Shown here: positions 1 to 64,000 of the stretch, in pieces | Position numbering within the stretch: position 1 is the first letter of the stretch | Layout of the letters: each line of letters begins with the position of its first letter | DNA from: Maritimibacter sp. | Lineage (GTDB): Bacteria > Pseudomonadota > Alphaproteobacteria > Rhodobacterales > Rhodobacteraceae | Assembly: GCA_017792445.1 (NCBI GenBank) | Contig: CP051232.1 | Coordinates: 248,001 to 312,000, forward strand | Reading direction: 5' to 3' | Length of the DNA stretch: 64,000 bases | Notes under the pieces: model-generated | What the model was told of the DNA's origin: nothing | The model's database searches: none | Seen by the model: the letters and a program-made list of their open reading frames with translations, nothing else | Translations under genes and position numbers: made by a program

Positions 1-630
1 AAGGCGGCGGAGATGGCGGCCTATCACAAAGTGCCGCGCGTCTATCTGGGGGTGGCGAACCCCGACATCGACGCGCTGGCGAAAGCGTGGCGTGCGTCGG
101 TGACGCTGGACGAACGGCTGGCGCTGGCGTCGGGGCTTTGGGACACGGATATTCACGAGGCCCGGATCGCGGCGGCGAAGCTGCTGACACAGGCGCGGAT
201 CCGGCCGTCGGACGACGGCGCGTGGCGGCTGATTGCGTCGTGGGTGCCGACCTTCGATGCCTGGGCGGTGGCGGATCATGCGTCCATCGCCGGGCAGAAA
301 CGGCTTGTGGCCGACCCCTCGCGGCTGGACGAGGTAGAGGGCTGGACGCGGTCAGAGCACCTGTGGACCCGGCGCGCGGCGCTGGTGATGACGCTGCCGT
401 GGACGAAACAGAACCATCCGAAGCGCGAAGAAGAGGCCGCGCGCGACCGGGTGCTGGGCTGGGCGGCGGGCTATGTCGACGACCCGGAGTGGTTCATTCA
501 GAAGGCCGTGGCGTGGTGGCTGCGCGATCTGTCGAAGCATGACCCCGCGCGGGTGCGGGCGTTCCTGGACGCCCATGGCGAGCGGATGAAGCCCTTTGCC
601 CGGAAAGAGGCGTCGCGGCTGCTGACGTAG
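1..630 (+). CDS. AlkD-like DNA alkylation repair protein (5' end outside window)
   Basis: HEAT-repeat protein of the AlkD DNA glycosylase family, which removes positively charged N3- and N7-alkylated bases from DNA. The frame is open from base 1. The first internal ATG (base 13) falls inside the conserved stretch MAAYHKVPRVYLGV, so the true start is upstream and the N-terminal helices are missing here. Visible family features are the WTRRAAL helix (about residues 118-124 counted from that Met) and the helix starting DPEWFIQKAVAWWLR (about 157-171), which in AlkD carry DNA-contacting Trp and Arg residues. The gene converges with lpdA, and its stop is followed at once by a dispersed hairpin repeat. 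Family assignment is good; the exact lesion specificity is inferred. Confidence 0.85.
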   Translation, partial: KAAEMAAYHKVPRVYLGVANPDIDALAKAWRASVTLDERLALASGLWDTDIHEARIAAAKLLTQARIRPSDDGAWRLIASWVPTFDAWAVADHASIAGQKRLVADPSRLDEVEGWTRSEHLWTRRAALVMTLPWTKQNHPKREEEAARDRVLGWAAGYVDDPEWFIQKAVAWWLRDLSKHDPARVRAFLDAHGERMKPFARKEASRLLT

Positions 631-631
631 A

Positions 632-689
632 GGGGGCTCTGCCCCCGCCGCTGCGCGGCTCCCCCGAGGTATTTCGGAAGAGAAGAAGC
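632..689 (+). repeat. dispersed GC hairpin repeat, copy 1
   Basis: Begins 1 nt after the alkD-like stop codon. It holds a G5-C-TCT-G-C5 hairpin, a second hairpin GCCGC-TGC-GCGGC, then a C5GAGG block and a purine tail ending AGAGAAGAAGC. A second copy with the same order of blocks lies at 21656-21717, also just after a stop codon. In that copy the second hairpin stem differs by a paired C-G to T-A change, so pairing is kept. It is probably a small noncoding repeat that folds in RNA or as a cruciform. I recall similar text behind many Rhodobacteraceae genes, but that is from memory. Confidence 0.75.
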
Positions 690-700
690 TGCGGAGATGC

Positions 701-734
701 GCAAGGGCCGGCGTTTTTTTGCGCCGGCCCTTGC
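701..734. terminator. hairpin between convergent alkD-like gene and lpdA
   Basis: A perfect 13-bp stem (701-713 paired with 722-734, GCAAGGGCCGGCG) closes a loop that is almost all T. It sits between the ends of two convergent genes and could stop transcription from either side. The T-run is in the loop rather than after the stem, so a classical intrinsic terminator is likely but not certain. Confidence 0.6.
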
Positions 735-759
735 GGTGTTTTGCGATGGTTTTGCGGGA

Positions 760-2157
760 TCAGATGTGGATCACGCGGTCGTAGGCGTCCAGCACCGACT
801 CGTGCATCATTTCCGACAGCGTCGGGTGCGGGAAGACGGTTTCCATCAGGTCTTCCTCGGTGGTCTCGAGTTGGCGGCCCACCACGTAGCCCTGGATCAG
901 CTCGGTGACTTCCGCGCCGACCATGTGGGCGCCCAGAAGCTCGCCGGTTTTCTCGTCGAAGATGGTTTTGATCATTCCCTCGGGCTCGCCCAGTGCGATG
1001 GCCTTGCCGTTGCCGATGAACGGGAAGCGGCCGACCTTGACCTTGTAGCCCAGTTCCTTGGCCTTCGCCTCGGTATAGCCGACCGACGCGACCTGCGGCT
1101 GGCAGTAGGTGCAGCCGGCGATGCTTTCGGGGCGGACCGGGTGAACATGGTTCTTGCCGGCGATCAGTTCGGCGACCATGACGCCCTCGTGGCTGGCCTT
1201 GTGGGCAAGCCACGGCGCGCCCGCGATGTCGCCGATGGCATAAAGCCCGTCGACGCCGGTGCGGCAGTATTCATCGACGACGACGTGGGTGCGGTCGACT
1301 TTCACGCCGATCTCTTCAAGGCCGAGGCCTTCCACATTTCCAACAATTCCGACAGCGGAAATGACCGTATCGAAGTCGATCTTTTCAGTTTTGCCACCTT
1401 GTTCGATATGGGCGGTCACCTTGCCCTTTCCGCGGTCGAGCTGTTTGACCATGGCTTTCTCCATGATCTTCATGCCCTGCTTTTCAAACTGCTTCTTGGC
1501 GAACTTGGAAATCTCGGCGTCCTCGACAGGCAGGATCCGCTCCATCACCTCGACCACCGTCGTATCGGCGCCCAGCGTGTTGTAGAAGCTGGCGAACTCG
1601 ATGCCGATGGCGCCGGAGCCGATGACCAGCAGCTTCTTCGGCATGCGGGCGGGCTGGAGCGCGTGCTTGTAGGTCCAGACGTTCTCGCCGTCCGCCTCGA
1701 GCCCCGGAAGCTCGCGGGCGCGGGCGCCGGTGGCCAGCACGATGTTCTTCGCGGTCAGTTCCTCGGTGCCGCCGTCGGTCTTGACCGAGACCTTGCCCTT
1801 GCCGGACAGTTTGGCCGCGCCCATCACGACGTCGATCTTGTTCTTCTTCATCAGGCCTTTCACGCCGCCCGAAAGCTGGCCTGCGACCTTGCGCGAACGC
1901 TTGACCACGGCGTCGAGGTCGTAGCCGATGCTGTCGGCCTTCAGCCCGAAATCGGCGGCGCGTTCCATCAGGTGGAAGACTTCTGCCGAGCGCAGCATCG
2001 CCTTGGTCGGGATGCAGCCCCAGTTCAGGCAGATGCCGCCGAGGTGCTCGCGCTCGACAATGGCGACCTTCTGGCCAAGCTGAGCGCCGCGGATCGCGGC
2101 GACGTAGCCACCCGGCCCGGCACCGATTACGATCATGTCATAGGATTTGGCGGCCAT
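760..2157 (-). CDS. lpdA: dihydrolipoyl dehydrogenase (E3)
   Basis: FAD-dependent E3 subunit that reoxidises lipoyl groups of 2-oxoacid dehydrogenase or glycine cleavage complexes with NAD+. The 465-residue product has the FAD motif IGAGPGGY (11-18), the redox-active disulfide CLNWGC (Cys43 and Cys48), a second nucleotide-binding motif GSGAIGIEFAS and the C-terminal HPTLSE active-site His/Glu. I chose ATG 2157 because GGAGGA lies just upstream and the protein then begins MAAKSYDMIVIG; an upstream extension to 2193 has no family support. No E1 or E2 gene is adjacent, so which complex it serves cannot be told from this window. Confidence 0.96.
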   Translation of the reverse strand: MAAKSYDMIVIGAGPGGYVAAIRGAQLGQKVAIVEREHLGGICLNWGCIPTKAMLRSAEVFHLMERAADFGLKADSIGYDLDAVVKRSRKVAGQLSGGVKGLMKKNKIDVVMGAAKLSGKGKVSVKTDGGTEELTAKNIVLATGARARELPGLEADGENVWTYKHALQPARMPKKLLVIGSGAIGIEFASFYNTLGADTTVVEVMERILPVEDAEISKFAKKQFEKQGMKIMEKAMVKQLDRGKGKVTAHIEQGGKTEKIDFDTVISAVGIVGNVEGLGLEEIGVKVDRTHVVVDEYCRTGVDGLYAIGDIAGAPWLAHKASHEGVMVAELIAGKNHVHPVRPESIAGCTYCQPQVASVGYTEAKAKELGYKVKVGRFPFIGNGKAIALGEPEGMIKTIFDEKTGELLGAHMVGAEVTELIQGYVVGRQLETTEEDLMETVFPHPTLSEMMHESVLDAYDRVIHI

Positions 2158-2275
2158 GTGCTCCTCCACCCGCATTTGTTTAACGTTGAACAATCTTCAC
2201 ATATCGCATGCAGCGCAACATTCCAACGCCCTGCCCCTCAGGTCCGGGTTTCCTGCAACGCATGGCTACCATAGC

Positions 2276-2304
2276 AAAAGAGCCCGCGAAGGCAGGCTCT
2301 TTTT
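2276..2304 (-). terminator. intrinsic terminator
   Basis: Stem AAAAGAGCC (2276-2284) pairs with GGCTCTTTT (2295-2303). Read on the minus strand it ends in a T-run and sits directly behind the small membrane protein gene at 2330-2533. It is A-rich on one side and T-rich on the other, so it could act in both directions. It separates the small-protein pair from lpdA. Confidence 0.8.
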
Positions 2305-2329
2305 ACACAGTGGCAATGTCGGGGGCCGA

Positions 2330-2533
2330 TCAGTCGGCGCTGGTGCCCTGTTGCAGGCACCAGGTCATGAAAAGACCGATGGCACCGGCCATGGCGGCGA
2401 GGAAACCGAAGGGAACCAGAAGTTTCGCGGCGGCGATCGGGGCGCCGTCACCGGCCTCGGCCAGCGAGGGATAGGCGATCAGCGCGGACAGACCAAGGAC
2501 AAGCACCATCGTCCAGGTGAACACGTTCTTCAT
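2330..2533 (-). CDS. small membrane protein (67 aa), paralogue of its neighbour
   Basis: Unrecognised 67-residue protein. The N-terminal hydrophobic stretch MVLVLGLSALIAYPS and a second one, LLVPFGFLAAMAGAIGLFMTW, predict two membrane helices. Start ATG 2533 has AGAAGG upstream; a longer start at 2557 would add eight residues without a better ribosome site. It aligns over its whole length with the product of 2593-2799: both have WT-x5-GL, a Y-P pair, LxxPxG and an AxGLxxxW ending. The two genes look like an old tandem duplication and probably form one transcript ending at the terminator 2276-2304. Function unknown. Confidence 0.72.
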   Translation of the reverse strand: MKNVFTWTMVLVLGLSALIAYPSLAEAGDGAPIAAAKLLVPFGFLAAMAGAIGLFMTWCLQQGTSAD

Positions 2534-2592
2534 TGCGGCAACCTTCTGCTCGGGCACTTGAGGCTCTGCCGGCCTTCGTACCTTGTTCTAGT

Positions 2593-2799
2593 TCAGTTAT
2601 GTTTAACACCGCGATTGGCGACCCAGGCAAGGCATAATCCCGCGGCACCCACGCCGGACAGGAAATATCCCACGGGAATGAGCCATTCGGGAAACACTCG
2701 GGACCCGAAGCCCGCCGCCCCGGCAGGAACAAGCGGATATGTCGCCGTAATGGCCAGCCCGGCCAGAAGCGCGATGGTCCATGGTGTCATGCGTGACAT
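2593..2799 (-). CDS. small membrane protein (68 aa), paralogue of its neighbour
   Basis: Unrecognised 68-residue protein with two predicted membrane helices (WTIALLAGLAITATYPL near the N-terminus, and WLIPVGYFLSGVGAAGLCLAW near the C-terminus). ATG 2799 is preceded by a strong AGGAGGT at good distance, which supports translation. It is a diverged copy of the 67-residue protein encoded 59 bp downstream. I cannot assign a function. The pair lies between lpdA and a DUF924 gene, all on the minus strand. Confidence 0.75.
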   Translation of the reverse strand: MSRMTPWTIALLAGLAITATYPLVPAGAAGFGSRVFPEWLIPVGYFLSGVGAAGLCLAWVANRGVKHN

Positions 2800-2864
2800 A
2801 ACGAAACCTCCTGCTCACCCAACAGTGAACAGGAGTTAAAGTTCCCGACGATGTACGGGTTTTG

Positions 2865-3437
2865 TCAGGCGCTTACGCTGTCCAGCGCGACGCGGTAGCC
2901 GCCCTGATCGACGAAGGCGGCCTCGGGCCCGGTGGTCGAGCGGGACAGCGCGTCGTTGCGATAGGGGAAGCGGCCGAAGCGGCGGATCACCTCGCGGTGC
3001 GCCTTGGCGTGCCTCAGGTTCTCGGCGCCAGTTTCGGGCATCCGCGTCTTCATCAGGCGCACGCAGCGGTCCTGATCCGACAGGCATTCCGAATGCATCA
3101 GCGGCAGATAGAAGAACTGCCGCGCCGGTTCGTCGATCTTCATGTCGAAGCCATGCGCGATCGACAGCTTCGCCGCCGCAAGGCCGATGGCGTCGCTGGC
3201 GAAGGCCTTGCCGCTGTCGCGGAACATGTTGCGGGGGAACTGGTCGACAAGGATGATGTAGGCCAGTGCGCCGCTGGCGTAGGTCAGCCAAAGCGCGTTC
3301 GAGCCATCCATCGTGCGGTTCCACTCGGCCTCGAAGCGATCGCGGATCTCCGCGTCCAGGTCTTCGCCGCCAGCGTACCAGCCCTTGGGTCCGATCTCGT
3401 CCAGCCAATAGGCCAGAATGTCTTCAGGGGTCGCCAT
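2865..3437 (-). CDS. DUF924 family protein
   Basis: 190-residue soluble protein of the DUF924 family, which folds into an all-helical TPR-like bundle and has no settled function. Family signatures are the opening EDILAYWLDEIGPKGWY, LVDQFPRNMFR (about 75-85) and the later FYLPLMHSE block followed by RFGRFPYRNDALSR. Start ATG 3437 is set by GAGGAGGT immediately upstream; an upstream in-frame Met (3476) would add 13 residues of no family likeness. Length is normal for the family. Confidence 0.88.
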   Translation of the reverse strand: MATPEDILAYWLDEIGPKGWYAGGEDLDAEIRDRFEAEWNRTMDGSNALWLTYASGALAYIILVDQFPRNMFRDSGKAFASDAIGLAAAKLSIAHGFDMKIDEPARQFFYLPLMHSECLSDQDRCVRLMKTRMPETGAENLRHAKAHREVIRRFGRFPYRNDALSRSTTGPEAAFVDQGGYRVALDSVSA

Positions 3438-3524
3438 AGGCACCTCCTCACCAGGTATTTCCCACCAGACAATCAAACGGTTACAAATTCTTCACAAGCT
3501 GACAAGTAGGCATTCCCCTACCCG

Positions 3525-4781
3525 TCACTCGTGTTCCTCTGCCGCCTCACTCTGTTCGATTGCCCATTCCTGTGCGGCTTCAACCGCAACGGGAGAAGCG
3601 GTGGGCATAACGCCAACGTAGGCTGCGGTTTCGTCCACCGGGATCGCGGCGCGCTGGGTCATCCGGTAAAGCGAATAAGCCGTCAGCGTCAGCATCAGCG
3701 TGGCGATGAATAGCCAGAAGGCATGGCTGCCGAATGTGCCCATCAGCCAGCCGGTAACCAGCGGACCGGCGATGGCGCCCACGCCGTTCACGAACATCAG
3801 ACCGCCGCTGGCGGCGGCCATGTCCTCGGGCTGGAGATAGTCGTTCAGGTAGGCGATCAGCAGCGAATACAGCGGGTTGGCGCTTCCGCCGAGGATGAAG
3901 GCCACGACCAGAAGCGCGACGAAGCTGCCGGCGAGGAAATAGCCCAGAATGGCGGACAGACCGCCGATCAGCGCGACGGCCATGATCAACTGGCGGCGGT
4001 CCATGCGGTCCGAGATGTAGCCGATGGGGTATTGCATCACGAGCGGGCCGACGAAGAAGGCGGCGATGAACAGCGAAATCTGCTGGACGCTGAGCCCGAT
4101 CTCGGCCGCGTAGACCGACGACATCCCGTAGGTGGCCGCGAAGACGCCGCCCATGATCGTCATGCCGGTAAAACTTAGTGGCGAAGTCCGAAACAATTCC
4201 GTGAGTTTCATGGATTTGGACGAATCGAAGGCAGGTGTCGGCGAGACCGACAGCAGGATCGGTGCGAAGGATATCGACACGAGGACCGAGGGGATGATGA
4301 AGATCACGAAGCCCGAAGGGTCGCCGACGGCAAGGATCATCTGCGCCGCCACGATACCCGCCATCTGCACGATCATGTACAGCGACAGCGTCTGGCCGCG
4401 CGTCTCGTTCGTCGCGGTGTTGTTCAGCCAGCTTTCCGAGGTGACGTAGACGCCCGAGAAACAGAAGCCGATGACGAAGCGCAGCACGGTCCAGGCCCAG
4501 GGCTCGGTCACCACGGGGAACAGCACCAGCACCGCGGACACGAAAGAGCCCAGCGCCGCGAAGACGCGGACGTGGCCGACGCGGCGGATCAGTTCGGGCG
4601 TCGCGCGCGAACCGCCGAGGAAGCCGGCGAAATAGGACGAGGTCAGTACCGACAGCTCGAAGGTGGTGAAGCCTTCCAGCGAGCCGCGCACACCCATCAA
4701 TGTCGACTGCAGGCCGTTACCGATCATCAGCAGTCCGATCCCGAGCATCAATGCCCAGGAGCTCGACAGTACCTGTTTCAT
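3525..4781 (-). CDS. MFS transporter
   Basis: 418-residue inner-membrane transporter of the major facilitator superfamily with about 12 hydrophobic segments. The sequence resembles the YcaD-like branch: a first helix after SSSWALMLGIGLLMIGNG, an early LTSSYFAGFLGG segment and the loop ISDRMDRRQLIM between the two halves (the MFS loop motif D-R-x-G/D-R-R). The C-terminal tail of about 45 residues is acidic and cytoplasmic. ATG 4781 has GAGGAAAGGG upstream and gives the expected N-terminus. It lies 71 bp downstream of queA on the same strand. Substrate cannot be told from sequence. Confidence 0.88.
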   Translation of the reverse strand: MKQVLSSSWALMLGIGLLMIGNGLQSTLMGVRGSLEGFTTFELSVLTSSYFAGFLGGSRATPELIRRVGHVRVFAALGSFVSAVLVLFPVVTEPWAWTVLRFVIGFCFSGVYVTSESWLNNTATNETRGQTLSLYMIVQMAGIVAAQMILAVGDPSGFVIFIIPSVLVSISFAPILLSVSPTPAFDSSKSMKLTELFRTSPLSFTGMTIMGGVFAATYGMSSVYAAEIGLSVQQISLFIAAFFVGPLVMQYPIGYISDRMDRRQLIMAVALIGGLSAILGYFLAGSFVALLVVAFILGGSANPLYSLLIAYLNDYLQPEDMAAASGGLMFVNGVGAIAGPLVTGWLMGTFGSHAFWLFIATLMLTLTAYSLYRMTQRAAIPVDETAAYVGVMPTASPVAVEAAQEWAIEQSEAAEEHE

Positions 4782-4852
4782 GGCTGCCCTTTCCTCGTAC
4801 TCGTGCCCCGGACTAGGACGGACCCCTTTGCCGGGTCCGGTCCAAGACCGAC

Positions 4853-5923
4853 TCAATCGGGTCGTTTTCCGCCTACGGGCAACAGCAGGGATGCATCGCC
4901 GTAGGAAAAGAAACGGTACCCGCCTCGCACGGCGTGGTCGTAGATGTCCAGTATGCGGTCGCGGCCCATCAGGGCGGACACCAGCATCAGGAGAGTTGAT
5001 TTCGGAAGGTGGAAGTTGGTCATCAGCGCATCGGCCACGCGGAAGTCAAAGCCCGGGCGGATGAAGATGTCGGTGTCGCCGGTCCATGTCGCGATGGCGC
5101 CGGTGTCGCGGGCCGCCGTTTCGATCAGCCGCAGCGCCGTGGTTCCCACGGGGATGACGCGACCGCCGGCGGCCTTTGTCGCGGCGATCTCGGCGGCGGC
5201 CTTCTCCGAAACCTCGCCCCATTCGGCATGCATCTTGTGCTGGCTGACGTCGTCGACCTTCACAGGCAGAAAGGTGCCCGCGCCGACATGGAGCGTCACA
5301 TGGGTGAATTCGACGCCCTGTTCGGCCAGCGCGGCCAATAGCGGTTCGTCGAAATGCAGCGAAGCGGTCGGCGCGGCGACGGCGCCCGAGCGTTCGGCCC
5401 AGACGGTCTGGTAATCCTCGCGGTCGGCCTCGTCCGCCGGGCGCTTGGCGGCGATGTAGGGCGGCAGCGGCATCGCGCCCGCCTCGGCCAGCGCGGCGTC
5501 GAAGTCGTCGCCGGACAGGTTGAAGGCCAGCTCGCCCATGCCTTCACCCTTGGTGACCAGCCGTGCGGACAGCGTGTCGGAGAAGGTGATCTCTTCGCCC
5601 TCGGCCACCTTGCGCAGCGGTTTGATCAGCGCCTGCCACGTGCCCGACGGGGTGGGTTCGACCAGCGTCGCCTCGATCTTCGCGGTGGCGGGCCCCTGCC
5701 CGGTTTCGCGGGTGCGGGTGCCGAACAGGCGCGCCGGGATGACCTTGGTGTCGTTCAGCACCAGCCGGTCGCCGGGTTGCAGCCACTTGGTCAGGTCGTA
5801 GACATGCCCGTCTTCGGTCCAGTCCGGGCCAGCCACCAGCAGGCGCGCCGAAGACCGCGGCCGCGCGGGGCGGGTCGCGATCAGGTCATCGGGCAGGTCG
5901 AAGTTGAAATCCGAAAGTTTCAT
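4853..5923 (-). CDS. queA: S-adenosylmethionine:tRNA ribosyltransferase-isomerase
   Basis: Enzyme of queuosine synthesis: transfers and rearranges the ribosyl part of SAM onto preQ1 at the wobble base of GUN tRNAs, giving epoxyqueuosine. The 356-residue protein opens [19 protein letters not shown], the hallmark QueA start, and carries [15 protein letters not shown] (about 52-66), [11 protein letters not shown], the [12 protein letters not shown] motif and the C-terminal [17 protein letters not shown] and YRFFSYGDA blocks. It is full length. No tgt gene is adjacent. Confidence 0.97.
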
Positions 5924-5999
5924 GGCCGGGGCACTTAGTCCCCGCGAGGGTCCGCCGCAACGGGTGATCGTGCTTCCGGCATGGAAATGCGCATGAAGG

Positions 6000-8900
6000 C
6001 TATTGTGTCGGCGGCGGCCTGCGGAAAATGTCGCGGAACATGCCGGGAGTCAGGATCGACAGCGGGTTCACCGAAACGCTGGGGCTGCGCGCGTCGCCGC
6101 GCATGCGGAAGGCGAAACCGAACACGCCCTCGCCCTTGCGCGAGAACACCTGCCCGATGCCGTTCAGGAAATAGACGGGCGAGACGACGCCCTGCATGTC
6201 GAGCCGTCCGCTGGCGAGGTCGAAGATGCCGTCCAGCGACAGGCCCAGCGACGGGCCCACGCCGCTGGAGCGCAGCAGCGTCAGTCGCGAAGGGGTCAGG
6301 CGGAACTCGGCATCGACCTCGGTAAAGGTGATGCCGCCTGTGTTGAACTGGTCGATCAGCCCGACGATCGAGATCGCGGACAGCAGATCGGTCATCGCGG
6401 GCGCATCGACGATGCGGGTGTTCCGAACCCGCAGGAACCCGTCGTAGACGCCCTCTTGCCCGGTGGGGTTCAGCGTCAGGTCCAGCTTGCCGCCGCGCGC
6501 GGTCTTGAGGACTCCGGCCGAGGCCAGCGCGCCGCCCGCGTCTTCAGAGATCAGCCGGATCGCCGCCCCGGAAGGCGTCGGGACCACGTTGCCGTTCACG
6601 GTTGCGCCGCCGTTGATCTGGGCGGTGAACCGTCCGTCCAGCCCGCCCCGGTTGCGGAACTGGCCGATGAACCCGGTGAACGCGATGCCCTCTGACACGA
6701 TGAGCCGGTCAAGCTGCAGGCTCAGCGGCGAACCCTCGCGGCCTCCGCCGCCACCGCCTCCCCCACCGCCGGAGCCGCCGAGGTTGGCCTGCCGCAGATC
6801 GACCGTGCCGCGTGTCATCGTCACGCCGGGCGGTCGCCCCGCCCCTCGGCCCGTCAGAGTCACGGGGCCGTCCAGCCAGTTGCCGACGCGCACCCGGTCG
6901 AAATAGGCGGTTTGCAATCCGCCCGCGGGGCCAAGGTCGATCACACCGCTCAGCGACAGCCCGGGGGCTTCAAGTACAAGCTGGTCGATGCCCGGCGTCT
7001 CGCCCAGCGTGCCCGCAACCTCCAGCTTGCCGGTGCGGTTCAACGCCTTGCTCCACCCCAGCGCGTCGATCCGCAGCCCCATCCGGTTCAGGTCGGACAC
7101 AAGGCGGAAGGTCGCGGGCTCGTCCTTCTTCAGGTCAACCGTGATCGAGCCGACGCCATCGCCCGAGACGGTGTTCGGGGGCAGACCGATGCCGAATTCG
7201 TCCAGAAAAGCCTGACCAAGCTGCACCGTCCCCTCGACCCGGCTTTCGCCCGCGTGGTCCGGGCCAAACTGCTGTGACCACACCACATTCGCGGGCACCT
7301 GCCCGAGATAACCTTCGCCGGTGATCGCCACGCCGCCGGGGTTGGCGCGCAGTTCAAGGCGGTCGGCGCGAAGCTCGCGGCCGGGGATGAGCGTGGCCGA
7401 GAACACTTCGGTCAGCGTCGCGGCGGCGTTGTAGTCGACATCCTCGACATCCAGCTTCTTGACCAGATCGAAGCTGATTTCGGTGGTGGTCTCGGCACGG
7501 CCCTGCACGATGTCGGGCGGCTTGTCGGCCTTGGTCATCAGCCTGAACGGCGGCAGGTCCAAAAGCGACAGGGCCGCTTCGATGCCGCTTTCGGTCTGAA
7601 GCGTAACCTCGCCCCGCCCCGGTTTGCGCGACACGTCCGGCACCTTGAACGATGTCCCGGTCACGTCGATCGTCCCGCCCTGCGGCGCCTCGACCCGTCC
7701 CGTTTCCAATGTGGCGGTAAAGGTCTGACCGACAAGGCTGGCGTATCCAGACGCGCCGGTGATCGGCGGCAGCGTCTTCATCGGTTTAAGCTCGGCGTCC
7801 AGAAAGCTGAAACTGATCGAGAACATGCCCTTGGGCGTCTCGGGGTTCACCCGCAACGCGGCGACCATGTCGGCGACGGTGCCGGAGAAGACGTTCTTCT
7901 CGAGCCATTCGCGCGGCTTCGGCGCGACGGACACGGGCCAGATCGCAAGAAGCCGGTCCAGCCCGATGGGTTCGAGTTCAAGGTCCAGCGCCGCGTCCCA
8001 GCCGCTTCGCGTGGCCCGAACGTCGCCGTAACCGTGGATGCGGCGATCCTCGTCGATCAGCGAAAGCTGCCCGATCTCGACCGAGAACGGGTCAAGCCGC
8101 ATACGGAAGTCGATGGCGCCCTCTGCGAATTGAACCGGTTCCGGAAACAATCCCTCGGGCTGCACCACGACATCGGTCAGGCGGTACTGTCCGACCATGG
8201 TTTCCGGCCAACCGTTCTTGATGTCGCGCAGAAAGGCGTGCCCCTCGGCCCGTCCCTGCCCGGCGGCGGTCTTGATCTCCAGATCCTCGACGCGGATCTG
8301 CTGGCGTCCGGCATCGTAGGCGATCCGACCGGACGCGCCGTCGAACCGGATCGGCTCGGTCTCGGGCGTCGGCTGAAGAACGCCGCCGCCGATGTCCAGC
8401 GCGCCCTCAAGCCCGGTCATCTGCCCGTCGGGCCCGATCTGGGCGCTGAGCGCCCCGGCAATCGGCGCGTCCAGCACCTCGAGGAAGGCCAGCGCCGGAG
8501 ACTGGGCCGCAATATCGGCGGTGGCCGCATTCTCGAACACGGCGTCCAGACTGGCCTGCGACGAGCCCTTTTCCGTCTGCATCGCAAGCACAAGCGTCGC
8601 CAGATCCTCGGTCCCGTTGAACACGTCGGCGGTGACGGTCAGTCCAAGGCTGTTGGGTCCGAGGTCCAGCACGATGCGCCCTTCGGTCACCTGCCACAGC
8701 CGCCCGGACCGGGCGTCTTCCAGCGTGATCGTCAACTGGTTCGCCTCGATCCGTTCCATTCCGGACAGGGGCGGCATTTCAAAGGCCGCGTCGATGCTGT
8801 CCAGCACGCCCGCAAGCGTTCCCGACGCGCCCAGTCCCTCGCCGAAGCTGAGGTCGAAGGTGCCGTCCGACAGACGCCGCACGGTGATCTGCGCGCCGGA

Positions 8901-9284
8901 GACCCGAAGCGACGACATCTGGACCGAGCCTTGCAGCAGCGCGGGTGCGGTCAGCCGGGCGCTGACCTCGTTCAGGCGCGCGATCTCTAGCCCGCGACCG
9001 TCGATCAGGCCCACGTTGCGCAGACGGATGCGCGGCACCATCGCGCTGTCGACGCCGACCGAGATGCCGCCCAGCGAGACGCGGCCGGTGTCGATCTCGG
9101 CGTTCAACCGTTCCTCGACCTCGCGCGTCACCCAGTCGGGCGCGGTCAGCGGAATGCCGGTAACGGCCAGAAACCCGAGACCCCCGAAAACGGACAGGAC
9201 GGCAACGCTGAGCAGCACCAGAAGCCCGGCACGCCGGCGGCGCCCGCGCCTCGGGCGTGGCTTTTCTGCAGCCGTGTCGCTCAT
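6000..9284 (-). CDS. AsmA-like (YhdP/DUF3971-type) envelope protein
   Basis: 1094-residue membrane-anchored protein of the large AsmA-like superfamily, whose members include YhdP and TamB and are linked to phospholipid movement between the two membranes. A basic N-terminus ([11 protein letters not shown]) is followed by one signal-anchor helix ([21 protein letters not shown], about 21-41); the rest is predicted periplasmic beta-rich sequence. The C-terminal block from [17 protein letters not shown] onward, with [20 protein letters not shown], is typical of the AsmA C-terminal domain. An odd poly-glycine tract ([13 protein letters not shown], about 833-846) interrupts an otherwise ordinary region. 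The gene lies 76 bp upstream of queA on the same strand. Confidence 0.88.
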
Positions 9285-9396
9285 CTGCCTCCGGTCACCG
9301 GCAATTCGCTCTGCCTGTCTTTATCTTGGCCCGAACCGGGCTAGAACTGAACCAAAACCCACGCTTCCGCATTACACTCAGAGAAGGAGCGACAAA

Positions 9397-9858
9397 ATGA
9401 TTGAAAAAGGCCAGACCGCCCCCGACTTCACCCTTCCCCGCGACGGCGGCGGCAAGGTCACTCTCTCCGACCTGCAAGGTGGTCCCGTCGTACTTTATTT
9501 CTATCCCAAGGACGATACCTCTGGCTGCACCCGAGAGGCGCTGGACTTCACTGAAGCGTCAGACGCGTTCAAGGCGGCGGGATGCACCGTGCTGGGGATC
9601 AGCAAGGATACTGTAGCTAAGCACGACAAGTTCCGGGAAAAGCACGATCTTGGCATTACGCTGCTGTCCGATACCGAGGACGATGTGTGCGAAACCTACG
9701 GCACCTGGGTCGAAAAAAGCATGTATGGCCGCAAGTTCATGGGGATCGAGCGGACCACCTTCCTGATCGACCAAAAAGGCACCGTCCATCACGTTTGGAA
9801 CAAGGTGAAGGTCGCCGGTCACGTGTCGGATGTGCTTGCCGCGGCCAAGGCGATGTGA
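9397..9858 (+). CDS. bcp: thioredoxin-dependent thiol peroxidase (Bcp/PrxQ type)
   Basis: 153-residue peroxiredoxin that reduces hydroperoxides using thioredoxin. The frame is open far upstream, but ATG 9397 follows GAGAAGGAG and starts MIEKGQTAPDFTLP, the normal Bcp N-terminus. The peroxidatic cysteine is in DDTSGCTREALDF (Cys46). Many Bcp proteins have a resolving Cys five residues later; here that position is Leu, so resolution must use another Cys (C61 in AAGCTVLG or C104 in DDVCETYG) or a partner thiol. The gene is divergent from the AsmA-like gene. Confidence 0.95.
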   Translation: MIEKGQTAPDFTLPRDGGGKVTLSDLQGGPVVLYFYPKDDTSGCTREALDFTEASDAFKAAGCTVLGISKDTVAKHDKFREKHDLGITLLSDTEDDVCETYGTWVEKSMYGRKFMGIERTTFLIDQKGTVHHVWNKVKVAGHVSDVLAAAKAM

Positions 9859-10027
9859 CGCTGGGGCACCCAAAAGTCGGCGGTTTTTCGCCGGTTAACG
9901 GCAGAATCCCCCCGTGTTCTTAGCAAGTTGTGAACAGTTGTTGCCCTAGATTCCTGTCTCGGCTAGGCACGTTCCAGTGCGGCTGACCGGGGGATTGTGC
10001 CGTATCAAGAAACGGGGAAACGGGACA

Positions 10028-11350
10028 GTGCAATCGCTTTATGGGATCGGGCATAAGCTGCGCGCAGGTCTGGAACGTGCATTTCCGGAACAGCGCATCT
10101 TTCTCCGCTCCGAAACCGACACCAAGTTCATCCGTCTCAGCGCACCGACGCAGGCCATCGCCTGGTCGGGATGCGCGATCTTCGTGGGCTGGGCCATCGT
10201 CGCCACCGCGATCATCCTGATGGACAGCGTCGGCTCTGGCTCGCTTCGCGACCAGGCCGAACGTGAACGGACCCTTTACGAGACTCGCCTTGCCGCGCTT
10301 TCGGAAGAACGCGACCGCCGCGCCGAGGAAGCCGCAGCAGCTCAGGAACGCTTTACCGCCGCGCTGGAACAGATTTCCGAGATGCAGTCGGCCCTTCTCG
10401 ATTCCGAGGATCGCCGCAAGGAACTGGAAACCGGCATCGACGTGATCCAGACCACGCTGCGCCGCACCATGAAGGAACGCGACGCCGCGCGCGAGGAAAC
10501 GGTCGCCGCACTGGCCCGGCTTGACGGCGTGGTCGCCGAGAACCGCAGCCACAGCACCGAAGACGACGAAACCACGCTCGACTTCCTGACCGCCGCGCTG
10601 AACGACGCCGCGACCGAGCGGGACACCATGGCGATGATCGCCGCCGAGGCGAAGACGACCGTCGCCGACATGGAATACGAACGCCGCCTGATGGAAGAGC
10701 GCAACGACCGCATCTTCACCCAGCTTGAGGACGCCGTGTCGATCTCGCTGGAACCGCTCGACGGCATCTTCTCGTCGGCCGGCCTGTCGGCAGACTCGAT
10801 CCTCGAGACAGTGCGCCGTGGCTATTCCGGCCAGGGCGGGCCGCTGACGCCGCTGACCTTCTCGACCAAGGACGAAGCGCCGGACGCCGACAGCATCCGA
10901 GCCAATTCGATCCTCAGCCAGCTTGACCGGATGAACCTGTACCGCATCGCGCTGGAAAAGACCCCCTTCGCCATTCCGATCAAGGACTCGTTCCGGTTCA
11001 CCTCGGGCTTTGGCATGCGCTGGGGCCGGATGCACGAAGGCACCGATTTCGCGGGCGCCCACGGCACCCCGATCTATGCGACCGCCGACGGCGTGGTGAT
11101 CCACGCGGACTGGCAGTCCGGCTATGGCCGACTGGTCAAGATCCAGCACGAGTTCGGGATCGAGACGCGCTATGCCCACATGAGCAAGATTCGCGTGAAC
11201 GTCGGGGATAGGGTCTCGCGCGGGGATCGGATCGGTGATATGGGGAACACCGGCCGGTCGACAGGCACTCACCTCCACTACGAAGTGCGGATCGGCGGCA
11301 AGCCCGTCAACCCGATGACCTATATCAAGGCAGCGAGAGATGTTTTCTAA
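10028..11350 (+). CDS. M23 family metallopeptidase with coiled coil (cell-wall endopeptidase)
   Basis: Membrane-anchored peptidoglycan DD-endopeptidase of the LytM/M23 class, 440 residues from GTG 10028. An alternative GTG at 9977 adds 17 residues but has no ribosome site, while GGGGA precedes 10028. One membrane helix (AWSGCAIFVGWAIVATAIIL) is followed by a long Glu/Arg-rich coiled coil (about 70-270) and the C-terminal M23 domain with zinc ligands in HEGTDFAG and in HLHYE, plus YAHMS. The metal ligands are intact, so it is predicted to be active. The last 11 bases overlap the bactofilin gene, which points to joint action with a cytoskeletal scaffold. Confidence 0.92.
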   Translation: MQSLYGIGHKLRAGLERAFPEQRIFLRSETDTKFIRLSAPTQAIAWSGCAIFVGWAIVATAIILMDSVGSGSLRDQAERERTLYETRLAALSEERDRRAEEAAAAQERFTAALEQISEMQSALLDSEDRRKELETGIDVIQTTLRRTMKERDAAREETVAALARLDGVVAENRSHSTEDDETTLDFLTAALNDAATERDTMAMIAAEAKTTVADMEYERRLMEERNDRIFTQLEDAVSISLEPLDGIFSSAGLSADSILETVRRGYSGQGGPLTPLTFSTKDEAPDADSIRANSILSQLDRMNLYRIALEKTPFAIPIKDSFRFTSGFGMRWGRMHEGTDFAGAHGTPIYATADGVVIHADWQSGYGRLVKIQHEFGIETRYAHMSKIRVNVGDRVSRGDRIGDMGNTGRSTGTHLHYEVRIGGKPVNPMTYIKAARDVF

Positions 11351-11861
11351 GAGCCGAATCAACGAGCCCGGATCGAAGCCGGCCGAAGACCAGGCGGCGA
11401 AACCCGCCTCCTCCGAGGCACCGGCACCGTCCCGCCCCTCTTCCACCGACTTCTCTGCGCCTCCCGCGCCCAAGGCGAAACCGCCGGCGTCGACCCTGTC
11501 GCAGGACCTGACCATCGTCGGCAACATCAAGACGACCGGCGACGTGCAGATCGAAGGCAATGTCGAAGGCGACATTCGCGCCCACCTCCTGACCGTCGGC
11601 GAAGGCGCCACCGTCAAGGGCGAGGTGGTCGCCGATGACGTCGTGGTCAACGGTCGCATCATCGGCCGCGTCCGCGGTCTGAAAGTGCGCCTGACCTCCA
11701 CCGCCCGCGTGGAAGGCGACATCATCCACAAGACCATCGCGATCGAATCCGGCGCCCACTTCGAGGGTTCCGTGCAGCGTCGCGACGATCCGCTGGCCAA
11801 GGACGGCGCCAAGCCGCAGGCCGCGCCGCAGAAGCAGCAGTCGGCCAACGCCAACGGCTGA
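11340..11861 (+). CDS. bactofilin (polymer-forming cytoskeletal protein)
   Basis: 173-residue bactofilin. These proteins polymerise without nucleotide into filaments at the membrane and localise cell-wall enzymes. The middle (about 50-135) is the right-handed beta-helix core, recognisable by short glycine- and valine-rich rungs such as IVGNIKTTGDVQIEGNVEG and VNGRIIGRVRG. Both ends are disordered and rich in Pro, Ala and Lys, as is normal. ATG 11340 lies inside the end of the M23 peptidase gene (11-nt overlap), so the two are translationally coupled. Confidence 0.95.
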   Translation: MFSKSRINEPGSKPAEDQAAKPASSEAPAPSRPSSTDFSAPPAPKAKPPASTLSQDLTIVGNIKTTGDVQIEGNVEGDIRAHLLTVGEGATVKGEVVADDVVVNGRIIGRVRGLKVRLTSTARVEGDIIHKTIAIESGAHFEGSVQRRDDPLAKDGAKPQAAPQKQQSANANG

Positions 11862-11871
11862 CGTCGGCATC

Positions 11872-13341
11872 TTGAGCGACAGCGCACCAGAGATACGGGC
11901 GCCGCAGACCCCTGCGGCGCCCGATTTCGTTCGGGGGTTCTGCCCGTCCGGGCGGCGCCCGCTGCTGCTGGCCGCCTGCATTCTTGCATCGGCGCTGGGC
12001 TTCATAGACGGCTCTGTCGTGTCGATCGCCATCCCCGCAATGCGCGAGACGCTGGGCGCGTCGCTGCCGCAGGCGCAGTGGATTTCCAACGCCTACATGC
12101 TGGCCCTGTCGGCGCTGATCCTCGTCGGCGGCGGCGCGGGAGACCGGTTCGGGCTGGCGAGGGTGTTCAGCATCGGCATCGCGCTGTTTGTCGCAGCCTC
12201 GCTTCTGTGTGCCGCCGCCCCCACCGCCAGTTGGCTGATCGCGGCCCGCACGGCGCAGGGGTGTGGTGCGGCGCTGATGATCCCGGGCAGCCTTGCCCTG
12301 ATCGCCCGCGCCTACCCCGAGGCCGAACGGGGCCGTGCCATCGGTATCTGGGCGGCCGCGTCGTCGCTGACCACCGCCGCCGGTCCCATCATCGGCGGTG
12401 CGGCGCTGTCTTTCGGAGGGCCAGAGTTCTGGCGGGCGATTTTCGCGGTCAACCTGCCGCTGGGGCTTGCGGCGATCTGGATGATCCGCCGCGCGGTCGC
12501 TGACGATCCGGGCCACGCGGGTCATCGCCTCGACATACCCGGCGCGGCGCTGGCCGTCGCGGGGCTTGGACTGCTGGCACTGTCGCTGACCGCCGGCGGC
12601 GACTTGCCCCGTCGCATTGGCCTGGCTGCCGCGGGCCTGCTGGCGCTGGCCGCGTTCCTGCGGGTCGAGGCGCGAAGCCCTGCCCCGATGCTCGACCTCG
12701 CGCTGTTTCGCAACCGCAGTTTCTCAGCTGCGAACGTGCTGACGTTCTTCCTGTACTTCTCGCTGTCCGCGATCACCTTCTTCCTGCCGATGCTGCTGAT
12801 CCCGGCATGGGGCATTACCGAGTTGATCGCCACGATCGCTTTCGCGCCGCTGTCGGTCTTCATCCCGCTGATGTCCGCCACCGCCGGCCGGCTGTCGGAT
12901 CGGTATGGCCCTGCCCGCCCCATCGCTGCCGGGTCTGCGCTGGTGGCCCTGGCCTATGCCGGGCTGGCCCTGACCGTGGGCTGGCGGGACTTCTGGACGA
13001 CGCTGCTGCCGCTGATGGCGCTGATGGGGTTCGGCATGTCGCTGGTCGTGGCCCCGTTGTCGACGGCGGTGATGCGGGGCGTGGCCGAGGGCAACACGGG
13101 CGCCGCCTCTGGCGTGAACAACGCGGTGTCGCGGGTGGCCGGTCTGGTGGCCGTCGCCGCGATGGGCAGCGTCGCCGCGCTGGCCTACGGCGCGGCCGGT
13201 GGGCCCGCGAGCTATGGCGATACGCTGGCCGACCCCGCCCATGTCACGGCAAGCGGAACCGCCTTCGCGGTGATCGCGTGGACCACCGCCGCGATGGCCG
13301 CCGCGTCAGCCGTCGTCGCGTGGATCGGCCTGCGCCGCTAG
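11872..13341 (+). CDS. MFS transporter, DHA2 (EmrB/QacA-like, 14-helix) type
   Basis: 489-residue drug:proton antiporter-like protein. The first helix with ALGFIDGSVVSIAIPAM is the DHA2 signature (LD-x-T/S-V-V-N-x-A-x-P), followed by QWISNAYMLALSALILVGGGAGDRFG, which carries the MFS A motif. About 14 hydrophobic segments are present. The reading frame has no ATG or GTG ahead of helix 1, so TTG 11872 (leader MSDSAPEIRAPQTPAAP) is taken as start; this is weakly supported. It starts 10 bp after the bactofilin stop but is unrelated in function. Substrate unknown. Confidence 0.88.
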   Translation: MSDSAPEIRAPQTPAAPDFVRGFCPSGRRPLLLAACILASALGFIDGSVVSIAIPAMRETLGASLPQAQWISNAYMLALSALILVGGGAGDRFGLARVFSIGIALFVAASLLCAAAPTASWLIAARTAQGCGAALMIPGSLALIARAYPEAERGRAIGIWAAASSLTTAAGPIIGGAALSFGGPEFWRAIFAVNLPLGLAAIWMIRRAVADDPGHAGHRLDIPGAALAVAGLGLLALSLTAGGDLPRRIGLAAAGLLALAAFLRVEARSPAPMLDLALFRNRSFSAANVLTFFLYFSLSAITFFLPMLLIPAWGITELIATIAFAPLSVFIPLMSATAGRLSDRYGPARPIAAGSALVALAYAGLALTVGWRDFWTTLLPLMALMGFGMSLVVAPLSTAVMRGVAEGNTGAASGVNNAVSRVAGLVAVAAMGSVAALAYGAAGGPASYGDTLADPAHVTASGTAFAVIAWTTAAMAAASAVVAWIGLRR

Positions 13342-13342
13342 T

Positions 13343-14119
13343 CTAGGGCAGCGGGTCGTACAGCGCGCGGCGGTACAGGTGCCACGTCGCATGCCCAAGC
13401 ACCGGCAGGACGACGAACAGCCCAAGGAACCACGGCAGCATCCCGACGAACAGCAGAAGCGCGATGATCGCGGCCCAGACCAGCATCACCGGCAGGTTCG
13501 CCAAGGTGCAGCGGAAGCTGAGCAGCATGGCCGAGATGAAGTCGATCTCTTTCTCCAGCAGCAGCGGCAGGCTGACCACGGTCAGGGCGAACAACACGAA
13601 AGCCGCCACGCCGCCCACCACCAGTTCGACGCCGATCATGGTCAGGCCGGTGGGCGTCAGGAAGCTGTCCCACGAGGTCGACACGTTCATCAGCGCCGAG
13701 GGGCCCATGAACAGCGCGAACAGCATGTGGGCGAGAAAGGACCAGAACAGGAAGTAGATCACGATGATCGCGCCCGCCCACGGGATCTGCCGGTTGCGTT
13801 CGCGCGCGACCACGCCCAGCACGGCGGACCATGTCAGCGACTCGCCGTCCTCCAGCCTGCGGGACACCTCGTACAGCCCGACCGCCGCGAAGGGCGCGAC
13901 CAGCGGGAAACCCAGCGACAGGACCAGCGTCCACGTCCAGTTGCCCGCCCCCAGCAGCACCAGCACCAGCCCCACCAGCGCATAGACCCCGCCGAAGAAC
14001 AGCCCGAAGGCCGGGGCGGCGCGGAAATCCCGCCAGCCGCAGCCCAGCGACACCAGTATCTCTGCAAGCGTCACCCGGCCGACCTGCGGCAGCGGGGACG
14101 GTTCGCTTATCTCGACCAT
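13343..14119 (-). CDS. DUF2189 domain membrane protein
   Basis: 258-residue integral membrane protein of the DUF2189 family, common next to respiratory and envelope genes in Alphaproteobacteria and of unknown function. About six or seven hydrophobic segments follow a short cytoplasmic N-terminus. Typical stretches are GWRDFRAAPAFGLFFGGVYAL near the start and ISAMLLSFRCTLANLPVML near the end. ATG 14119 has GGGAGGTG upstream; a start at 14149 would add ten residues. Its stop lies one base from the stop of the convergent MFS gene. Confidence 0.85.
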   Translation of the reverse strand: MVEISEPSPLPQVGRVTLAEILVSLGCGWRDFRAAPAFGLFFGGVYALVGLVLVLLGAGNWTWTLVLSLGFPLVAPFAAVGLYEVSRRLEDGESLTWSAVLGVVARERNRQIPWAGAIIVIYFLFWSFLAHMLFALFMGPSALMNVSTSWDSFLTPTGLTMIGVELVVGGVAAFVLFALTVVSLPLLLEKEIDFISAMLLSFRCTLANLPVMLVWAAIIALLLFVGMLPWFLGLFVVLPVLGHATWHLYRRALYDPLP

Positions 14120-14195
14120 CGGCACCTCCCGTTCCCGTGAACAGAGCATGACCGATCCACGCGGAAAAGATGTATTCGCGGTTCAGAATGGAGCG

Positions 14196-15602
14196 TCAGA
14201 GATTGGGCGGGCGCGTCTCGGGCCAGCGGGTCGCGTCGTGGTAGGCAGCGGCGAGGTTCAGAAGAGCGCCGTCTGCGCCGCGCGGTCCGGCGAGTTGCAC
14301 GCCCATCGGCAGCCCCCCTGGCCCGAACCCCGCAGGCATCGCGGTGCAGGGTAGTCCGATCAGGCTTGCCGGAATGACGCATTCCATCCAGCGGTGGTAG
14401 GTGTCCGTCGGCGTGCCCGCGATCTCTTTCGGCCAGTCCCATTCCGCCGGGAAGGGCCAAAGCTGCGCGGTCGGCATCGCAACGGCGTCGTAGGTGGCGA
14501 ACATCTCTGACGCGGCGCGGAACCAGTCAGAACGGATCGCGCTGGCCGCAAGGATCTGTTCATTGGTCAGGGCACGGCCGCGCTCGATCTCCCAGAGCAT
14601 CGCGGGTTTGTACATCGCGCGTTTCTCGGGGTCGGCGTAGGCTGCCGCGTGCGCGCCCGCCGCCGCCCAGCTGCGCAGGGTCGTCCAGCTGTCCCACAGC
14701 TTCGCGGCAGGGAACGGTGGCGCGATCGCTTCCACGGTGCAGCCAAGATCCTCGAACGTCGTCAGCGCTTTGCGGCATAGGTCGAGGATGCCGGGCTCGA
14801 ACGGCCATGCGCCACCCCAGTCGCCCACCCATCCGATCCGCTTGCCGGCGATGTCGTCATTCAGCTTGCCCGCCACGAAGGACGCGCCGCCGGGTTGGCC
14901 CGGCTCGGGCCCCGCCAGCACCTCGAGCAACGCGGCAAGGTCGCGCGGGTTGCGGGCCATCGGCCCCAGCGTGGCCAACGGGTGCAGGAACAACTCGCCC
15001 TGCCCGTCTCCCGGCACCAGCCCGACCGTCGGGCGATGGCCGTAGACGTTGTTCCAGCCCGCCGGGTTGCGCAGGCTGCCCATCGCGTCCGAGCCGTCTG
15101 CGACCCACGCCATCCGGCAGGCAAGCGCCGCGCCTGCCCCGCCCGAGGATCCGCCAGCCGTGTGGGAGAGATCATAGGGGTTCCGCGTGACGCCGAAGAT
15201 CGGGTTGTAAGAGTGCGAGCCCAGCCCGAACTCTGGTACGTTCGTCTTGCCGATCAGGATCGCGCCCGCGGCGCGCAGCCGTGCAGCAAGCACCTCGTCC
15301 GCCTCGGGCACGTGGTCGGCAAACATCGGCGAGCCGTGGGTCGAGCGGATACCCTTCACCTCGACAAGGTCCTTCACTGCGATCGGCACCCCATGCAGCG
15401 GCCCCCGCCACGGGCCCGCATCCACCTCGGTGGCCTCGGCCATAAGGTCGGCGCGGTCCCTCAGCGAGACGACAGCGTTCACCTGGCCGTTCACCGCGTC
15501 GATCCGGTCCAGCACGGCGGTCATCACCTCGCGCGCCGACAGCGCCCTTGCCGCCAGACGCTCGGTCAGGTCCGCCAGCGTCAGCTCCAGCACTTCGTTC
15601 AT
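14196..15602 (-). CDS. amidase (amidase-signature family)
   Basis: 468-residue hydrolase of the amidase-signature family, which cleaves carboxamides through a Ser-cisSer-Lys triad. The Lys is in PIAVKDLVEVKG, the cis-Ser in HTAGGSSGGAGAALA and the nucleophilic Ser in DAMGSLRNPA. N- and C-terminal parts match full-length members, including the late GLPMGVQLAGP motif. It is not GatA: the neighbours are not gatB or gatC and the C-terminal region fits a stand-alone amidase. Substrate is unknown. The gene appears monocistronic. Confidence 0.92.
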   Translation of the reverse strand: MNEVLELTLADLTERLAARALSAREVMTAVLDRIDAVNGQVNAVVSLRDRADLMAEATEVDAGPWRGPLHGVPIAVKDLVEVKGIRSTHGSPMFADHVPEADEVLAARLRAAGAILIGKTNVPEFGLGSHSYNPIFGVTRNPYDLSHTAGGSSGGAGAALACRMAWVADGSDAMGSLRNPAGWNNVYGHRPTVGLVPGDGQGELFLHPLATLGPMARNPRDLAALLEVLAGPEPGQPGGASFVAGKLNDDIAGKRIGWVGDWGGAWPFEPGILDLCRKALTTFEDLGCTVEAIAPPFPAAKLWDSWTTLRSWAAAGAHAAAYADPEKRAMYKPAMLWEIERGRALTNEQILAASAIRSDWFRAASEMFATYDAVAMPTAQLWPFPAEWDWPKEIAGTPTDTYHRWMECVIPASLIGLPCTAMPAGFGPGGLPMGVQLAGPRGADGALLNLAAAYHDATRWPETRPPNL

Positions 15603-15725
15603 TCCGCGCTCTCCCGATGGTCCACGGCACCATGGCTAACGCCTTGCCGGGCGGGACAAAAGACGCAGCGCGTCAATTGCGGGGAAAATGCGGGGCCGGG
15701 ATCGCGTATGTCCGGGCCGGGCAAG

Positions 15726-15755
15726 AAAAAAGCGCCGGGGAGACCTCGGCGCTTT
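15726..15755 (-). terminator. intrinsic terminator of prfB
   Basis: AAAGCGCCG (15729-15737) pairs with CGGCGCTTT (15747-15755); on the minus strand the stem is followed by a run of six T. It lies 28 bp past the prfB stop codon. Confidence 0.88.
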
Positions 15756-15782
15756 GCTTTCGCGTTCCGGTGATCGGGGACG

Positions 15783-16907
15783 TTAATCCTCGGCGGTGGC
15801 CTCGGCCCGGCTTTTGCCCGAAACGTCCATGGCCAGCGTCGCCGCCATGAAGGCGTCGAGGTCGCCGTCCAGCACGCCGGAGGTGTCCGAGGTCTCGTGG
15901 CTGGTCCGCAGATCCTTCACCATCTGATAGGGCTGAAGCACGTAGGACCGGATCTGGTTGCCCCAGCCGGCAGAGCCCTTGTTTTCATGCGCCTCGGTGA
16001 TCGCGGCGTTCCGCTTGTCCAGTTCCATCTGGTACAGGCGCGATTTCAGGGCCTTCATCGCGATGTCGCGGTTCTGGTGCTGCGACTTCTCGGACGAGGT
16101 CACCACGATGCCGGTGGGCACGTGGGTGATCCGCACGGCAGAGTCGGTGGTGTTCACGTGCTGACCGCCCGCGCCCGAGGACCGGTAGGTGTCGATGCGG
16201 ATATCCGCCGGGTTCACCTCGATCTCGATGTTGTCGTCGACCACGGGATAAACCCAGACCGACGCGAAAGAGGTCTCGCGCGTGCCCTTGCCGAAGGGGG
16301 AAATCCGCACCAGCCGGTGAACGCCACTTTCGGACTTCAGCCAGCCATAGGCGTTGTGGCCGGAAATCTTGTACGAGCACGACTTGATGCCCGCCTCGCT
16401 GCCCGGTTCCTCGGACTGCAGTTCCACCTTGAAGCCGCGCTTCTCGGCCCAGCGCACGTACATCCGCTGGAGCATCTGAGCCCAGTCGCAGGCCTCGGTG
16501 CCACCGGCGCCCGCGTTGATTTCAAGGAAGGTGTCGTTGGCGTCGGCCTCGCCGTTGAGCAGCGCTTCGAGTTCCTTCTGGGCGGCGCGGTCGCGCAGCG
16601 CCTTAAGCGAGGCTTCGGCGTCGGCCACGACTTCGTCGTCCTCTTCCATCTCGCCAAGTTCGATAAGCTCGATGTTGTCGTTGAGGTCGGTCTCGATGCC
16701 CTCGAAGGTCTTCATCTGGTCGACCAGCGCCTGACGCTCGCGCATGAGTTTCTGCGCGTTCTCGGGGTCGTCCCACAGGGTCGGGTCCTCGACGCGCGCG
16801 TTGAACTCCTCCAACCGGTGGCTGGCGGTGTCGTAGTCCATCCGCTGCCGCAGCAGGGCCAGCGACTTGCGGATTTCTTCGACAACGTTCTGCGTTTCGG
16901 CGCGCAT
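15783..16907 (-). CDS. prfB: peptide chain release factor 2
   Basis: 374-residue class I release factor that reads UAA and UGA. The codon-recognition SPF motif appears in [12 protein letters not shown] and the peptidyl-tRNA hydrolysis GGQ motif in [15 protein letters not shown]. The position of the programmed +1 frameshift in E. coli prfB reads RQRMDYDTA here without an in-frame stop, so this gene is translated in a single frame. A GAGGTGG site precedes ATG 16907. Confidence 0.97.
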
Positions 16908-16925
16908 GGGTCCACCTCTTGTTCA

Positions 16926-16949
16926 GGCGCCGGTGATACCAACGGCGCC
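16926..16949 (-). other. hairpin in the prfB leader
   Basis: A perfect 7-bp stem (GGCGCCG, 16926-16932, with CGGCGCC, 16943-16949) lies between the end of the CxxC protein gene and the ribosome site of prfB on the same strand. No T-run follows on either strand, so it is not a clear terminator. It could be an attenuating leader hairpin or just a processing site. Confidence 0.4.
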
Positions 16950-17010
16950 GCCCGGCGGCAAGACCACGGGCGCGGGCGGACGACACATCCTCGCGACGCG
17001 GCGGACGCGG

Positions 17011-17472
17011 CTATTCGGAAAGGTAGCGTTCCAGCACGATTGCGGGCATCGCGCCGCGGATCAGGCTTTCGGGCAAGACGTAGGACGGCAGCAGGTCCAG
17101 CGTCAGGCGGCGCATCAGGTCCGCGTTCTCGGGCTCTGAGACGTCGATGACGGCGACGCGAATGCCCAGCTTGGCCGCCAGCGCGCCCAGTTCCTCGACC
17201 GCCGGGCCGCAGTCGGCGCAGTCGGGCTCGATGAACATGGCGGCGCGCACCGGCCCGTCGCCCGCGCCGATGGTCGGACGGTCCGGGTCGAATAGCGTGT
17301 GCGCCTCCTCTGCGATGAGGTCGCGGTCGGCAGCGGCCTCTTCCGCGTAGGCGTCGTCGAGCGTGGGCGCGTCGGTGTCGAGCGACCGGAGCCGGTCCAG
17401 CACGTCCTGCGCCGGGGCGGCGGTGGCGGTGGCCGCCAGCAGCACCCCGGAAAGCACCGCGGCGCGGATCAT
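17011..17472 (-). CDS. periplasmic thioredoxin-fold protein with CxxC
   Basis: 153-residue exported protein: signal peptide MIRAAVLSGVLLAATATAAPAQ, then an acidic helical region, then a short thioredoxin-like segment RAAMFIEPDCADCGPAVEEL with a CADC active-site-type pair and a beta strand (IRVAVIDVSE). It lacks the full length of DsbA and ends soon after LPSYVLPESLIRGAMPAIV, which contains a cis-Pro-like position. ATG 17472 overlaps the stop of the N-acetyltransferase gene by 4 nt (ATGA), so it is translated with that gene. Role in periplasmic thiol chemistry is inferred; I do not know a named family. Confidence 0.75.
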   Translation of the reverse strand: MIRAAVLSGVLLAATATAAPAQDVLDRLRSLDTDAPTLDDAYAEEAAADRDLIAEEAHTLFDPDRPTIGAGDGPVRAAMFIEPDCADCGPAVEELGALAAKLGIRVAVIDVSEPENADLMRRLTLDLLPSYVLPESLIRGAMPAIVLERYLSE

Positions 17473-18290
17473 GCAGGCACCGGTGCGGGATGCTCCAGCC
17501 GTTGCCAGACCTGTTCCAGCACCGTGGGTCCGGCGTTCAGCCCGATCCGGCCAAGCACCTGCCCGAGGTCCGCAGTATCCGTGATGTCGCGGCGGGTGAC
17601 GGCGTCGGGGGTTTCTTCCGTCAGGCTGCGGTTGAACACGCCGATGCGCGTCGCGCCGTCGAACCCGGCGGCCATCAGGTTCCATGGGAAGACGCTGTTG
17701 CGCCACGTGGCGGCGACATAGTTCGCGGCCTCGACCTCGGCATCGGTGACCGAGGCGCCGTCGAAACTGTAAAGCTTCTGCCAGCCATCCGGCGTCAGCC
17801 GTTCCAGCACGTCCTCGCCCAGCGTCTCATTGCGGGTCATCCGATAGGTGCCGTTCGCGGCGGTCTGTTCGCCGGGCCGGATCTCGATCGGGGTCCGCGC
17901 GCCCGGGCCGCCAAAGCCGGTGTCGGCCAGCCAGCGGCTGTCGCCGATGCGGACGATCCAAGCAAGGTGGCTGCGCGCGCCAGGTTCGGGATTGCGCTGC
18001 AACACGCGCGCCAGCGCGCGGCGGGCGTCGAAGCCCGCGCGGGCCAGCGCCGCGCCGAACAGCGTGTTCAGTTCATAGCAGTAGCCGCCCCGACCCCGGT
18101 GCAGGATCTTGTCCGCGACGTCGGCAGGGTCCAGCGACGGAGTGATGCCAAGGAAGGGCTCGATCCCTTCAAAGGGCAGCGCGCCCAGTTGCGCGGATTG
18201 CAGCAGCGCCAGCCCCTCGGGCGTGGCGGGCGGAAGCGTTTCGAGCCCGAGGCGGGCGCAATAGCGGGCGGAGTCGGTATCGGTGAGCAT
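17469..18290 (-). CDS. arylamine N-acetyltransferase
   Basis: 273-residue NAT-family enzyme that moves an acetyl group from acetyl-CoA onto aromatic amines or hydrazines. The Cys-His-Asp triad is visible: Cys in RGRGGYCYELNTLF, His in ARSHLAWIV and Asp in LADTGFGG. ATG 18290 gives the usual NAT start (helical, about 70 residues before the Cys). An upstream extension in the same frame is rich in Arg/Pro and unlikely to be real. It lies 52 bp downstream of the DsbA-like gene and overlaps the CxxC protein gene. Confidence 0.93.
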   Translation of the reverse strand: MLTDTDSARYCARLGLETLPPATPEGLALLQSAQLGALPFEGIEPFLGITPSLDPADVADKILHRGRGGYCYELNTLFGAALARAGFDARRALARVLQRNPEPGARSHLAWIVRIGDSRWLADTGFGGPGARTPIEIRPGEQTAANGTYRMTRNETLGEDVLERLTPDGWQKLYSFDGASVTDAEVEAANYVAATWRNSVFPWNLMAAGFDGATRIGVFNRSLTEETPDAVTRRDITDTADLGQVLGRIGLNAGPTVLEQVWQRLEHPAPVPA

Positions 18291-18342
18291 TGTCGGATCG
18301 CGGGCACCGCGTGATCGGGCGCCCGCATTGGACCGGGGCGGA

Positions 18343-19095
18343 TCAGCCCTCGGCCCGGACCTCGGCGAGGATTTCGCGCATCCCGTCGATCGGCACATAG
18401 CCGCGCACCATCTCGGAGTCGAAGATGAAGGACGGCGTGCCGCTGATCGCCATGCGCTGCGCCAGCGCGCGGTTCTGCGCGATGATCGCTTCGGTCTCGG
18501 CGCTGTTCATGGCGTCGAACACGGCGGGCGTGTCATAGCCCTGCTCTTCGGACATCGCCGACAGCGCTTCTTCGGTGACTTCGCCGCGCATGGTCATCAG
18601 CAGGTCGTGCACGGTCTCGTAGGCCGCGTCGCCTTCGACCGATTTCACCGCGATGGCGAAACGCGAGGCAAGCACGGACTGCTCGCCGAGGATCGGGAAT
18701 TCCTTGACGATGTAGCGGATGTTGCCGTCGCTTTCGATCAGCTCGCTGACTTCGGGGTGCGCCTTGCGGCAGTAGCCGCAGCGGTAGTCCATGAACTCGA
18801 CAATTGTGATGTCGCCGTCGGGGTTGCCGCCGACCCACGAATAACCGTCGTCGAACAACTCGTCGCTGTTGGTTTCGACCAGCGCGACGTCATTGGCGGC
18901 CTGCGCCTCGGCTTGGCGCTGTTCCAGTACGTTGATGGCTTCAAGCAGGACTTCGGGGTTGTCCATCAGGTAGTTGCGGACCTCGGAGCGGAAGATCATC
19001 CGCTCTTCCTCGGTCATCTCGGACAGGTCGAATGCGGCCAGCGGCGTGGCGGTCATCGCGACCATCGCGGCGACCAGCGGAAGACGGGTTTTCAT
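18343..19095 (-). CDS. DsbA family thiol:disulfide oxidoreductase
   Basis: 250-residue periplasmic protein with signal peptide MKTRLPLVAAMVAMTATPLAA, a helical N-terminal domain (about 25-85, seen in the Com1/DsbA-like group) and a thioredoxin domain with the active-site CGYC (Cys106-Cys109) in FMDYRCGYCRKAHPEV. The cis-Pro loop is in ISGTPSFIFDSEMVRGYVP. It probably introduces or isomerises disulfides in exported proteins. The neighbours, an M48 protease 5 bp upstream and a CxxC protein downstream, suggest a protein-quality-control set in the periplasm. Confidence 0.93.
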   Translation of the reverse strand: MKTRLPLVAAMVAMTATPLAAFDLSEMTEEERMIFRSEVRNYLMDNPEVLLEAINVLEQRQAEAQAANDVALVETNSDELFDDGYSWVGGNPDGDITIVEFMDYRCGYCRKAHPEVSELIESDGNIRYIVKEFPILGEQSVLASRFAIAVKSVEGDAAYETVHDLLMTMRGEVTEEALSAMSEEQGYDTPAVFDAMNSAETEAIIAQNRALAQRMAISGTPSFIFDSEMVRGYVPIDGMREILAEVRAEG

Positions 19096-19100
19096 ATGGC

Positions 19101-20435
19101 TTATCCTCTTTCAATTCCGGCGGCGTGCGCCGCTGATAACACATCCTGGGCGCGGATCCATCCGGGGGAGCCGCGGGGAAGAAGGGCCGAGGCGCGCTCG
19201 GCGTGGATCATCGCGGTCTTGAGGTTCCCAAGAACCGCGTAGCGTTCGGCGGTCACGGCCGAAGCCATGCCGTTGTTGCCGGTTTTGGCGTAGGCCACGG
19301 CAAGGTCGCGCAGCATGCGCGGGTCGGTGCCGTCGCGGGTGCGGGCCCGTTCCAGCGGGCCCAGCGCCGCGGCATACTGGCCCGAGGCGGCAAGCGCCCG
19401 GCCATAGCCCGCAAGGATCAGCGGCTCGGAGGGCGCGGCGTTGGCGGCGGCGCCGTAGCTGCGCGCGGCGCCGGCGAAATCGCGGCTTTCAAGCTGGATC
19501 TGGCCCAGAAGGTCCAGGTAATAGGCGTCGTTCCGCATCGAAAGCAGACGGTTCATCGCGGCCATCGTGTCATTGCGGCGGCCCGAGCGGTGAAAGGCGA
19601 TGGCCTGCCGCATCAACCCGAGTTCCGAATTGTCCTTGCCCACGCGGGTCAGCGTCCAGCCCGGTTTGCGGATGAAGGCCGACAGCTTGCCCTGTGCCCG
19701 CAGGAACCAGTACTGCGCCTGCGGGTGGTCGGTGGCCTTGGGTCCATAGGCGGCGGCGTAGCCCTCGACCGCGCGGATGCGGTCGCGGCTTAGGGGATGC
19801 GAGCGGACGTAGGGGTCCTGCCGGTACTCGGACAGCACCTCTTGCCCGCGGAAGTACTCCAGCACGTCCGCCATGGCGGTCGGGTCGATGTTGCGCATCG
19901 CCATGTAGCGCAGCGCCGACTGGTCGGCCGACGCTTCTTCGGCGCGGGTGTGCCTCAGGAAGACGCGATTGGCGGAACTTCCGGTGCCCAGCGCGATGCC
20001 AGCGGCGGCCTCGCCGCTGCCGGTCGCCGCGCCCAAAGCCAGCGCCATCACCAGCCCGAACCGCGCCGCGGTGTTGGCGTTGCCGAGATTGGTCAGACGC
20101 CGCGCGATGTGGCCGTTGGCGATATGGGCGATTTCGTGGGCGATGACGGCCTGAAGCTCTTCGGCGCGCTGCGCCTTCAGGATCAGGCCCGAATGGATCA
20201 GGATGTGCCGGCTGTCGACCACGAAGGCGTTCAGGCGGTCGTCGTTGACCACCAACACCTTCACCTGCGACGGCGGCAGACCGGCGGCTGTCAGCAGCGG
20301 CTCGGCCAGCTTGTGCAGCGCGTTCTCGATGTCGGGATCGCGCAGCAGGCCCTGCGCAGCGACGGGCAGCGCGAGGCCGGAAAAGGCCAGCACGAGAAGC
20401 GCCGCGCGCATTCGCGTCAGAACGTGTCGCGCCAT
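19101..20435 (-). CDS. M48 family metalloprotease with TPR region (BepA/YfgC-like)
   Basis: 444-residue exported zinc metalloprotease. Signal peptide (MRAALLVLAFSGLALPVAAQG, from residue 9), then the M48 domain with zinc motif HEIAH (100-104) in AVIAHEIAHIANGHIARR and the third ligand region RAEEASADQSALRYM. The C-terminal half is made of TPR-like helical repeats. This matches BepA, which degrades or assists outer-membrane protein assembly intermediates. ATG 20435 is chosen, with GGAGAG upstream at a long spacing; an internal Met at 20411 would start exactly at the signal peptide and is possible. Confidence 0.92.
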   Translation of the reverse strand: MARHVLTRMRAALLVLAFSGLALPVAAQGLLRDPDIENALHKLAEPLLTAAGLPPSQVKVLVVNDDRLNAFVVDSRHILIHSGLILKAQRAEELQAVIAHEIAHIANGHIARRLTNLGNANTAARFGLVMALALGAATGSGEAAAGIALGTGSSANRVFLRHTRAEEASADQSALRYMAMRNIDPTAMADVLEYFRGQEVLSEYRQDPYVRSHPLSRDRIRAVEGYAAAYGPKATDHPQAQYWFLRAQGKLSAFIRKPGWTLTRVGKDNSELGLMRQAIAFHRSGRRNDTMAAMNRLLSMRNDAYYLDLLGQIQLESRDFAGAARSYGAAANAAPSEPLILAGYGRALAASGQYAAALGPLERARTRDGTDPRMLRDLAVAYAKTGNNGMASAVTAERYAVLGNLKTAMIHAERASALLPRGSPGWIRAQDVLSAAHAAGIERG

Positions 20436-20494
20436 TGACTGTCCGTCTCTCCGGGTGCAGGTCCTGCGTTGCGCAAAACCATAGAGAGGGCTGG

Positions 20495-21634
20495 ATGCGG
20501 AACTCAAGACGCAGCGAGGTCGATGCCTTCATTGTGATGGATGTGATGGAAGCGGCACGGCAGGCCGAGGCTTCCGGGCAACACGTCATCCACATGGAAG
20601 TGGGCCAGCCGGGCACCCCTGCCCCCGCAGGCGCGCGCGCCGCGGTGACCAAGGCGATGGCCGCCGATCCGCTGGGCTATACCGTGTCGCTTGGGCTGCC
20701 CGCGCTGAGGGCGCGGATCGCGGGACTGTACCGGGACTGGTACGGCGTCGATCTGGACCCGGCCCGGGTGGTGGTGACGGCAGGCTCGTCGGGGGCGTTC
20801 CTGCTGGCCTTCTCGGCGCTGTTCGACAGCGGCGACAAGGTGGGGATCGGCGCGCCCGGCTATCCGTCGTATCGCCATATTCTGTCCGCGCTGGGGCTGA
20901 CCCCGGTGATGATCGAGACCGCACCCGAGAACCGGCTGCAACCGGTGCCGGGCGACCTGCCGACGGATCTGGCCGGGCTGATGGTCGCCTCGCCCGCCAA
21001 CCCGACCGGCACGATGCTGGACCGCGATGCGCTGGCCGCGCTGATCGTTGCGGCGCAGGCGAACGGGACGGCCTTCATCTCGGACGAGATCTATCACGGC
21101 ATCGAATACGAGCGGAAAGCGGTGACGGCGCTGGAAATCTCGGACGACGTCTACGTGATCAACTCGTTCTCGAAATACTTCAGCATGACCGGCTGGCGGG
21201 TGGGCTGGATGGTGGTGCCCGAGGGCCACGTCCGCACCGTCGAGCGGCTGGCGCAGAACATGTTCATCTGCGCCCCCCACGTCAGCCAGGTCGCCGCGCT
21301 GGCCGCGATGGACTGCACGGACGAGTTGCAGGCGAACATGGCGGTCTATACCGAGAACCGCCGCCTGATGATGGAGGGACTGCCCGCAGCAGGCTTTACC
21401 GAGATCGCGCCGCCCGACGGAGCCTTCTATGTCTACGCGGACGTGTCGGCGCTGACCACGGACAGCCGCGCCTTCGCAGCCGAGATCCTGCGCGAGGCGG
21501 GCGTCGCGGTGACGCCGGGGCTGGACTTCGACGCGGATCGGGGCGCGGGCACGCTGCGGTTCTCTTACGCGCGCTCGACCGAGGATATCCGCGAGGGGCT
21601 GGCCCGGCTGAAGGCGTTCATGGACGCACGCTAG
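20495..21634 (+). CDS. pyridoxal-phosphate aminotransferase (class I/II)
   Basis: 379-residue fold-type I aminotransferase. The PLP-binding Lys is in NSFSKYFSMTGWRVGWMV, the phosphate and ring contacts in ASPANPTGTMLD and DEIYHG, and the C-terminal Arg in LRFSYARSTEDI. The start ATG 20495 follows GAGAGGG. Closest general type is aspartate or aromatic aminotransferase-like; the amino acid handled is not clear. The gene is divergent from the M48 protease, 59 bp apart, and is followed by a dispersed hairpin repeat. Confidence 0.88.
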   Translation: MRNSRRSEVDAFIVMDVMEAARQAEASGQHVIHMEVGQPGTPAPAGARAAVTKAMAADPLGYTVSLGLPALRARIAGLYRDWYGVDLDPARVVVTAGSSGAFLLAFSALFDSGDKVGIGAPGYPSYRHILSALGLTPVMIETAPENRLQPVPGDLPTDLAGLMVASPANPTGTMLDRDALAALIVAAQANGTAFISDEIYHGIEYERKAVTALEISDDVYVINSFSKYFSMTGWRVGWMVVPEGHVRTVERLAQNMFICAPHVSQVAALAAMDCTDELQANMAVYTENRRLMMEGLPAAGFTEIAPPDGAFYVYADVSALTTDSRAFAAEILREAGVAVTPGLDFDADRGAGTLRFSYARSTEDIREGLARLKAFMDAR

Positions 21635-21655
21635 CGCCGCCTCTCGCGCGGTGGC

Positions 21656-21717
21656 GGGGGCGCTGCCCCCGTCGCGCCCTGCGCGACTCCCCCGAGGTAC
21701 TTGGGAAGAGAAGAAGC
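21656..21717 (+). repeat. dispersed GC hairpin repeat, copy 2
   Basis: Second copy of the element at 632-689, starting 21 nt after a stop codon. Order of blocks is the same: G5-C-GCT-G-C5 hairpin, a second hairpin whose stem is GTCGCG/CGCGAC here, a C5GAGG block and the tail AGAGAAGAAGC. The change from C-G to T-A in the second stem is compensatory. The tail lies about 90 bp ahead of the AmiC-type gene. Confidence 0.75.
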
Positions 21718-21808
21718 AGGCGGACCGTTTGATGGCGCTCGGCGCTTTCCGTGCGGCGGGAAAGCCGGTATGGTCCCGCGCAAATCGGCGCAGACCGGCG
21801 AAGGCATC

Positions 21809-23020
21809 ATGAGCAGACTTTTCATCGCATTCTGTGCGCTCTTCTGGGGCGTGGCGGCGCAGGGGCAGGACCTTGCGGGACTGGCGCGCGTCGATGCCGC
21901 AGGTTCGTCGGTGACGGACACCGTGGCCGGGGTGGACCTGGTGCTGTCGCTTAGCCAGCCGGTGCCCTACCGCGTGTTCACGCTGGATGCGCCGCGGCGG
22001 CTGGTGCTGGATTTCTCGACCGTGGACTGGGCCGGGCTGGACACCGACGCGTTCGACCGGTCAGAGGCGGTGGCTTCGGTTTCGGTGGGACCGTTCCGGC
22101 CGGGCTGGTCGCGGATGGTGGTGGAACTGGCCGCGCCGATGGCGGTCGCCGAGGCGTGGATGGACACCGGCGCGGCAAATGCCGTGACGGTCCGGCTGGA
22201 AGCGGTGAGCGAGGACGTGTTCGCCGCCGCCGCCGGGGCGCCGCCGAGCGCGCTGTTCGCGCTGCCCGATCCCGCCGTCGCGCCGGAGCCGGCGCACCGA
22301 AGGCAGGACGGGACACGGCCGGTGGTCGTGGTGCTGGACCCCGGTCACGGCGGCATCGACCCCGGCGCCGAGCGGGACGGTACCGTCGAGGCGGACCTGA
22401 TGCTGCAATTCGCCCGAGAATTGCGCGAGGTGCTGCGCCGCGCGGGCGGTTTCGAGGTCTACATGACCCGCGACGACGATATCTTCGTGCCTCTGGAGAT
22501 GCGCGTCTCGATCGCGCGGATGGCCGGGGCGGACGTGTTCATCTCGCTTCATGCGGATGCGTTGGCCGAGGGCCGTGCGCGGGGGGCGACGGTCTATACG
22601 CTGAGCGAGACCGCGTCGGACGTCGCATCGGAGAAGCTGGCCGAACGACACGACCGGGGCGACCTGTTGGCGGGTGTCGACCTGACCGACCACGACGACC
22701 GCGTGGCGAAAGTGCTGATGGAACTGGCGCGCGCCGAGACGCAGCCGCGCGCCGACCGGCTGGCGGATGCCCTGGTGGCGGGCCTGCGCGAGACCATCGG
22801 CCCGCTGTACAAGCGGCCCCGGCTGGAGGCGTCGTTCTCGGTGCTGAAGGCGGCGGACATCCCGTCGGTGCTGATCGAGCTGGGGTTCCTGTCCTCCGAC
22901 ACCGACCGCGAGAACCTGCTGTCGGAAGAGTGGCGCGCCAATGCCGCGGATGGCATCCGCGACGCGCTGATCGCCTGGGCCGCGGCAGATGCGGCGGAGG
23001 CTGCCTTGCTGCGGCAGTAA
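21809..23020 (+). CDS. N-acetylmuramoyl-L-alanine amidase (AmiC type: AMIN + Amidase_3)
   Basis: 403-residue periplasmic amidase that cleaves the amide between MurNAc and the stem peptide during cell separation. Signal peptide MSRLFIAFCALFWGVAAQGQ; AMIN-like beta domain (about 25-155), which binds peptidoglycan and targets the septum; zinc amidase domain (about 175-395) with ligands in LDPGHGGIDPG, the Glu of DGTVEADL, His in SLHADA and catalytic Glu in LIELGFLS. ATG 21809 directly precedes the signal peptide. No obvious regulatory helix insertion is visible. It lies 161 bp beyond its neighbour and converges with a methyltransferase gene (4 bp between stops). Confidence 0.95.
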   Translation: MSRLFIAFCALFWGVAAQGQDLAGLARVDAAGSSVTDTVAGVDLVLSLSQPVPYRVFTLDAPRRLVLDFSTVDWAGLDTDAFDRSEAVASVSVGPFRPGWSRMVVELAAPMAVAEAWMDTGAANAVTVRLEAVSEDVFAAAAGAPPSALFALPDPAVAPEPAHRRQDGTRPVVVVLDPGHGGIDPGAERDGTVEADLMLQFARELREVLRRAGGFEVYMTRDDDIFVPLEMRVSIARMAGADVFISLHADALAEGRARGATVYTLSETASDVASEKLAERHDRGDLLAGVDLTDHDDRVAKVLMELARAETQPRADRLADALVAGLRETIGPLYKRPRLEASFSVLKAADIPSVLIELGFLSSDTDRENLLSEEWRANAADGIRDALIAWAAADAAEAALLRQ

Positions 23021-23024
23021 AGGC

Positions 23025-23630
23025 CTAGCTGGCGTCGCGACGCTTGCGGGCCAGCCAGATCGTGTGACCGGCGCAGGTCGGGTCCTCGGGCTTGAAGTCC
23101 ACCACGTCGAAGCCCGACGCGTCGAGGCAGGCACGGTAGTCGTCGGGCGACAGGCTGGCGTGGTAGACCGGCTCTCCCTCGACCCGCCCGATGGGTTCGC
23201 CCGCGTCGGGACCCGAGGTGAACATCAGCACCGCGCGCGGCGCGGCATGGGCGGCGAAGGTCGGGAACATCTCGCGCTGGTCGCCGGGCGACAGGTGGAA
23301 GAAGCTGTCCCACGCGAGGATCGCATCGAACTGGCGGGCGAGGTTCAGCCCGCGCATGTCCGAGCGCACGCATTCGGCCTGCGGCAGGTTCTGGCGGAAC
23401 AGCGACACCATCGCGGGCGCACCGTCGACGCCCGTGACCATGCAGCGGCGGTCCACGAGATACTCGGCAATGGGGCGTCCGGGGCCGCAGCCGAGATCGA
23501 GGACGCGACGTCCCGGAGCGAAGTTCAGCATGCGGTCCAGCCAGCGCCGTTCGAACAGGGTCCGGTCGCGGCTGGCGGAATAGCCGCGCGCAACACGTTC
23601 GTAAGTGGGCAGAATATCCTCGGGTCTCAT
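23025..23630 (-). CDS. class I SAM-dependent methyltransferase
   Basis: 201-residue Rossmann-fold methyltransferase. SAM motif I is VLDLGCGPGRP (about 43-53), the acidic motif II is TGVDGAPAMV, and DAILAWDSFFHLSPGDQ is the motif IV region. The C-terminus after SLSPDDYRACLDASGF is a usual class I ending. ATG 23630 (MRPEDILPTYERVARGY) fits the family start; sequence upstream in the same frame is low-complexity and noncoding. The acceptor is unknown. Confidence 0.86.
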   Translation of the reverse strand: MRPEDILPTYERVARGYSASRDRTLFERRWLDRMLNFAPGRRVLDLGCGPGRPIAEYLVDRRCMVTGVDGAPAMVSLFRQNLPQAECVRSDMRGLNLARQFDAILAWDSFFHLSPGDQREMFPTFAAHAAPRAVLMFTSGPDAGEPIGRVEGEPVYHASLSPDDYRACLDASGFDVVDFKPEDPTCAGHTIWLARKRRDAS

Positions 23631-23791
23631 GCAGAAAGCGTTATGGATGGGGGGGCGCAGGCGCAACCCCCCGGGGGCGAAGCAGCCCTGCGGGGCCGGA
23701 TCACATGGGCGCGATGCCGCCGATCCTTCTTTTGACGTAAACACAAAGCTTCTATACTGCCGGACTGATACGAAAATCGCAGGAACAGGCC

Positions 23792-26341
23792 ATGCTGCGC
23801 ATCATCGCGTCGTTCTTCGGCGCCATCTTCAGCTGGATCACCATCGGCATCGTCATGGCCGCGCTTACCATCGGCGCGGTGTTCTACATGTATGGCCGTG
23901 ACCTGCCGAATCACGAGCAACTTGCGCTGTATGCGCCGCCCACCATCAGCCGCATCTACAGCGGCGAGGGGCAGTTGATCGACGAGTTCGCCAAGGAACG
24001 GCGGCTGTTCACCCCGATCGAGGATATTCCCGACATCGTGAAGCAGGCCTTCATCTCGGCCGAGGACAAGAACTTTTACCAGCACCACGGCTACGATCCG
24101 CGCGGCATGGTGGCGGCGGCGCTGGACGCGCTGCGCGGCGGGCGGCTGCGGGGCGCCTCGACCATTCCGCAGCAGGTAGTGAAGAACTTCCTGCTGTCGT
24201 CGGACCGCTCGGCGGAGCGGAAGATCAAGGAACTGATCCTGTCGGTGCGGCTGGAGAACACGCTGTCGAAGGACGAGATCCTGGAACTGTACCTGAACGA
24301 GATCTACCTTGGTCAGAACTCGTACGGCGTGACCGCCGCAGCGCAGGTGTATTTCAACAAGACGCTTGAAGAACTGACCGTGGCCGAGGCGGCCTATCTT
24401 GGCGCGCTGCCGCAGCAGCCGGCGCGGACGCACCCCGTGCGCGACCGCGACTTTGCCATCTCGCGGCGCGACTACGTGCTGCGCGAGATGCGGGAGAACG
24501 GCTATATCACCGCGGCGCAATATGACATCGCCACCGAGGATCCGCTGCGCACGGTGCAGGCGGGCGACTTCGACAGCTTCCGGTCCGTGATGCCCCCGCG
24601 CGACTATTTCACCGACGAGATCCGGCGCCAGCTGTCGCGCGATTTCGGGACCGAGGAATTCTTCGGCGGCGGCCTGACGATCCGGGCCACCATCGACCCG
24701 GACCTGCAGAGGGTCGCCGCGCTGGCGCTGCAGCACGGGCTGGAGACTTACGACCGTGGTCTTGGCGTGTGGCACGGCATCGTGGAAACCCTCGACCCCG
24801 CCGTGCTGACGACCGAGGCGGACTGGCGCAAGGCGCTGGCCGACGTCGACATCGCGCGCGATATCGAGGGCTGGCATCCCGCCGTCGTGCTGGAGGTGGG
24901 CAACAACGATGCCCGCATCGGGATCGAAGGCATCGACGAGGATGACGACGGCCACTGGATTCCCGCGAAGGACGTGACCTGGGCCCGGCCGCGGCAGGAA
25001 GACGGCTCGCTTGGCAATCAGGCACGGGTTGCGGGCGACCTGCTGGAAGTGGGCGACGTGGTGCATGTGCGCGCCATGACCTCGGACAGCGACGGTAGCT
25101 TCATTCGCTGGACCCTGCGGCAGATCCCCGAGGTGCAGGGCGGCTTCATGGCGATGGACGTCGAGAACGGTCGCGTTCTGGCGATGCAGGGCGGCTTCAG
25201 CTACGAGGACTCGGTGTTCAACCGCGCCACGCAGGCGACGCGGCAGCCGGGGTCCAGCTTCAAGCCCTTCGTCTATGCCTCGGCGCTAGACAGCGGTTTT
25301 ACCCCGGCCACCATCATCATCGACGCGCCGATCGAGGTCGACACCGGCGCCGGGGTCTGGCGTCCGACGAACGCCTCGCAGCAGTTCTACGGCCCGACGC
25401 CCCTGCGCACCGGGATCGAGCGGTCGCGGAACCTGATGACCGTGCGGCTTGCGCAAGAGATCGGGATGGACCTTGTGGCGTCCTATGCCGAGCGTTTCGG
25501 CGTGTACGACCGGCTGGAGCCGTTCCTTGCCAACAGCCTTGGCGCGCAGGAAACCACCCTGTTCAAGATGGTCGCGGCTTACGCGATGTTCGCCAACGGC
25601 GGCGAACGGGTGGAACCGACGCTGGTCGACAGGGTGCAGAACCGCTGGGGCGAGACGATCTATCGCCATGACCAGCGCGAGTGCGTGGACTGCGAGTTTG
25701 CATCGCTGGAGCCGGGACTTGCCCCCGAGATCGTGTCGCACAACGAACGCGTGATGAACGCGATCACCGCTTACCAGCTGACCTCGATGATGCAGGGCGT
25801 GGTGCAGCGCGGCACCGCGGCGGGCCGGGTCAACGTGGGCGTGCCGGTTGCTGGCAAGACCGGCACCACCAACGACGCGAAGGACGTCTGGTTCGTGGGC
25901 TTCACCTCGAACATCGTGGCAGGCTGCTACATCGGCTATGACCGGCCGCGCCGGATGCCGGGCGCTTCGGGCGGCGGCATGTGCGCGCCGGTCTGGAACG
26001 AGTTCATGAAAGTCGCGACCGAGAAATACGGCGGCGGCAAGTTCGACGTGCCGCCGGGTGGCCGGTTCATCAAGATCGACCGCTTCACCGGCGCCCGCCT
26101 GCCCGACGACGCGCAGGGCGAGAACGTGGTGGCCGAATACTTCCGCAGCGGCGAAGAGCCCGTGTTCGGCGTCATGTTCGATGGCGGCTGGGCGATGGGG
26201 TCGAACCTGCCGATGTTCGCGCCGGGCGAAGGCGACGGCGTGATCGATCAGGGGGTGACGGTCGAAACCTCGGATGGTCAGGTGACCATCATCCCGGACA
26301 AGGCGGACTTCGGAACGCTCAGTACGGGCGGGCTTTACTGA
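23792..26341 (+). CDS. mrcA: penicillin-binding protein 1A (class A PBP)
   Basis: 849-residue bifunctional peptidoglycan synthase. One N-terminal membrane anchor (about 9-33) is followed by the GT51 glycosyltransferase domain with catalytic Glu91 in SAEDKNFYQHHG and LRGASTIPQQVVKNFLL, then an inserted OB-like region (about 330-440) and the transpeptidase domain with Ser488-x-x-Lys491 in QPGSSFKPF and the KTGTTN motif (689-694). All catalytic residues are present. The protein ends soon after the transpeptidase domain. It stands alone, 161 bp downstream of a divergent methyltransferase gene. Confidence 0.97.
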   Translation: MLRIIASFFGAIFSWITIGIVMAALTIGAVFYMYGRDLPNHEQLALYAPPTISRIYSGEGQLIDEFAKERRLFTPIEDIPDIVKQAFISAEDKNFYQHHGYDPRGMVAAALDALRGGRLRGASTIPQQVVKNFLLSSDRSAERKIKELILSVRLENTLSKDEILELYLNEIYLGQNSYGVTAAAQVYFNKTLEELTVAEAAYLGALPQQPARTHPVRDRDFAISRRDYVLREMRENGYITAAQYDIATEDPLRTVQAGDFDSFRSVMPPRDYFTDEIRRQLSRDFGTEEFFGGGLTIRATIDPDLQRVAALALQHGLETYDRGLGVWHGIVETLDPAVLTTEADWRKALADVDIARDIEGWHPAVVLEVGNNDARIGIEGIDEDDDGHWIPAKDVTWARPRQEDGSLGNQARVAGDLLEVGDVVHVRAMTSDSDGSFIRWTLRQIPEVQGGFMAMDVENGRVLAMQGGFSYEDSVFNRATQATRQPGSSFKPFVYASALDSGFTPATIIIDAPIEVDTGAGVWRPTNASQQFYGPTPLRTGIERSRNLMTVRLAQEIGMDLVASYAERFGVYDRLEPFLANSLGAQETTLFKMVAAYAMFANGGERVEPTLVDRVQNRWGETIYRHDQRECVDCEFASLEPGLAPEIVSHNERVMNAITAYQLTSMMQGVVQRGTAAGRVNVGVPVAGKTGTTNDAKDVWFVGFTSNIVAGCYIGYDRPRRMPGASGGGMCAPVWNEFMKVATEKYGGGKFDVPPGGRFIKIDRFTGARLPDDAQGENVVAEYFRSGEEPVFGVMFDGGWAMGSNLPMFAPGEGDGVIDQGVTVETSDGQVTIIPDKADFGTLSTGGLY

Positions 26342-26502
26342 CGCCGCGCTGCCCTGCAATTCCGCGCGGCACACGTCCGCGCGGGATCGCCTGCGGGGCC
26401 GTCAGTGGCAAAAGATGCTTGCGACATGTACGGATTCAAGATTGATCCGTAGGGAAGCCCGCTAGGTATGACGGGCATCCATGTAACAAGACGCGAGTAA
26501 CG

Positions 26503-28890
26503 ATGCGACTTTCTCTGGTCCGGTTCCTGACCGCCCTGCTTCTTTCCCTTTCCCTGTTCCCCCTGTTGCCCGCGCTTGCGCAGGAGACGGCGGCCGACCC
26601 TGCCGCCGAGACGGCCGAGACCGCGCCGTCCAGCGTCGATCTGCTGATCGAGGTGCTTGAGGACGACGCCCAGCGCGCCGAGCTGCTTGAAACACTGCGC
26701 GCCGCCGAAGAGGACACGGCGACCACGTCCGACGCCATCGTCGAGACACTGGAAACCGCCGCCGAACCCGAGCCGACGGACCTGTCCTTCGGCCGGCGTA
26801 TCGCGCTTGTGACGCAGGAGGTGGCCGAGGGCATCGCCGGTCAGCTGAGCGCGGTCTGGGCACAACTGACCAACGGGCCCGGCGTGTTCGACGGGCTATC
26901 GGGGAACGAGACCTCGGTGCTGCTGGACGCGCTGAAGGAACTGGCGCTGGTGATCATCGGCACGGTTCTGGTCTATGTCGTGCTGCGTCGGCTTGCGAAG
27001 CGCATCTATGCCCGCATGGGCGGGCGCGCCCGCGACAGCGGCTGGATGCGGACGGTGGGACTGTTCGCGGCCTCGTCCCTGATGGATGCGCTGATTGTCG
27101 TTGTCGCGTGGGCCGCGGGATATGCGCTGGCGGTGCTGGCGCTGGGAGATTTCGGCACCATAGGCATTCGGCAGACGCTGTACCTTAACGCCTTCCTGCT
27201 GGTGGAACTGGCTAAGGTCGGTCTGCGGATGATCCTGTCGCCGTCGTCCGGCGACCTGCGCATCCTGCCGGTCACCGACCGGGCGGCGCGCTACATGTCG
27301 CGGCGGCTGGGCCTGATCATCGGCGTGATCGGCTACGGGATGCTGCTGGTGGTTCCGATCATCAACGTGAACGTCTCTTTCGCGGCCGGACGCGCCGTGT
27401 CGGCGCTGATCGCCTTCGCGGTGTTGGCCTTCGCGGTCTTCCTCGTAATCCGGAACCGCCGCTCTGTCGCGGAATGGATGCTGGGCGACAAGACCCGCCT
27501 TGCCGATGCGCCGGATGCGGAGCCGGTCGAGGTTCACCCGGAGATCGAGGCCGAGACGAATGCGATGGGACCGCGCCGGATGCGCGGCCCGCTGGCCTAT
27601 CTCGCGCGGAACTGGCACTGGCCGGCGCTGGCTTACCTGCTGGTGCTGTTCTTCATCGTGCTGGCGCGTCCGGGCGAGGCCGCGTTCCAAGCGCTGCTGG
27701 GGTCCGGACAGGTTGCGGTGATCGCGCTGCTGGGTCTGCTGCTGTCGGGCGTGCTGACCCGCATCATGGTGCGCGGCGTGCAGGTGCCCGAGGGGATCTC
27801 GGCCCGGCTGCCGCTATTGGAAACCCGGCTGAACCGCTTCGTACCCAAGCTTTTGTACGTGCTGCGGCTGGTGATCTTCGTCTCCGTCGTCCTGCTGGCA
27901 CTGAACGCAATCAGCCTGATCGACCTGCGCGGCTGGATGATCAGTCAGTTCGGCATCCGCGCCACCAGCACCGTATTCTCGGTCGCGATGGTTCTCTTGG
28001 GGTCGTTCCTTGTCTGGCTGGCGCTGACCTCGTGGGTCGACTATCGCCTGAACCCCGAGTTCGGGCAGGTCGCCAACGCACGGGAACGCACGCTGCTGAC
28101 GCTGCTGCGGAACGCCGCGACCATCGCGCTGATCATCGTCACGCTGATGTTCGTGCTGTCCGAACTGGGGCTTGATATCGCGCCGCTGCTGGCCTCTGCC
28201 GGGGTGCTGGGTCTGGCCATCGGTTTCGGTGCCCAGAAGATGGTGCAGGACATCATTACCGGCATATTCATCCAGCTTGAGAACGCGATGAACGTGGGCG
28301 ACGTGGTGACCGTTGGCGGCACTACCGGCTCGGTCGAGCGGTTGACGATCCGGTCCGCTTCGCTGCGCGACGTGCAGGGCGTGTATCACATCATCCCGTT
28401 CTCGTCGGTCGACATGGTGTCGAACTACGTGAAGGACTTCGGCTACTACGTCTGCGACATGGGCATCGCCTATCGCGAAGACACGGAAGAGGCCAAGCAG
28501 GCGATGATCGACGCGTTCGAGGTGCTGCAGTCCGATCCGGAGCAGGCCGAGGCGATCATCGGCGAGTTCGAATACTTCGGCGTCAACAGCCTTGGCGACA
28601 GCGCGGTCGTGCTGCGGGCGCGGATCAAGTGCGCGCCGGGCAAACAGTGGGGCGTCGGCCGCGCCTACAACGGCATCGTCAAGCGCATCTTCGACGAACG
28701 CGGCATCGAGATCCCGTTCCCGCAACAGACCATCTGGCTGGGCGAGGCGAAGAACGGCACGACGCAGACGCTGAAGGTCGACAACTCGGCCAAGGCGCCC
28801 CGCGCGCTGCCCGAGCCCGAAGCGCCAGTGTCCGACGCCGAGGCCGCCGAGCCGCGCAAGGACATGCCGATGGACGAGGACGACACCTAG
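26503..28890 (+). CDS. mechanosensitive channel, MscS family (large, exported N-domain)
   Basis: 795-residue member of the MscS superfamily, much longer than the 286-residue E. coli MscS. It has a signal peptide (MRLSLVRFLTALLLSLSLFPLLPALAQ), an acidic Ala/Glu-rich periplasmic stretch (about 28-110), many membrane helices and then the conserved pore helix and beta domain (GVLGLAIGFGAQKMVQDIIT, about 566-585, then VGDVVTVGG). The cytoplasmic vestibule domain follows and ends in an acidic tail. Such large MscS proteins release pressure on osmotic downshock and some carry extra regulatory domains. No ribosome site of note was seen; ATG 26503 begins the signal peptide. Confidence 0.93.
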   Translation: MRLSLVRFLTALLLSLSLFPLLPALAQETAADPAAETAETAPSSVDLLIEVLEDDAQRAELLETLRAAEEDTATTSDAIVETLETAAEPEPTDLSFGRRIALVTQEVAEGIAGQLSAVWAQLTNGPGVFDGLSGNETSVLLDALKELALVIIGTVLVYVVLRRLAKRIYARMGGRARDSGWMRTVGLFAASSLMDALIVVVAWAAGYALAVLALGDFGTIGIRQTLYLNAFLLVELAKVGLRMILSPSSGDLRILPVTDRAARYMSRRLGLIIGVIGYGMLLVVPIINVNVSFAAGRAVSALIAFAVLAFAVFLVIRNRRSVAEWMLGDKTRLADAPDAEPVEVHPEIEAETNAMGPRRMRGPLAYLARNWHWPALAYLLVLFFIVLARPGEAAFQALLGSGQVAVIALLGLLLSGVLTRIMVRGVQVPEGISARLPLLETRLNRFVPKLLYVLRLVIFVSVVLLALNAISLIDLRGWMISQFGIRATSTVFSVAMVLLGSFLVWLALTSWVDYRLNPEFGQVANARERTLLTLLRNAATIALIIVTLMFVLSELGLDIAPLLASAGVLGLAIGFGAQKMVQDIITGIFIQLENAMNVGDVVTVGGTTGSVERLTIRSASLRDVQGVYHIIPFSSVDMVSNYVKDFGYYVCDMGIAYREDTEEAKQAMIDAFEVLQSDPEQAEAIIGEFEYFGVNSLGDSAVVLRARIKCAPGKQWGVGRAYNGIVKRIFDERGIEIPFPQQTIWLGEAKNGTTQTLKVDNSAKAPRALPEPEAPVSDAEAAEPRKDMPMDEDDT

Positions 28891-28901
28891 CGTCGCCTTC
28901 C

Positions 28902-28930
28902 GCCGCCGGCGCCCGCGTGGTGCCGGCGGC
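28902..28930 (+). terminator. possible terminator hairpin after the MscS gene
   Basis: GCCGCCGGCGCC (28902-28913) pairs with GGTGCCGGCGGC (28919-28930) with one G-T pair, 12 nt after the mscS stop codon. It lacks a T-run, so if it stops transcription it does so inefficiently or with Rho. Confidence 0.45.
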
Positions 28931-29011
28931 CATTCCCGCCAATGGCAGGACCGCGATCACACCGTGTTTCGCAATCTTTACCGTGCCGCGAAAACGTGCA
29001 TTGTGCCGCCG

Positions 29012-30124
29012 ATGACGACACCGCGCTACACCCCGCTCGCCGCCTCGCTGCCCGCCACCGTGCCCTTTGTCGGGCCCGAGACGCAGGAGCGCGCCCGAGG
29101 CGCCGCCTTCCGCGCCCGGCTTGGTGCGAACGAGTCGGTGTTCGGCCCCTCTCCGCTTGCCGTGGCCGCGATGCAGGCCGCCGCCGCCGACGTCTGGATG
29201 TACGGCGACCCCGAGAACCACGACCTGCGCAATGCGCTGGCCGAGGCGGAACGGGTCGCGCCCGAGAACGTCATCGTGGGCGAAGGCATCGACGGGCTGC
29301 TGGGCTATGTCGTGCGGTTGACGGTCGGCCCCGGCGACAGCGTCGTGACCTCGGACGGGGCGTATCCGACGTTCAACTACCACGTCGCGGGCTTCGGCGG
29401 CGCGTTGCACAAGGTCCCTTATCGCGACGACCGCGAGGACCCGCAGGCGCTGTTGGACAAGGCCGCCGAGACGGGGGCGAAGCTGATCTACCTCGCCAAC
29501 CCGGACAATCCGATGGGCACTTGGCACGACGGCACGGTGATCGAGCGCATGATCGCGGACCTGCCTGACGGCTGCCTGCTGGTGCTGGACGAGGCCTATG
29601 CGCATTTCCTGCCGTCCGAAGCCATGCCCCGGATCGCGGCGGACGATCCCCGGGTGATCCGGTTCCGCACCTTTTCGAAAGCCTACGGGATGGCCGGTGC
29701 GCGCGTGGGCTACGGCATCGCCGCGCCCGGGCTGATCTCGGCCTTCGACAAGGTGCGCAATCATTTCGGCATGTGCCGGATCAGCCAGGCCGGGGCGCTG
29801 GCGGCGCTGAACGACCCGGATTACATGGCCTCGGTCGTGGCGCAGGTCGGCTGGGCGCGCGAACGGATCGCGGCGATTGCCACGGCGAACGGGCTGACGC
29901 CCCTGCCCTCGGCCACGAACTTCGTCACCATCGACTGCGGCGCGGACGGCGACTTTGCCCGCGCGGTGCTGCGCGAATTGCTGGCGCGGGATATCTTCGT
30001 GCGGATGCCCTTCGTCGCGCCGCAGGACCGCTGCATCCGCGTCTCTGCCGGAACCGGCGCGGACCTTGACCTGCTGGCCGAAATCCTGCCGCAGGCGCTG
30101 GAGGCCGCGCGCGCGAAATCGTGA
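29012..30124 (+). CDS. PLP-dependent aminotransferase (histidinol-phosphate type fold)
   Basis: 370-residue fold-type I aminotransferase resembling HisC-like enzymes. The PLP Lys is in RTFSKAYGMAGARVGYG, with ANPDNPMGTW and LDEAYAHF as the cofactor contacts. It starts at ATG 29012 (MTTPRYTPLAASLPATVPFVGPE), and the longer frame upstream is not supported. HisC proteins use a similar SKAYGLAG stretch, but this gene is away from other his genes, so the substrate may be another amino acid. It appears monocistronic. Confidence 0.86.
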   Translation: MTTPRYTPLAASLPATVPFVGPETQERARGAAFRARLGANESVFGPSPLAVAAMQAAAADVWMYGDPENHDLRNALAEAERVAPENVIVGEGIDGLLGYVVRLTVGPGDSVVTSDGAYPTFNYHVAGFGGALHKVPYRDDREDPQALLDKAAETGAKLIYLANPDNPMGTWHDGTVIERMIADLPDGCLLVLDEAYAHFLPSEAMPRIAADDPRVIRFRTFSKAYGMAGARVGYGIAAPGLISAFDKVRNHFGMCRISQAGALAALNDPDYMASVVAQVGWARERIAAIATANGLTPLPSATNFVTIDCGADGDFARAVLRELLARDIFVRMPFVAPQDRCIRVSAGTGADLDLLAEILPQALEAARAKS

Positions 30125-30179
30125 CGCACGGAGGCTCTGGCCGGGGCCGGACTTCGTGCTACGTTAGCGCCAACCAGAC

Positions 30180-30211
30180 ATCGGGCGGAGCGGGAGGACA
30201 CCGCCCCCGAT
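30180..30211 (+). other. hairpin ahead of small membrane protein gene
   Basis: ATCGGGCGG (30180-30188) pairs with the block CCGCCCCCGAT (30201-30211) with two bulged C residues. It ends just before the GGAG ribosome site of the 65-residue protein gene, so it may affect its translation. No T-run follows. Confidence 0.4.
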
Positions 30212-30224
30212 CACGGAGTGGCGC

Positions 30225-30422
30225 ATGTCGTACAGGCGCGAGCACAATGAAAGGGCCCCGCTTCCGGGGGCCGGTCATGTCGAAGATTACACGACACCGT
30301 TTCTATGGGCGGCAGGCATGCTGCTGTTCGTCGCGCTGTTCGCGCTTTGGGCGAACTTCGGTCTGGCCTTCGTGCTGATCGTTGCCGCCGCCGCAGACTT
30401 CCTCTTGCAGCGCAAGGCGTAG
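30225..30422 (+). CDS. small membrane protein (65 aa)
   Basis: Unrecognised 65-residue protein with a polar N-terminus (MSYRREHNERAPLPGAGH) and a long hydrophobic stretch split in two helices (PFLWAAGMLLFVALFALWANF and GLAFVLIVAAAADFLL), ending in basic QRKA. A GGAG site lies 7 bp before ATG 30225. The codon use matches that of its neighbours. Function unknown; a single small membrane protein between two aminotransferase genes. Confidence 0.75.
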   Translation: MSYRREHNERAPLPGAGHVEDYTTPFLWAAGMLLFVALFALWANFGLAFVLIVAAAADFLLQRKA

Positions 30423-30449
30423 CGGCGCCTTTCCGCGCCGCCGGTCCGT

Positions 30450-31646
30450 TCAGCGCCCGGCGCAGATGGCCGCCGCCGCCTCGAGCGCGCCCTTGCCGTG
30501 CGGGATCTCCAGCGCGGTCAGCGCCGCCTCCAGCGCGCCAAGCGCACCCAGCACCATCTGCGTGTTCACGTGGCCCATGTGGGCGATCCGGAAGAAGCCG
30601 TGCGACGACGGGTTCGAGCGGTCGACCATGCCGATGCCCAGGCCCAGCGTGACGCCGGCGTTGGCCTCGACCCATTTGCGCACGTCGTTGCCGTAGGGCG
30701 CGCCGATCGACAGCGCGGTGACCGCGTTCGACCGCTTCGAAGCGTCGGCTATGTTCATCTTCAGCGGACCCTCGGTGCCCCAGGCGTCGAAGGCGGACCA
30801 GACGGCGCGCGCCAGCGTGGCATGGCGGGCGAAGACCTGATCCAGACCTTCCTCGTTGATCATGTCCAGCGCGGCGCGCAGCCCGAACAGATGGTGCGTG
30901 GGCGCGGTGCCGCCGAAATACTGGTAGAATTCTTGCGGCCAGGCGCGCGGGCGCCAGTCCCAGTAGGTCGTCACGCAATTGGCATTGTCGCGGAAGCGGT
31001 CGGCTTTTTCGTTGAAGAACACGAAAGACAGGCCCGGAGGCGTCATCAGGCCCTTCTGGCAGGCGGCAACCATCAGGTCGACGCCCCATTCGTCCATCGG
31101 GAAGTCGTCGCAGGCAAGCGAGGCGATGCAATCGACCATGAACAGTGCGGGATGGCCCGCCTCGTCCAGCACGCGGCGGATGCCGGGAATGTCGTTGCGG
31201 ACAGAGCTTGCCGTGTCCACGTGCACCACGATCACCGACTTGATGCGGTGTTCGGTGTCGGCGGCGATACGCTCGGCCACCTTCTCCAGATCGACGTCCG
31301 AGGACTTGCCGAAGTCCATCACGTCCAGTTCGATGCCCAGCCCCTCGGCATGCATCGACCACCCCAGCGCGAAACGGCCGGTCGCCAGCACAAGGCACAG
31401 GTCCCCGCGCGAGTGGGTGTTGGCCATCGCGGCTTCCCATGCGCCGTGGCCGTTGGCGATGTAGATCGCAAGGTTGCCTTCGGTCTTCGCCACCTTTTTC
31501 AGGTCGGCCGCGATGCCCGCGACCTCGTCCACGATGGCGCCCTCGTAGATGTTCGGCGCGGCGCGGTGCATGGCGCGCAGCACGCGGTCGGGCATCACCG
31601 ACGGTCCGGGGATGGCAAGGTATTCGCGGCCGTTGGCAAGCGACAT
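30450..31646 (-). CDS. class V aminotransferase (alanine/serine-glyoxylate type)
   Basis: 398-residue PLP enzyme of the alanine-glyoxylate / serine-glyoxylate aminotransferase group. The PLP Lys lies in VAACQKGLMTPPGLSFV, and HGAWEAAMANT, VVHVDTASSVRNDI and VDCIASLACDDFPMDEW are family segments. C-terminal motif GFFRIAHMGHVNTQM is typical. ATG 31646 is preceded by GGAG; the frame continues upstream but the extra part is low in family likeness. Serine-glyoxylate activity would link to one-carbon and photorespiratory-type metabolism, but this is inferred. Confidence 0.9.
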   Translation of the reverse strand: MSLANGREYLAIPGPSVMPDRVLRAMHRAAPNIYEGAIVDEVAGIAADLKKVAKTEGNLAIYIANGHGAWEAAMANTHSRGDLCLVLATGRFALGWSMHAEGLGIELDVMDFGKSSDVDLEKVAERIAADTEHRIKSVIVVHVDTASSVRNDIPGIRRVLDEAGHPALFMVDCIASLACDDFPMDEWGVDLMVAACQKGLMTPPGLSFVFFNEKADRFRDNANCVTTYWDWRPRAWPQEFYQYFGGTAPTHHLFGLRAALDMINEEGLDQVFARHATLARAVWSAFDAWGTEGPLKMNIADASKRSNAVTALSIGAPYGNDVRKWVEANAGVTLGLGIGMVDRSNPSSHGFFRIAHMGHVNTQMVLGALGALEAALTALEIPHGKGALEAAAAICAGR

Positions 31647-31777
31647 GGGCTTTACTCCGATCTGTAACCCCATTCCGTTAGTCCCGCCCGCAGGCGGCGT
31701 CAATCGGTGCCCCGGCTTGTCCTGACGGCGGATTGCCATTACATCCCCGCCCTGCACTTCCACCGCCCGGATCATAC

Positions 31778-32470
31778 ATGCTTGGCAAGCTCTTTCAGCG
31801 CATCCACGAGATCGAACGCCGCTTTTCCAAGACGTTCGGTCAGGATATCTCGACGCCCGCCAAGCGGCGGCAGGCGAAGTGGCATTTCTATCTGTCCGAT
31901 CACGGCCTTCTGCGCACCGTCTGGACCAACATGGACGAGATCGCGCCGGGCGTCTGGCGGTCGAACCAGCCGTCTCCGGCGCGGCTGCGGAAGATCCACG
32001 CGATGGGCATTCGCACGATCCTGAACCTGCGGGGACAGGACACCTACGCGCATTACCTGTTCGAAAAAGAGACATGCGACGCGCTTGGGATCGAGTTGAT
32101 CGACCACAAGATCTATGCCCGCTCGCTGGTCGCACGCGAGCAGTTCCTGAAGCTCTTCGACATTTTCGACGATCTCGAGCACAAGAAACCCTTCCTGTTC
32201 CACTGCAAGTCGGGCGCCGACCGCGCCGGGCTGGTCGCCGCGATGTGGCTGATGGACAAGGAGGGCGCGAGCGTGGACGATGCGCGCAGTATGCTCGGAC
32301 TGCGATATGCCCACCTCAAGCACACCCGGACCGGTCTGATGGACCACGTGCTGGACGTCTACGAGGCTGACGCCGCGCAGACGCCGATGACGCTGCGCCA
32401 GTGGTTCCACGACAGGTTCGACCCGCAGGCGGTCACCGCGTCCTTCAACGAGAAGCAGGCGCGCAAATGA
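31778..32470 (+). CDS. Cys-based protein/lipid phosphatase (dual-specificity type)
   Basis: 230-residue phosphatase with the HCxxGxxR loop HCKSGADR (142-149, catalytic Cys143), plus an upstream general acid region (Asp109 in ELIDHKIYARS). The fold is the dual-specificity/tyrosine phosphatase type, without signal peptide. ATG 31778 is chosen as the first start that keeps the MLGKLFQRIHEIERRF helix. The ABC exporter gene overlaps its stop codon by ATGA, which suggests that the substrate is linked to the exported compound, for example a lipid phosphate. This is inference. Confidence 0.86.
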   Translation: MLGKLFQRIHEIERRFSKTFGQDISTPAKRRQAKWHFYLSDHGLLRTVWTNMDEIAPGVWRSNQPSPARLRKIHAMGIRTILNLRGQDTYAHYLFEKETCDALGIELIDHKIYARSLVAREQFLKLFDIFDDLEHKKPFLFHCKSGADRAGLVAAMWLMDKEGASVDDARSMLGLRYAHLKHTRTGLMDHVLDVYEADAAQTPMTLRQWFHDRFDPQAVTASFNEKQARK

Positions 32471-34200
32471 CCGACGCGCGCGCCCTGACGCGCTGGCTGT
32501 GGCGCAGCTATCTGCGGCGGCACATCTGGGTGATCCTGCTGGCCGTCCTGCTGATGGCGATCGAGGGCGGGATGCTGGGCGCGCTGTCCTACCTGATCAA
32601 GCCGATGTTCGATCAGGTTTTCGTCGCGGGCGACCGCTCGGCGATCAAGTGGGTGGCGGGCGCGGTCTTCGGTGTGTTCCTGCTGCGGGCGCTGGCGGGC
32701 TTTGGGCAGCGGGTGTTGATGATGGCGGTCGGGCAGCGGGTCTCGGCCGCGCTGCAATCCGACATGGTCATGCACATGCTTCGGCTGGACAGCGGGTTCT
32801 TCCAGAAGAACTCTCCCGGCGTCCTGATCGAACGGGTGCGGGGCGACACGCTGGCGGCGGGAACGATCTGGTCCACCGTCTTCTCGGCGCTGGGGCGCGA
32901 CGTGGTGGCGCTTTTGTCGCTGTTCGCGGTGGCGCTTTCGATCGACTGGGTCTGGACGCTGATCGCCGTGGCGGGCGCGCCGGTGCTGATGGGGCCGATG
33001 GTCCTGTTGCAGCGCTGGGTGCGGCGCACCACGCGGGCGGCGCGGAACTCGGCGGCGGTGCTGGCGACGCGGCTGGACGAGACATTCCACGGCATCGACA
33101 CGATCAAGCTGAACACCATCGAAGAGCGCGAGGCGCAGCGCTATGCCGGCCAGCTTGACGGCTTCGTGCGGGCGCAGATCAAGTCCGAAGCCGGACAGGC
33201 CGGCATCCCGGCGATGATGGACATCGTGGCGGGCATCGGGTTCCTCGGCGTGCTGACCTACGGCGGGCTGCAGATCATCGACGGCACCAAGACCGTGGGC
33301 GAGTTCATGTCCTTCTTCACCGCCATGGCGCTGGTGTTCGAGCCGATGCGCCGGATCGGCAACGTGTCTGGCGCGTGGCAGGCCGCTTTGGCCAGTCTCG
33401 AGCGGCTGCATGCGGTGTTCGACGAACAGCCCACCATCACCTCGCCCGCGACGCCGCGCGCCCTGCCCGGCCCTGCCGCGCGGGCGGATGTGCGGCTGGA
33501 CGGCGTCGAACTGGCCTATGGCGACCTGCCGGTCCTGCGCGGCGCGGGCTTCGTCGCCGAGGCGGGTAAGACCACGGCTTTGGTCGGTGCCTCGGGGGCG
33601 GGCAAAAGCACCGTGTTCCGCGTGCTGACGCGGCTGGTGGACCCGCAGTCGGGATCTGTGTCGGTCGGCGGCGTGCCGGTCTCGGACCTGCCGCTGGAGG
33701 ACCTGCGCAAGCTGTTCTCGGTCGTGACGCAGGACGCGCAGCTGTTCGACGAGACGATCCGCGACAACGTGCTTCTGGGCCGCGACGACGCCCGGCTGAC
33801 CGAGGCGCTGGACGCGGCCTATGTCTCGGACTTCCTGCCGCGTCTGTCGGCGGGCGCAGATACCGCCGCGGGCCCGCGCGGTTCGGCCCTGTCGGGCGGC
33901 CAGCGGCAGCGGGTCGCCATCGCGCGGGCGCTTCTGCGGGACGCGCCGATCCTGCTGTTGGACGAGGCGACCTCGGCGCTGGACGCGGCGAGCGAGGCGG
34001 CGGTGCAGGAGGCGCTGGACAAGCTGTCTCGGGGCCGCACGACACTGGTTATCGCGCACCGGCTGGCGACCATCCGGCAGGCGGACAAGATCGTGGTGAT
34101 GGATGCGGGCCGCGTGGTGGACGAAGGCACCCACGAGGAGCTGATCGCGCGCGGCGGGATCTATGCGGACCTGTACCGGCTGCAGTTCAGCGAAAGCTGA
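32467..34200 (+). CDS. ABC exporter, fused permease-ATPase (MsbA-like)
   Basis: 577-residue half-transporter with six predicted membrane helices in the first 320 residues and an ATP-binding domain: Walker A GASGAGKS (about 377-384), signature LSGGQRQR, Walker B ILLLDEATSALD and H-loop IAHRLATI. The membrane part is like the MsbA/lipid-exporter group (helix with PMMDIVAGIGF-like Gly-rich stretch before the GEFMSFFTAM region). ATG 32467 overlaps the phosphatase stop codon by 4 nt. A homodimeric transporter of lipid or a small hydrophobic compound is likely; the substrate is unknown. Confidence 0.93.
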   Translation: MTDARALTRWLWRSYLRRHIWVILLAVLLMAIEGGMLGALSYLIKPMFDQVFVAGDRSAIKWVAGAVFGVFLLRALAGFGQRVLMMAVGQRVSAALQSDMVMHMLRLDSGFFQKNSPGVLIERVRGDTLAAGTIWSTVFSALGRDVVALLSLFAVALSIDWVWTLIAVAGAPVLMGPMVLLQRWVRRTTRAARNSAAVLATRLDETFHGIDTIKLNTIEEREAQRYAGQLDGFVRAQIKSEAGQAGIPAMMDIVAGIGFLGVLTYGGLQIIDGTKTVGEFMSFFTAMALVFEPMRRIGNVSGAWQAALASLERLHAVFDEQPTITSPATPRALPGPAARADVRLDGVELAYGDLPVLRGAGFVAEAGKTTALVGASGAGKSTVFRVLTRLVDPQSGSVSVGGVPVSDLPLEDLRKLFSVVTQDAQLFDETIRDNVLLGRDDARLTEALDAAYVSDFLPRLSAGADTAAGPRGSALSGGQRQRVAIARALLRDAPILLLDEATSALDAASEAAVQEALDKLSRGRTTLVIAHRLATIRQADKIVVMDAGRVVDEGTHEELIARGGIYADLYRLQFSES

Positions 34201-34205
34201 GCCCC

Positions 34206-34826
34206 CTAGCCCGACGCACGACGCCGGAGCACGCGCATGTCCAGCAGCGTGACCGCCGTCGCCACAAGAACGGCGATGCACAGCGCCCATTTCGACACCA
34301 GTTCCATCGCGCCCTCGATCTGCACCGCGTGTACCACCGTGGCGACCACGACCACCGCCGCCAGCGCATTGTGCGCCCGCCGCCACAGCACCGGGCGGGC
34401 GATCCGCCTGCGGGCCAATGCCATCAGCCCGGTCAGCAGCACGCCCCACATCGCCGTGACCCCGTAGACAGAGAACGGCGTCGGCGCGACCAGCAGCAGC
34501 GCATCCAGCGTGTCGGGCGGGCTGGTGATGTATAGGCCTCCGACGTGCGCCACGACGCAGACCACGACCGCCACGCCCGTCCTGCGGTGCCAGCGCCGCC
34601 CGCCGGGGCCGCGCAGGCCCGGCAGGTAGCCTGCGACCATCAGGGGCTGGATCAGCAGCAGCGACAACGCAAGGATGCCGGCGAAGCCCCCGGTGATATA
34701 GGCCGCGTCCCGGTACGCGAGCCACGGGCTGAACGCCGCTAGCACCACTGGCCCGAACGCCGCCGTCAACAGCAGCGCCCAGATCAGTAAAGCGGGAAGG
34801 CGTCGGCCAGGTCCGGTCAAACGCAA
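34206..34826 (-). CDS. ferric-reductase-like transmembrane protein
   Basis: 206-residue membrane protein with about six helices of the ferric-reductase-like domain (heme b membrane part of MsrQ and NOX-type proteins). Candidate heme histidines are in RWHRRTGVAVVVCVVAHVGG and in RRAHNALAAVVVVATVVHAV, each with two His about 15 residues apart. It starts with TTG at 34826; the preceding codon in the same frame is the TGA of the exported protein gene, so no earlier start is possible. There is no soluble FAD domain, so electrons must come from a partner. It converges with the ABC exporter gene (5 bp between). Confidence 0.8.
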   Translation of the reverse strand: MRLTGPGRRLPALLIWALLLTAAFGPVVLAAFSPWLAYRDAAYITGGFAGILALSLLLIQPLMVAGYLPGLRGPGGRRWHRRTGVAVVVCVVAHVGGLYITSPPDTLDALLLVAPTPFSVYGVTAMWGVLLTGLMALARRRIARPVLWRRAHNALAAVVVVATVVHAVQIEGAMELVSKWALCIAVLVATAVTLLDMRVLRRRASG

Positions 34827-35324
34827 TCAGGCGGCGGCAAGCACGAAGTCCGCGCTGACCGAAGTGTCGCTGGGGCTGCCCATCACGGGCCGTAGGAACA
34901 CCGTCTGATACGCCCCGTCGTCATAGGCGAGGTGCGCGTGGGGCTGGCCGAAGTTCGGTACGATCTGCTCCATCTCCAGCGCGAAACTGCCGTCGGCCTG
35001 TGTCAGGACCGAGCCGTGGTTCTTCGGCTCGCGCTCGCCGCCCAGCGTGGTCGCCGCCCAGATCTGGATGCGCACCCCGTCCAGCGGCTGCCCGTCGACG
35101 GCGTTCAGAACCTTGCCGGTCACGTGGAAGCCGCGGCCGAGGCTGTCGACCAGCGGTGCGCCGGGGCGGTAGTTGTTGCTGCCGCCGCGCATCGACTGGG
35201 TGGGGGCAAGGCCGCTGGCGGCCATGGCGGGCCGGATCAGGCCGGACGACCCGGTCGCAAGAGCTGCGGCGGCGAGGCCGGCGGAAACGAGAAACGAACG
35301 GCGGTTGTAGAAAGGCGCGTGCAT
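34827..35324 (-). CDS. Tat-exported intradiol-dioxygenase-like protein
   Basis: 165-residue protein with a Tat signal (NRRSFLVSAGLAAAALATG, twin Arg) and a domain like the beta-sandwich of intradiol ring-cleavage dioxygenases. The block VTGKVLNAVDGQPLDGVRIQ and the end QPHAHLAYDDGAYQTVF with a His-x-His pair fit that family. A Tyr iron ligand usually found three or four residues before that pair is Phe here (PNFGQPHAH), so a normal iron site is doubtful. ATG 35324 has GGGAG upstream. The stop TGA is directly followed in frame by the TTG of the next gene, so the two ORFs share one frame. Confidence 0.76.
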   Translation of the reverse strand: MHAPFYNRRSFLVSAGLAAAALATGSSGLIRPAMAASGLAPTQSMRGGSNNYRPGAPLVDSLGRGFHVTGKVLNAVDGQPLDGVRIQIWAATTLGGEREPKNHGSVLTQADGSFALEMEQIVPNFGQPHAHLAYDDGAYQTVFLRPVMGSPSDTSVSADFVLAAA

Positions 35325-35446
35325 CGCGGCTTCTCCCTGTATCAGCTGTCTGGTGGCAGGTTCCGTTGCGACAAGACTAGCGCCTTGCGGCCTTCGTTTC
35401 ATCCCGCCCGTGGGTGACAGCGCGCCACGATTGCGTGAGCGGGCGT

Positions 35447-36157
35447 CTAGCCGCCGCTACGCCGCCCGTCATGGCCCTTTTCATAGCTCTTGCGCAGCCG
35501 CTCGGGGTCGGTGCCCATAAGGTAGCGGGTCAGCGTAACAAGGTTCCTGCCGCCCCGCCGCAGCCAGCCGTCGCGCTGGTAGCGTTCGGCGCTGGTCCAT
35601 GCGCAGGCGTCCAACTCCACCAGCCGCCCACCCAGTTTCTGCGCCAATGCCACGTCCTCCATCAGCGGAATGTCCGGGAAACCGCCCACGCGGTCGTACA
35701 GCCTGCGCGAAATAAGCAGCCCCTGATCGCCATAGGGCAACCCGAAGGCGCGCGACCGCCAGTTGGCCCAACCCGCGACCACCCGCGGCGCAAGCCCCGA
35801 CGCGCGGAACCCAAGCCGGAAGTACCCCGCCTGCTCTTCACGGTCTCTCAGGTGATCCAGCAGCGCGGCCGACCAGCCATCGCCAAGACAGGTGTCCGCA
35901 TGCAGGAACAGCAGCCACTCGCCGCCCGCCCATTCCGCGCCGCGCCGCAGCTGCGTGCCGCGCCCCGCCGGGCCGCTGACCACCATCGCGCCGGCCTCTT
36001 CCCCCAGCCGTGGCGTGCCGTCGGTCGAGCCGCCGTCGCTGAGAATGAGCTCACGGATCAGCCCGGCCTCCAGCCCTTCGCCAAGACAGCCCAGCGTCGC
36101 GGGCAGCACCTCTGCCGCGTTCAGGGTCGGGATCACGATGGAAACGGGGGCGCGCAT
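35447..36157 (-). CDS. family 2 glycosyltransferase (TIGR04283 type)
   Basis: 236-residue GT-A fold glycosyltransferase. N-terminal PVSIVIPTLNAAEVLPATLGCL is typical of the TIGR04283 group; the DxD-type metal site lies in LLFLHADTCLGDGW and is followed by GWANWRSRAFGLPYGDQGLLISRRLY. ATG 36157 is preceded by GAAAGGA and gives a normal length. Acceptor and sugar are unknown. The gene is divergent from ygfZ with 64 bp between starts. Confidence 0.9.
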   Translation of the reverse strand: MRAPVSIVIPTLNAAEVLPATLGCLGEGLEAGLIRELILSDGGSTDGTPRLGEEAGAMVVSGPAGRGTQLRRGAEWAGGEWLLFLHADTCLGDGWSAALLDHLRDREEQAGYFRLGFRASGLAPRVVAGWANWRSRAFGLPYGDQGLLISRRLYDRVGGFPDIPLMEDVALAQKLGGRLVELDACAWTSAERYQRDGWLRRGGRNLVTLTRYLMGTDPERLRKSYEKGHDGRRSGG

Positions 36158-36221
36158 GGGTCCTTTCGCTCGTCCGCTCACGGATTATATTACCCGTTCG
36201 AGCACAAGGGGGCACGGATTA

Positions 36222-36980
36222 ATGCAGGCCGACAGAATTGCAGACCGCCGGATCATCGCCGTCAGCGGCGCGGACCGCGAAGAATTCTTGCAGGGGCTCG
36301 TCACGAACGATGTCAAACGGCTGTCGCAGGGGCTGGTCTATGCCGCCCTGCTGACCCCGCAGGGCAAGTACCTTGCCGATTTCATGCTGGTGCCTGCCGG
36401 AGACGAGATCCTGATCGACGTGCAGGAGGATCTGGCCGATGGCCTTCTGAAACGCCTGACGCTGTACAAGCTGCGGTCCAAGGTCGTGCTGGAAGACCGG
36501 GACACGCCGGTCTGGCGCGGGCTGGGCGACGCGCCGGATGGCGCTTTCGCAGATCCGCGCGATGCCAGCCTTGGCTGGCGGTTCTACGGCGCGCTTGACG
36601 CCGATCCCCTGGACGCCGACTGGGACGCGCTGCGGGTCGCCGCCTGCGTGCCGGAAAGCGGGATCGAACTGATCCCGGACGACAGCTACATCCTTGAAAC
36701 CGGGTTCGAGCGTCTGTCCGGCGTGGACTTCAGGAAAGGCTGCTATGTCGGCCAAGAGGTCACCGCGCGGATGAAGCACAAGACCGAACTGCGCAAGGGC
36801 CTTGTCCGCGTGCCGGTCGAGGGCGCTGCGCCCGCCGGAACCGCGATCGAGGTGGACGGCAAGCTTGCGGGCACGCTGTTCACGCAGGCGGGGGGCCGTG
36901 GCCTTGCCTACCTGCGGTTCGACCGCGCCAAGCCGGGGATGACCGCAGGCGGCGCGACGGTTCAGCCGCCGGAACAGTGA
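36222..36980 (+). CDS. ygfZ: folate-binding protein YgfZ (Fe-S cluster repair)
   Basis: 252-residue member of the YgfZ/IbaG-type branch of the aminomethyltransferase family, a tetrahydrofolate-binding protein that helps some Fe-S enzymes (for example MiaB) keep their clusters. The diagnostic motif is KGCYVGQEVTAR (about 171-182). ATG 36222 has AAGGGGGCACGG upstream and the length is usual. The next gene overlaps its stop codon by GTGA. Confidence 0.93.
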   Translation: MQADRIADRRIIAVSGADREEFLQGLVTNDVKRLSQGLVYAALLTPQGKYLADFMLVPAGDEILIDVQEDLADGLLKRLTLYKLRSKVVLEDRDTPVWRGLGDAPDGAFADPRDASLGWRFYGALDADPLDADWDALRVAACVPESGIELIPDDSYILETGFERLSGVDFRKGCYVGQEVTARMKHKTELRKGLVRVPVEGAAPAGTAIEVDGKLAGTLFTQAGGRGLAYLRFDRAKPGMTAGGATVQPPEQ

Positions 36981-37789
36981 GCGAAGCGCTTTCCGATGCG
37001 GTTGGCCGCCTGACCGGGGCGAAAGTCACCGGGCTGCGGCCGCTTCAGGGCGGTGACTTGTCTTCGGTGTCCCGCGTCACGCTGGACGACGGCCGCACCG
37101 TCATCGCCAAATCGGGACCGGAGGCGCAGGCAGAGGCCGGGATGCTTCGGGCCATCCGCGCGACCGGGTGCCTCTGCCCCGAGGTGGTGGCGGATGCGCC
37201 GGGCCTGCTGCTGATGACCGAACTGACAGACGGCGGCGGACCCTCCCATGCCGCATGGGTCGCCTGCGGCGCGGCTGTGGCGCAGCTTCATGCCGCGACC
37301 GGCGATGCCTACGGCTGGACCGCCGACCACGCCTTTGGCCCGGTGCCGATCCGCAACGCGCCGATGGACAACTGGCCCGGCTTCTGGGCGGAACGCAGGC
37401 TGCTGGCGGATGTGGGCGCTTTGCCCCTGGACCTCGCCCGTCGGCTCGAGAGGCTGTCACACCGCCTCACCGGCCTTCTGCCGGCCACTCCGCCCTCCGC
37501 CCTACTGCATGGCGACCTGTGGTCCGGCAACGTCCTGTGGGGCCCGCAGGGCTTCTCCGGCGTCATCGACCCGGCGTGCTATCACGGCCATGCCGAGGTG
37601 GATCTTGCGATGCTGTCGCTGTTCGGCAGGATCGGGGACGGCTTTTTCGAGGGCTACGGCACACCCGAGACCGAACTACAGGAACGCCGGCCGCTGTATC
37701 AGCTTTGGCCGGCGCTTGTTCATCTTCGGCTGTTCGGAAGCGGCTATCGCGGCCTTATGGACCGTTTGCTGACCGCCGTGGGCGCTTAG
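36977..37789 (+). CDS. fructosamine/ketosamine-3-kinase family protein
   Basis: 270-residue kinase-fold protein of the fructosamine kinase family, which phosphorylates sugar adducts on amines so they fall off proteins. Key features are a Gly-rich [15 protein letters not shown] start, the catalytic loop [14 protein letters not shown] and the metal-binding region [18 protein letters not shown]. Start GTG 36977 overlaps the ygfZ stop by 4 nt. The pair with ygfZ is a repair-type unit. Its stop overlaps the stop of efp on the other strand. Confidence 0.9.
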
Positions 37790-38349
37790 GCGCGTTCCGA
37801 GTATTCCATCGTCTCGGTGTTGACGATGATGTCCTCGTCCTGACCCACGAACGGCGGCACCATCACCTTGACGCCGCAATCGAGGATCGCGGGCTTGAAC
37901 GAGTTGGCGGCGGTCTGACCCTTCACCACCGGCTCGGTCTCGACGACCTTGCAGGTGACCTTCTGGGGCAGCGTCGCGTTCAGCGCCTCGGATTCATAAT
38001 ATTCGATCTGAACAACCATGCCGTCCTGCAGGAACGGGCGGCGGTCGCCGAGGATGTCGGCGGGCAGCTCGATCTGCTCGTAGGTCTCGTTGTCCATGAA
38101 AACGAGCATACCGTCGGTTTCGTACAGGAACTGCTGGTCCTTCTGTTCCAGACGGACGCGTTCCACCTTGTCGGCGGACCGAAAACGCTCGTTCAGCTTC
38201 GAGCCGTTGCGCAGGTTGCGCAGTTCGACCTGTGCAAAGGCGCCGCCCTTGCCGGGCTTCACGTGGTCGACCTTGACCGCCGACCACAGGCCGCCGTCAT
38301 GTTCCAGCACGTTACCGGGCCGAATTTCGTTTCCGTTGATCTTGGGCAT
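37786..38349 (-). CDS. efp: elongation factor P
   Basis: 187-residue factor that rescues ribosomes stalled at polyproline stretches. The modifiable Lys34 is in [12 protein letters not shown] (28-39); the length and the three KOW/OB-like beta domains match EF-P. ATG 38349 is used; the codon two before it is a TTG in the same frame. Residue 34 is Lys, as in types modified by EpmA/B-like enzymes; those genes are not in this window. Four bases of its stop overlap with the kinase gene stop. Confidence 0.97.
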
Positions 38350-38562
38350 GGACAAAACCGTGGCAGAAGGTTGATCGGAATTGGTCGCACCCTATATCTG
38401 CGCGGTATGCCCATGGCAAGACGACTAAATACGGTAACCATACCGGACGAGCCATGCGCTAGGCGCATAGGTGCCATTCCAAATGGGAAATACCGAATCG
38501 CGCGGAAAAAGCCATAGTGGCCGCCACGCCAGAAAACGCAAGAGCAATAAAAAGGACGTCGA

Positions 38563-38892
38563 ATGACTGATTTCGTTGACGGCACTGCATTCAACTACGA
38601 ACAGGGTCAGCGCGCTCGCAAACTCTTTGCGGCCGTGGTCCTTGCTGCGCTGGACGATGCGATTGCCGACGACAAGAAGTACGGCAACGGCCCCGATCAG
38701 ATCGCGCGGTGGGCGCGGTCGCGTGACGGCCGGGAAGTGCTCAGCTGCGCAGGTATCGACCCGAACGAACGTGTTGTTCAGGGCCTGATGACCTTCGTAG
38801 AAAAAGGTGTGCGGACCTCGGTCGCGCTCAGCCGCGAAGAGTCCGAGCGCCGCAATGCCGCGCTGCTCGCGGAGCAGGCCGAAGCGGCCTGA
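38563..38892 (+). CDS. conserved small protein (DUF6280-like)
   Basis: 109-residue soluble protein, MTDFVDGTAFNYEQGQRARK at the start and a helical, charged C-terminus (ESERRNAALLAEQAEAA). I recall this as a Rhodobacterales-specific conserved protein annotated DUF6280; this is from memory. AAAGGA precedes ATG 38563 at good distance. A strong intrinsic terminator follows, so it is a single-gene transcript with its own promoter in the 213-bp region upstream. Function unknown. Confidence 0.85.
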   Translation: MTDFVDGTAFNYEQGQRARKLFAAVVLAALDDAIADDKKYGNGPDQIARWARSRDGREVLSCAGIDPNERVVQGLMTFVEKGVRTSVALSREESERRNAALLAEQAEAA

Positions 38893-38920
38893 TATCCTCA
38901 AAACACGCTGCCAATAGAAA

Positions 38921-38947
38921 GACGCGCCCCGTCGGGGCGCGTTTTTC
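38921..38947 (+). terminator. intrinsic terminator of the DUF6280-like gene
   Basis: ACGCGCCCC (38922-38930) pairs with GGGGCGCGT (38934-38942) over a 3-nt loop, followed by TTTTT. A clear Rho-independent terminator between the DUF6280-like gene and cobQ. Confidence 0.93.
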
Positions 38948-39007
38948 TGTTTCAGGTTGGGGTTTTGCACGGTTCGCGCTACGCCTGACACGGTAAACGG
39001 GGGGCGC

Positions 39008-40462
39008 ATGACGAAAGCGATCATGATCCAGGGCGCGGGCTCGAACGTCGGCAAGTCGCTTGTCGTCGCGGGCTTGGCGCGGGCGCTGTTGCGACGTGGC
39101 CTGTCGGTCGCCCCCTTCAAGCCGCAGAATATGTCGAACAACGCTGCCGTCACCGTGGACGGAGGCGAGATCGGGCGCGCGCAGGCTTTGCAGGCGCGCG
39201 CGGCGGGGCGTGACGCGGTGGTGGACATGAACCCGGTGCTGCTGAAGCCCGAAACGGACACGGGCGCACAGGTGATCGTACAGGGTCAGCGCGTGGCTAC
39301 GCTGAAGGCGCGCGACTACGGCGCGATGAAGGCGCGGTTGCTGCCCTCGGTGCTTCAAAGCTTCCACCGCCTTTGCGTGGGCGCCGACATCGTGCTGGTC
39401 GAAGGCGCGGGCAGTCCGGCCGAGGTGAACCTTCGCGCCGGTGACATCGCGAACATGGGCTTCGCCGAGGCGGCGGGTGTGCCGGTTGTCCTTGTCGGCG
39501 ACATCGACCGCGGCGGCGTGATCGCGCAACTGGTCGGCACCAGCGCAGTGCTTCCGGATGCGGACCGCAATCGCATTAAAGGCTTCATGGTCAACAAGTT
39601 CCGCGGCGATGTTACACTGTTTGACGAAGGCATGAAGGCCATCGCCGACCACACCGGATGGGCGCCATTGGGTGTGCTGCCGTGGTTCCCGGACGCATGG
39701 CGGCTGCCTGCAGAGGACGTCATGGACATCCGGTCGCGCAGGGGCGGAACGCTGAAGATCGCGGTGCCCCGGCTGAACCGGATCGCCAATTTCGACGACC
39801 TCGATCCGCTGAAGGCCGAACCGGGCGTTAGCGTCGAGATCATCGAACAGGGCCGCCCCCTGCCCGGCGACGCCGCGATGGTGCTGATCCCCGGATCGAA
39901 GTCCACCATCGCCGACCTTGCCGATTTCCGCGCGCAGGGCTGGGACATCGACCTGCAAGCGCATGTGCGGCGCGGCGGTCATGTCGTGGGGCTATGTGGC
40001 GGCTATCAGATGCTGGGTTTGGAGATCGCCGATCCCGAGGGGCTGGAGGGCCCGCCGTCCCGAGTGCCGGGACTTGGTCTGCTGGACGTCACCACCGTGA
40101 TGCAACCGCGGAAGCGCCTGTCGCTGACCCGCGCCCGCGCCCTGCCCGGCGGTGAACCGGTCGAAGGCTACGAGATTCACCTCGGCCAGACCGAGGGCCC
40201 CGATTGCGCCCGTCCGTGGGTCGAGATCGACGGCCGTCCCGAGGGCGCGCAAAGCGCCGACGGTCGTGTGCGTGGATGTTACCTGCACGGCCTGTTCGCC
40301 GCCGATGCATTCCGCGGGGCCTATCTTTCCGAGTTGGGAGGCCCGGCAAGCGACACCCGGTTCGAGGCGGGCGTTGACGAGACGCTCGACGCCCTCGCCG
40401 CCCATATCGAGGCAGCGGTGGACGTCGACCGTTTGCTGGGGCTGGCGGAACCCGTGGCCTAG
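39008..40462 (+). CDS. cobQ: cobyric acid synthase
   Basis: 484-residue glutamine-dependent amidotransferase that amidates four side chains of the corrin ring in vitamin B12 synthesis. The N-terminal ATPase part opens [22 protein letters not shown] (P-loop-like GSNVGKS) with [12 protein letters not shown] and [11 protein letters not shown]; the glutamine amidotransferase part has the Cys in [16 protein letters not shown] 39008 is the fitting start. No other cob genes are adjacent and no B12-riboswitch signature was seen in the leader. Its stop overlaps by CTAG the stop of the acidic scaffold gene on the other strand. Confidence 0.97.
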
Positions 40463-41973
40463 CTGGACAGGTCCCGCAGGGCCAGCGCGCGTTCGATCTC
40501 GCGCCGGATCAGGCGGCGGACGTTGCGCGTGATCCGCTCGCCCAGCACGCCCTGAAGCTCTTCGCGGACCAGTTCGGCGACCATCTCGCGCAGCGCTTCC
40601 TCGTCAAGCACGGCTTCTTCGCCGGCGAGCACCGAGTCGTCCTGCGCATCCGGAAGGTCATCGTCGAAATCGTCGGTCTCTTCCGCGAAGGACTCGACCG
40701 TCTCGTCCGCCCCGGAATAATCGCCAAAACTGTCGGTATCCTCGAAATCTTCCCAGTCCGCGGCGGGTTCTTCCTCCACCGGTTCGGGTGCCGGACGTTC
40801 GGCCTTCGCACCCGTCCGGGCGGTGAAAAACGCGATCTCGGGCTCGGGCGCTTCGTCGGCCTCCGGCTCTGCGTCGTGCTCGGGCGCCGGTGTGGCAAGT
40901 TCCTCGTCCGCCGCTTCGTTCGCCTCTGCCTTGGCACTGTCGTCAACGTCCGCCGCGGCCTCGGTCTCTGCCGCAGCTTCGGCGGCTTCCTTCTCCTCGG
41001 CTTCGGCAAGAAACCGGTCGATCGAGGCCACGATGTCGATCTGGTCGTCCGCTTCCGACGTCTCCGCCTCTGGCGCTTCGTCGGGTTCGTCCGCGAGGGC
41101 CACAAGGTCTTCGTCGACCTCCGCCGTCTCTTCCGCAGTCTCTTCCGGTGCCTCTTCCTGCGTGGCGAGGTCTTCCGTTTCTTCCGTGGATTCAGCGAAA
41201 ATCGAGACCTCTTCAGCCTCGGCCGTTTCGGACGCCTCCTGCGCGCCGTCTGCCTCGGCGGCGGCCGCTTCCGGCTCTACCGGGTCTTCCGTCAGAAGAA
41301 ACGGCGAGGTGTCCACCGCTTCGGCCTCGTCCATGCTGGCATTCTCGGGCTCTGCGTCCGAAACCGCTTCGTCGCCGTGGCTTTCAAGGTCGGCCATGGC
41401 GGCGGCGGCAGCCTCGCGCTCCCAGTCAGCAAGGAAATCGTAATTCGCGTCGGCACTTAGCGGCCGCGTCTCGTCACTCGACCCATCCTCGCTTCCGTCC
41501 GGCTCCCACGTGCCACCGGCGCGCACCAGTGCGGCTTCCAGTCCGGCGATGCGATCTTCAAGGCTGAGGGTCGGCACAACCGCATCGGTGTTCGCCGCTT
41601 CAGGCGCGGCCTCGGCCGTCTCGGGTTCGATTGTCTCGACTTCGGCGGCCTCGGCTTCGGAAACCTCGGCTTCGGCTTCTTCAAACTCGGCTGTATCGGG
41701 TTCCGCAGGTTCCGATTCTTCCGTGGCGACAGGATTTGTCAGGTGGATGACGGACGAATTGTCCGCCTCGGCAGCCTCTGGATCGGTCCCGTTGGCGACT
41801 GTTTCCTCTTCGTCATCCGAATCGCCCACACGTTGAGCGGGTGTCAGGACAAGCCGATCCTTCGCCTCCGAAACCTCGGCACGGCGGCGCGCAGGGTGCG
41901 GTTCTTCAGAAACCAGACGCCTTATGGACGACAGGACATCTTCGATTTCAACCTTGGAAACCGGATCCGGCAT
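40459..41973 (-). CDS. very acidic PopZ-like scaffold protein
   Basis: 504-residue protein with an extremely Glu/Asp/Ala-rich middle and almost no hydrophobic segments. The ends look like PopZ, the polar organiser that binds chromosome and cell-cycle proteins in Alphaproteobacteria: N-terminal helix [17 protein letters not shown] (PopZ has a matching EEILASIRR helix), and a C-terminal helical segment (about 455-500) with [18 protein letters not shown] and [18 protein letters not shown], the type used for self-assembly. Genomic place also fits: tolC and pcm follow upstream on the same strand, as next to popZ in rhizobia. ATG 41973 has AAGGGA upstream. It is far longer than the 177-residue Caulobacter protein. 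Function is inferred from ends and synteny. Confidence 0.72.
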
Positions 41974-42050
41974 GCGCAATCCCTTTGTATACTGCTCTGG
42001 TCCAGTCTACCCAAGCGGGCGATACCAGACAACTCTTGCAGCTTTGTTGA

Positions 42051-43436
42051 TTATTTGCCGAGGCTTCTGAGCACACGATCAAGTTTTTCCCCTTGCGGAC
42101 TGACATAGGTCGTCGGGGCGTTCTTGACAGTGTTGTAATAGGCTTCGGGGTCGTAGGTCAGGATCCCGAGGTCGAGATGCTCGACCGTCAGCAGGCCCAT
42201 GGTCGCGAGCAGCGAGTAAACCGCGACGAACTGGTTGATCTCGGCCTGGATCAGCGAGGCGCGGGCATCCAGCAGGTTCTGTTCGGCATCCAGCACGTCC
42301 AGCGTCGTGCGCGCGCCAAGCGAGGCCTCTTCCCGCACCCCGTTGAACGCCACGGTGCTGGCGTTGACCTGCCGCTGACTGGCGTCCGTGCTGGCGATCG
42401 CGACGCGAAGCGCCGTCCACGCGTTGGCCACGTCCTGCTTGACCGTCACCACCGCTTGCAACAGCTCTGCGCGGTCGCCCTCGGACGCGGCAATCGCCTG
42501 CCGCAACGCCGACGCCAGCGCGCCGCCGGAATAAATCGTCTGGTTCAGCGACAGAGTGGCGGTCACGCTGTCGTTCCATTCATGGTCGACACCGGCCGAC
42601 ACGCTGCCGGTCAGGCTGGGACGCATGGCGGCGCGGGCGCGGCCGATGTTCAGCTCGGCCACCGTCACCTCGCGCTGGCGCTGATGGATCAGCGGGTGCG
42701 TCTTGACCGCGATGGCGATGGCTTCTTCCAGCGTGTTGGCCGTCATCGGCGGCACGCTGGGGCGTACGAGGTTCGTGGGATAGTCGCCGACAGCGGCCTT
42801 GTAAGCCTCGCGCGCGACGTTGTAATCGCCCTCCGCCGCGGCAAGGGCGGCGCGGGCGGCGGCCAGCGCGGCCTCGGCCTGCGACACGTCGGTGCGGGTG
42901 ACCTCGCCAACCTGAAAGCGCTGTTCCGCGGCGCGAAGTTCCGAGGTGATGACCCGCACGTTGTTGCGCCGCAGCTCGACAAAGCGGGCGGAGCGGATCA
43001 CCTCCATATAAGCGCGCACCGCGGTCAGCAGCACCTGCTGCTCGACCTGAACCAGCACGTCGCGGGTCAGCAGCACGGTCTCTTTCGCGACGTTGATCGC
43101 CAGCGGCGTACGGCCGAAATCGTAAATCGTCATCTGCGCGGTCAGCGCCAGCGACGCGGTATAATTGTCGGTCAGCGGGCGCGGATGGGCGTATCCGGCC
43201 GTCACCGCCCATTGCAGAACCGGCCGCAACGTGGCGATGGCCTGCGCCACATCCTCGTCCGCGGCGCGCAGCAGTGCGCGGTTCTGTTGCAAAAGGTTCG
43301 AGTTGTTATAGGCCGCGATCAGCGCGTCGGTCAGGGTCTCGGCGCGGGCGGCGGCGGTCGACGCGGCAAGCACGCACCCGGCGACGGCGGCCGTCAGGTA
43401 CCGCCGGAAACGGGTCGGGCCGCGCCGCGCGGTCAC
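42051..43436 (-). CDS. tolC: TolC family outer membrane protein
   Basis: 461-residue outer membrane efflux duct with an N-terminal signal (about 1-32, [20 protein letters not shown]) and two repeats of the alpha-barrel/beta-barrel pattern. Typical repeat pieces are [20 protein letters not shown] (first half) and [20 protein letters not shown] (second half). GTG 43436 overlaps the pcm stop by GTGA, so pcm and tolC are translated together. It forms part of the pcm-tolC-popZ-like block. Confidence 0.93.
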
Positions 43437-44086
43437 AGCACGAATTCCGCCGAGCGGGCGAAGCCGGGCAGGACCGGCGCACTGGCATCGAAGGCCCAGC
43501 GCCAGCTAAGCACGCCGTCGGCCTTGATCCCGATCCGGGCCTGGCACAGGGCGCCTTCGGCGAACAGCGCCCCGATGCGGCCGCCGTCCTTCAACTGATC
43601 GGCCAGCGCCTGCGGCAGCGTCTCGACCGCCCCTTCGACAAGGATCACGTCGTAGGGCCCGTGCTTCGGCGCGCCTTCGTTCAGCGGCGCGGTGACCACG
43701 GCGGCGTTGTCGGCCGAGATCTCGGACAGCAATGCCTCGGCCTCGGCGGCCAGGGTTTCATCCGCCTCGACGGCAACGACCGCTTCGGCAAGCCGCGACA
43801 CGACCGCCGTGGCGTAGCCAAGCCCGCAGCCAAGATCGAGCACAAGATCGTCGGTGTCGATCTCAAGCGCATCCAGAAGCTTTGCAAGGGTGCGCGGCGC
43901 AAGGACGGTGCGGCCGGGCGCAAGGTCGATATTGTCGTCGACATAGGCGGTGGGCCGAGCGTCATCCGGAACGAACCGTTCGCGCGGAACCTCGAGCATG
44001 GCGTCGATGATCGGATACTTGGTGACATCGGAGGGCCGGACCTGCGTATCCACCATCATCCTGCGGCGCGTTGCGTGATCGGTCAT
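43433..44086 (-). CDS. pcm: protein-L-isoaspartate O-methyltransferase family
   Basis: 217-residue SAM-dependent methyltransferase that starts repair of isoaspartyl damage in proteins. The SAM motif is [14 protein letters not shown] (about 90-103), with [29 protein letters not shown] before it as the family substrate region. ATG 44086 gives [21 protein letters not shown]. Members next to tolC in alphas are common, and it is possible that the real role is in envelope or secretion biology. It sits at the head of the pcm-tolC-popZ-like block behind a long leader. Confidence 0.9.
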
Positions 44087-44574
44087 GGAAGTGAACTCTC
44101 CGGTCTGGATTGCCAAAGTCTGATGCCACATCCGCGCGCTGTGAACAACATATCAGCTTCACCCGGCAAACAGATCCGCACGTCTGGCCCCGCCGGTGGC
44201 TTGTGGTGAGACAACTTGGTGCGGAAGGTCCGCGACCTTTGCAATTTGCCGAATGCTGAGCGGCAGCGCCCTGTTCTGGGGGTACGGCCAAACGGACCGA
44301 CCCATGGGGTGCAGGGAGGGGATACTGGCTTCCGGCGGGCAGGAGATCGCCCGTTGCCCCTGACGGTAGACCCCGCGGGGACCAAACGGCGCTAACCGAT
44401 TCGCGAGACGGCTCGGGGTGCCGCCACTGTGGGCAAAACGGGGATCGAGACCGGGACGTGTACGCTGGCTTTATATTATGTATCGCTTGCCTCCCAATGC
44501 TGGTCTTCATGCTTTCAGCCCCAGCCGGCCCGAATGACTTTGACTTCAAGCGCAGCCAAAGGCGGGCGCGTTGC
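44087..44574. other. 488-bp region without a convincing gene; possible structured leader of pcm
   Basis: No good open frame with ribosome site was found on either strand. The region is GC-rich with several short inverted repeats, such as CGGGC/GCCCG at 44336-44340 and 44349-44353 and the palindrome CCCCGCGGGG at 44371-44380. A short AT-rich patch (TTATATTATG at 44471-44480) stands out and contains a possible minus-strand promoter (see 44470-44497). If used, the transcript has a leader of about 380 nt before pcm. It matched no riboswitch consensus that I tried by eye (B12, TPP, glycine, SAM). Confidence 0.5.
44470..44497 (-). promoter_or_regulatory. putative sigma-70-type promoter toward pcm
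   Basis: On the minus strand, TTGGGA (44497-44492) and TATAAA (44475-44470) are separated by 16 bp, matching consensus -35 at 4 of 6 and -10 at 5 of 6 positions. This is an AT-rich island in GC-rich DNA. Transcription would start near 44463 and pass through about 380 nt before the pcm ATG. Confidence 0.5.
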
Positions 44575-47500
44575 TCAGAAATCGGACCAACCCTCATCGT
44601 CGTCGAATGCCTCCGCAGGATCGACCATGGCGAGGGCAGTTGCTCCTGCCGCGACCGGTTGCGCCTGCGTTGGTCGGTCATCGCCCCCTTCCCGACGCCG
44701 CTCCGATGTCGAGGGCATGTCCGATGCCGGTGCGTTGGTGCCGCCTGTCTTCTTGACCTTCGGATCGGCCCCGACACCCTTCCCGGACGTATCGCTTGAC
44801 GACCCGGCGCCCGGCGGCGTCCCGCGACTGCTTCCCGGCCCGGCGACAGCGGCAGTGCGCGGCGCCCCGCCCTGCCCCGCGGTTTGCGTTGGATGCACCC
44901 GCACGACATTGGAGTCGCCCGTGCGGAACTTTGCCATCGCCTGCGTCAACAGATCCGCCTCGCGGGTAAGCGCGTGTCCGGCAGCCGTCGCCTCTTCGAA
45001 CATCGCGGCGTTCTGCTGCGTCACCTGATCCAGTTCGCCGACCGCAGCGTTGATCTCTGCCAGGCCTGTGCTTTGCGACTGCGAGGAGGTCGCGATCTCG
45101 GCCACATGGCGCGACATCTCGACCACGCCCGTCACGATGCTTTTCAGGGCATCGCCGGCCTGCCCGACCAGATCGACGCCGCGCTTGACCTGACGCCCAG
45201 AGCTCGAGATCAGTTCGTTGATCTCCCGCGCGGCGTCGGACGACCGTTGCGCCAGGGCGCGCACTTCGGAGGCGACGACCGCGAAACCACGGCCAGCCTC
45301 GCCGGCCCGCGCGGCCTCGACGCCCGCGTTCAGCGCCAGAAGGTTGGTCTGGTAGGAGATATCGTCGATAACCTCGGTAATGCGCGAAATCTGCTTCGAC
45401 GAGGCAGAGATCTCGCCCATCGCATCCACTGCCTCGCGCACGATCTCGCCAGATGTCTCGGCGTTCTCGCGGGCCGAGTTGACGATGCGGTTCGCTTCCG
45501 CAGCCCCTTCCGCCGCCTGTTTGACGGAATGCGTAAGCTGGTCTAGCGCCGCTGCGGTTTCTTCCAGCGTTGCTGCCTGCCGCTCTGTCCGTTGAGACAT
45601 GTCGTCGGCCGCGGAGGAGATCTCTGCCGCGCCGCCGCGGATTTCTTCGGAATTGGCGGCGACCCCTTCGATGGTCGTCGCAAGCTGGTGCGCGGCCGCA
45701 TTGAAATCTGTGCGCAGGCTTTCGTAGGCTTCGGCGAAGGCTTCTTCGATACGGACCGACAGGTCGCCGTGGGCCAGCCCTCCCAGCGCGGCACGCAGCC
45801 GCTCGACGACCTGCGCCTGCGCCGCTTCATGTTCCGCGCGCCGACGCTCTTCTAGCTGCTCGGCGCGGCGCGCCTTGGTCACGTCGCTCGCGATCAGGAT
45901 GTAGCGCAGCAGGTCGCCGTCGCTATCGGTCACCGGGGTGATCCCGCCTTCGATCAGGACAGGGTCGTCACCCTGTTTGCGCAGTCGAAACAGCCCGAAC
46001 ACGGGCTCTCCGGCGCGTAGCCGTGACGACAGTGCGGCGTCGTCTTCGTCCTCCGCGGTCAGCCATTCCTGGATCTCGCGGCCGACGAATTCGGTCTCGG
46101 GCTGCCCCATCACAGTGCAGAAGGTCTCGTTCACCGCTTTCAGCGTGCCGCCCGGCAGGAATTCGGCGCGCAGTTGATAGCCGTCGATCGACTCCAACAC
46201 CGCTTTGCTGAGGAAACCGTCGGTCACGTCCTTCAGTTCGATGACATAACCAAGCCCGTTTCCGGCATCGTCCGTGACGCGACCGATAGACAACACCAGT
46301 CGCATGTCCCCAAGCGGCATGCCGAGTGACGCCGGCAGCATGTTCCCTTCCGCCATCAGCGCTTCGACCCGTCCCGCGACGTCCTTGGGCAGCACATGCC
46401 CTACGGGCGTCCCGCGAACGTCGCCGCCTTGAAATTCCGGGTTCAGGGTGGACAGCGCACCGGCCTGTTCTTCGAACAGCTTCCGGATGGCACGGTTGGC
46501 GTGCAGGATCTTTCCGTCGAGGCCAAGCATCATGATCGGTGCGGTGCTGGCGGAAAAGGCCGCGCCACGGAACCGGCTGGCAATTCGGTCGGCTTCCGCG
46601 GCTTTCAACTGTTCGCGGAACCGCTCCAGCCGGCGCGCGATGCGGCCGATTTCGTCGCCGCGACCGGCATCCGCGACCTCGGCATCCAGGTCACCGTCCG
46701 CGATCTGGGCGATCGCACCGGTGACGCGGTGCAACGGCCGGGACAGGGAACTAGAAACCAGAGCCGCAATCACCGCGCCAAGCGCGATGGTCCCAAGGCC
46801 AACCACAAGCAGCATCCATCGAAGGTCCGAAACCGCGCCAAGCGCTTCCGCCTCGTCGACCGAGATGATACCGGCCCATGTTGCGCCGAAGAACGTAACC
46901 GGCTGATAGGCTTGCAGTACGGCGACGCCATCGGCGGTGACCGTCCGGTCGGTGCCGGACTCGCCGGACAGGGCGGCACGCACGGCGGTGGTTTCCGCTG
47001 CTGCCGTCAACATCGTCGGCGTGTCCGCGAACCGCCTGTTCGACCGGAACAACCCATCCTCGCCGACAAGGAAGAAATCGCCTGTCTCGCCCAACCCGCG
47101 GACCTGGGCGGCCAGTTCGTGCAGATAGGTTTCGGGAAGCTGGTAGGCGATCACGCCGACACGCTCGCCCCGTGCAAAGACCGGCTGGGCGAGGAACGCC
47201 GCCGGTGCGCCGCTGCTTGGGCCATAGGCGGCAAAATCCTCGAACGCCTGCTGCCCTTCCTCCAGTTCCATCGCGCGCCGATAAGCCCTGGCCAGACCCG
47301 TGTCGCTGTAGGGACCGTCAAGCATGCTGGTGCCGAAATCGTCCTCTTTCACAACGGTGTAAAGAAGGTTTCCCGCGGCATCGAAAAGGAAGATGTCGTA
47401 ATACCCGAACTCGCGCAGATGCTCGGCGAACACCGGATGCGCCGTCGCGTGGATCGCGGAGTACTGCGATTTGTCGTCAGCCTGCGTGAAGTCAGCGCGG

Positions 47501-47844
47501 GCCGCACCTTCGTACGGATTGTCCTGCACATACAGTTGCCGCAACGAAGCCGCGGGGTCGCCCTCGTACGCTGTCCACGCGGTCGCCATGCCACGAAGTG
47601 TGCGGATCGTGATCGAATCGCCTGCTGAACGCGACAGTTCATCCGCCAATTGTTCGAAATGGGTGATTGTGGCTGCGACTTCAGCCTCCAGCACGCTGCT
47701 GAGCCGATGCGCGACCTCTTCCGTCAGCGCATCTTCTTCCAGCCGTTCGGCGAACTGGCCGAAGACGATGACGACGAGCGCCATAAGGAACAGCATGATC
47801 GCCGGGAGCTTGTACCTGATGCGGATGTTGTTGAGCAGCTTCAC
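44575..47844 (-). CDS. methyl-accepting chemotaxis protein with HAMP, two PAS domains and CheR/CheB tether
   Basis: 1089-residue chemoreceptor. Two membrane helices (about 12-30 and 341-365) flank a large periplasmic sensor (31-340). HAMP (about 366-418), two PAS-like domains (about 430-545 and 560-655), a second HAMP-like segment (about 675-725) and the signalling hairpin follow, whose tip has [19 protein letters not shown] (about 833-851). The extreme C-terminus is GWSDF, matching the xWxxF peptide that tethers CheR and CheB to receptors. A low-complexity linker (about 985-1080) separates the tip from it. GTG 47844 follows AAGGAGA. No other che genes are in this window. The ligand is unknown. 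Confidence 0.94.
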
Positions 47845-47967
47845 GGTTGCCGTCTCCTTCGCGGGGCTGAATCGCTCCGTGTCTAAGACCCGCGAATGAA
47901 CATGACCTTAAGCGGTCCCGTCTGCCGCTTGATCCGGAGTCGCATCGGCCGCATCAGACGGCGGAAG

Positions 47968-48981
47968 CTACCTCCCCTTCGGCGGCGGCCCGGCGCTGGA
48001 TCTGCGGATGAATTCCACCTCGATGACTTCAGAGGGTGCGCTGCTTGCGCCCGTCTCGATCAAGCCAAGCAAAAGCTCTGCGGCGCGGGCGCCGATGTCG
48101 GTGCGGGGCTGGCGGATGGTGGTCAGGCCGGGGCTCAGGTGCCGGGCGATCTCGATATTGTCGAAGCCGACAACCGAGACGTCCTCGGGGACGCGGATGC
48201 CGGCGCGCTGGACTTCTCCCATGAAGCCCACCGCCATCTCGTCGGAGGACAGGAACAGGGCCGTGGGCCGGTCTTCCATCGCCAGCCAGACGCGGGCGGC
48301 GGCGGCGCCGGAATCCATGGTGAAGTCGCCTTCCAGCACCCAGTCGGCGCGCATGGGCAAACCGAGCCTGTCGAGCGCGGCGCGGTAGCCTTCGAGGCGC
48401 GTCCGGGTCAGGACGTTGCCGCCCGGTCCCGTCACATGGCCGATGTGGCGATGACCCAACCGGGCCAGATGGCCGACGGCAAGCGCCGCACCGCGCTCGT
48501 TCTCGACCCGGACCGAGGGCACCGCGTCTCCCATCCACTCGCAGGCGCAGACGACAGGCGGACGGCCCGGCATCGACAGCGCCGCGGGCGACAACGTGCC
48601 GTCCAGCACCACCAGCCCGTCCGCCTGCCCCGAAGCAAGGTAATGCGTCAGGCGCTCGTCCGGGTCGGGACCCGACTGGGTGTCGGCGATCAACATCCCG
48701 TAACCCGCGGGTGTCAGCACCGATGCGAGCCCCGCAAGGATCTGGGCGAAGAATGTGTTGGCGAGGTTCGGCAGCAGAACGATGACCGATCCGGTTCGCT
48801 GACGGCGCAGGTTCGAGGCGGTGGCGTTCACCCGGTACCCCGTGTCGGCCACGGCCTTCAGCACCGCGTCCCGGGTCGTGCGCGCGACCACCGATGGCTT
48901 GGAAAGCGTTCGGCTGACCGTTGCGGTCGACACGCCGGCAACGCGCGCAACATCCTGAATCGTGGCCGATTTCCTGTCCAT
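47968..48981 (-). CDS. LacI family transcriptional regulator
   Basis: 337-residue repressor: N-terminal helix-turn-helix (ATIQDVARVAGVSTATVSRTL, about 6-26) with hinge helix (NATASNLRRQRTG), and a periplasmic-binding-protein-like effector domain (about 60-330) including LPNLANTFFAQILAGLAS and VVGFDNIEIARHLSPGLTTIRQP. ATG 48981 has AAAGGACG upstream; the longer frame upstream is intergenic. It is divergent from the sugar operon, and two palindromes of LacI type lie between them. It most likely controls that operon and possibly itself, with a sugar or sugar phosphate as inducer. Confidence 0.94.
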   Translation of the reverse strand: MDRKSATIQDVARVAGVSTATVSRTLSKPSVVARTTRDAVLKAVADTGYRVNATASNLRRQRTGSVIVLLPNLANTFFAQILAGLASVLTPAGYGMLIADTQSGPDPDERLTHYLASGQADGLVVLDGTLSPAALSMPGRPPVVCACEWMGDAVPSVRVENERGAALAVGHLARLGHRHIGHVTGPGGNVLTRTRLEGYRAALDRLGLPMRADWVLEGDFTMDSGAAAARVWLAMEDRPTALFLSSDEMAVGFMGEVQRAGIRVPEDVSVVGFDNIEIARHLSPGLTTIRQPRTDIGARAAELLLGLIETGASSAPSEVIEVEFIRRSSAGPPPKGR

Positions 48982-49025
48982 CGACGTCCTTTCCGATGCG
49001 CAAGAATGGCCTGAAAGATTCTTCT

Positions 49026-49039
49026 TGTAAACGTTTGCA
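49026..49039. promoter_or_regulatory. LacI-type operator 1
   Basis: TGTAAACGTTTGCA is a near-perfect palindrome (13 of 14 bases pair), with the central CG that LacI-family hinge helices kink into. It sits in the 139-bp gap between the divergent lacI-type gene and the sugar operon, with its centre 32 bp from operator 2. Confidence 0.8.
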
Positions 49040-49057
49040 GTCTTTGCGACGGTAAAT

Positions 49058-49071
49058 TGAAAACGATTACA
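49058..49071. promoter_or_regulatory. LacI-type operator 2
   Basis: TGAAAACGATTACA fits the LacI/CcpA-family half-site pattern TGNAANCGNTNNCA with central CG. It lies about 50 bp before the first sugar operon gene. The centre-to-centre distance to operator 1 is 32 bp, three turns of DNA, so two dimers could bind the same face. Confidence 0.75.
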
Positions 49072-49120
49072 TTTACGATTTCGCATGTGTCGGGAGGGAG
49101 CCCGGCAGAGGGAGGAAGCC

Positions 49121-50176
49121 GTGAAAACCATCAAGGGACCTGCGCTGTTCTTGGCGCAGTTCGCAGGCGATGCCGCGCCGTTCGACACATGGGACGGGAT
49201 CACCAAATGGGCCGCCGATTGCGGTTATGCCGGGGTGCAGGTGCCAAGCTGGGACGGACGGCTGTTCGACCTCGACAAGGCCGCCGACAGCAAGACCTAT
49301 TGCGACGACTGGGCGGGACAGGCGCGCGACAACGGGATCGAGGTGACCGAGCTTTCGACCCACCTTCAGGGCCAGCTTGTCGCCGTCCACCCCGCCTATG
49401 ACGCGGCCTTCGACGGCTTCGCGGACGCCTCGGTGCGCGGCAACCGCGCAGCGCGGCAGGCGTGGGCGGTGGAACAGGTACAAAAGGCGATCCGCGCATC
49501 GAAGAACCTTGGGCTGACGGCTATGCCGACCTTCTCGGGCGCGCTGGCGTGGCCCTATGTCTACCCGTGGCCGCAGCGCCCCGCCGGGCTGGTCGAGACC
49601 GCGTTCGACGAACTGGCCGCCCGCTGGCGCCCGCTGCTGGACATGGCCGACGACCACGGGGTCGATCTGTGCTACGAGATCCATCCGGGCGAGGACCTGC
49701 ACGACGGCGCGACCTTCGAGATGTTCCTGGAGCGGGTGAACAACCATCCCCGCGCGATGATGCTGTACGATCCCAGTCACTACGTCCTTCAGTGTCTGGA
49801 CTACATCGACAACCTCGACATCTACGCCGAGCGGATCGGCGCGTTCCACGTCAAGGACGCCGAGTTCAATCCCACCGGGCGGCAGGGCGTCTACGGCGGT
49901 TACCAGTCCTGGGTCGATCGGGCCGGGCGGTTCCGGTCCCTGGGCGACGGTCAGGTGGATTTCGGCGCGATCTTCTCGAAGCTGGCCGCGATGGACTTCG
50001 ACGGCTGGGCGGTGGTCGAGTGGGAATGCGCGCTGAAGCACCCGGAGGACGGCGCGCGCGAGGGCGCGGCTTTCGTCCGTGACCACATCATCCGTGTGAC
50101 CCCCCATGCCTTCGACGATTTCGCCGACGGCGGCGCGGACGACGCGGCCAACCGCAAGATGCTGGGGCTGTCATGA
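49121..50176 (+). CDS. sugar isomerase/epimerase (xylose-isomerase-like TIM barrel)
   Basis: 351-residue TIM-barrel protein of the AP-endonuclease-2 type fold, the group of metal-dependent sugar isomerases and epimerases. Metal ligands are probably in CYEIHPGEDLHDG (Glu), DPSHYVLQ (Asp, His), FHVKDAEF and VEWECALKHPED (Glu). GTG 49121 directly follows GGGAGGAAG, whereas an upstream ATG at 49085 lacks a ribosome site. It is the first gene of a tightly overlapping operon with an oxidoreductase and a sugar ABC transporter. Pairs of this kind occur in pathways through 3-keto sugars; the actual substrate is unknown. Confidence 0.88.
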   Translation: MKTIKGPALFLAQFAGDAAPFDTWDGITKWAADCGYAGVQVPSWDGRLFDLDKAADSKTYCDDWAGQARDNGIEVTELSTHLQGQLVAVHPAYDAAFDGFADASVRGNRAARQAWAVEQVQKAIRASKNLGLTAMPTFSGALAWPYVYPWPQRPAGLVETAFDELAARWRPLLDMADDHGVDLCYEIHPGEDLHDGATFEMFLERVNNHPRAMMLYDPSHYVLQCLDYIDNLDIYAERIGAFHVKDAEFNPTGRQGVYGGYQSWVDRAGRFRSLGDGQVDFGAIFSKLAAMDFDGWAVVEWECALKHPEDGAREGAAFVRDHIIRVTPHAFDDFADGGADDAANRKMLGLS

Positions 50177-51330
50177 GCAAATTTGCCGAACGCAAAGGTC
50201 CGATCCGGCTGGGCATGGTCGGTGGCGGACAGGGCGCCTTTATCGGCGGCGTCCACCGTATCGCCGCGCGACTGGATGGCGCGTATGAACTGGTCGCGGG
50301 GGCGCTGTCCTCGGACGAGGAGAAGGCGCGCGCCTCGGGCGTGGAACTCGGGCTGGCCGGGGACCGGACCTACACCGACTTCACCGAGATGGCGCGGCGC
50401 GAGGCGCGGCTGAAGGACGGGATCGAGGCGGTGGCCATCGTCACGCCCAACCACATGCACATGCCGGTCGCGCGCGAGTTTCTGAAGCGTGGAATCCATG
50501 TCATCTGCGACAAGCCGATGGCGGGCACCCTGATGGACGCGAAGAAACTGAAGACCGCCGCCGAGCGGTCGGACGCGCTGTTCGTGCTGACCCACAACTA
50601 CACCGGCTATCCGCTGGTGCGCGAGGCGCAGGCGCGGGTGGCGCGGGGCGACCTGGGCGACATCCGGCTGGTGCAGGTGGAATACGCGCAGGACTGGCTG
50701 GCCGAGGCCCCTGCAGAGGACAACAAGCAGGCCGCGTGGCGCACCGATCCGGCGCGCAGCGGTGCGGGCGGCGCCACCGGCGACATCGGCACCCATGCAT
50801 GGAACCTCGCCCGCTTCGTCACCGGGCTGAAGCCCGAGGCGATTGCCGCCGACCTTCAGGCCTTCGTGCCGGGGCGGCAGCTGGACGACAACGGCCACGT
50901 GCTGTTGCGGTTCGAGGGCGGCGCGCGCGGGATGCTGTGGTGCAGCCAGGTCGCTGCGGGCAAAGAGAACGACCTGCGCCTTCGGGTCTACGGCACCAAG
51001 GCCGGGCTGGAATGGCATCAGGAAAACCCGAACCAGCTGTTCGTCACACCGCTGGGCGGCGCCGCGCAGATCATCACCCGAGGCTCGGGTGCGACGGGCG
51101 AAGACGCGCGCCGCTTGACCCGGGTGCCGCCGGGCCATCCCGAAGGTTATCTGGAGGGCTTCGCGAACATTTACGGTGAAGCCGCGCAGGCAATCCGCGC
51201 CGCCCGCACCGGGGCCGCCTTGCCGGAGGGCGTTACCTTCCCAAGCATCGACGATGGGGTCGAAGGGGTCGCCTTCGTGGACGCCTGCGTGCGCTCTTCG
51301 AAACGGAACGCGGCCTGGGTGTCGATATGA
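50173..51330 (+). CDS. Gfo/Idh/MocA family sugar oxidoreductase
   Basis: 385-residue NAD(P)-dependent oxidoreductase. The Rossmann motif is [16 protein letters not shown] (about 13-28); the catalytic Lys lies in CDKPMAG and the conserved D-x-x-x-H in [14 protein letters not shown]. It probably oxidises a sugar or cyclitol hydroxyl. Start and stop overlap the neighbouring genes by ATGA on both sides, so it is made in fixed ratio with the isomerase and the ABC ATPase. Confidence 0.92.
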
Positions 51331-52826
51331 CCGCGATCCTCGAAGCGCGCGGTATCACCCGCAGCTTCGGGCCGATCGAGGTGCTTCACGGTGTCGACTT
51401 CGACCTTGTCCCGGGCGAGATCCATGCGCTGATCGGCGAAAATGGCGCGGGCAAGTCGACCACGATGAAGATCCTCGGCGGCTACCTGCAGCCGACCAAG
51501 GGCGAGCTGTTGCTGGACGGACGTCCGGTGACTTTCCCCGACCAGCGCGCGGCAGAGGCCGAGGGCATCCTGATGATCCACCAGGAGTTCAACCTCGCCT
51601 TGCAGCTGACAGTCGAGGAAAACCTGTTCCTTGGCCGCGAGAAGCGCCGCGGGCCGTTTCTGGATACCCGTGCGATGCGGGCCGAGGCGCGCGAATGGCT
51701 GGCGCGGCTGGATTGCCATGTCGATCCGCGCGCCCGCGTCAGCGACCTGTCGGTGCCGAACCGGCAGATGGTCGAGATCGCCCGCGCTTTGGGCCGCAAC
51801 GCACGCGTCTTGATCATGGACGAACCGACCGCCGTGCTGACCGGGCGCGAGACCGACGTGCTGCTGGAGCAGATCGCGCGGCTGAAGGCGCAGGGCGCGG
51901 CGATCCTTTATACCAGCCACAAGCTGGACGAGATCGCCCGCATCGCCGACCGCGTCACCGTGCTGCGCGACGGCAGCCATATCACCACCCGTTCCGCCGA
52001 CGGTTTCACCGAACATGCGATGGCCGAGGCCATGGTGGGCCGCGAACTGTCCGACCTGTTCCCCGACCGCCCTGCCCCGGCCGACGACGTGGTGCTGGAG
52101 GTCGAGAACCTGACCGTGCCGGGCCATGTCCGCGACGCCTCCTTCAAGCTGCGGCGGGGCGAGGTGCTGGGCTTTGCCGGACTGGTGGGCGCGGGCCGCA
52201 CCGAGCTGATGGAGGGCATCGTCGGCCTTCGCTCCGCGACCGGCGGCGTGAAGGTGAACGGACAGCCGCTGCGTGCCGGTTCCGTCCGCGCCGCCCGCGA
52301 AGCGGGGCTGGTCTACCTGACCGAGGACCGCAAGGAAAAGGGTCTGCTGCTGGGCAAATCGCTGACCGAGAACCTGACGCTTCTGGCGCTGGACCGGTTC
52401 GGGCGGCTGTTCATCGACAAGCAAGCCGAAGACCGCGCGCTGACCAAGGCGTTCTCGGAATTCGACATCCGCGCGGGCGACCGGTCCATGACCGCCGGCA
52501 GCCTGTCGGGCGGCAACCAGCAGAAGCTTCTGCTGGCAAAGACCATGCTGACCGAACCGCAGATCGTCATCATCGACGAGCCGACGCGTGGCATCGACAT
52601 CGGCACCAAACAACAGATCTACGATTTCATCGCCGCGCTGGCGGCAGACGGGAAAAGCGTCATCGTGGTGTCCTCGGAACTTCCCGAGGTGATCGGCCTG
52701 TCCTCTCGCGTGGTCGTGATGGGACGCGGCCACATCGCCGGAGAACTGACCGGAGACCAGATCACCGAAGACGCGATCCTGCGCCGCGCCATGGGCGTGG
52801 GCGAACTGACCGGAGCTTCCGCATGA
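51327..52826 (+). CDS. sugar ABC transporter, double ATP-binding protein (RbsA type)
   Basis: 499-residue protein with two ABC domains, as in RbsA/XylG/MglA. First domain: Walker A GENGAGKST (about 37-45), signature LSVPNRQMVEIARAL-like region, Walker B VLIMDEPTAVL. Second domain: degenerate Walker A in GFAGLVGAGRTEL, signature LSGGNQQK and VIIDEPTRGIDIGTK. Such uptake ATPases pair with BPD_transp_2 permeases and periplasmic_BP_4 type binding proteins, both of which follow here. Overlaps both neighbours by ATGA. Confidence 0.95.
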   Translation: MTAILEARGITRSFGPIEVLHGVDFDLVPGEIHALIGENGAGKSTTMKILGGYLQPTKGELLLDGRPVTFPDQRAAEAEGILMIHQEFNLALQLTVEENLFLGREKRRGPFLDTRAMRAEAREWLARLDCHVDPRARVSDLSVPNRQMVEIARALGRNARVLIMDEPTAVLTGRETDVLLEQIARLKAQGAAILYTSHKLDEIARIADRVTVLRDGSHITTRSADGFTEHAMAEAMVGRELSDLFPDRPAPADDVVLEVENLTVPGHVRDASFKLRRGEVLGFAGLVGAGRTELMEGIVGLRSATGGVKVNGQPLRAGSVRAAREAGLVYLTEDRKEKGLLLGKSLTENLTLLALDRFGRLFIDKQAEDRALTKAFSEFDIRAGDRSMTAGSLSGGNQQKLLLAKTMLTEPQIVIIDEPTRGIDIGTKQQIYDFIAALAADGKSVIVVSSELPEVIGLSSRVVVMGRGHIAGELTGDQITEDAILRRAMGVGELTGASA

Positions 52827-53824
52827 CCGACACGACCGCCACCGGCGCCCCCGCCCGACGTTTCCGGGTTTCGTTCCAGACGCTTGGCCCTGTTCTGGCG
52901 CTGATCGCGTTGATCGTTCTCGGGGCGTCGCTGAACTCGAACTTCCTGAGCTATGGCAACGTGACCAACGTGCTGGCCCGCTCGGCCTTCATCGGGATCA
53001 TCGCGGTCGGCATGACCTTCGTGATCACCGGCGGCGGGATCGACCTTTCCGTGGGCTCGATGGCGGCCTTCGTGGCCGGCGTGATGATCATGGCGATGAA
53101 TGCGCTGGTGCCCTCGCTGGGCGTCGGCGTGCCGCTGGTGCTGGCGGGCATGGCCGTGGCGATGCTGACGGGGCTGGCGGCAGGGCTGCTGAACGGCCTC
53201 CTGATCGCCAAGGCGGGGATCGAGGCCTTCATCGTCACGCTGGGCGCGATGGGGATCTACCGCTCGCTGACCACCTGGCTGGCCGACGGCGGCACCCTGT
53301 CGCTGGATTTCGACGCCCGCAGCTTCTATCGCCCGGTCTACTATGACGGCTTGTTCGGCATCGCATGGCCGATCATCGTCTTCGCGGTGGTCGCCATCCT
53401 CGGCGAGATCGCGATGCGCAAGACTCCCTTCGGCCGCCACTGCGCCTCGCTGGGCGCGAACGAGCAGGTCGCCCGCTATTCCGCGGTCAAGGTCGATCTT
53501 GTCCGCATGGCCACCTACGTGCTGCTGGGCGGTCTCGTGGGCCTTGCGACCATCATGTACGTGCCCCGCCTTGGCTCTGCCTCCGGTTCGACCGGCGTGC
53601 TTTGGGAACTGGAGGCCATCGCCGCCGTGATCATCGGGGGCACCGTGCTCAAGGGCGGCTTCGGCCGGGTCTGGGGCACCGTCGTCGGCGTGCTGATCCT
53701 CAGCCTGATCGACAACATCCTGAACCTCGCCTCGATCGTCTCGCCGTACCTGAACGGCGCGATCCAGGGCGTGATCGTCATTCTTGCCGTCGTACTGCAA
53801 CGGCAAGGCAAGTCCGCCGATTGA
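52823..53824 (+). CDS. sugar ABC transporter permease (RbsC type)
   Basis: 333-residue integral membrane permease with about nine or ten hydrophobic segments, of the ribose/branched-chain type. The FVITGGGIDLSVGSMAAFVAG stretch (about 55-75) is the family signature and AKAGIEAFIVTLGAM follows later. ATG 52823 overlaps the ATPase stop codon. Probably acts as a dimer with the double ATPase. Confidence 0.94.
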   Translation: MTDTTATGAPARRFRVSFQTLGPVLALIALIVLGASLNSNFLSYGNVTNVLARSAFIGIIAVGMTFVITGGGIDLSVGSMAAFVAGVMIMAMNALVPSLGVGVPLVLAGMAVAMLTGLAAGLLNGLLIAKAGIEAFIVTLGAMGIYRSLTTWLADGGTLSLDFDARSFYRPVYYDGLFGIAWPIIVFAVVAILGEIAMRKTPFGRHCASLGANEQVARYSAVKVDLVRMATYVLLGGLVGLATIMYVPRLGSASGSTGVLWELEAIAAVIIGGTVLKGGFGRVWGTVVGVLILSLIDNILNLASIVSPYLNGAIQGVIVILAVVLQRQGKSAD

Positions 53825-53848
53825 TCGGCAAACATTGGGAGGAAAGAC

Positions 53849-54802
53849 ATGAAACGCAGGACATTGCTGAAAGGGGCCGCCATCGGCCTTGCCCTTGCCG
53901 CGGGCCCCGCCGTGGCGCAGGACGAAACCTATACCATCGGCGTCGCCATCCCGTCCGCCACGCACGGCTTCATGGGCGGCCTGAACTATCACGCGCAGGC
54001 GTCGATCGAACGGCTGGAAGCCACCTATCCGCAGCTGGACTTCGTGCTGGCGACCGCCGGTGACGCGGGCAAGATGGTCAACGACATCGAAGACATGGTC
54101 GCCACCCGCGACATCGATGCGCTGGTCGTGCTGCCGTTCGAGTCCGAGCCGCTGACCTCGCCGGTGCAGGCGGTCAAGGAACAGGGCATCTGGGTGACCG
54201 TGGTCGACCGCGGCCTGTCCGTGCCGGGGATCGAGGACCTGTATGTCGCGGGCGACAACCCGGGCTTTGGCCGTGTCGCAGGCGAGTATTTCGCCGAGAA
54301 CCTCAACGAAGGCGACAACATCGTCGTTCTTCGCGGTATCCCGACCACGCTGGACAACGAACGGGTGGATGCCTTCACCGCCGCCATCGAAGGCTCGGGC
54401 ATCAACGTCTTGGACATGCAGCACGGCAACTGGAACCGTGACGATGCGTTCAACGTGATGCAGGACTTCCTGTCCAAGTACGATGATATCGACGCCGTGT
54501 GGGCTGCCGACGACGACATGGCCGTCGGCGTGCTGGAAGCCATCGATCAGGCCGGGCGCAGCGAAGAGATGTGGGTGGTCGGCGGTGCCGGCATGAAGCA
54601 GATCATCAAGCGCATCATGGACGGCGACCCGATGCTGCCGGTCAACGTCACCTACCCGCCCGCGCAGATCGCCACCGCGATCGAACTGACGGCCCTGGGT
54701 CTCGTTTCCGCCACTCCGGTATCGGGCCGCTTCATCATCGGCAGCCAGATCATCACGCCGGAAAATGCCGAGTCGTTCTACTTCCCGGACAGCCCCTTCT
54801 GA
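53849..54802 (+). CDS. sugar ABC transporter substrate-binding protein (periplasmic BP_4 type), Tat signal
   Basis: 317-residue periplasmic binding protein. The N-terminus MKRRTLLKGAAIGLALAAG contains RRTLLKG, a twin-arginine motif, then a cleavage-type AQDETY. The Venus-flytrap domain includes YTIGVAIPSATHGFMGGLNYH and VLRGIPTTLDNERVDAF, in the ribose/rhizopine group. GGGAGGAAAG precedes ATG 53849. It is the last gene of the operon, unusual since binding proteins are often first, and is followed by a clear terminator. Confidence 0.93.
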   Translation: MKRRTLLKGAAIGLALAAGPAVAQDETYTIGVAIPSATHGFMGGLNYHAQASIERLEATYPQLDFVLATAGDAGKMVNDIEDMVATRDIDALVVLPFESEPLTSPVQAVKEQGIWVTVVDRGLSVPGIEDLYVAGDNPGFGRVAGEYFAENLNEGDNIVVLRGIPTTLDNERVDAFTAAIEGSGINVLDMQHGNWNRDDAFNVMQDFLSKYDDIDAVWAADDDMAVGVLEAIDQAGRSEEMWVVGGAGMKQIIKRIMDGDPMLPVNVTYPPAQIATAIELTALGLVSATPVSGRFIIGSQIITPENAESFYFPDSPF

Positions 54803-54824
54803 TATTCGGGGCAATCTGAAGCAG

Positions 54825-54854
54825 GGGCCCGGGCGGTTGCGTCCGGGCCCTTTT
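54825..54854 (+). terminator. intrinsic terminator of the sugar operon
   Basis: GGGCCCGG (54825-54832) pairs with CCGGGCCC (54843-54850), followed by TTTT. It closes the transcript of the five sugar genes. Confidence 0.88.
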
Positions 54855-54909
54855 CGTTAGCCGGTGCAATGTCCCGGCTTCGAGGTCACCCGGATTAGAG
54901 GCACAGCCC

Positions 54910-55740
54910 CTACCCCCAGAACACCCGTTCAGCCGTGCGGCGGAACACCTTCTCGCGGTCGGAGTCGTCCGGAAGGCTGCGCGCGGCCAGCGCCAGCAAC
55001 GGGCCGTAGTCCACGCGCTCGGGCACACGCAGGAACGGCCAGTCCGAGCCCCAGACGCAATTGTCCGGCGTGTAGGCCGAAAGCAGGTCGGCCACGAACG
55101 GCACGGCCGCTTCGAAGGGCCACGGGAATGGTGCGAACTTGTGGTGGCCCGAAAGTTTCATGACCGTCTCGGCCGGCCGGTCCGCCAGCTTGAGCAGGGC
55201 CTTGAACGCTGCGCTGTCCCGGCCCGCCAACAGGTCAGGACGCCCGCAATGGTCGATGGTCAGCCGGACCGGCGACGCGCCGATCACCTCCAGCGCTTCG
55301 AATATGCCGTCGCCCTCGAACTGGATGTCCAACACCATGTCGAGATCGGCCAGCATCTCGGTCACCGGGCCGAAACCATTGTAATACCCTTTTGGATGGA
55401 ACGGCAGATTGTAGGCCACGCCCGCGACACCCGCCTGTTTCAGCGATGCAAGCTCGGCATGCGTGATCTCCGGCCCCACCACCGCGATGCCGCGCCAGTC
55501 CATGCCGGACTGACGAATGGCGTCCAGCATTGCCCGGTTGTCCGTGCCGTAGCCCGAGGACGGCTGCACCAACAGCGCGCGGGTCACGCCGTTCGCCTCG
55601 AACACCGCGCGCATCTGGTCGAGCGTTCCGATCTCCGATCCCTCGGGGCGATAGGGGGTATCGGCGCCATAGGGAAACCGCTGCGGGTCCAGCAGGTGAA
55701 GGTGGCAGTCGATCTTGGGTTCCGTGAACGGGTGCGGCAT
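54910..55740 (-). CDS. amidohydrolase family protein (lactonase-like)
   Basis: 276-residue TIM-barrel metal hydrolase of the amidohydrolase_2 group, which includes sugar-lactone and 2-pyrone-4,6-dicarboxylate hydrolases. N-terminal KIDCHLHLLDP has the metal HxH pair; DHCGRPDLL and WGSDWPFLR carry later ligands. Length and ending are normal. It faces the sugar operon, so it may be a lactonase for the same pathway if the Gfo/Idh enzyme makes a lactone. That link is inference; it could be controlled separately. Confidence 0.85.
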   Translation of the reverse strand: MPHPFTEPKIDCHLHLLDPQRFPYGADTPYRPEGSEIGTLDQMRAVFEANGVTRALLVQPSSGYGTDNRAMLDAIRQSGMDWRGIAVVGPEITHAELASLKQAGVAGVAYNLPFHPKGYYNGFGPVTEMLADLDMVLDIQFEGDGIFEALEVIGASPVRLTIDHCGRPDLLAGRDSAAFKALLKLADRPAETVMKLSGHHKFAPFPWPFEAAVPFVADLLSAYTPDNCVWGSDWPFLRVPERVDYGPLLALAARSLPDDSDREKVFRRTAERVFWG

Positions 55741-55810
55741 CGGGCGGCTTTCCTTGTGCTGACTTCGCCAGAGGTTTCACCCCTGACGATGGCGCGCAAG
55801 GCGTTTCCCT

Positions 55811-56707
55811 TCAGGCGACCCCGGCCCTGCGTACATCCTCGACCGCGAAGTCGATCAACGCCCGCACTTTGCGCGGCAGCGGTGCGCCCGAAAGATACAC
55901 CGCGCTCAGCGGATGCGCTCCGGTCGCGTAGCCGGGCAGCAGCGAGGTCAGGCGACCATTCTCCAGCGCGGTGCCAAGAACGAACTCGGGGCAATAGGCG
56001 ATGCCGTGTCCATCAAGCGCCAGGTCGCGCGCGGCCTGAGCGCTGTTGACCATGAAGCGGGTCGGCACCGTCACGGCCACCTCGCCTTCCGGTCCGGTGA
56101 AGACCCAGCGGCGCGGGTCGCGGCGGTTGGTGTCCGCGATGCAGGTGTGTGCCGACAGGTCGTCGGGCGTCGATGGCGTTCCGTGCTTTGAAAGATACGC
56201 GGGCGAGGCCACGACGCAGCTTCGGATCTCGCCCAGCCGCCGCGCCTTCACCGACGACACCGGCGGCATCCCGATCCGGAAGGCAAGGTCGATGCCTTCC
56301 GAGGCAAGGTCGGAATAGGCATCGCTTAGCCGCAGGTCGATCACCAGTTCCGGATGCGACGCCGCGAACCGGCTGAGCATACCGACGACATAGGACTCGC
56401 CGATCGTCACCGGGGCAGAGATCCTCAGGATGCCGGAAAAGCCCCGCGTCTCTTCCCGGACCGCCGACAGCATGTCATCGACCTCTTCCAGCAGCGCGGG
56501 CGCGCGCTGCAACAGGTCCTCGCCCGCCGGAGTCAGCCCGACCCTTCGGGTGGTGCGCTGCAACAGCCGCGTGCCCAAACGCGCCTCAAGCTCGGCCACG
56601 TATTTCGAGGTGAGGCGGTTCGATACTCCCAACCGTTCCGCCGCGCCGGTGAACGAGCCGGTCTGGGCGGTGGCGACAAAGGCGCGAAGGCCGTCGATCA
56701 GGTCCAT
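55811..56707 (-). CDS. LysR family transcriptional regulator
   Basis: 298-residue LysR regulator with N-terminal winged helix-turn-helix (LRAFVATAQTGSFTGAAERLGVSNRLTSKYV, two consecutive pieces of about 16 residues) and a C-terminal effector domain (about 90-295) including LRISAPVTIGESYVVGM. ATG 56707 is preceded by no strong ribosome site. The frame is open for 2.4 kb further upstream but that stretch is antisense to three real genes and has no likeness to any family. It is divergent from the DoxX gene; a 7-bp inverted repeat lies 14 bp upstream of its start. Confidence 0.93.
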   Translation of the reverse strand: MDLIDGLRAFVATAQTGSFTGAAERLGVSNRLTSKYVAELEARLGTRLLQRTTRRVGLTPAGEDLLQRAPALLEEVDDMLSAVREETRGFSGILRISAPVTIGESYVVGMLSRFAASHPELVIDLRLSDAYSDLASEGIDLAFRIGMPPVSSVKARRLGEIRSCVVASPAYLSKHGTPSTPDDLSAHTCIADTNRRDPRRWVFTGPEGEVAVTVPTRFMVNSAQAARDLALDGHGIAYCPEFVLGTALENGRLTSLLPGYATGAHPLSAVYLSGAPLPRKVRALIDFAVEDVRRAGVA

Positions 56708-56720
56708 GGCGACGATATTC

Positions 56721-56745
56721 GGAATGATATGTAGAAAGTCATTCC
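56721..56745. promoter_or_regulatory. inverted repeat, candidate LysR binding site
   Basis: GGAATGA (56721-56727) and TCATTCC (56739-56745) form a perfect 7-bp inverted repeat with an 11-bp spacer, the geometry of a LysR site. Bases further out (ATAT on both sides) pair partly. It sits 14 bp from the LysR start codon, between it and the divergent DoxX operon. Confidence 0.65.
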
Positions 56746-56866
56746 ATATAATCGCCATTTCATTGGCAAAGGGCAATCCGCATATTGCGTCCATCGAACG
56801 CCGCCGCCCCGGCCCCGAAGCACACTGTGACCGCCGGGCGCGGCCCAGACCCGAAAGGACCTTCCA

Positions 56867-57292
56867 ATGATCGACTCTCGTACCGCTCCCTTTGCCGTGT
56901 TTCTCCTCCGCGTGACCACCGGCGTCCTGTTTCTGTACCATGGCCTTGTGAAGCTGTTCATCTTCACCCCCGCCGGCACCGCTGGCTTCTTCGACAGCAT
57001 CGGCCTGCCCGGCTGGCTGGGCTACGTCACCATGCTGCTGGAAATCGCCGGCGGCGTCGCGCTGATCCTTGGCGTCGCGACCCGCGTCGTCTCGGCCGTG
57101 CTGGTGCCCGTGCTTCTGGGCGCAGCGATCTTCGCCCACGCCGGCGCCGGCTTTAACTGGTCGAATGCCGGTGGCGGCTGGGAATACCCGGTGATGTGGG
57201 CCGTCGCGCAGGCCGCTCTGGCCCTGCTGGGGGACGGCGCCTATGCGCTTTACCCGACGCGGCGCACCTACTCGGCCGCCGTGCCCGCCTGA
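56867..57292 (+). CDS. DoxX family membrane protein
   Basis: 141-residue inner-membrane protein with four helices, starting AVFLLRVTTGVLFLYHGLVKLF. DoxX-type proteins appear beside redox and quinone or thiol stress genes, and the E. coli YqjF member sits next to YqjG. GGACC-type weak ribosome site ahead of ATG 56867 (AAAGGACCTTCCAATG). First gene of a unit with a DODA-type dioxygenase and a glutathionyl-hydroquinone reductase. Confidence 0.9.
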   Translation: MIDSRTAPFAVFLLRVTTGVLFLYHGLVKLFIFTPAGTAGFFDSIGLPGWLGYVTMLLEIAGGVALILGVATRVVSAVLVPVLLGAAIFAHAGAGFNWSNAGGGWEYPVMWAVAQAALALLGDGAYALYPTRRTYSAAVPA

Positions 57293-57382
57293 TCCGGACG
57301 ACGATACACCAACACTTCGCCGTCGCGTCCTCGTGGTGCGGCGGCAATCCCGCAAGCACGATAAGAGCGAAAGGAACACGTC

Positions 57383-58201
57383 ATGAGCATCGCTCACGAT
57401 CTGCAATCTCTGAAGGACAGCCTGAAGGCGTCCGACCGCCTGCCGCTGGTTTTTCTTGGCCACGGCTCTCCGATGAACGCCATCGAGGACAACGAGTATT
57501 CCCGCAGCTGGGCCGAACTCGGCCGCACCCTGCCCCGCCCGCAAGCGATCCTTGTGGTTTCCGCGCATTGGATGACCCGCGGCACCACGCTGGTCAACGT
57601 CTCGCGCATGCCCAAGACGATCCACGATTTCTACGGCTTCCCGCGTGAGCTGTTCGCCCAGCAATACCCGGCTCCCGGCGCCCCCGACACGGCGCAGGAA
57701 GTGGTGTCGCTGCTGGCCAGCCACCACGCGGAAGGCGACGATACCTGGGGCCTCGACCACGGCGCGTGGTCGGTGCTGAAGTGGCTGTATCCGGATGCCG
57801 ACGTACCCGTGTTCCAGCTGTCCATCGACATGACCAAGGATCTGGCGCACCACCTCGAGATCGGGCGCGCCATCGCGGACCTGCGCAACCGGGGCGTTCT
57901 GATCCTTGGCTCGGGCAATGTCGTGCATAACCTCGGCGCTCTGCGCTGGGGCGGCAAGCCGCACGACTGGGCGATCGAGTTCGACCGCCACTTCGCCGAC
58001 ATGCTGGCCGAGCGCAACCTTCCCGCCGTCGCCGACCGCGCCGCGCTTGGCCCGCTTTTGCAGGTCGCGCACCCCTCGCTGGACCACTACCTGCCCTCGC
58101 TGACGGTGGCCGGTGCTTCGGACCACAAGGACCAGCTGACATTCATGAACGAAAGCATCGACATCGGGTCCGTCTCGATGCGCAGCTTCGTCTTCCACTA
58201 G
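57383..58201 (+). CDS. DODA-type (class III) extradiol dioxygenase, YgiD-like
   Basis: 272-residue non-heme metal dioxygenase. Metal-binding His residues are visible in FLGHGSPMNAI, VVSAHWMTRG, IHDFYGFP and in LDHGAWSVLKW, the LigB/DODA pattern. The bacterial relative YgiD cleaves the catechol ring of L-DOPA. ATG 57383 has AAAGGAAC upstream. It lies 90 bp behind the DoxX gene and 12 bp ahead of the reductase gene, all on the same strand. Confidence 0.93.
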   Translation: MSIAHDLQSLKDSLKASDRLPLVFLGHGSPMNAIEDNEYSRSWAELGRTLPRPQAILVVSAHWMTRGTTLVNVSRMPKTIHDFYGFPRELFAQQYPAPGAPDTAQEVVSLLASHHAEGDDTWGLDHGAWSVLKWLYPDADVPVFQLSIDMTKDLAHHLEIGRAIADLRNRGVLILGSGNVVHNLGALRWGGKPHDWAIEFDRHFADMLAERNLPAVADRAALGPLLQVAHPSLDHYLPSLTVAGASDHKDQLTFMNESIDIGSVSMRSFVFH

Positions 58202-58213
58202 AAAGGACATCCC

Positions 58214-59167
58214 ATGCTCGTCGACGGAGTTTGGACCAAGGACTGGGACCCGGTCCAGAAATCGGACGCCAAGGGCCGGTTCGTGCGGCAGGTCTCGTCC
58301 TTCCGCAACTGGATCACCCCGGACGGCAGCGCGGGGCCCACCGGCGAAGGCGGGTTCCCCGCCGAACCCGGACGCTATCGCCTGTACGTCGCCTATATCT
58401 GCCCGTGGGCGTCGCGCACGCTGATGGTCCGCGCGCTGAAAGGGCTGGAGGACATCATCCCCGTCACCGTGGTGAACCCGACCCTGACCGGTCAGGGCTG
58501 GCAGTTCGGCGGCTATGATCAGGCGGACGAGGATCCGCTGCACGGCGCCGCCTACATGCACGAACTGTATACCCGCGCCGATCCCGCCTTCACGGGCCGC
58601 GCCACGGTGCCGGTTCTGTGGGACATGAAGCGCGACGTGATGGTGAACAACGAAAGCGCCGACATCGTTCGGATGCTGGACACCGCCTTCGAAGGGATCG
58701 TGCCATCGGATCTGCGACTGTACCCAGAGGATCTTGCCAAGGATATCGACGCGCTGAACCCGAGGATCTACGACGCGCTGAACAACGGTGTTTACAAGGC
58801 CGGGTTCGCGACGACGCAGGCCGCCTACGACGAAGCCGTAGACGGCGTGTTCGCCATGCTGGACGCGTTGGAAGACCGGCTGACCGGCGACTACCTGTTC
58901 GGCGACCGGCTGACCGAGACGGATATCCGCACCTTCGTCACGCTGATCCGCTTCGACGCCGCCTATCACGGGGTGTTCAAGTGCAACCGCCGCCAGATCT
59001 ACGACTATCCGCGGCTGTGGGCCTACACGAAACGCATCCTCGCCCTTCCCGGCATCCGCGCCACCGTAAACATGGACCACATCACTCGTGGCTATTACTC
59101 GATCAGGGCGCTGAACCCGAACGGCATCCGCCCCACGGGGCCGAAGCACGTGCTGGAGCTTTTGTGA
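58214..59167 (+). CDS. glutathionyl-hydroquinone reductase (YqjG type, Xi-class GST)
   Basis: 317-residue Xi-class glutathione transferase. The nucleophilic Cys is in YVAYICPWASRTLM (about residue 61), the diagnostic CPWA motif. These enzymes remove glutathione from glutathionyl-hydroquinones, and the C-terminal domain after ALEDRLTGDYLFGDRLTETDI matches. GAAAGGACATCCC precedes ATG 58214. Last gene of the DoxX-DODA-reductase unit. Confidence 0.94.
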   Translation: MLVDGVWTKDWDPVQKSDAKGRFVRQVSSFRNWITPDGSAGPTGEGGFPAEPGRYRLYVAYICPWASRTLMVRALKGLEDIIPVTVVNPTLTGQGWQFGGYDQADEDPLHGAAYMHELYTRADPAFTGRATVPVLWDMKRDVMVNNESADIVRMLDTAFEGIVPSDLRLYPEDLAKDIDALNPRIYDALNNGVYKAGFATTQAAYDEAVDGVFAMLDALEDRLTGDYLFGDRLTETDIRTFVTLIRFDAAYHGVFKCNRRQIYDYPRLWAYTKRILALPGIRATVNMDHITRGYYSIRALNPNGIRPTGPKHVLELL

Positions 59168-59786
59168 CTACGCCCGACCCCCTCCCTGGCCCTCCCCCTT
59201 TTCAGGGGGAGGGAAACCGCGCCCACCCGCAGCGGCATGGCAACTGCCGCAACGCCACCGCCACCTAATCCCGAGCGCGACGGCATCCCCTCCCCCTCCA
59301 GGGGGAGGGTCAGGGAGGGGGCCACCGCCCTCTTCCCCGGCAACACACGCCATTCCCTCCCCTTCCAGGAGGAGGGTCAAGGAGGGGGGGCCGCCGCCCT
59401 CTTCCCCAGCAACACACGCCATTCCCTCCCCCTCCAGGGGGAGGGTCAGGGAGGGGGGCCCTCTTCCCCGCAACGCCATTCTCTTCCCCAGCAACACGCG
59501 CCATTTCCCTCCATTCCCTCCAAGGGGAGGGTCAGGGAGGGGGGAGGCACCGCAACTTCCCTCCCCCTCCAGGGGGAGGGTCAGGGAGGGGGGCCGCCGC
59601 CCTCTTCCCCAGCAACACGCGCCATTCCCTCCCCCTCCAAGGGGAGGGTCAGGGAGGGGGAGGCACCGCAACTCCAACCACCTCGCACCCCCGTGATCAC
59701 GTGCCCCCGACGGCAGCATTGACATATCCGACACTTTCGCTCAGTTTCTCCATCAACAGGCAAGTCACCGCCCGGGGAGAGAATCT
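59168..59786. other. 619-bp gene-free region holding the G-rich palindrome array
   Basis: No gene is supported. The region from 59180 to 59660 is filled by seven units of a short palindromic repeat (see that entry). The last 126 bp before the bfd-like gene has no array unit. The reading frames seen in the array are repeats of Pro/Gly/Arg-rich low-complexity sequence and are not real. Confidence 0.8.
59180..59660. repeat. array of seven palindromic G-rich repeat units
   Basis: Each unit is a 10-bp C/T arm (CCCTCCCCCT), a 2-nt loop and its reverse complement, then TCAGGGAGGGGG. Units at 59287-59321, 59355-59390, 59424-59458, 59516-59544, 59559-59593 and 59627-59660 are in one direction; the unit at 59180-59213 is reversed. 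Most units contain four runs of three or more G in a row separated by one to three bases, a G-quadruplex pattern. Between units there is a second shared spacer with CTCTTCCCCAGCAACAC and CGCCATT. Variation includes shorter or altered arms in units 2, 4 and 6. It looks like repeated duplication of a mini-element. Confidence 0.88.
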
Positions 59787-60032
59787 TTGATCATCTGCCA
59801 CTGTCAGAACATCTCCGATGAAGACATCCACTCGGCCATCGACTGGATGCGCGCTTCGGACGCCGAGACGCTGATTACACCGGGCAAGATCTACCGCGCC
59901 CTGGGCAAGGCCGCGGACTGTGGCGGTTGCCTGCCCCTGTTCATGAGCACCATGGCCGGGAACGAGAACCTCGAGGTTCCCGCCAACCTGCGTGGGCTGC
60001 GCCAGTCCCGGAAGTCCGCTCGGCAAGCCTGA
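59787..60032 (+). CDS. bacterioferritin-associated ferredoxin-like protein
   Basis: 81-residue protein with the BFD-type [2Fe-2S] pattern C-x-C (Cys4, Cys6 in MIICHCQ) and C-x2-C (Cys45, Cys48 in ADCGGC). The spacing between the pairs, 38 residues, is about 6 longer than the usual 31-32. Start is TTG 59787, with GGGGAGAG upstream. E. coli Bfd reduces the heme and iron core of bacterioferritin to release iron; bfr follows downstream here. Confidence 0.85.
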   Translation: MIICHCQNISDEDIHSAIDWMRASDAETLITPGKIYRALGKAADCGGCLPLFMSTMAGNENLEVPANLRGLRQSRKSARQA

Positions 60033-60051
60033 GCCAGGCGACGGCACCCTG

Positions 60052-60083
60052 CCCGGCACCGCATCGCCCGCGCCGGGTTTTTT
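60052..60083 (+). terminator. intrinsic terminator of the bfd-like gene
   Basis: CCCGGC (60052-60057) pairs with GCCGGG (60072-60077) over a 14-nt loop and is followed by six T. It would separate bfd from bfr transcription, so bfr has its own promoter. Confidence 0.7.
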
Positions 60084-60102
60084 GCAAATCGCGCAAACTC
60101 CA

Positions 60103-60121
60103 ACTTGGAATCCTTCTAAGT
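60103..60121. promoter_or_regulatory. candidate Irr box (ICE-type operator) of bfr
   Basis: The 15-bp core TTGGAATCCTTCTAA (60105-60119) fits TTnGAAnnnTTCnAA, the iron-control element of the Irr regulator in Alphaproteobacteria. The palindrome extends to 60103-60121 (AC...GT) with a single mismatch pair. It lies 44 bp before the bfr ATG and could overlap its promoter. Irr represses bfr under low iron in relatives. Confidence 0.75.
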
Positions 60122-60164
60122 CCGCGCTAGCTTGGTGAAAACCATTCATCAAGGGGTCCGTGCC

Positions 60165-60653
60165 ATGAAGGGCGACGACAAGGTTATCGAGTATCTCAAC
60201 CGCGCGCTGCGTGCAGAACTGACGGCGGTCAGCCAGTACTGGCTGCATTTCCGCCTGCAGGCTGACTGGGGCCTCGCCCATATGGCGAAGAAAAGCCGCG
60301 AGGAATCCATCGAAGAGATGAACCACGCGGACAAGCTGATCGACCGGATCATCTTCCTCGAAGGACATCCGAACCTGCAAAAGCTTGACCCGCTGCGGAT
60401 CGGCGAGACCCCGAAGGAAACGCTGGAAGCCGACCTTGCCGCCGAACTGGAAGCCGTGGCCCTTTACAAAGAGGCCCGGACCTACTGCGAGAGCGTCGGC
60501 GACTTCGTGTCGAAGAACATCTTCGAAGAGCTTCTGACGGACGAGGAAGGTCACGTCGACTTCCTCGAGACCCAGTTGGACCTGTTCGAGCGCGTGGGCG
60601 CCGAGCAATACGCCCAGCTGAACGCGGGCAAGATGGACGAGGGCGAGGACTAA
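60165..60653 (+). CDS. bfr: bacterioferritin
   Basis: 162-residue iron-storage subunit that assembles as 24-mer and binds heme between subunits. Ferroxidase ligands Glu18, Glu51, His54 and the heme Met52 fall at the same positions as in E. coli Bfr ([13 protein letters not shown], 48-60), and [18 protein letters not shown] (about 119-136) has the distal Glu and His. ATG 60165 gives [20 protein letters not shown]; an upstream start has no support. It lies behind the Irr-like box and 132 bp after bfd. Confidence 0.97.
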
Positions 60654-60680
60654 CCCCCTTCCCCGCACAGACCAGACCCG

Positions 60681-60711
60681 AACCCGGCGCCCGAAAGGTT
60701 GCCGGGTTTTT
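60681..60711 (+). terminator. intrinsic terminator of bfr
   Basis: AACCCGGC (60681-60688) pairs with GCCGGGTT (60701-60708), with a T-run through 60711. It follows the bfr stop by 27 bp. Confidence 0.88.
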
Positions 60712-60741
60712 CTTTGCCGATCCGCGTGGCATAGCCCGGAA

Positions 60742-62010
60742 ATGCCGATGTTGCTGTATCGCCTTCTGCTGACACTTCTGTCGCCGGTCCTGCTGGCCGG
60801 GGCGCTGCTGCGCGTGCTGCGCGGGCGCGAGACATGGACGGACCTGTCACAGCGGCTGGGCGGCGGCGCCCCGACCGCGCCCGGCGCGATCTGGCTGCAC
60901 GGCGCCTCGAACGGAGAGCTCGCCTCGGCCCGGACCCTCGTCGCCGCGTTGCGCGCCGCAGACCCGGACGCGCCGCTGGTGGTGACGGCAAATACCGTCA
61001 CGGGCCGCGCGCTGGCCGAGGGCTGGGGCGTGCCGAAGCTGGCCGCGCGCCTTGCCCCGCTCGACTTCCGGTGGAGCCTTGCCCGCTTTCGCCGCCGCAT
61101 CCGGCCGTCGCTGCTGATCGTGATGGAAAACGAGCTGTGGCCGAACCGGATCGTCACCTCGCCCGTGCCTGTGGCCTGTATCGGCGGGCGTATGTCGGCG
61201 CGCAGTTTCAGCACGTGGCAGCGGCTGCCACGGCTGGCGGCCCTGTTGATGCGCCGGATCGCCTTCCTCAGCGCGCAAGATCCCCAGTCGGCCCGGCATT
61301 TCGCCGAACTCGGCCTGCCCGCCAAAGCACAAGGCCCGACCGGTACGCTGAAATCAGGAGTCGATCTGCCCCATCCGGACCCCGAGGTTTTCGCAGCCCT
61401 CGCGCCGCTGTTCCCGCGCGCGGAGACGCTGCTGGTCGCCTCGACCCACGAGGGCGAAGAACGCATCGTGCTGGATGCTTTTGCAAAGGCCCACAAAAGC
61501 CGCCCGACGCTGAAGATGATCCTCGCCCCCCGTCATCCCGCGCGCGGTGACGAGGTCGCGGCGCTGGTCGCTGCGACCGGGCTGCCCGCTGCGCGACGAA
61601 GCAAGGAAGAAGCGCCGGATACCGGAACCGCCGTCTATCTAGCCGATACGCTGGGCGAGATGCCGTTGTGGTACCACCTTGCCGGGATGACCTTCGTCGC
61701 CGGCTCGTTCGCACCCAAGGGCGGCCACACGCCGTTCGAACCCGCCGCCGCCCGGTCGGCAATCCTGCATGGCCCCGACATCGCCAATTTCCGCGCGGCC
61801 TACACCGCACTCGACGGTGGCGGCGGCGCGGTCATGGTGGCCGACGGCCCTGCCCTGACCGAAGCCGTCACGCGGCTGGCTGGCGACATGGCGGCACAGA
61901 CGACGCTGGCCGACACCGCTGACACGATCCTCGCGGCGCAGGACGACAGCGCCACGCTGATCGCGACGCTGGTGCCCCGGCTGCTCTCCCTAGCCCGGCA
62001 GCAGCCCTAG
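60742..62010 (+). CDS. waaA: 3-deoxy-D-manno-octulosonic acid transferase
   Basis: 422-residue inner-membrane-attached GT-B glycosyltransferase that adds Kdo to lipid A. An N-terminal anchor (about 3-23) precedes WLHGASNGELASA (about 51-63), in which the catalytic Glu is kept, although the family usually has HAASVGE. The second domain has LVASTHEGEERIVLDAF and FVAGSFAPKGGHTPFEPAAA, both typical. No other LPS core gene is adjacent. It converges with the small coupled gene; the last 4 bp overlap. Confidence 0.93.
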   Translation: MPMLLYRLLLTLLSPVLLAGALLRVLRGRETWTDLSQRLGGGAPTAPGAIWLHGASNGELASARTLVAALRAADPDAPLVVTANTVTGRALAEGWGVPKLAARLAPLDFRWSLARFRRRIRPSLLIVMENELWPNRIVTSPVPVACIGGRMSARSFSTWQRLPRLAALLMRRIAFLSAQDPQSARHFAELGLPAKAQGPTGTLKSGVDLPHPDPEVFAALAPLFPRAETLLVASTHEGEERIVLDAFAKAHKSRPTLKMILAPRHPARGDEVAALVAATGLPAARRSKEEAPDTGTAVYLADTLGEMPLWYHLAGMTFVAGSFAPKGGHTPFEPAAARSAILHGPDIANFRAAYTALDGGGGAVMVADGPALTEAVTRLAGDMAAQTTLADTADTILAAQDDSATLIATLVPRLLSLARQQP

Positions 62011-62186
62011 ACGTCCAGATCCTCCGCCGCTTCATGGATGCGGCGACAGGCTTGGGCCGCATCGCCGACATCATGCGCCAGCAACAGCGCCAGCTTCGCG
62101 AGGAACAGCTCGCGCTTCTCTGCGTCCACGGCATCCAGTTGCAGGGCCAGCGTCTCGTACACGGTTTCGACGTCTGCGGGGGTCAT
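62007..62186 (-). CDS. small protein (59 aa, DUF2783-like) coupled to the monooxygenase
   Basis: 59-residue acidic, helical protein (starting MTPADVETVYETLALQLDAV, with LFLAKLALLLAHDVGD in the middle), too short for common length cut-offs. A GGAGGAG site precedes ATG 62186 at good distance. The start overlaps the monooxygenase stop by ATGA, so it is translationally coupled, and its stop overlaps the waaA stop by CTAG. From memory, it resembles DUF2783 proteins, which occur next to FAD monooxygenases in related bacteria. It may be a partner or stabiliser of the enzyme. Confidence 0.8.
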   Translation of the reverse strand: MTPADVETVYETLALQLDAVDAEKRELFLAKLALLLAHDVGDAAQACRRIHEAAEDLDV

Positions 62187-63790
62187 TCCGGCACTCCTCC
62201 GGCGGCAAGGTCCAGCGCATCGCGCACCGCCGCTGCGGTCGCCACGCGCCAGCGGGCGGCGATGTGGGTATCGGGCCGGACGAGGTAGGCGCTGTTCGGC
62301 CCCATCTCGAGCGTGCGAGCGGCATCCGTCTCTGGCGCAAGCGCCACGACGGTCAGATCCGGCCGATCCAGCGCCCCGGCCAGACCCGCGTCAGTTGTGA
62401 TCAGGGTAAAGCCCGGGCCCAGCCTATCGGACAAGAACCCGTCGCCGACACGCGCCTCTGGCAAGACAGCGCCGGGCGCCGCACCCGCGCCGAAGGTGGG
62501 GTCGTCGGGTGCGACGATGGGACTGTCCACATAGGTGTAAGGCGTCATCTGGCGCGGGTTGGCCAGTTCACCGGCCCATGCATGCCGAAGCGACAGGTTC
62601 AGCGCGGCGTCCCGCATCAGTTGCCAGCCCGCCGTCGGAGGCGTCATGAAGCGCGCGGATTTCGAGGCGTTTGCGAAGACGTCCAGCGTCGCCCCGCGCC
62701 GCTCGGGCGAATAGCTGTCCAGCAGCGCCGCGCCCGCGGCCCCCTTCAGCACGCGCGCCAGTTTCCACGCGATATTGTCCGCGTCGGCGATGCCGTTATT
62801 CAGCCCGCGGACCCCGAAGATCGGCACGATGTGGGCGCTGTCGCCGATGAAGAACACGCGCCCGTCCCGGTAGTCGTCCAGCGCCAGCGTGTTGGCCGAG
62901 TAGATGCTCCACCATTCCAGGTCCCATGCGCCATCATAGCCAAGTTCCTGCAACACGGCAGCGACTGAGGCGCGCACGTTTTCCTCGCGGATCGCCTCGG
63001 CCTCGTCCTCGCCGTCGCGCAACTGGTAGTCGATGCGCCAGATGTCGTCGGGCTGCTTATGAACAAGGATCGTACCGCCGCGCCGGCAATCGGGGTCGAA
63101 CAGCGCGCGCCGGATCGTGGGATAGTCGTGCGCCATCTTCAGGTCGGCGATGACATACCGCCCCTCGTAATTCTCGCCCTTAAGACGCTTGCCCCGCATG
63201 GTCCGCACCGCGCTGCGGGCTCCGTCCGCCGCGAGGCACCAGTCGGCGGTCAGGTCGTAGGCGCCCAGCGGATCGCGCACCGATACGCGCACCCCGTCGC
63301 CGGTATCCGCGACCGCGGTCACCGCGCTTTGCCACCGCGCGTCGATCAACGGCTCGCGGGCGATGGCGTCCCACAGGAATTGTTCGATGTACTGTTGTTC
63401 AAGGTTGTACATCGGCCGGTATTTCTCGTCCGGGCCGTCAGGCATGTGAAATTCAAGGATTTGTCGGCCCCGGTAAAAGCTGCGCCCGGTCGTCCAGCCC
63501 AGCGACTTTCCAAGGAACGGCGCAAGCACGCCAAGCCTGTCCAGAATGCGGTAGCTTTGGCGCGCCACGCAGATCGCGCGGCTGCCGTCATTGAACGTCG
63601 CCTTCGCGTCGAACAGGACCGAGCGGATCCCTTCGCGCGCCAGCCCCAAAGCCGCGACCATGCCCACCGGCCCGGCCCCGACGATCGCGACCGGGCGGTG
63701 TACGGTCAGCGATGCGCGGTCCGCTGGCGGATCGAAATGCGGATAGCGGAAATACAGCGACTCCGTTTCGGCGCGTCCGGCTGGTCTCAT
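62183..63790 (-). CDS. FAD-dependent aromatic monooxygenase (MhpA/PheA-like)
   Basis: 535-residue flavoprotein monooxygenase like 3-(3-hydroxyphenyl)propionate hydroxylase. The FAD motif is PVAIVGAGPVGMVAALGLA (about 33-51), the second motif is WCLAADGARSAVR, and the GD motif is VFFIGDSAHIVPIFGVRGLN. It keeps the C-terminal thioredoxin-like domain. ATG 63790 starts with an extra 32-residue N-terminus (MRPAGRAETESLYFRYPHFD), seen in some relatives. It is divergent from a regulator gene of which only the start is in the window. Substrate unknown, an aromatic hydroxylation. Confidence 0.88.
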   Translation of the reverse strand: MRPAGRAETESLYFRYPHFDPPADRASLTVHRPVAIVGAGPVGMVAALGLAREGIRSVLFDAKATFNDGSRAICVARQSYRILDRLGVLAPFLGKSLGWTTGRSFYRGRQILEFHMPDGPDEKYRPMYNLEQQYIEQFLWDAIAREPLIDARWQSAVTAVADTGDGVRVSVRDPLGAYDLTADWCLAADGARSAVRTMRGKRLKGENYEGRYVIADLKMAHDYPTIRRALFDPDCRRGGTILVHKQPDDIWRIDYQLRDGEDEAEAIREENVRASVAAVLQELGYDGAWDLEWWSIYSANTLALDDYRDGRVFFIGDSAHIVPIFGVRGLNNGIADADNIAWKLARVLKGAAGAALLDSYSPERRGATLDVFANASKSARFMTPPTAGWQLMRDAALNLSLRHAWAGELANPRQMTPYTYVDSPIVAPDDPTFGAGAAPGAVLPEARVGDGFLSDRLGPGFTLITTDAGLAGALDRPDLTVVALAPETDAARTLEMGPNSAYLVRPDTHIAARWRVATAAAVRDALDLAAGGVPE

Positions 63791-63861
63791 GATGGCTCCT
63801 CTCCTTTGACCGATGGTTTAGGAAATCGGCCGCCCCCTGTCTGTCCCCCTTCGGGAGGGAC

Positions 63862-64000
63862 ATGCTACGAAACCCCATGGCCAGCCTCGCGTATCAGATC
63901 GACGCCTGCCTTGCGCAGCTTGGGACCGAGAGGTTTCCGCAGGCGTTCTGCGACCTCGTCGAAGCGATGGAGGTCGATCAGATCATGGTCTTCTCGCTGC
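63862..64000 (+). CDS. probable LuxR-type transcriptional regulator (N-terminus only)
   Basis: The first 46 codons of a protein, cut by the window edge. The sequence (MLRNPMASLAYQIDACLAQL... with CDLVEAMEVDQIMVFSL) resembles the start of helix-turn-helix regulators with a sensory N-domain. GGGAGG lies very close to ATG 63862 (3-nt gap), and an in-frame ATG at 63877 is 17 nt from it, so the start is uncertain. It is divergent from the monooxygenase gene and may regulate it. The DNA-binding domain is not visible here, so the family is a guess. Confidence 0.45.
   Translation, partial: MLRNPMASLAYQIDACLAQLGTERFPQAFCDLVEAMEVDQIMVFSL

Follow-up and report, generated by a model that had tools for sequence, protein, structure and literature searches.

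The closest described system is PopZ of Caulobacter crescentus (PF10691, DUF2497; NF052660; PDB 6XRY), a protein of 177 aa with a linker of 78 residues (PMC9512792, available portions). The text at hand of PMC10120649 and PMC5182065 assigns contacts with ParB to its residues E12 and R19, and contact with ParA to S22. A push-pull rule for the material state of condensates has been proposed from Caulobacter, and longer PopZ linkers are described as carrying less charge (both in the accessible part of PMC9512792). Outside Caulobacter, an orthologue has been studied in Magnetospirillum gryphiswaldense (PMC6414705), and the available sections of that paper make no mention of a divergent form. The same sections state that R. 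sphaeroides contains no PopZ. In the excerpts available of PMC5182065, many Rhodobacterales are said to encode no conspicuous PopZ, and ZitP is suggested to have acquired other roles or partners in this order. We found no literature pairing PopZ with Roseobacter, and PMC10127582 yielded neither three named client mutations nor the names of C-terminal residues.

The window analysed here is a stretch of 64,000 nucleotides from Maritimibacter sp. (contig CP051232.1, positions 248,001 to 312,000). It holds a gene whose product is very probably a strongly modified and lengthened PopZ, the cell-pole organiser of related bacteria (Table 1). The open reading frame (ORF) spans 40459-41979 on the reverse strand and its frame is intact. 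Translation from the ATG at 41973, with an AAAGGGA stretch just upstream, gives 504 residues. An alternative TTG start at 41979, 6 bases upstream of the ATG, stands directly behind the AAAGGGA stretch, and as it abuts that stretch the ATG was preferred. The protein is 32% Asp+Glu with a net charge of -132, and is almost three times as long as Caulobacter PopZ, as the first-pass annotation had pointed out. The end motifs described there as PopZ-like are present, one at residues 10-19 and a 25-letter segment at the C-terminus. The gene sits at 0.29 Mb of the 4.68 Mb contig.

Table 1. Features of the divergent popZ locus (positions in the window).
Feature	Position	Strand	Basis or remark
Divergent PopZ gene (very probable), 504 aa	40459..41973	-	ATG start; ORF and profile matches
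N-terminal helix, residues 7-22	41908..41955	-	hhalign 97%; AF2 helix 7-22
LVLTPAxRV box, residues 41-49	41827..41853	-	49/53 and 72/76 relatives
Acidic, mostly disordered linker, about residues 50-456	40606..41826	-	mostly low pLDDT; charge
Conserved linker box, residues 137-159	41497..41565	-	AF2 helix 138-151
C-terminal helix pair, residues 458-474 and 476-503	40465..40602	-	AF2; hhalign 95% over 44 columns
tolC, TolC-family outer-membrane protein	42051..43436	-	PF02321; TIGR01844 256 bits; conserved neighbour
pcm, protein-L-isoaspartate O-methyltransferase family	43433..44131 (or ATG 44086)	-	PF01135; conserved neighbour
cobQ, convergent	38957..40462	+	stop overlaps popZ stop in one CTAG

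The curated family models detected the protein below their cut-offs. DUF2497 scored 15.8 bits on the whole protein and 20.7 bits on the isolated segment (cut-off 27), so that the search with this model, proposed at first pass, gave a match that did not reach the curated threshold; we therefore file the protein as a divergent PopZ orthologue and not as a DUF2497 member. NCBIfam PopZ_fam (NF052660) scored 27.6 bits (cut-off 125). As DUF2497 found no match in this genome at E 1e-3, evidence for homology had to come from outside that curated model. A genome-wide PopZ_fam search with an E limit of 1 gave two matches, both within the 504-aa ORF (E 3.3e-5 for the N part and 0.003 for the C part). A competing popZ elsewhere in the genome was found neither by DUF2497 at E 1e-3 nor by PopZ_fam at E 1, and the three further matches there of a profile built on the divergent form were all at E 0.37-7.7.

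Profile-profile comparison related both ends of the protein to PopZ. With hhalign against canonical PopZ, the N-terminal helix reached 97.4% and the C-terminal pair 95.1% over 44 ungapped columns, while the best of 100 column shuffles reached 26.9% and 12.5%, respectively. No single ORF passed both C-terminal profiles at E 1e-4, and this test was replaced by cross-profile ranking and the shuffled hhalign comparison. Among 8664 ORFs (those of the fetched loci), the 80 ranked highest by the canonical C-terminal profile outside its own set were all divergent ORFs; it matched 86 of 86 divergent ORFs (57 distinct), with a median of 12.4 bits against 5.0 bits for the best other ORF. In reverse, the divergent C-terminal profile matched 52 of 53 canonical sequences, which filled 29 of the top 30 and 45 of the top 50 places, although the best other ORF (8.7 bits) exceeded the target median (8.4 bits). 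Outside the family, nine matches of the divergent profile covered at least 35 columns, two of them at E below 1e-3; all nine lie where DUF2497 also matches. Five of its ten best extra-family matches lie off such places and span only 17-26 columns. Sensitive comparison supports the PopZ reading of the first-pass annotation at both ends; of the outcomes named there as refuting it, neither a C-terminal segment unmatched by sensitive profiles nor, in the DUF2497 and PopZ_fam searches, a second popZ in this genome was encountered.

The N-terminal helix, predicted by AF2, would by homology be the client-binding segment. A search of PDB sequences up to E 10 returned a single match, PopZ 6XRY (E 0.14), on which residues 3-35 align without gaps to residues 3-35. 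E11, D12, V13, L14, S16, I17, R18, R19 and S22 are retained, so that the Caulobacter client-contact positions 12, 19 and 22 are occupied, with the same numbering, by D, R and S; position 12 is acidic in both, being Glu in Caulobacter. The helix is almost invariant among aligned relatives. R19 is present in 49 of 53 and 73 of 76 relatives (two sets), and S22 in 43 of 53 and 72 of 76. The strict N-terminal motif was present in 76/76 relatives and never appeared after shuffling, a count that arises partly by construction, as these 76 were retained from 80 on the placement of a looser form of the motif. A VLELT-like pattern was counted in only 2 of 53 divergent sequences compared to 19 of 31 canonical ones, and our guess is that the LVLTP box is the divergent counterpart of VLELT.

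AF2 also predicted the two C-terminal helices, in line with the helical ends expected at first pass (pTM of the whole model, 0.23). By homology this pair would be the oligomerisation domain. Its canonical signature, LRPMLxEWLDxNLP, is replaced by another stretch of 15 letters. Of 76 relatives, 72 carry the motif ELQGx[LM]GE[RK]IT, which shuffling of their sequences never produced. The two helices are oppositely charged, net -4 for 458-474 and +4 for 476-503. Median charges were -3 and +5 in 96 distinct divergent relatives compared to +1 and 0 in 31 canonical sequences, with overlapping ranges and with shared ancestry, so that the sequences are not independent. Searched against PDB sequences, the divergent C-terminal profile returned ribosomal eS1 only, at a chance-level E of 1.3-1.4.

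The linker between the two ends comprises 425 residues, 33% of them acidic, with a net charge of -0.30 per residue, which agrees with the very acidic, low-complexity middle noted earlier. This middle was not alignable. Its pLDDT was mostly low, with helices predicted at 138-151, 178-200 and 308-340. Linkers measured 129-468 residues in one set of divergent relatives (n = 53) and 176-511 in another (n = 75), compared to 85-220 in canonical PopZ from outside the family; a canonical-type PopZ of the same family (L061) has 369. Within the 53, the linker ranked third in length and third in acidic fraction, and length showed no trend with charge (rho 0.17, p 0.23). In the canonical set the trend was opposite to that of PMC9512792 (rho 0.49, n = 31; 0.51, n = 30, minus the same-family sequence), a discrepancy that may stem from another definition of the linker. 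The first of the predicted helices falls in a conserved box (IAELEAA...WEPDG), whose combined motif was found in 39 of 76 relatives and never in shuffles, and which persists in an otherwise poorly conserved linker. The protein shares with Caulobacter PopZ the N-terminal helix, an acidic disordered linker and a helix-turn-helix at the C-terminal end. Compared to canonical PopZ, the long linker, this box and an oligomerisation domain divided between one acidic and one basic helix are new.

The order pcm-tolC-popZ pointed out at first pass was borne out; the valS part of the synteny check proposed there was not, in this genome. The pair pcm-tolC precedes popZ in 18 of 20 canonical loci, all from genomes other than Caulobacter, and precedes the divergent gene in 20/20 and 68/69 relatives (two sets). 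In contrast, valS lies downstream of popZ in 16 of 20 canonical loci but directly downstream of the divergent gene in 2 of 20 relatives in one set and 0 of 80 in the other; in this genome it is at 3.60 Mb, away from the gene. A pcm-tolC-X-valS order is still present at two family loci (L124, L125). Convergent cobQ was found in 61 of 80 and 8 of 20 relatives.

The divergent profile matched 131 of 149 Rhodobacteraceae genomes (one per genus). DUF2497 exceeded its cut-off in 4 of these 149, compared to 113 of 142 genomes of the class, which can explain why Rhodobacterales were reported to lack a conspicuous PopZ. At E 1e-3, DUF2497 matched 16 family genomes, in 13 of them where the divergent gene lies; the other three have no divergent gene. 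The divergent PopZ is a family-wide form, with long linkers the rule, and not an isolated oddity. Canonical-type PopZ in the family also stands after pcm as a long ORF (493 residues in G199, 937 in G012 and 633 in G021, stop to stop), between tolC and valS in G012 and G021 (at the G199 locus no tolC match was found). Unlike the divergent form, it has a canonical C-terminal end and exceeds the DUF2497 cut-off. In three family members this place contains nothing but short ORFs whose C-terminal matches are weak, and in two tolC lies directly against cobQ; the gene is therefore not indispensable across the family. A ZitP-like zinc-ribbon ORF lies at 964 kb in this genome. Such a ribbon was found in 32/32 chosen genomes with the gene compared to 10/15 without it (Fisher p 0.002), a co-occurrence confounded by closeness to the query and by kinship. 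As the zinc-ribbon model also matches outside Alphaproteobacteria, the ZitP label is tentative.

Taken together, the gene is probably what popZ has become in Rhodobacteraceae, an orthologue masked by sequence divergence and acting as a polar hub. In such a hub the C-terminal helix pair would self-associate into a condensate at the pole, which the self-repelling acidic linker would keep loose, while the N-terminal helix would hold clients, chiefly ParA and ParB, and hence the chromosome origin. As one C-terminal helix is acidic and the other basic, electrostatic pairing between them is probably the source of the cohesion that so long and repulsive a linker would demand. The helix-plus-WEPDG box may offer a second docking site, and the ZitP-like protein would be a likely membrane partner. 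The analysis itself shows descent shared with PopZ, the place of the gene, the retained client contacts, the predicted helices and the pattern of charge, whereas location at the pole, condensation, binding of clients and the parts played by the box and by ZitP are inferred. That an unrelated acidic helical protein took the place of popZ, its two ends resembling PopZ by convergence, is very improbable, even though both curated cut-offs were missed and the low-complexity middle cannot be aligned: two separate segments match by profile in the same order, far above shuffles; each C-terminal profile puts the other group's ORFs first among the 8664; the alignment with 6XRY is ungapped; and DUF2497 itself detects the divergent gene in those 13 family genomes.

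Descent from popZ could still have been followed by loss of the polar role, the protein now serving another task, for example as a scaffold that is diffuse or linked to the envelope and associated with its neighbours tolC and pcm. The rewritten oligomerisation signature, the short remnants and tolC-cobQ junctions, and the suggested re-use of ZitP in Rhodobacterales (PMC5182065, in the portion available) are in keeping with this, but the near-invariant client helix, the retained layout of linker and helix pair (AF2) and the zinc ribbon in every chosen genome with the gene argue against it, and we regard it as quite unlikely. Somewhat less unlikely, and compatible with a polar hub, is an ordinary PopZ in which only the linker expanded, with the charge split and the WEPDG box as neutral drift. 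The 369-residue linker of a canonical-type PopZ in the family and the presence of the combined box in only about half of the relatives point that way; against it, the charge split is common to the 96 distinct relatives, albeit with overlapping ranges and shared ancestry, and the box has persisted where the rest of the linker has not.

For the family, we consider it an evenly balanced proposition that Rhodobacteraceae never lost PopZ as a group but carry a re-engineered form, with acidic-basic helix pairing, a linker several-fold that of Caulobacter, an additional docking box of helical type and a ZitP that diverged along with it; and, jointly with this, that the states of this one locus within the family form a natural series, which runs from a PopZ ORF of 937 residues through the present form to short remnants and clean losses. 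If the PopZ reading proposed here is right, much of this large group of marine and model bacteria would have had a polar organiser all along, at its usual place, and ZitP without a partner in Rhodobacterales would gain a candidate answer. The long charged linkers and rewired helix pair are natural material on which to test the push-pull rule that was proposed for the material state of condensates.

The 504-residue acidic popZ-like ORF follows pcm and tolC on their strand (table), with an AAAGGGA stretch shortly before its ATG. The next gene in the window, the convergent cobQ, leaves zero space, one palindromic CTAG (window 40459-40462) holding both stops. Just upstream of pcm lies a 1089-residue ORF (44575-47844, minus strand) that by eye resembles a chemotaxis receptor containing PAS-like and methyl-accepting regions.

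Coordinates of the popZ-like ORF and its upstream neighbours in the window
Feature	Position	Strand
pcm	43433-44131	-
tolC	42051-43436	-
popZ-like ORF, 504 residues	ATG 41973, stop ending at 40459	-

As a single sequence, the ORF matches PopZ weakly at both ends. Against a cut-off of 27, Pfam DUF2497 scored the whole protein at 15.8 bits and the isolated C-terminal 56 residues at 20.7 bits (E 6e-4), and NCBIfam PopZ_fam gave 27.6 bits (E 5.9e-6; cut-off 125). DUF2497 had no match at E 1e-3 over the whole genome, while the Caulobacter control did match; the two PopZ_fam matches there (E up to 1) both fell inside the ORF. Residues 1-50, searched against 177635 PDB sequences (E up to 10), gave a single match, Caulobacter PopZ 6XRY (residues 3-35 on 3-35, E 0.14).

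Profiles settle the question of common ancestry with PopZ, and we regard the ORF as almost certainly a PopZ orthologue. C-terminal profiles were built from 24 C-termini of the divergent gene in the family and from 26 of canonical PopZ (with the usual DUF2497-type end). In a pool of 8664 ORFs from fetched loci, target-enriched by construction (about one per locus), each profile put the other group's ORFs on top. The canonical profile ranked divergent ORFs as its top 80 of 80 and matched 86/86 (57 distinct), its best non-target scoring 5.0 bits. The divergent profile placed canonical ORFs at 29 of its top 30 and 45 of its top 50, matching 52/53 (34 distinct), and its best non-target (8.7 bits) exceeded the canonical-target median (8.4). 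Aligned by hhalign, 53 divergent and 31 canonical distinct sequences gave 97.4% at the N end and 95.1% at the C end, against bests of 26.9% and 12.5% in 100 column shuffles per end. In 142 class genomes (E up to 10) the divergent profile matched in 61, mostly by chance matches of short span. Beyond the family, two matches fell below 1e-3, and all nine spanning at least 35 columns were at DUF2497 places; the ten best there comprised five at such places and five elsewhere spanning 17-26 columns.

The chromosomal place is shared. The order pcm-tolC-divergent gene, all on one strand, was found at 20/20 family loci, picked from 31 genomes matched by an earlier search, and at 68/69 named loci whose upstream sequence extended 4.5 kb or more; the latter come from 80 fetched as the best of at least 522 confirmed matches, and the set therefore leans to close relatives. 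Among 20 canonical loci chosen from class-genome DUF2497 matches (popZ position set in five by that match, the pattern having missed it), pcm-tolC preceded popZ in 18, the exceptions being one contig end and one locus lacking a tolC match, and valS lay downstream on the same strand in 16. Directly downstream of the divergent gene, valS is retained at two family loci. In G019 (L029, L125) the linker carries many imperfect EEPLILSD/DPLILxD repeats, and valS is still directly downstream. Among the matches listed, the closest named relatives by C-terminus were a Maritimibacter MAG and Psychromarinibacter sediminicola.

DUF2497 exceeded its cut-off in 113/142 class genomes (a draw including our genome and one other family member, both without it) compared to 4/149 Rhodobacteraceae genomes. 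At E 1e-3 it matched 16/149, and in 13 of those the match sat where the divergent gene lies. The divergent profile matched 131/149 at E 1e-3, a count that includes genomes contributing rows to it, about a dozen much more weakly (E 1e-14 to 4e-6). Three of the remaining 18 (G012, G021, G199) carry canonical-type PopZ. The G012 ORF (L241, 3339-6150, minus), at 937 residues stop to stop the longest PopZ-type ORF seen here, has a canonical C-terminal end and is flanked by tolC and valS. For the other 15, the pcm place was fetched in 12; the other three gave only weak pcm matches. At two places (L232, L240) tolC abuts the convergent cobQ, their matches lying some 90 bases apart; here the gene is cleanly lost. 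Three (L230, L243, L244) have a 123-133 residue ORF in the popZ place whose C-terminal match is weak, scoring 14.5, 9.7 and 6-8 bits compared to 6.9 for an unrelated ORF. No more than a portion of the C-terminal segment survives in these possible remnants. Two places held short ORFs in which a convincing match was not found, one is a contig end, and four had no PopZ-like ORF among ORFs of at least 90 residues starting near the tolC end on its strand.

From an alignment of 53 sequences, AlphaFold2 (mean pLDDT 57, pTM 0.23) predicts helices at 7-22, 138-151, 178-200, 308-340, 458-474 and 476-503, with mostly low confidence elsewhere. The acidic linker between the two ends has a median length of 277 in divergent proteins (53 of 57 distinct, four lacking a placed N motif) compared to 131 in canonical ones (31 of 34). 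The longest canonical linker, 369, belongs to the same family as the divergent gene; without it the range is 85-220 (median 129, n=30). Our protein's linker, 425, ranks third of 53 in both length and acidic fraction. LVLTPxxRV occurs in 72/76 relatives and, within the linker, an IAxLE...EPD box in 39/76 and in 0 shuffles; the box may be a docking site, a tentative reading. The two C-terminal helices have median charges of -3 (range -4 to 0) and +5 (0 to 6) in 96 distinct divergent sequences, versus +1 (-2 to 2) and 0 (-4 to 3) in 31 canonical ones; the sequences are kin, and p-values therefore overstate independence. Those of our protein are -4 and +4. Oligomerisation by charge pairing of these helices is a tentative suggestion.

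In Caulobacter PopZ, E12K/R19E is reported to abolish ParB binding and S22P ParA binding (PMC10120649, PMC5182065). Its E12, R19 and S22 correspond to D12, R19 and S22 here; R19 is kept in 49/53 and 73/76 relatives, and S22 in 43/53 and 72/76. Positions 11-18, partly fixed by the search pattern, do not count as independent evidence. At 964 kb (L229, G000:C1:964208), a 341-residue ORF (stop to stop) has a CPNC...CSNCGHGW zinc ribbon near its start, is acidic in the middle and carries a run of hydrophobic residues towards the C-terminus; it is a candidate ZitP-like partner. It scores under the Pfam cut-off (22.6 versus 29.3), with a model that also matches several genomes outside Alphaproteobacteria. 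The ribbon was present in 32/32 genomes chosen from the 131 with the divergent gene, in 10/15 without it (two weak) and in 2/3 with canonical-type PopZ.

Linker lengths across alphaproteobacteria are said to be given in the supplement of PMC9512792, whose main text has no occurrence of Rhodobacter, and no published description of the Rhodobacteraceae form was found in the titles, abstract openings and selected passages of the papers listed. By analogy with Caulobacter, the protein would probably act as a polar hub formed by condensation, its N-terminus capturing clients.
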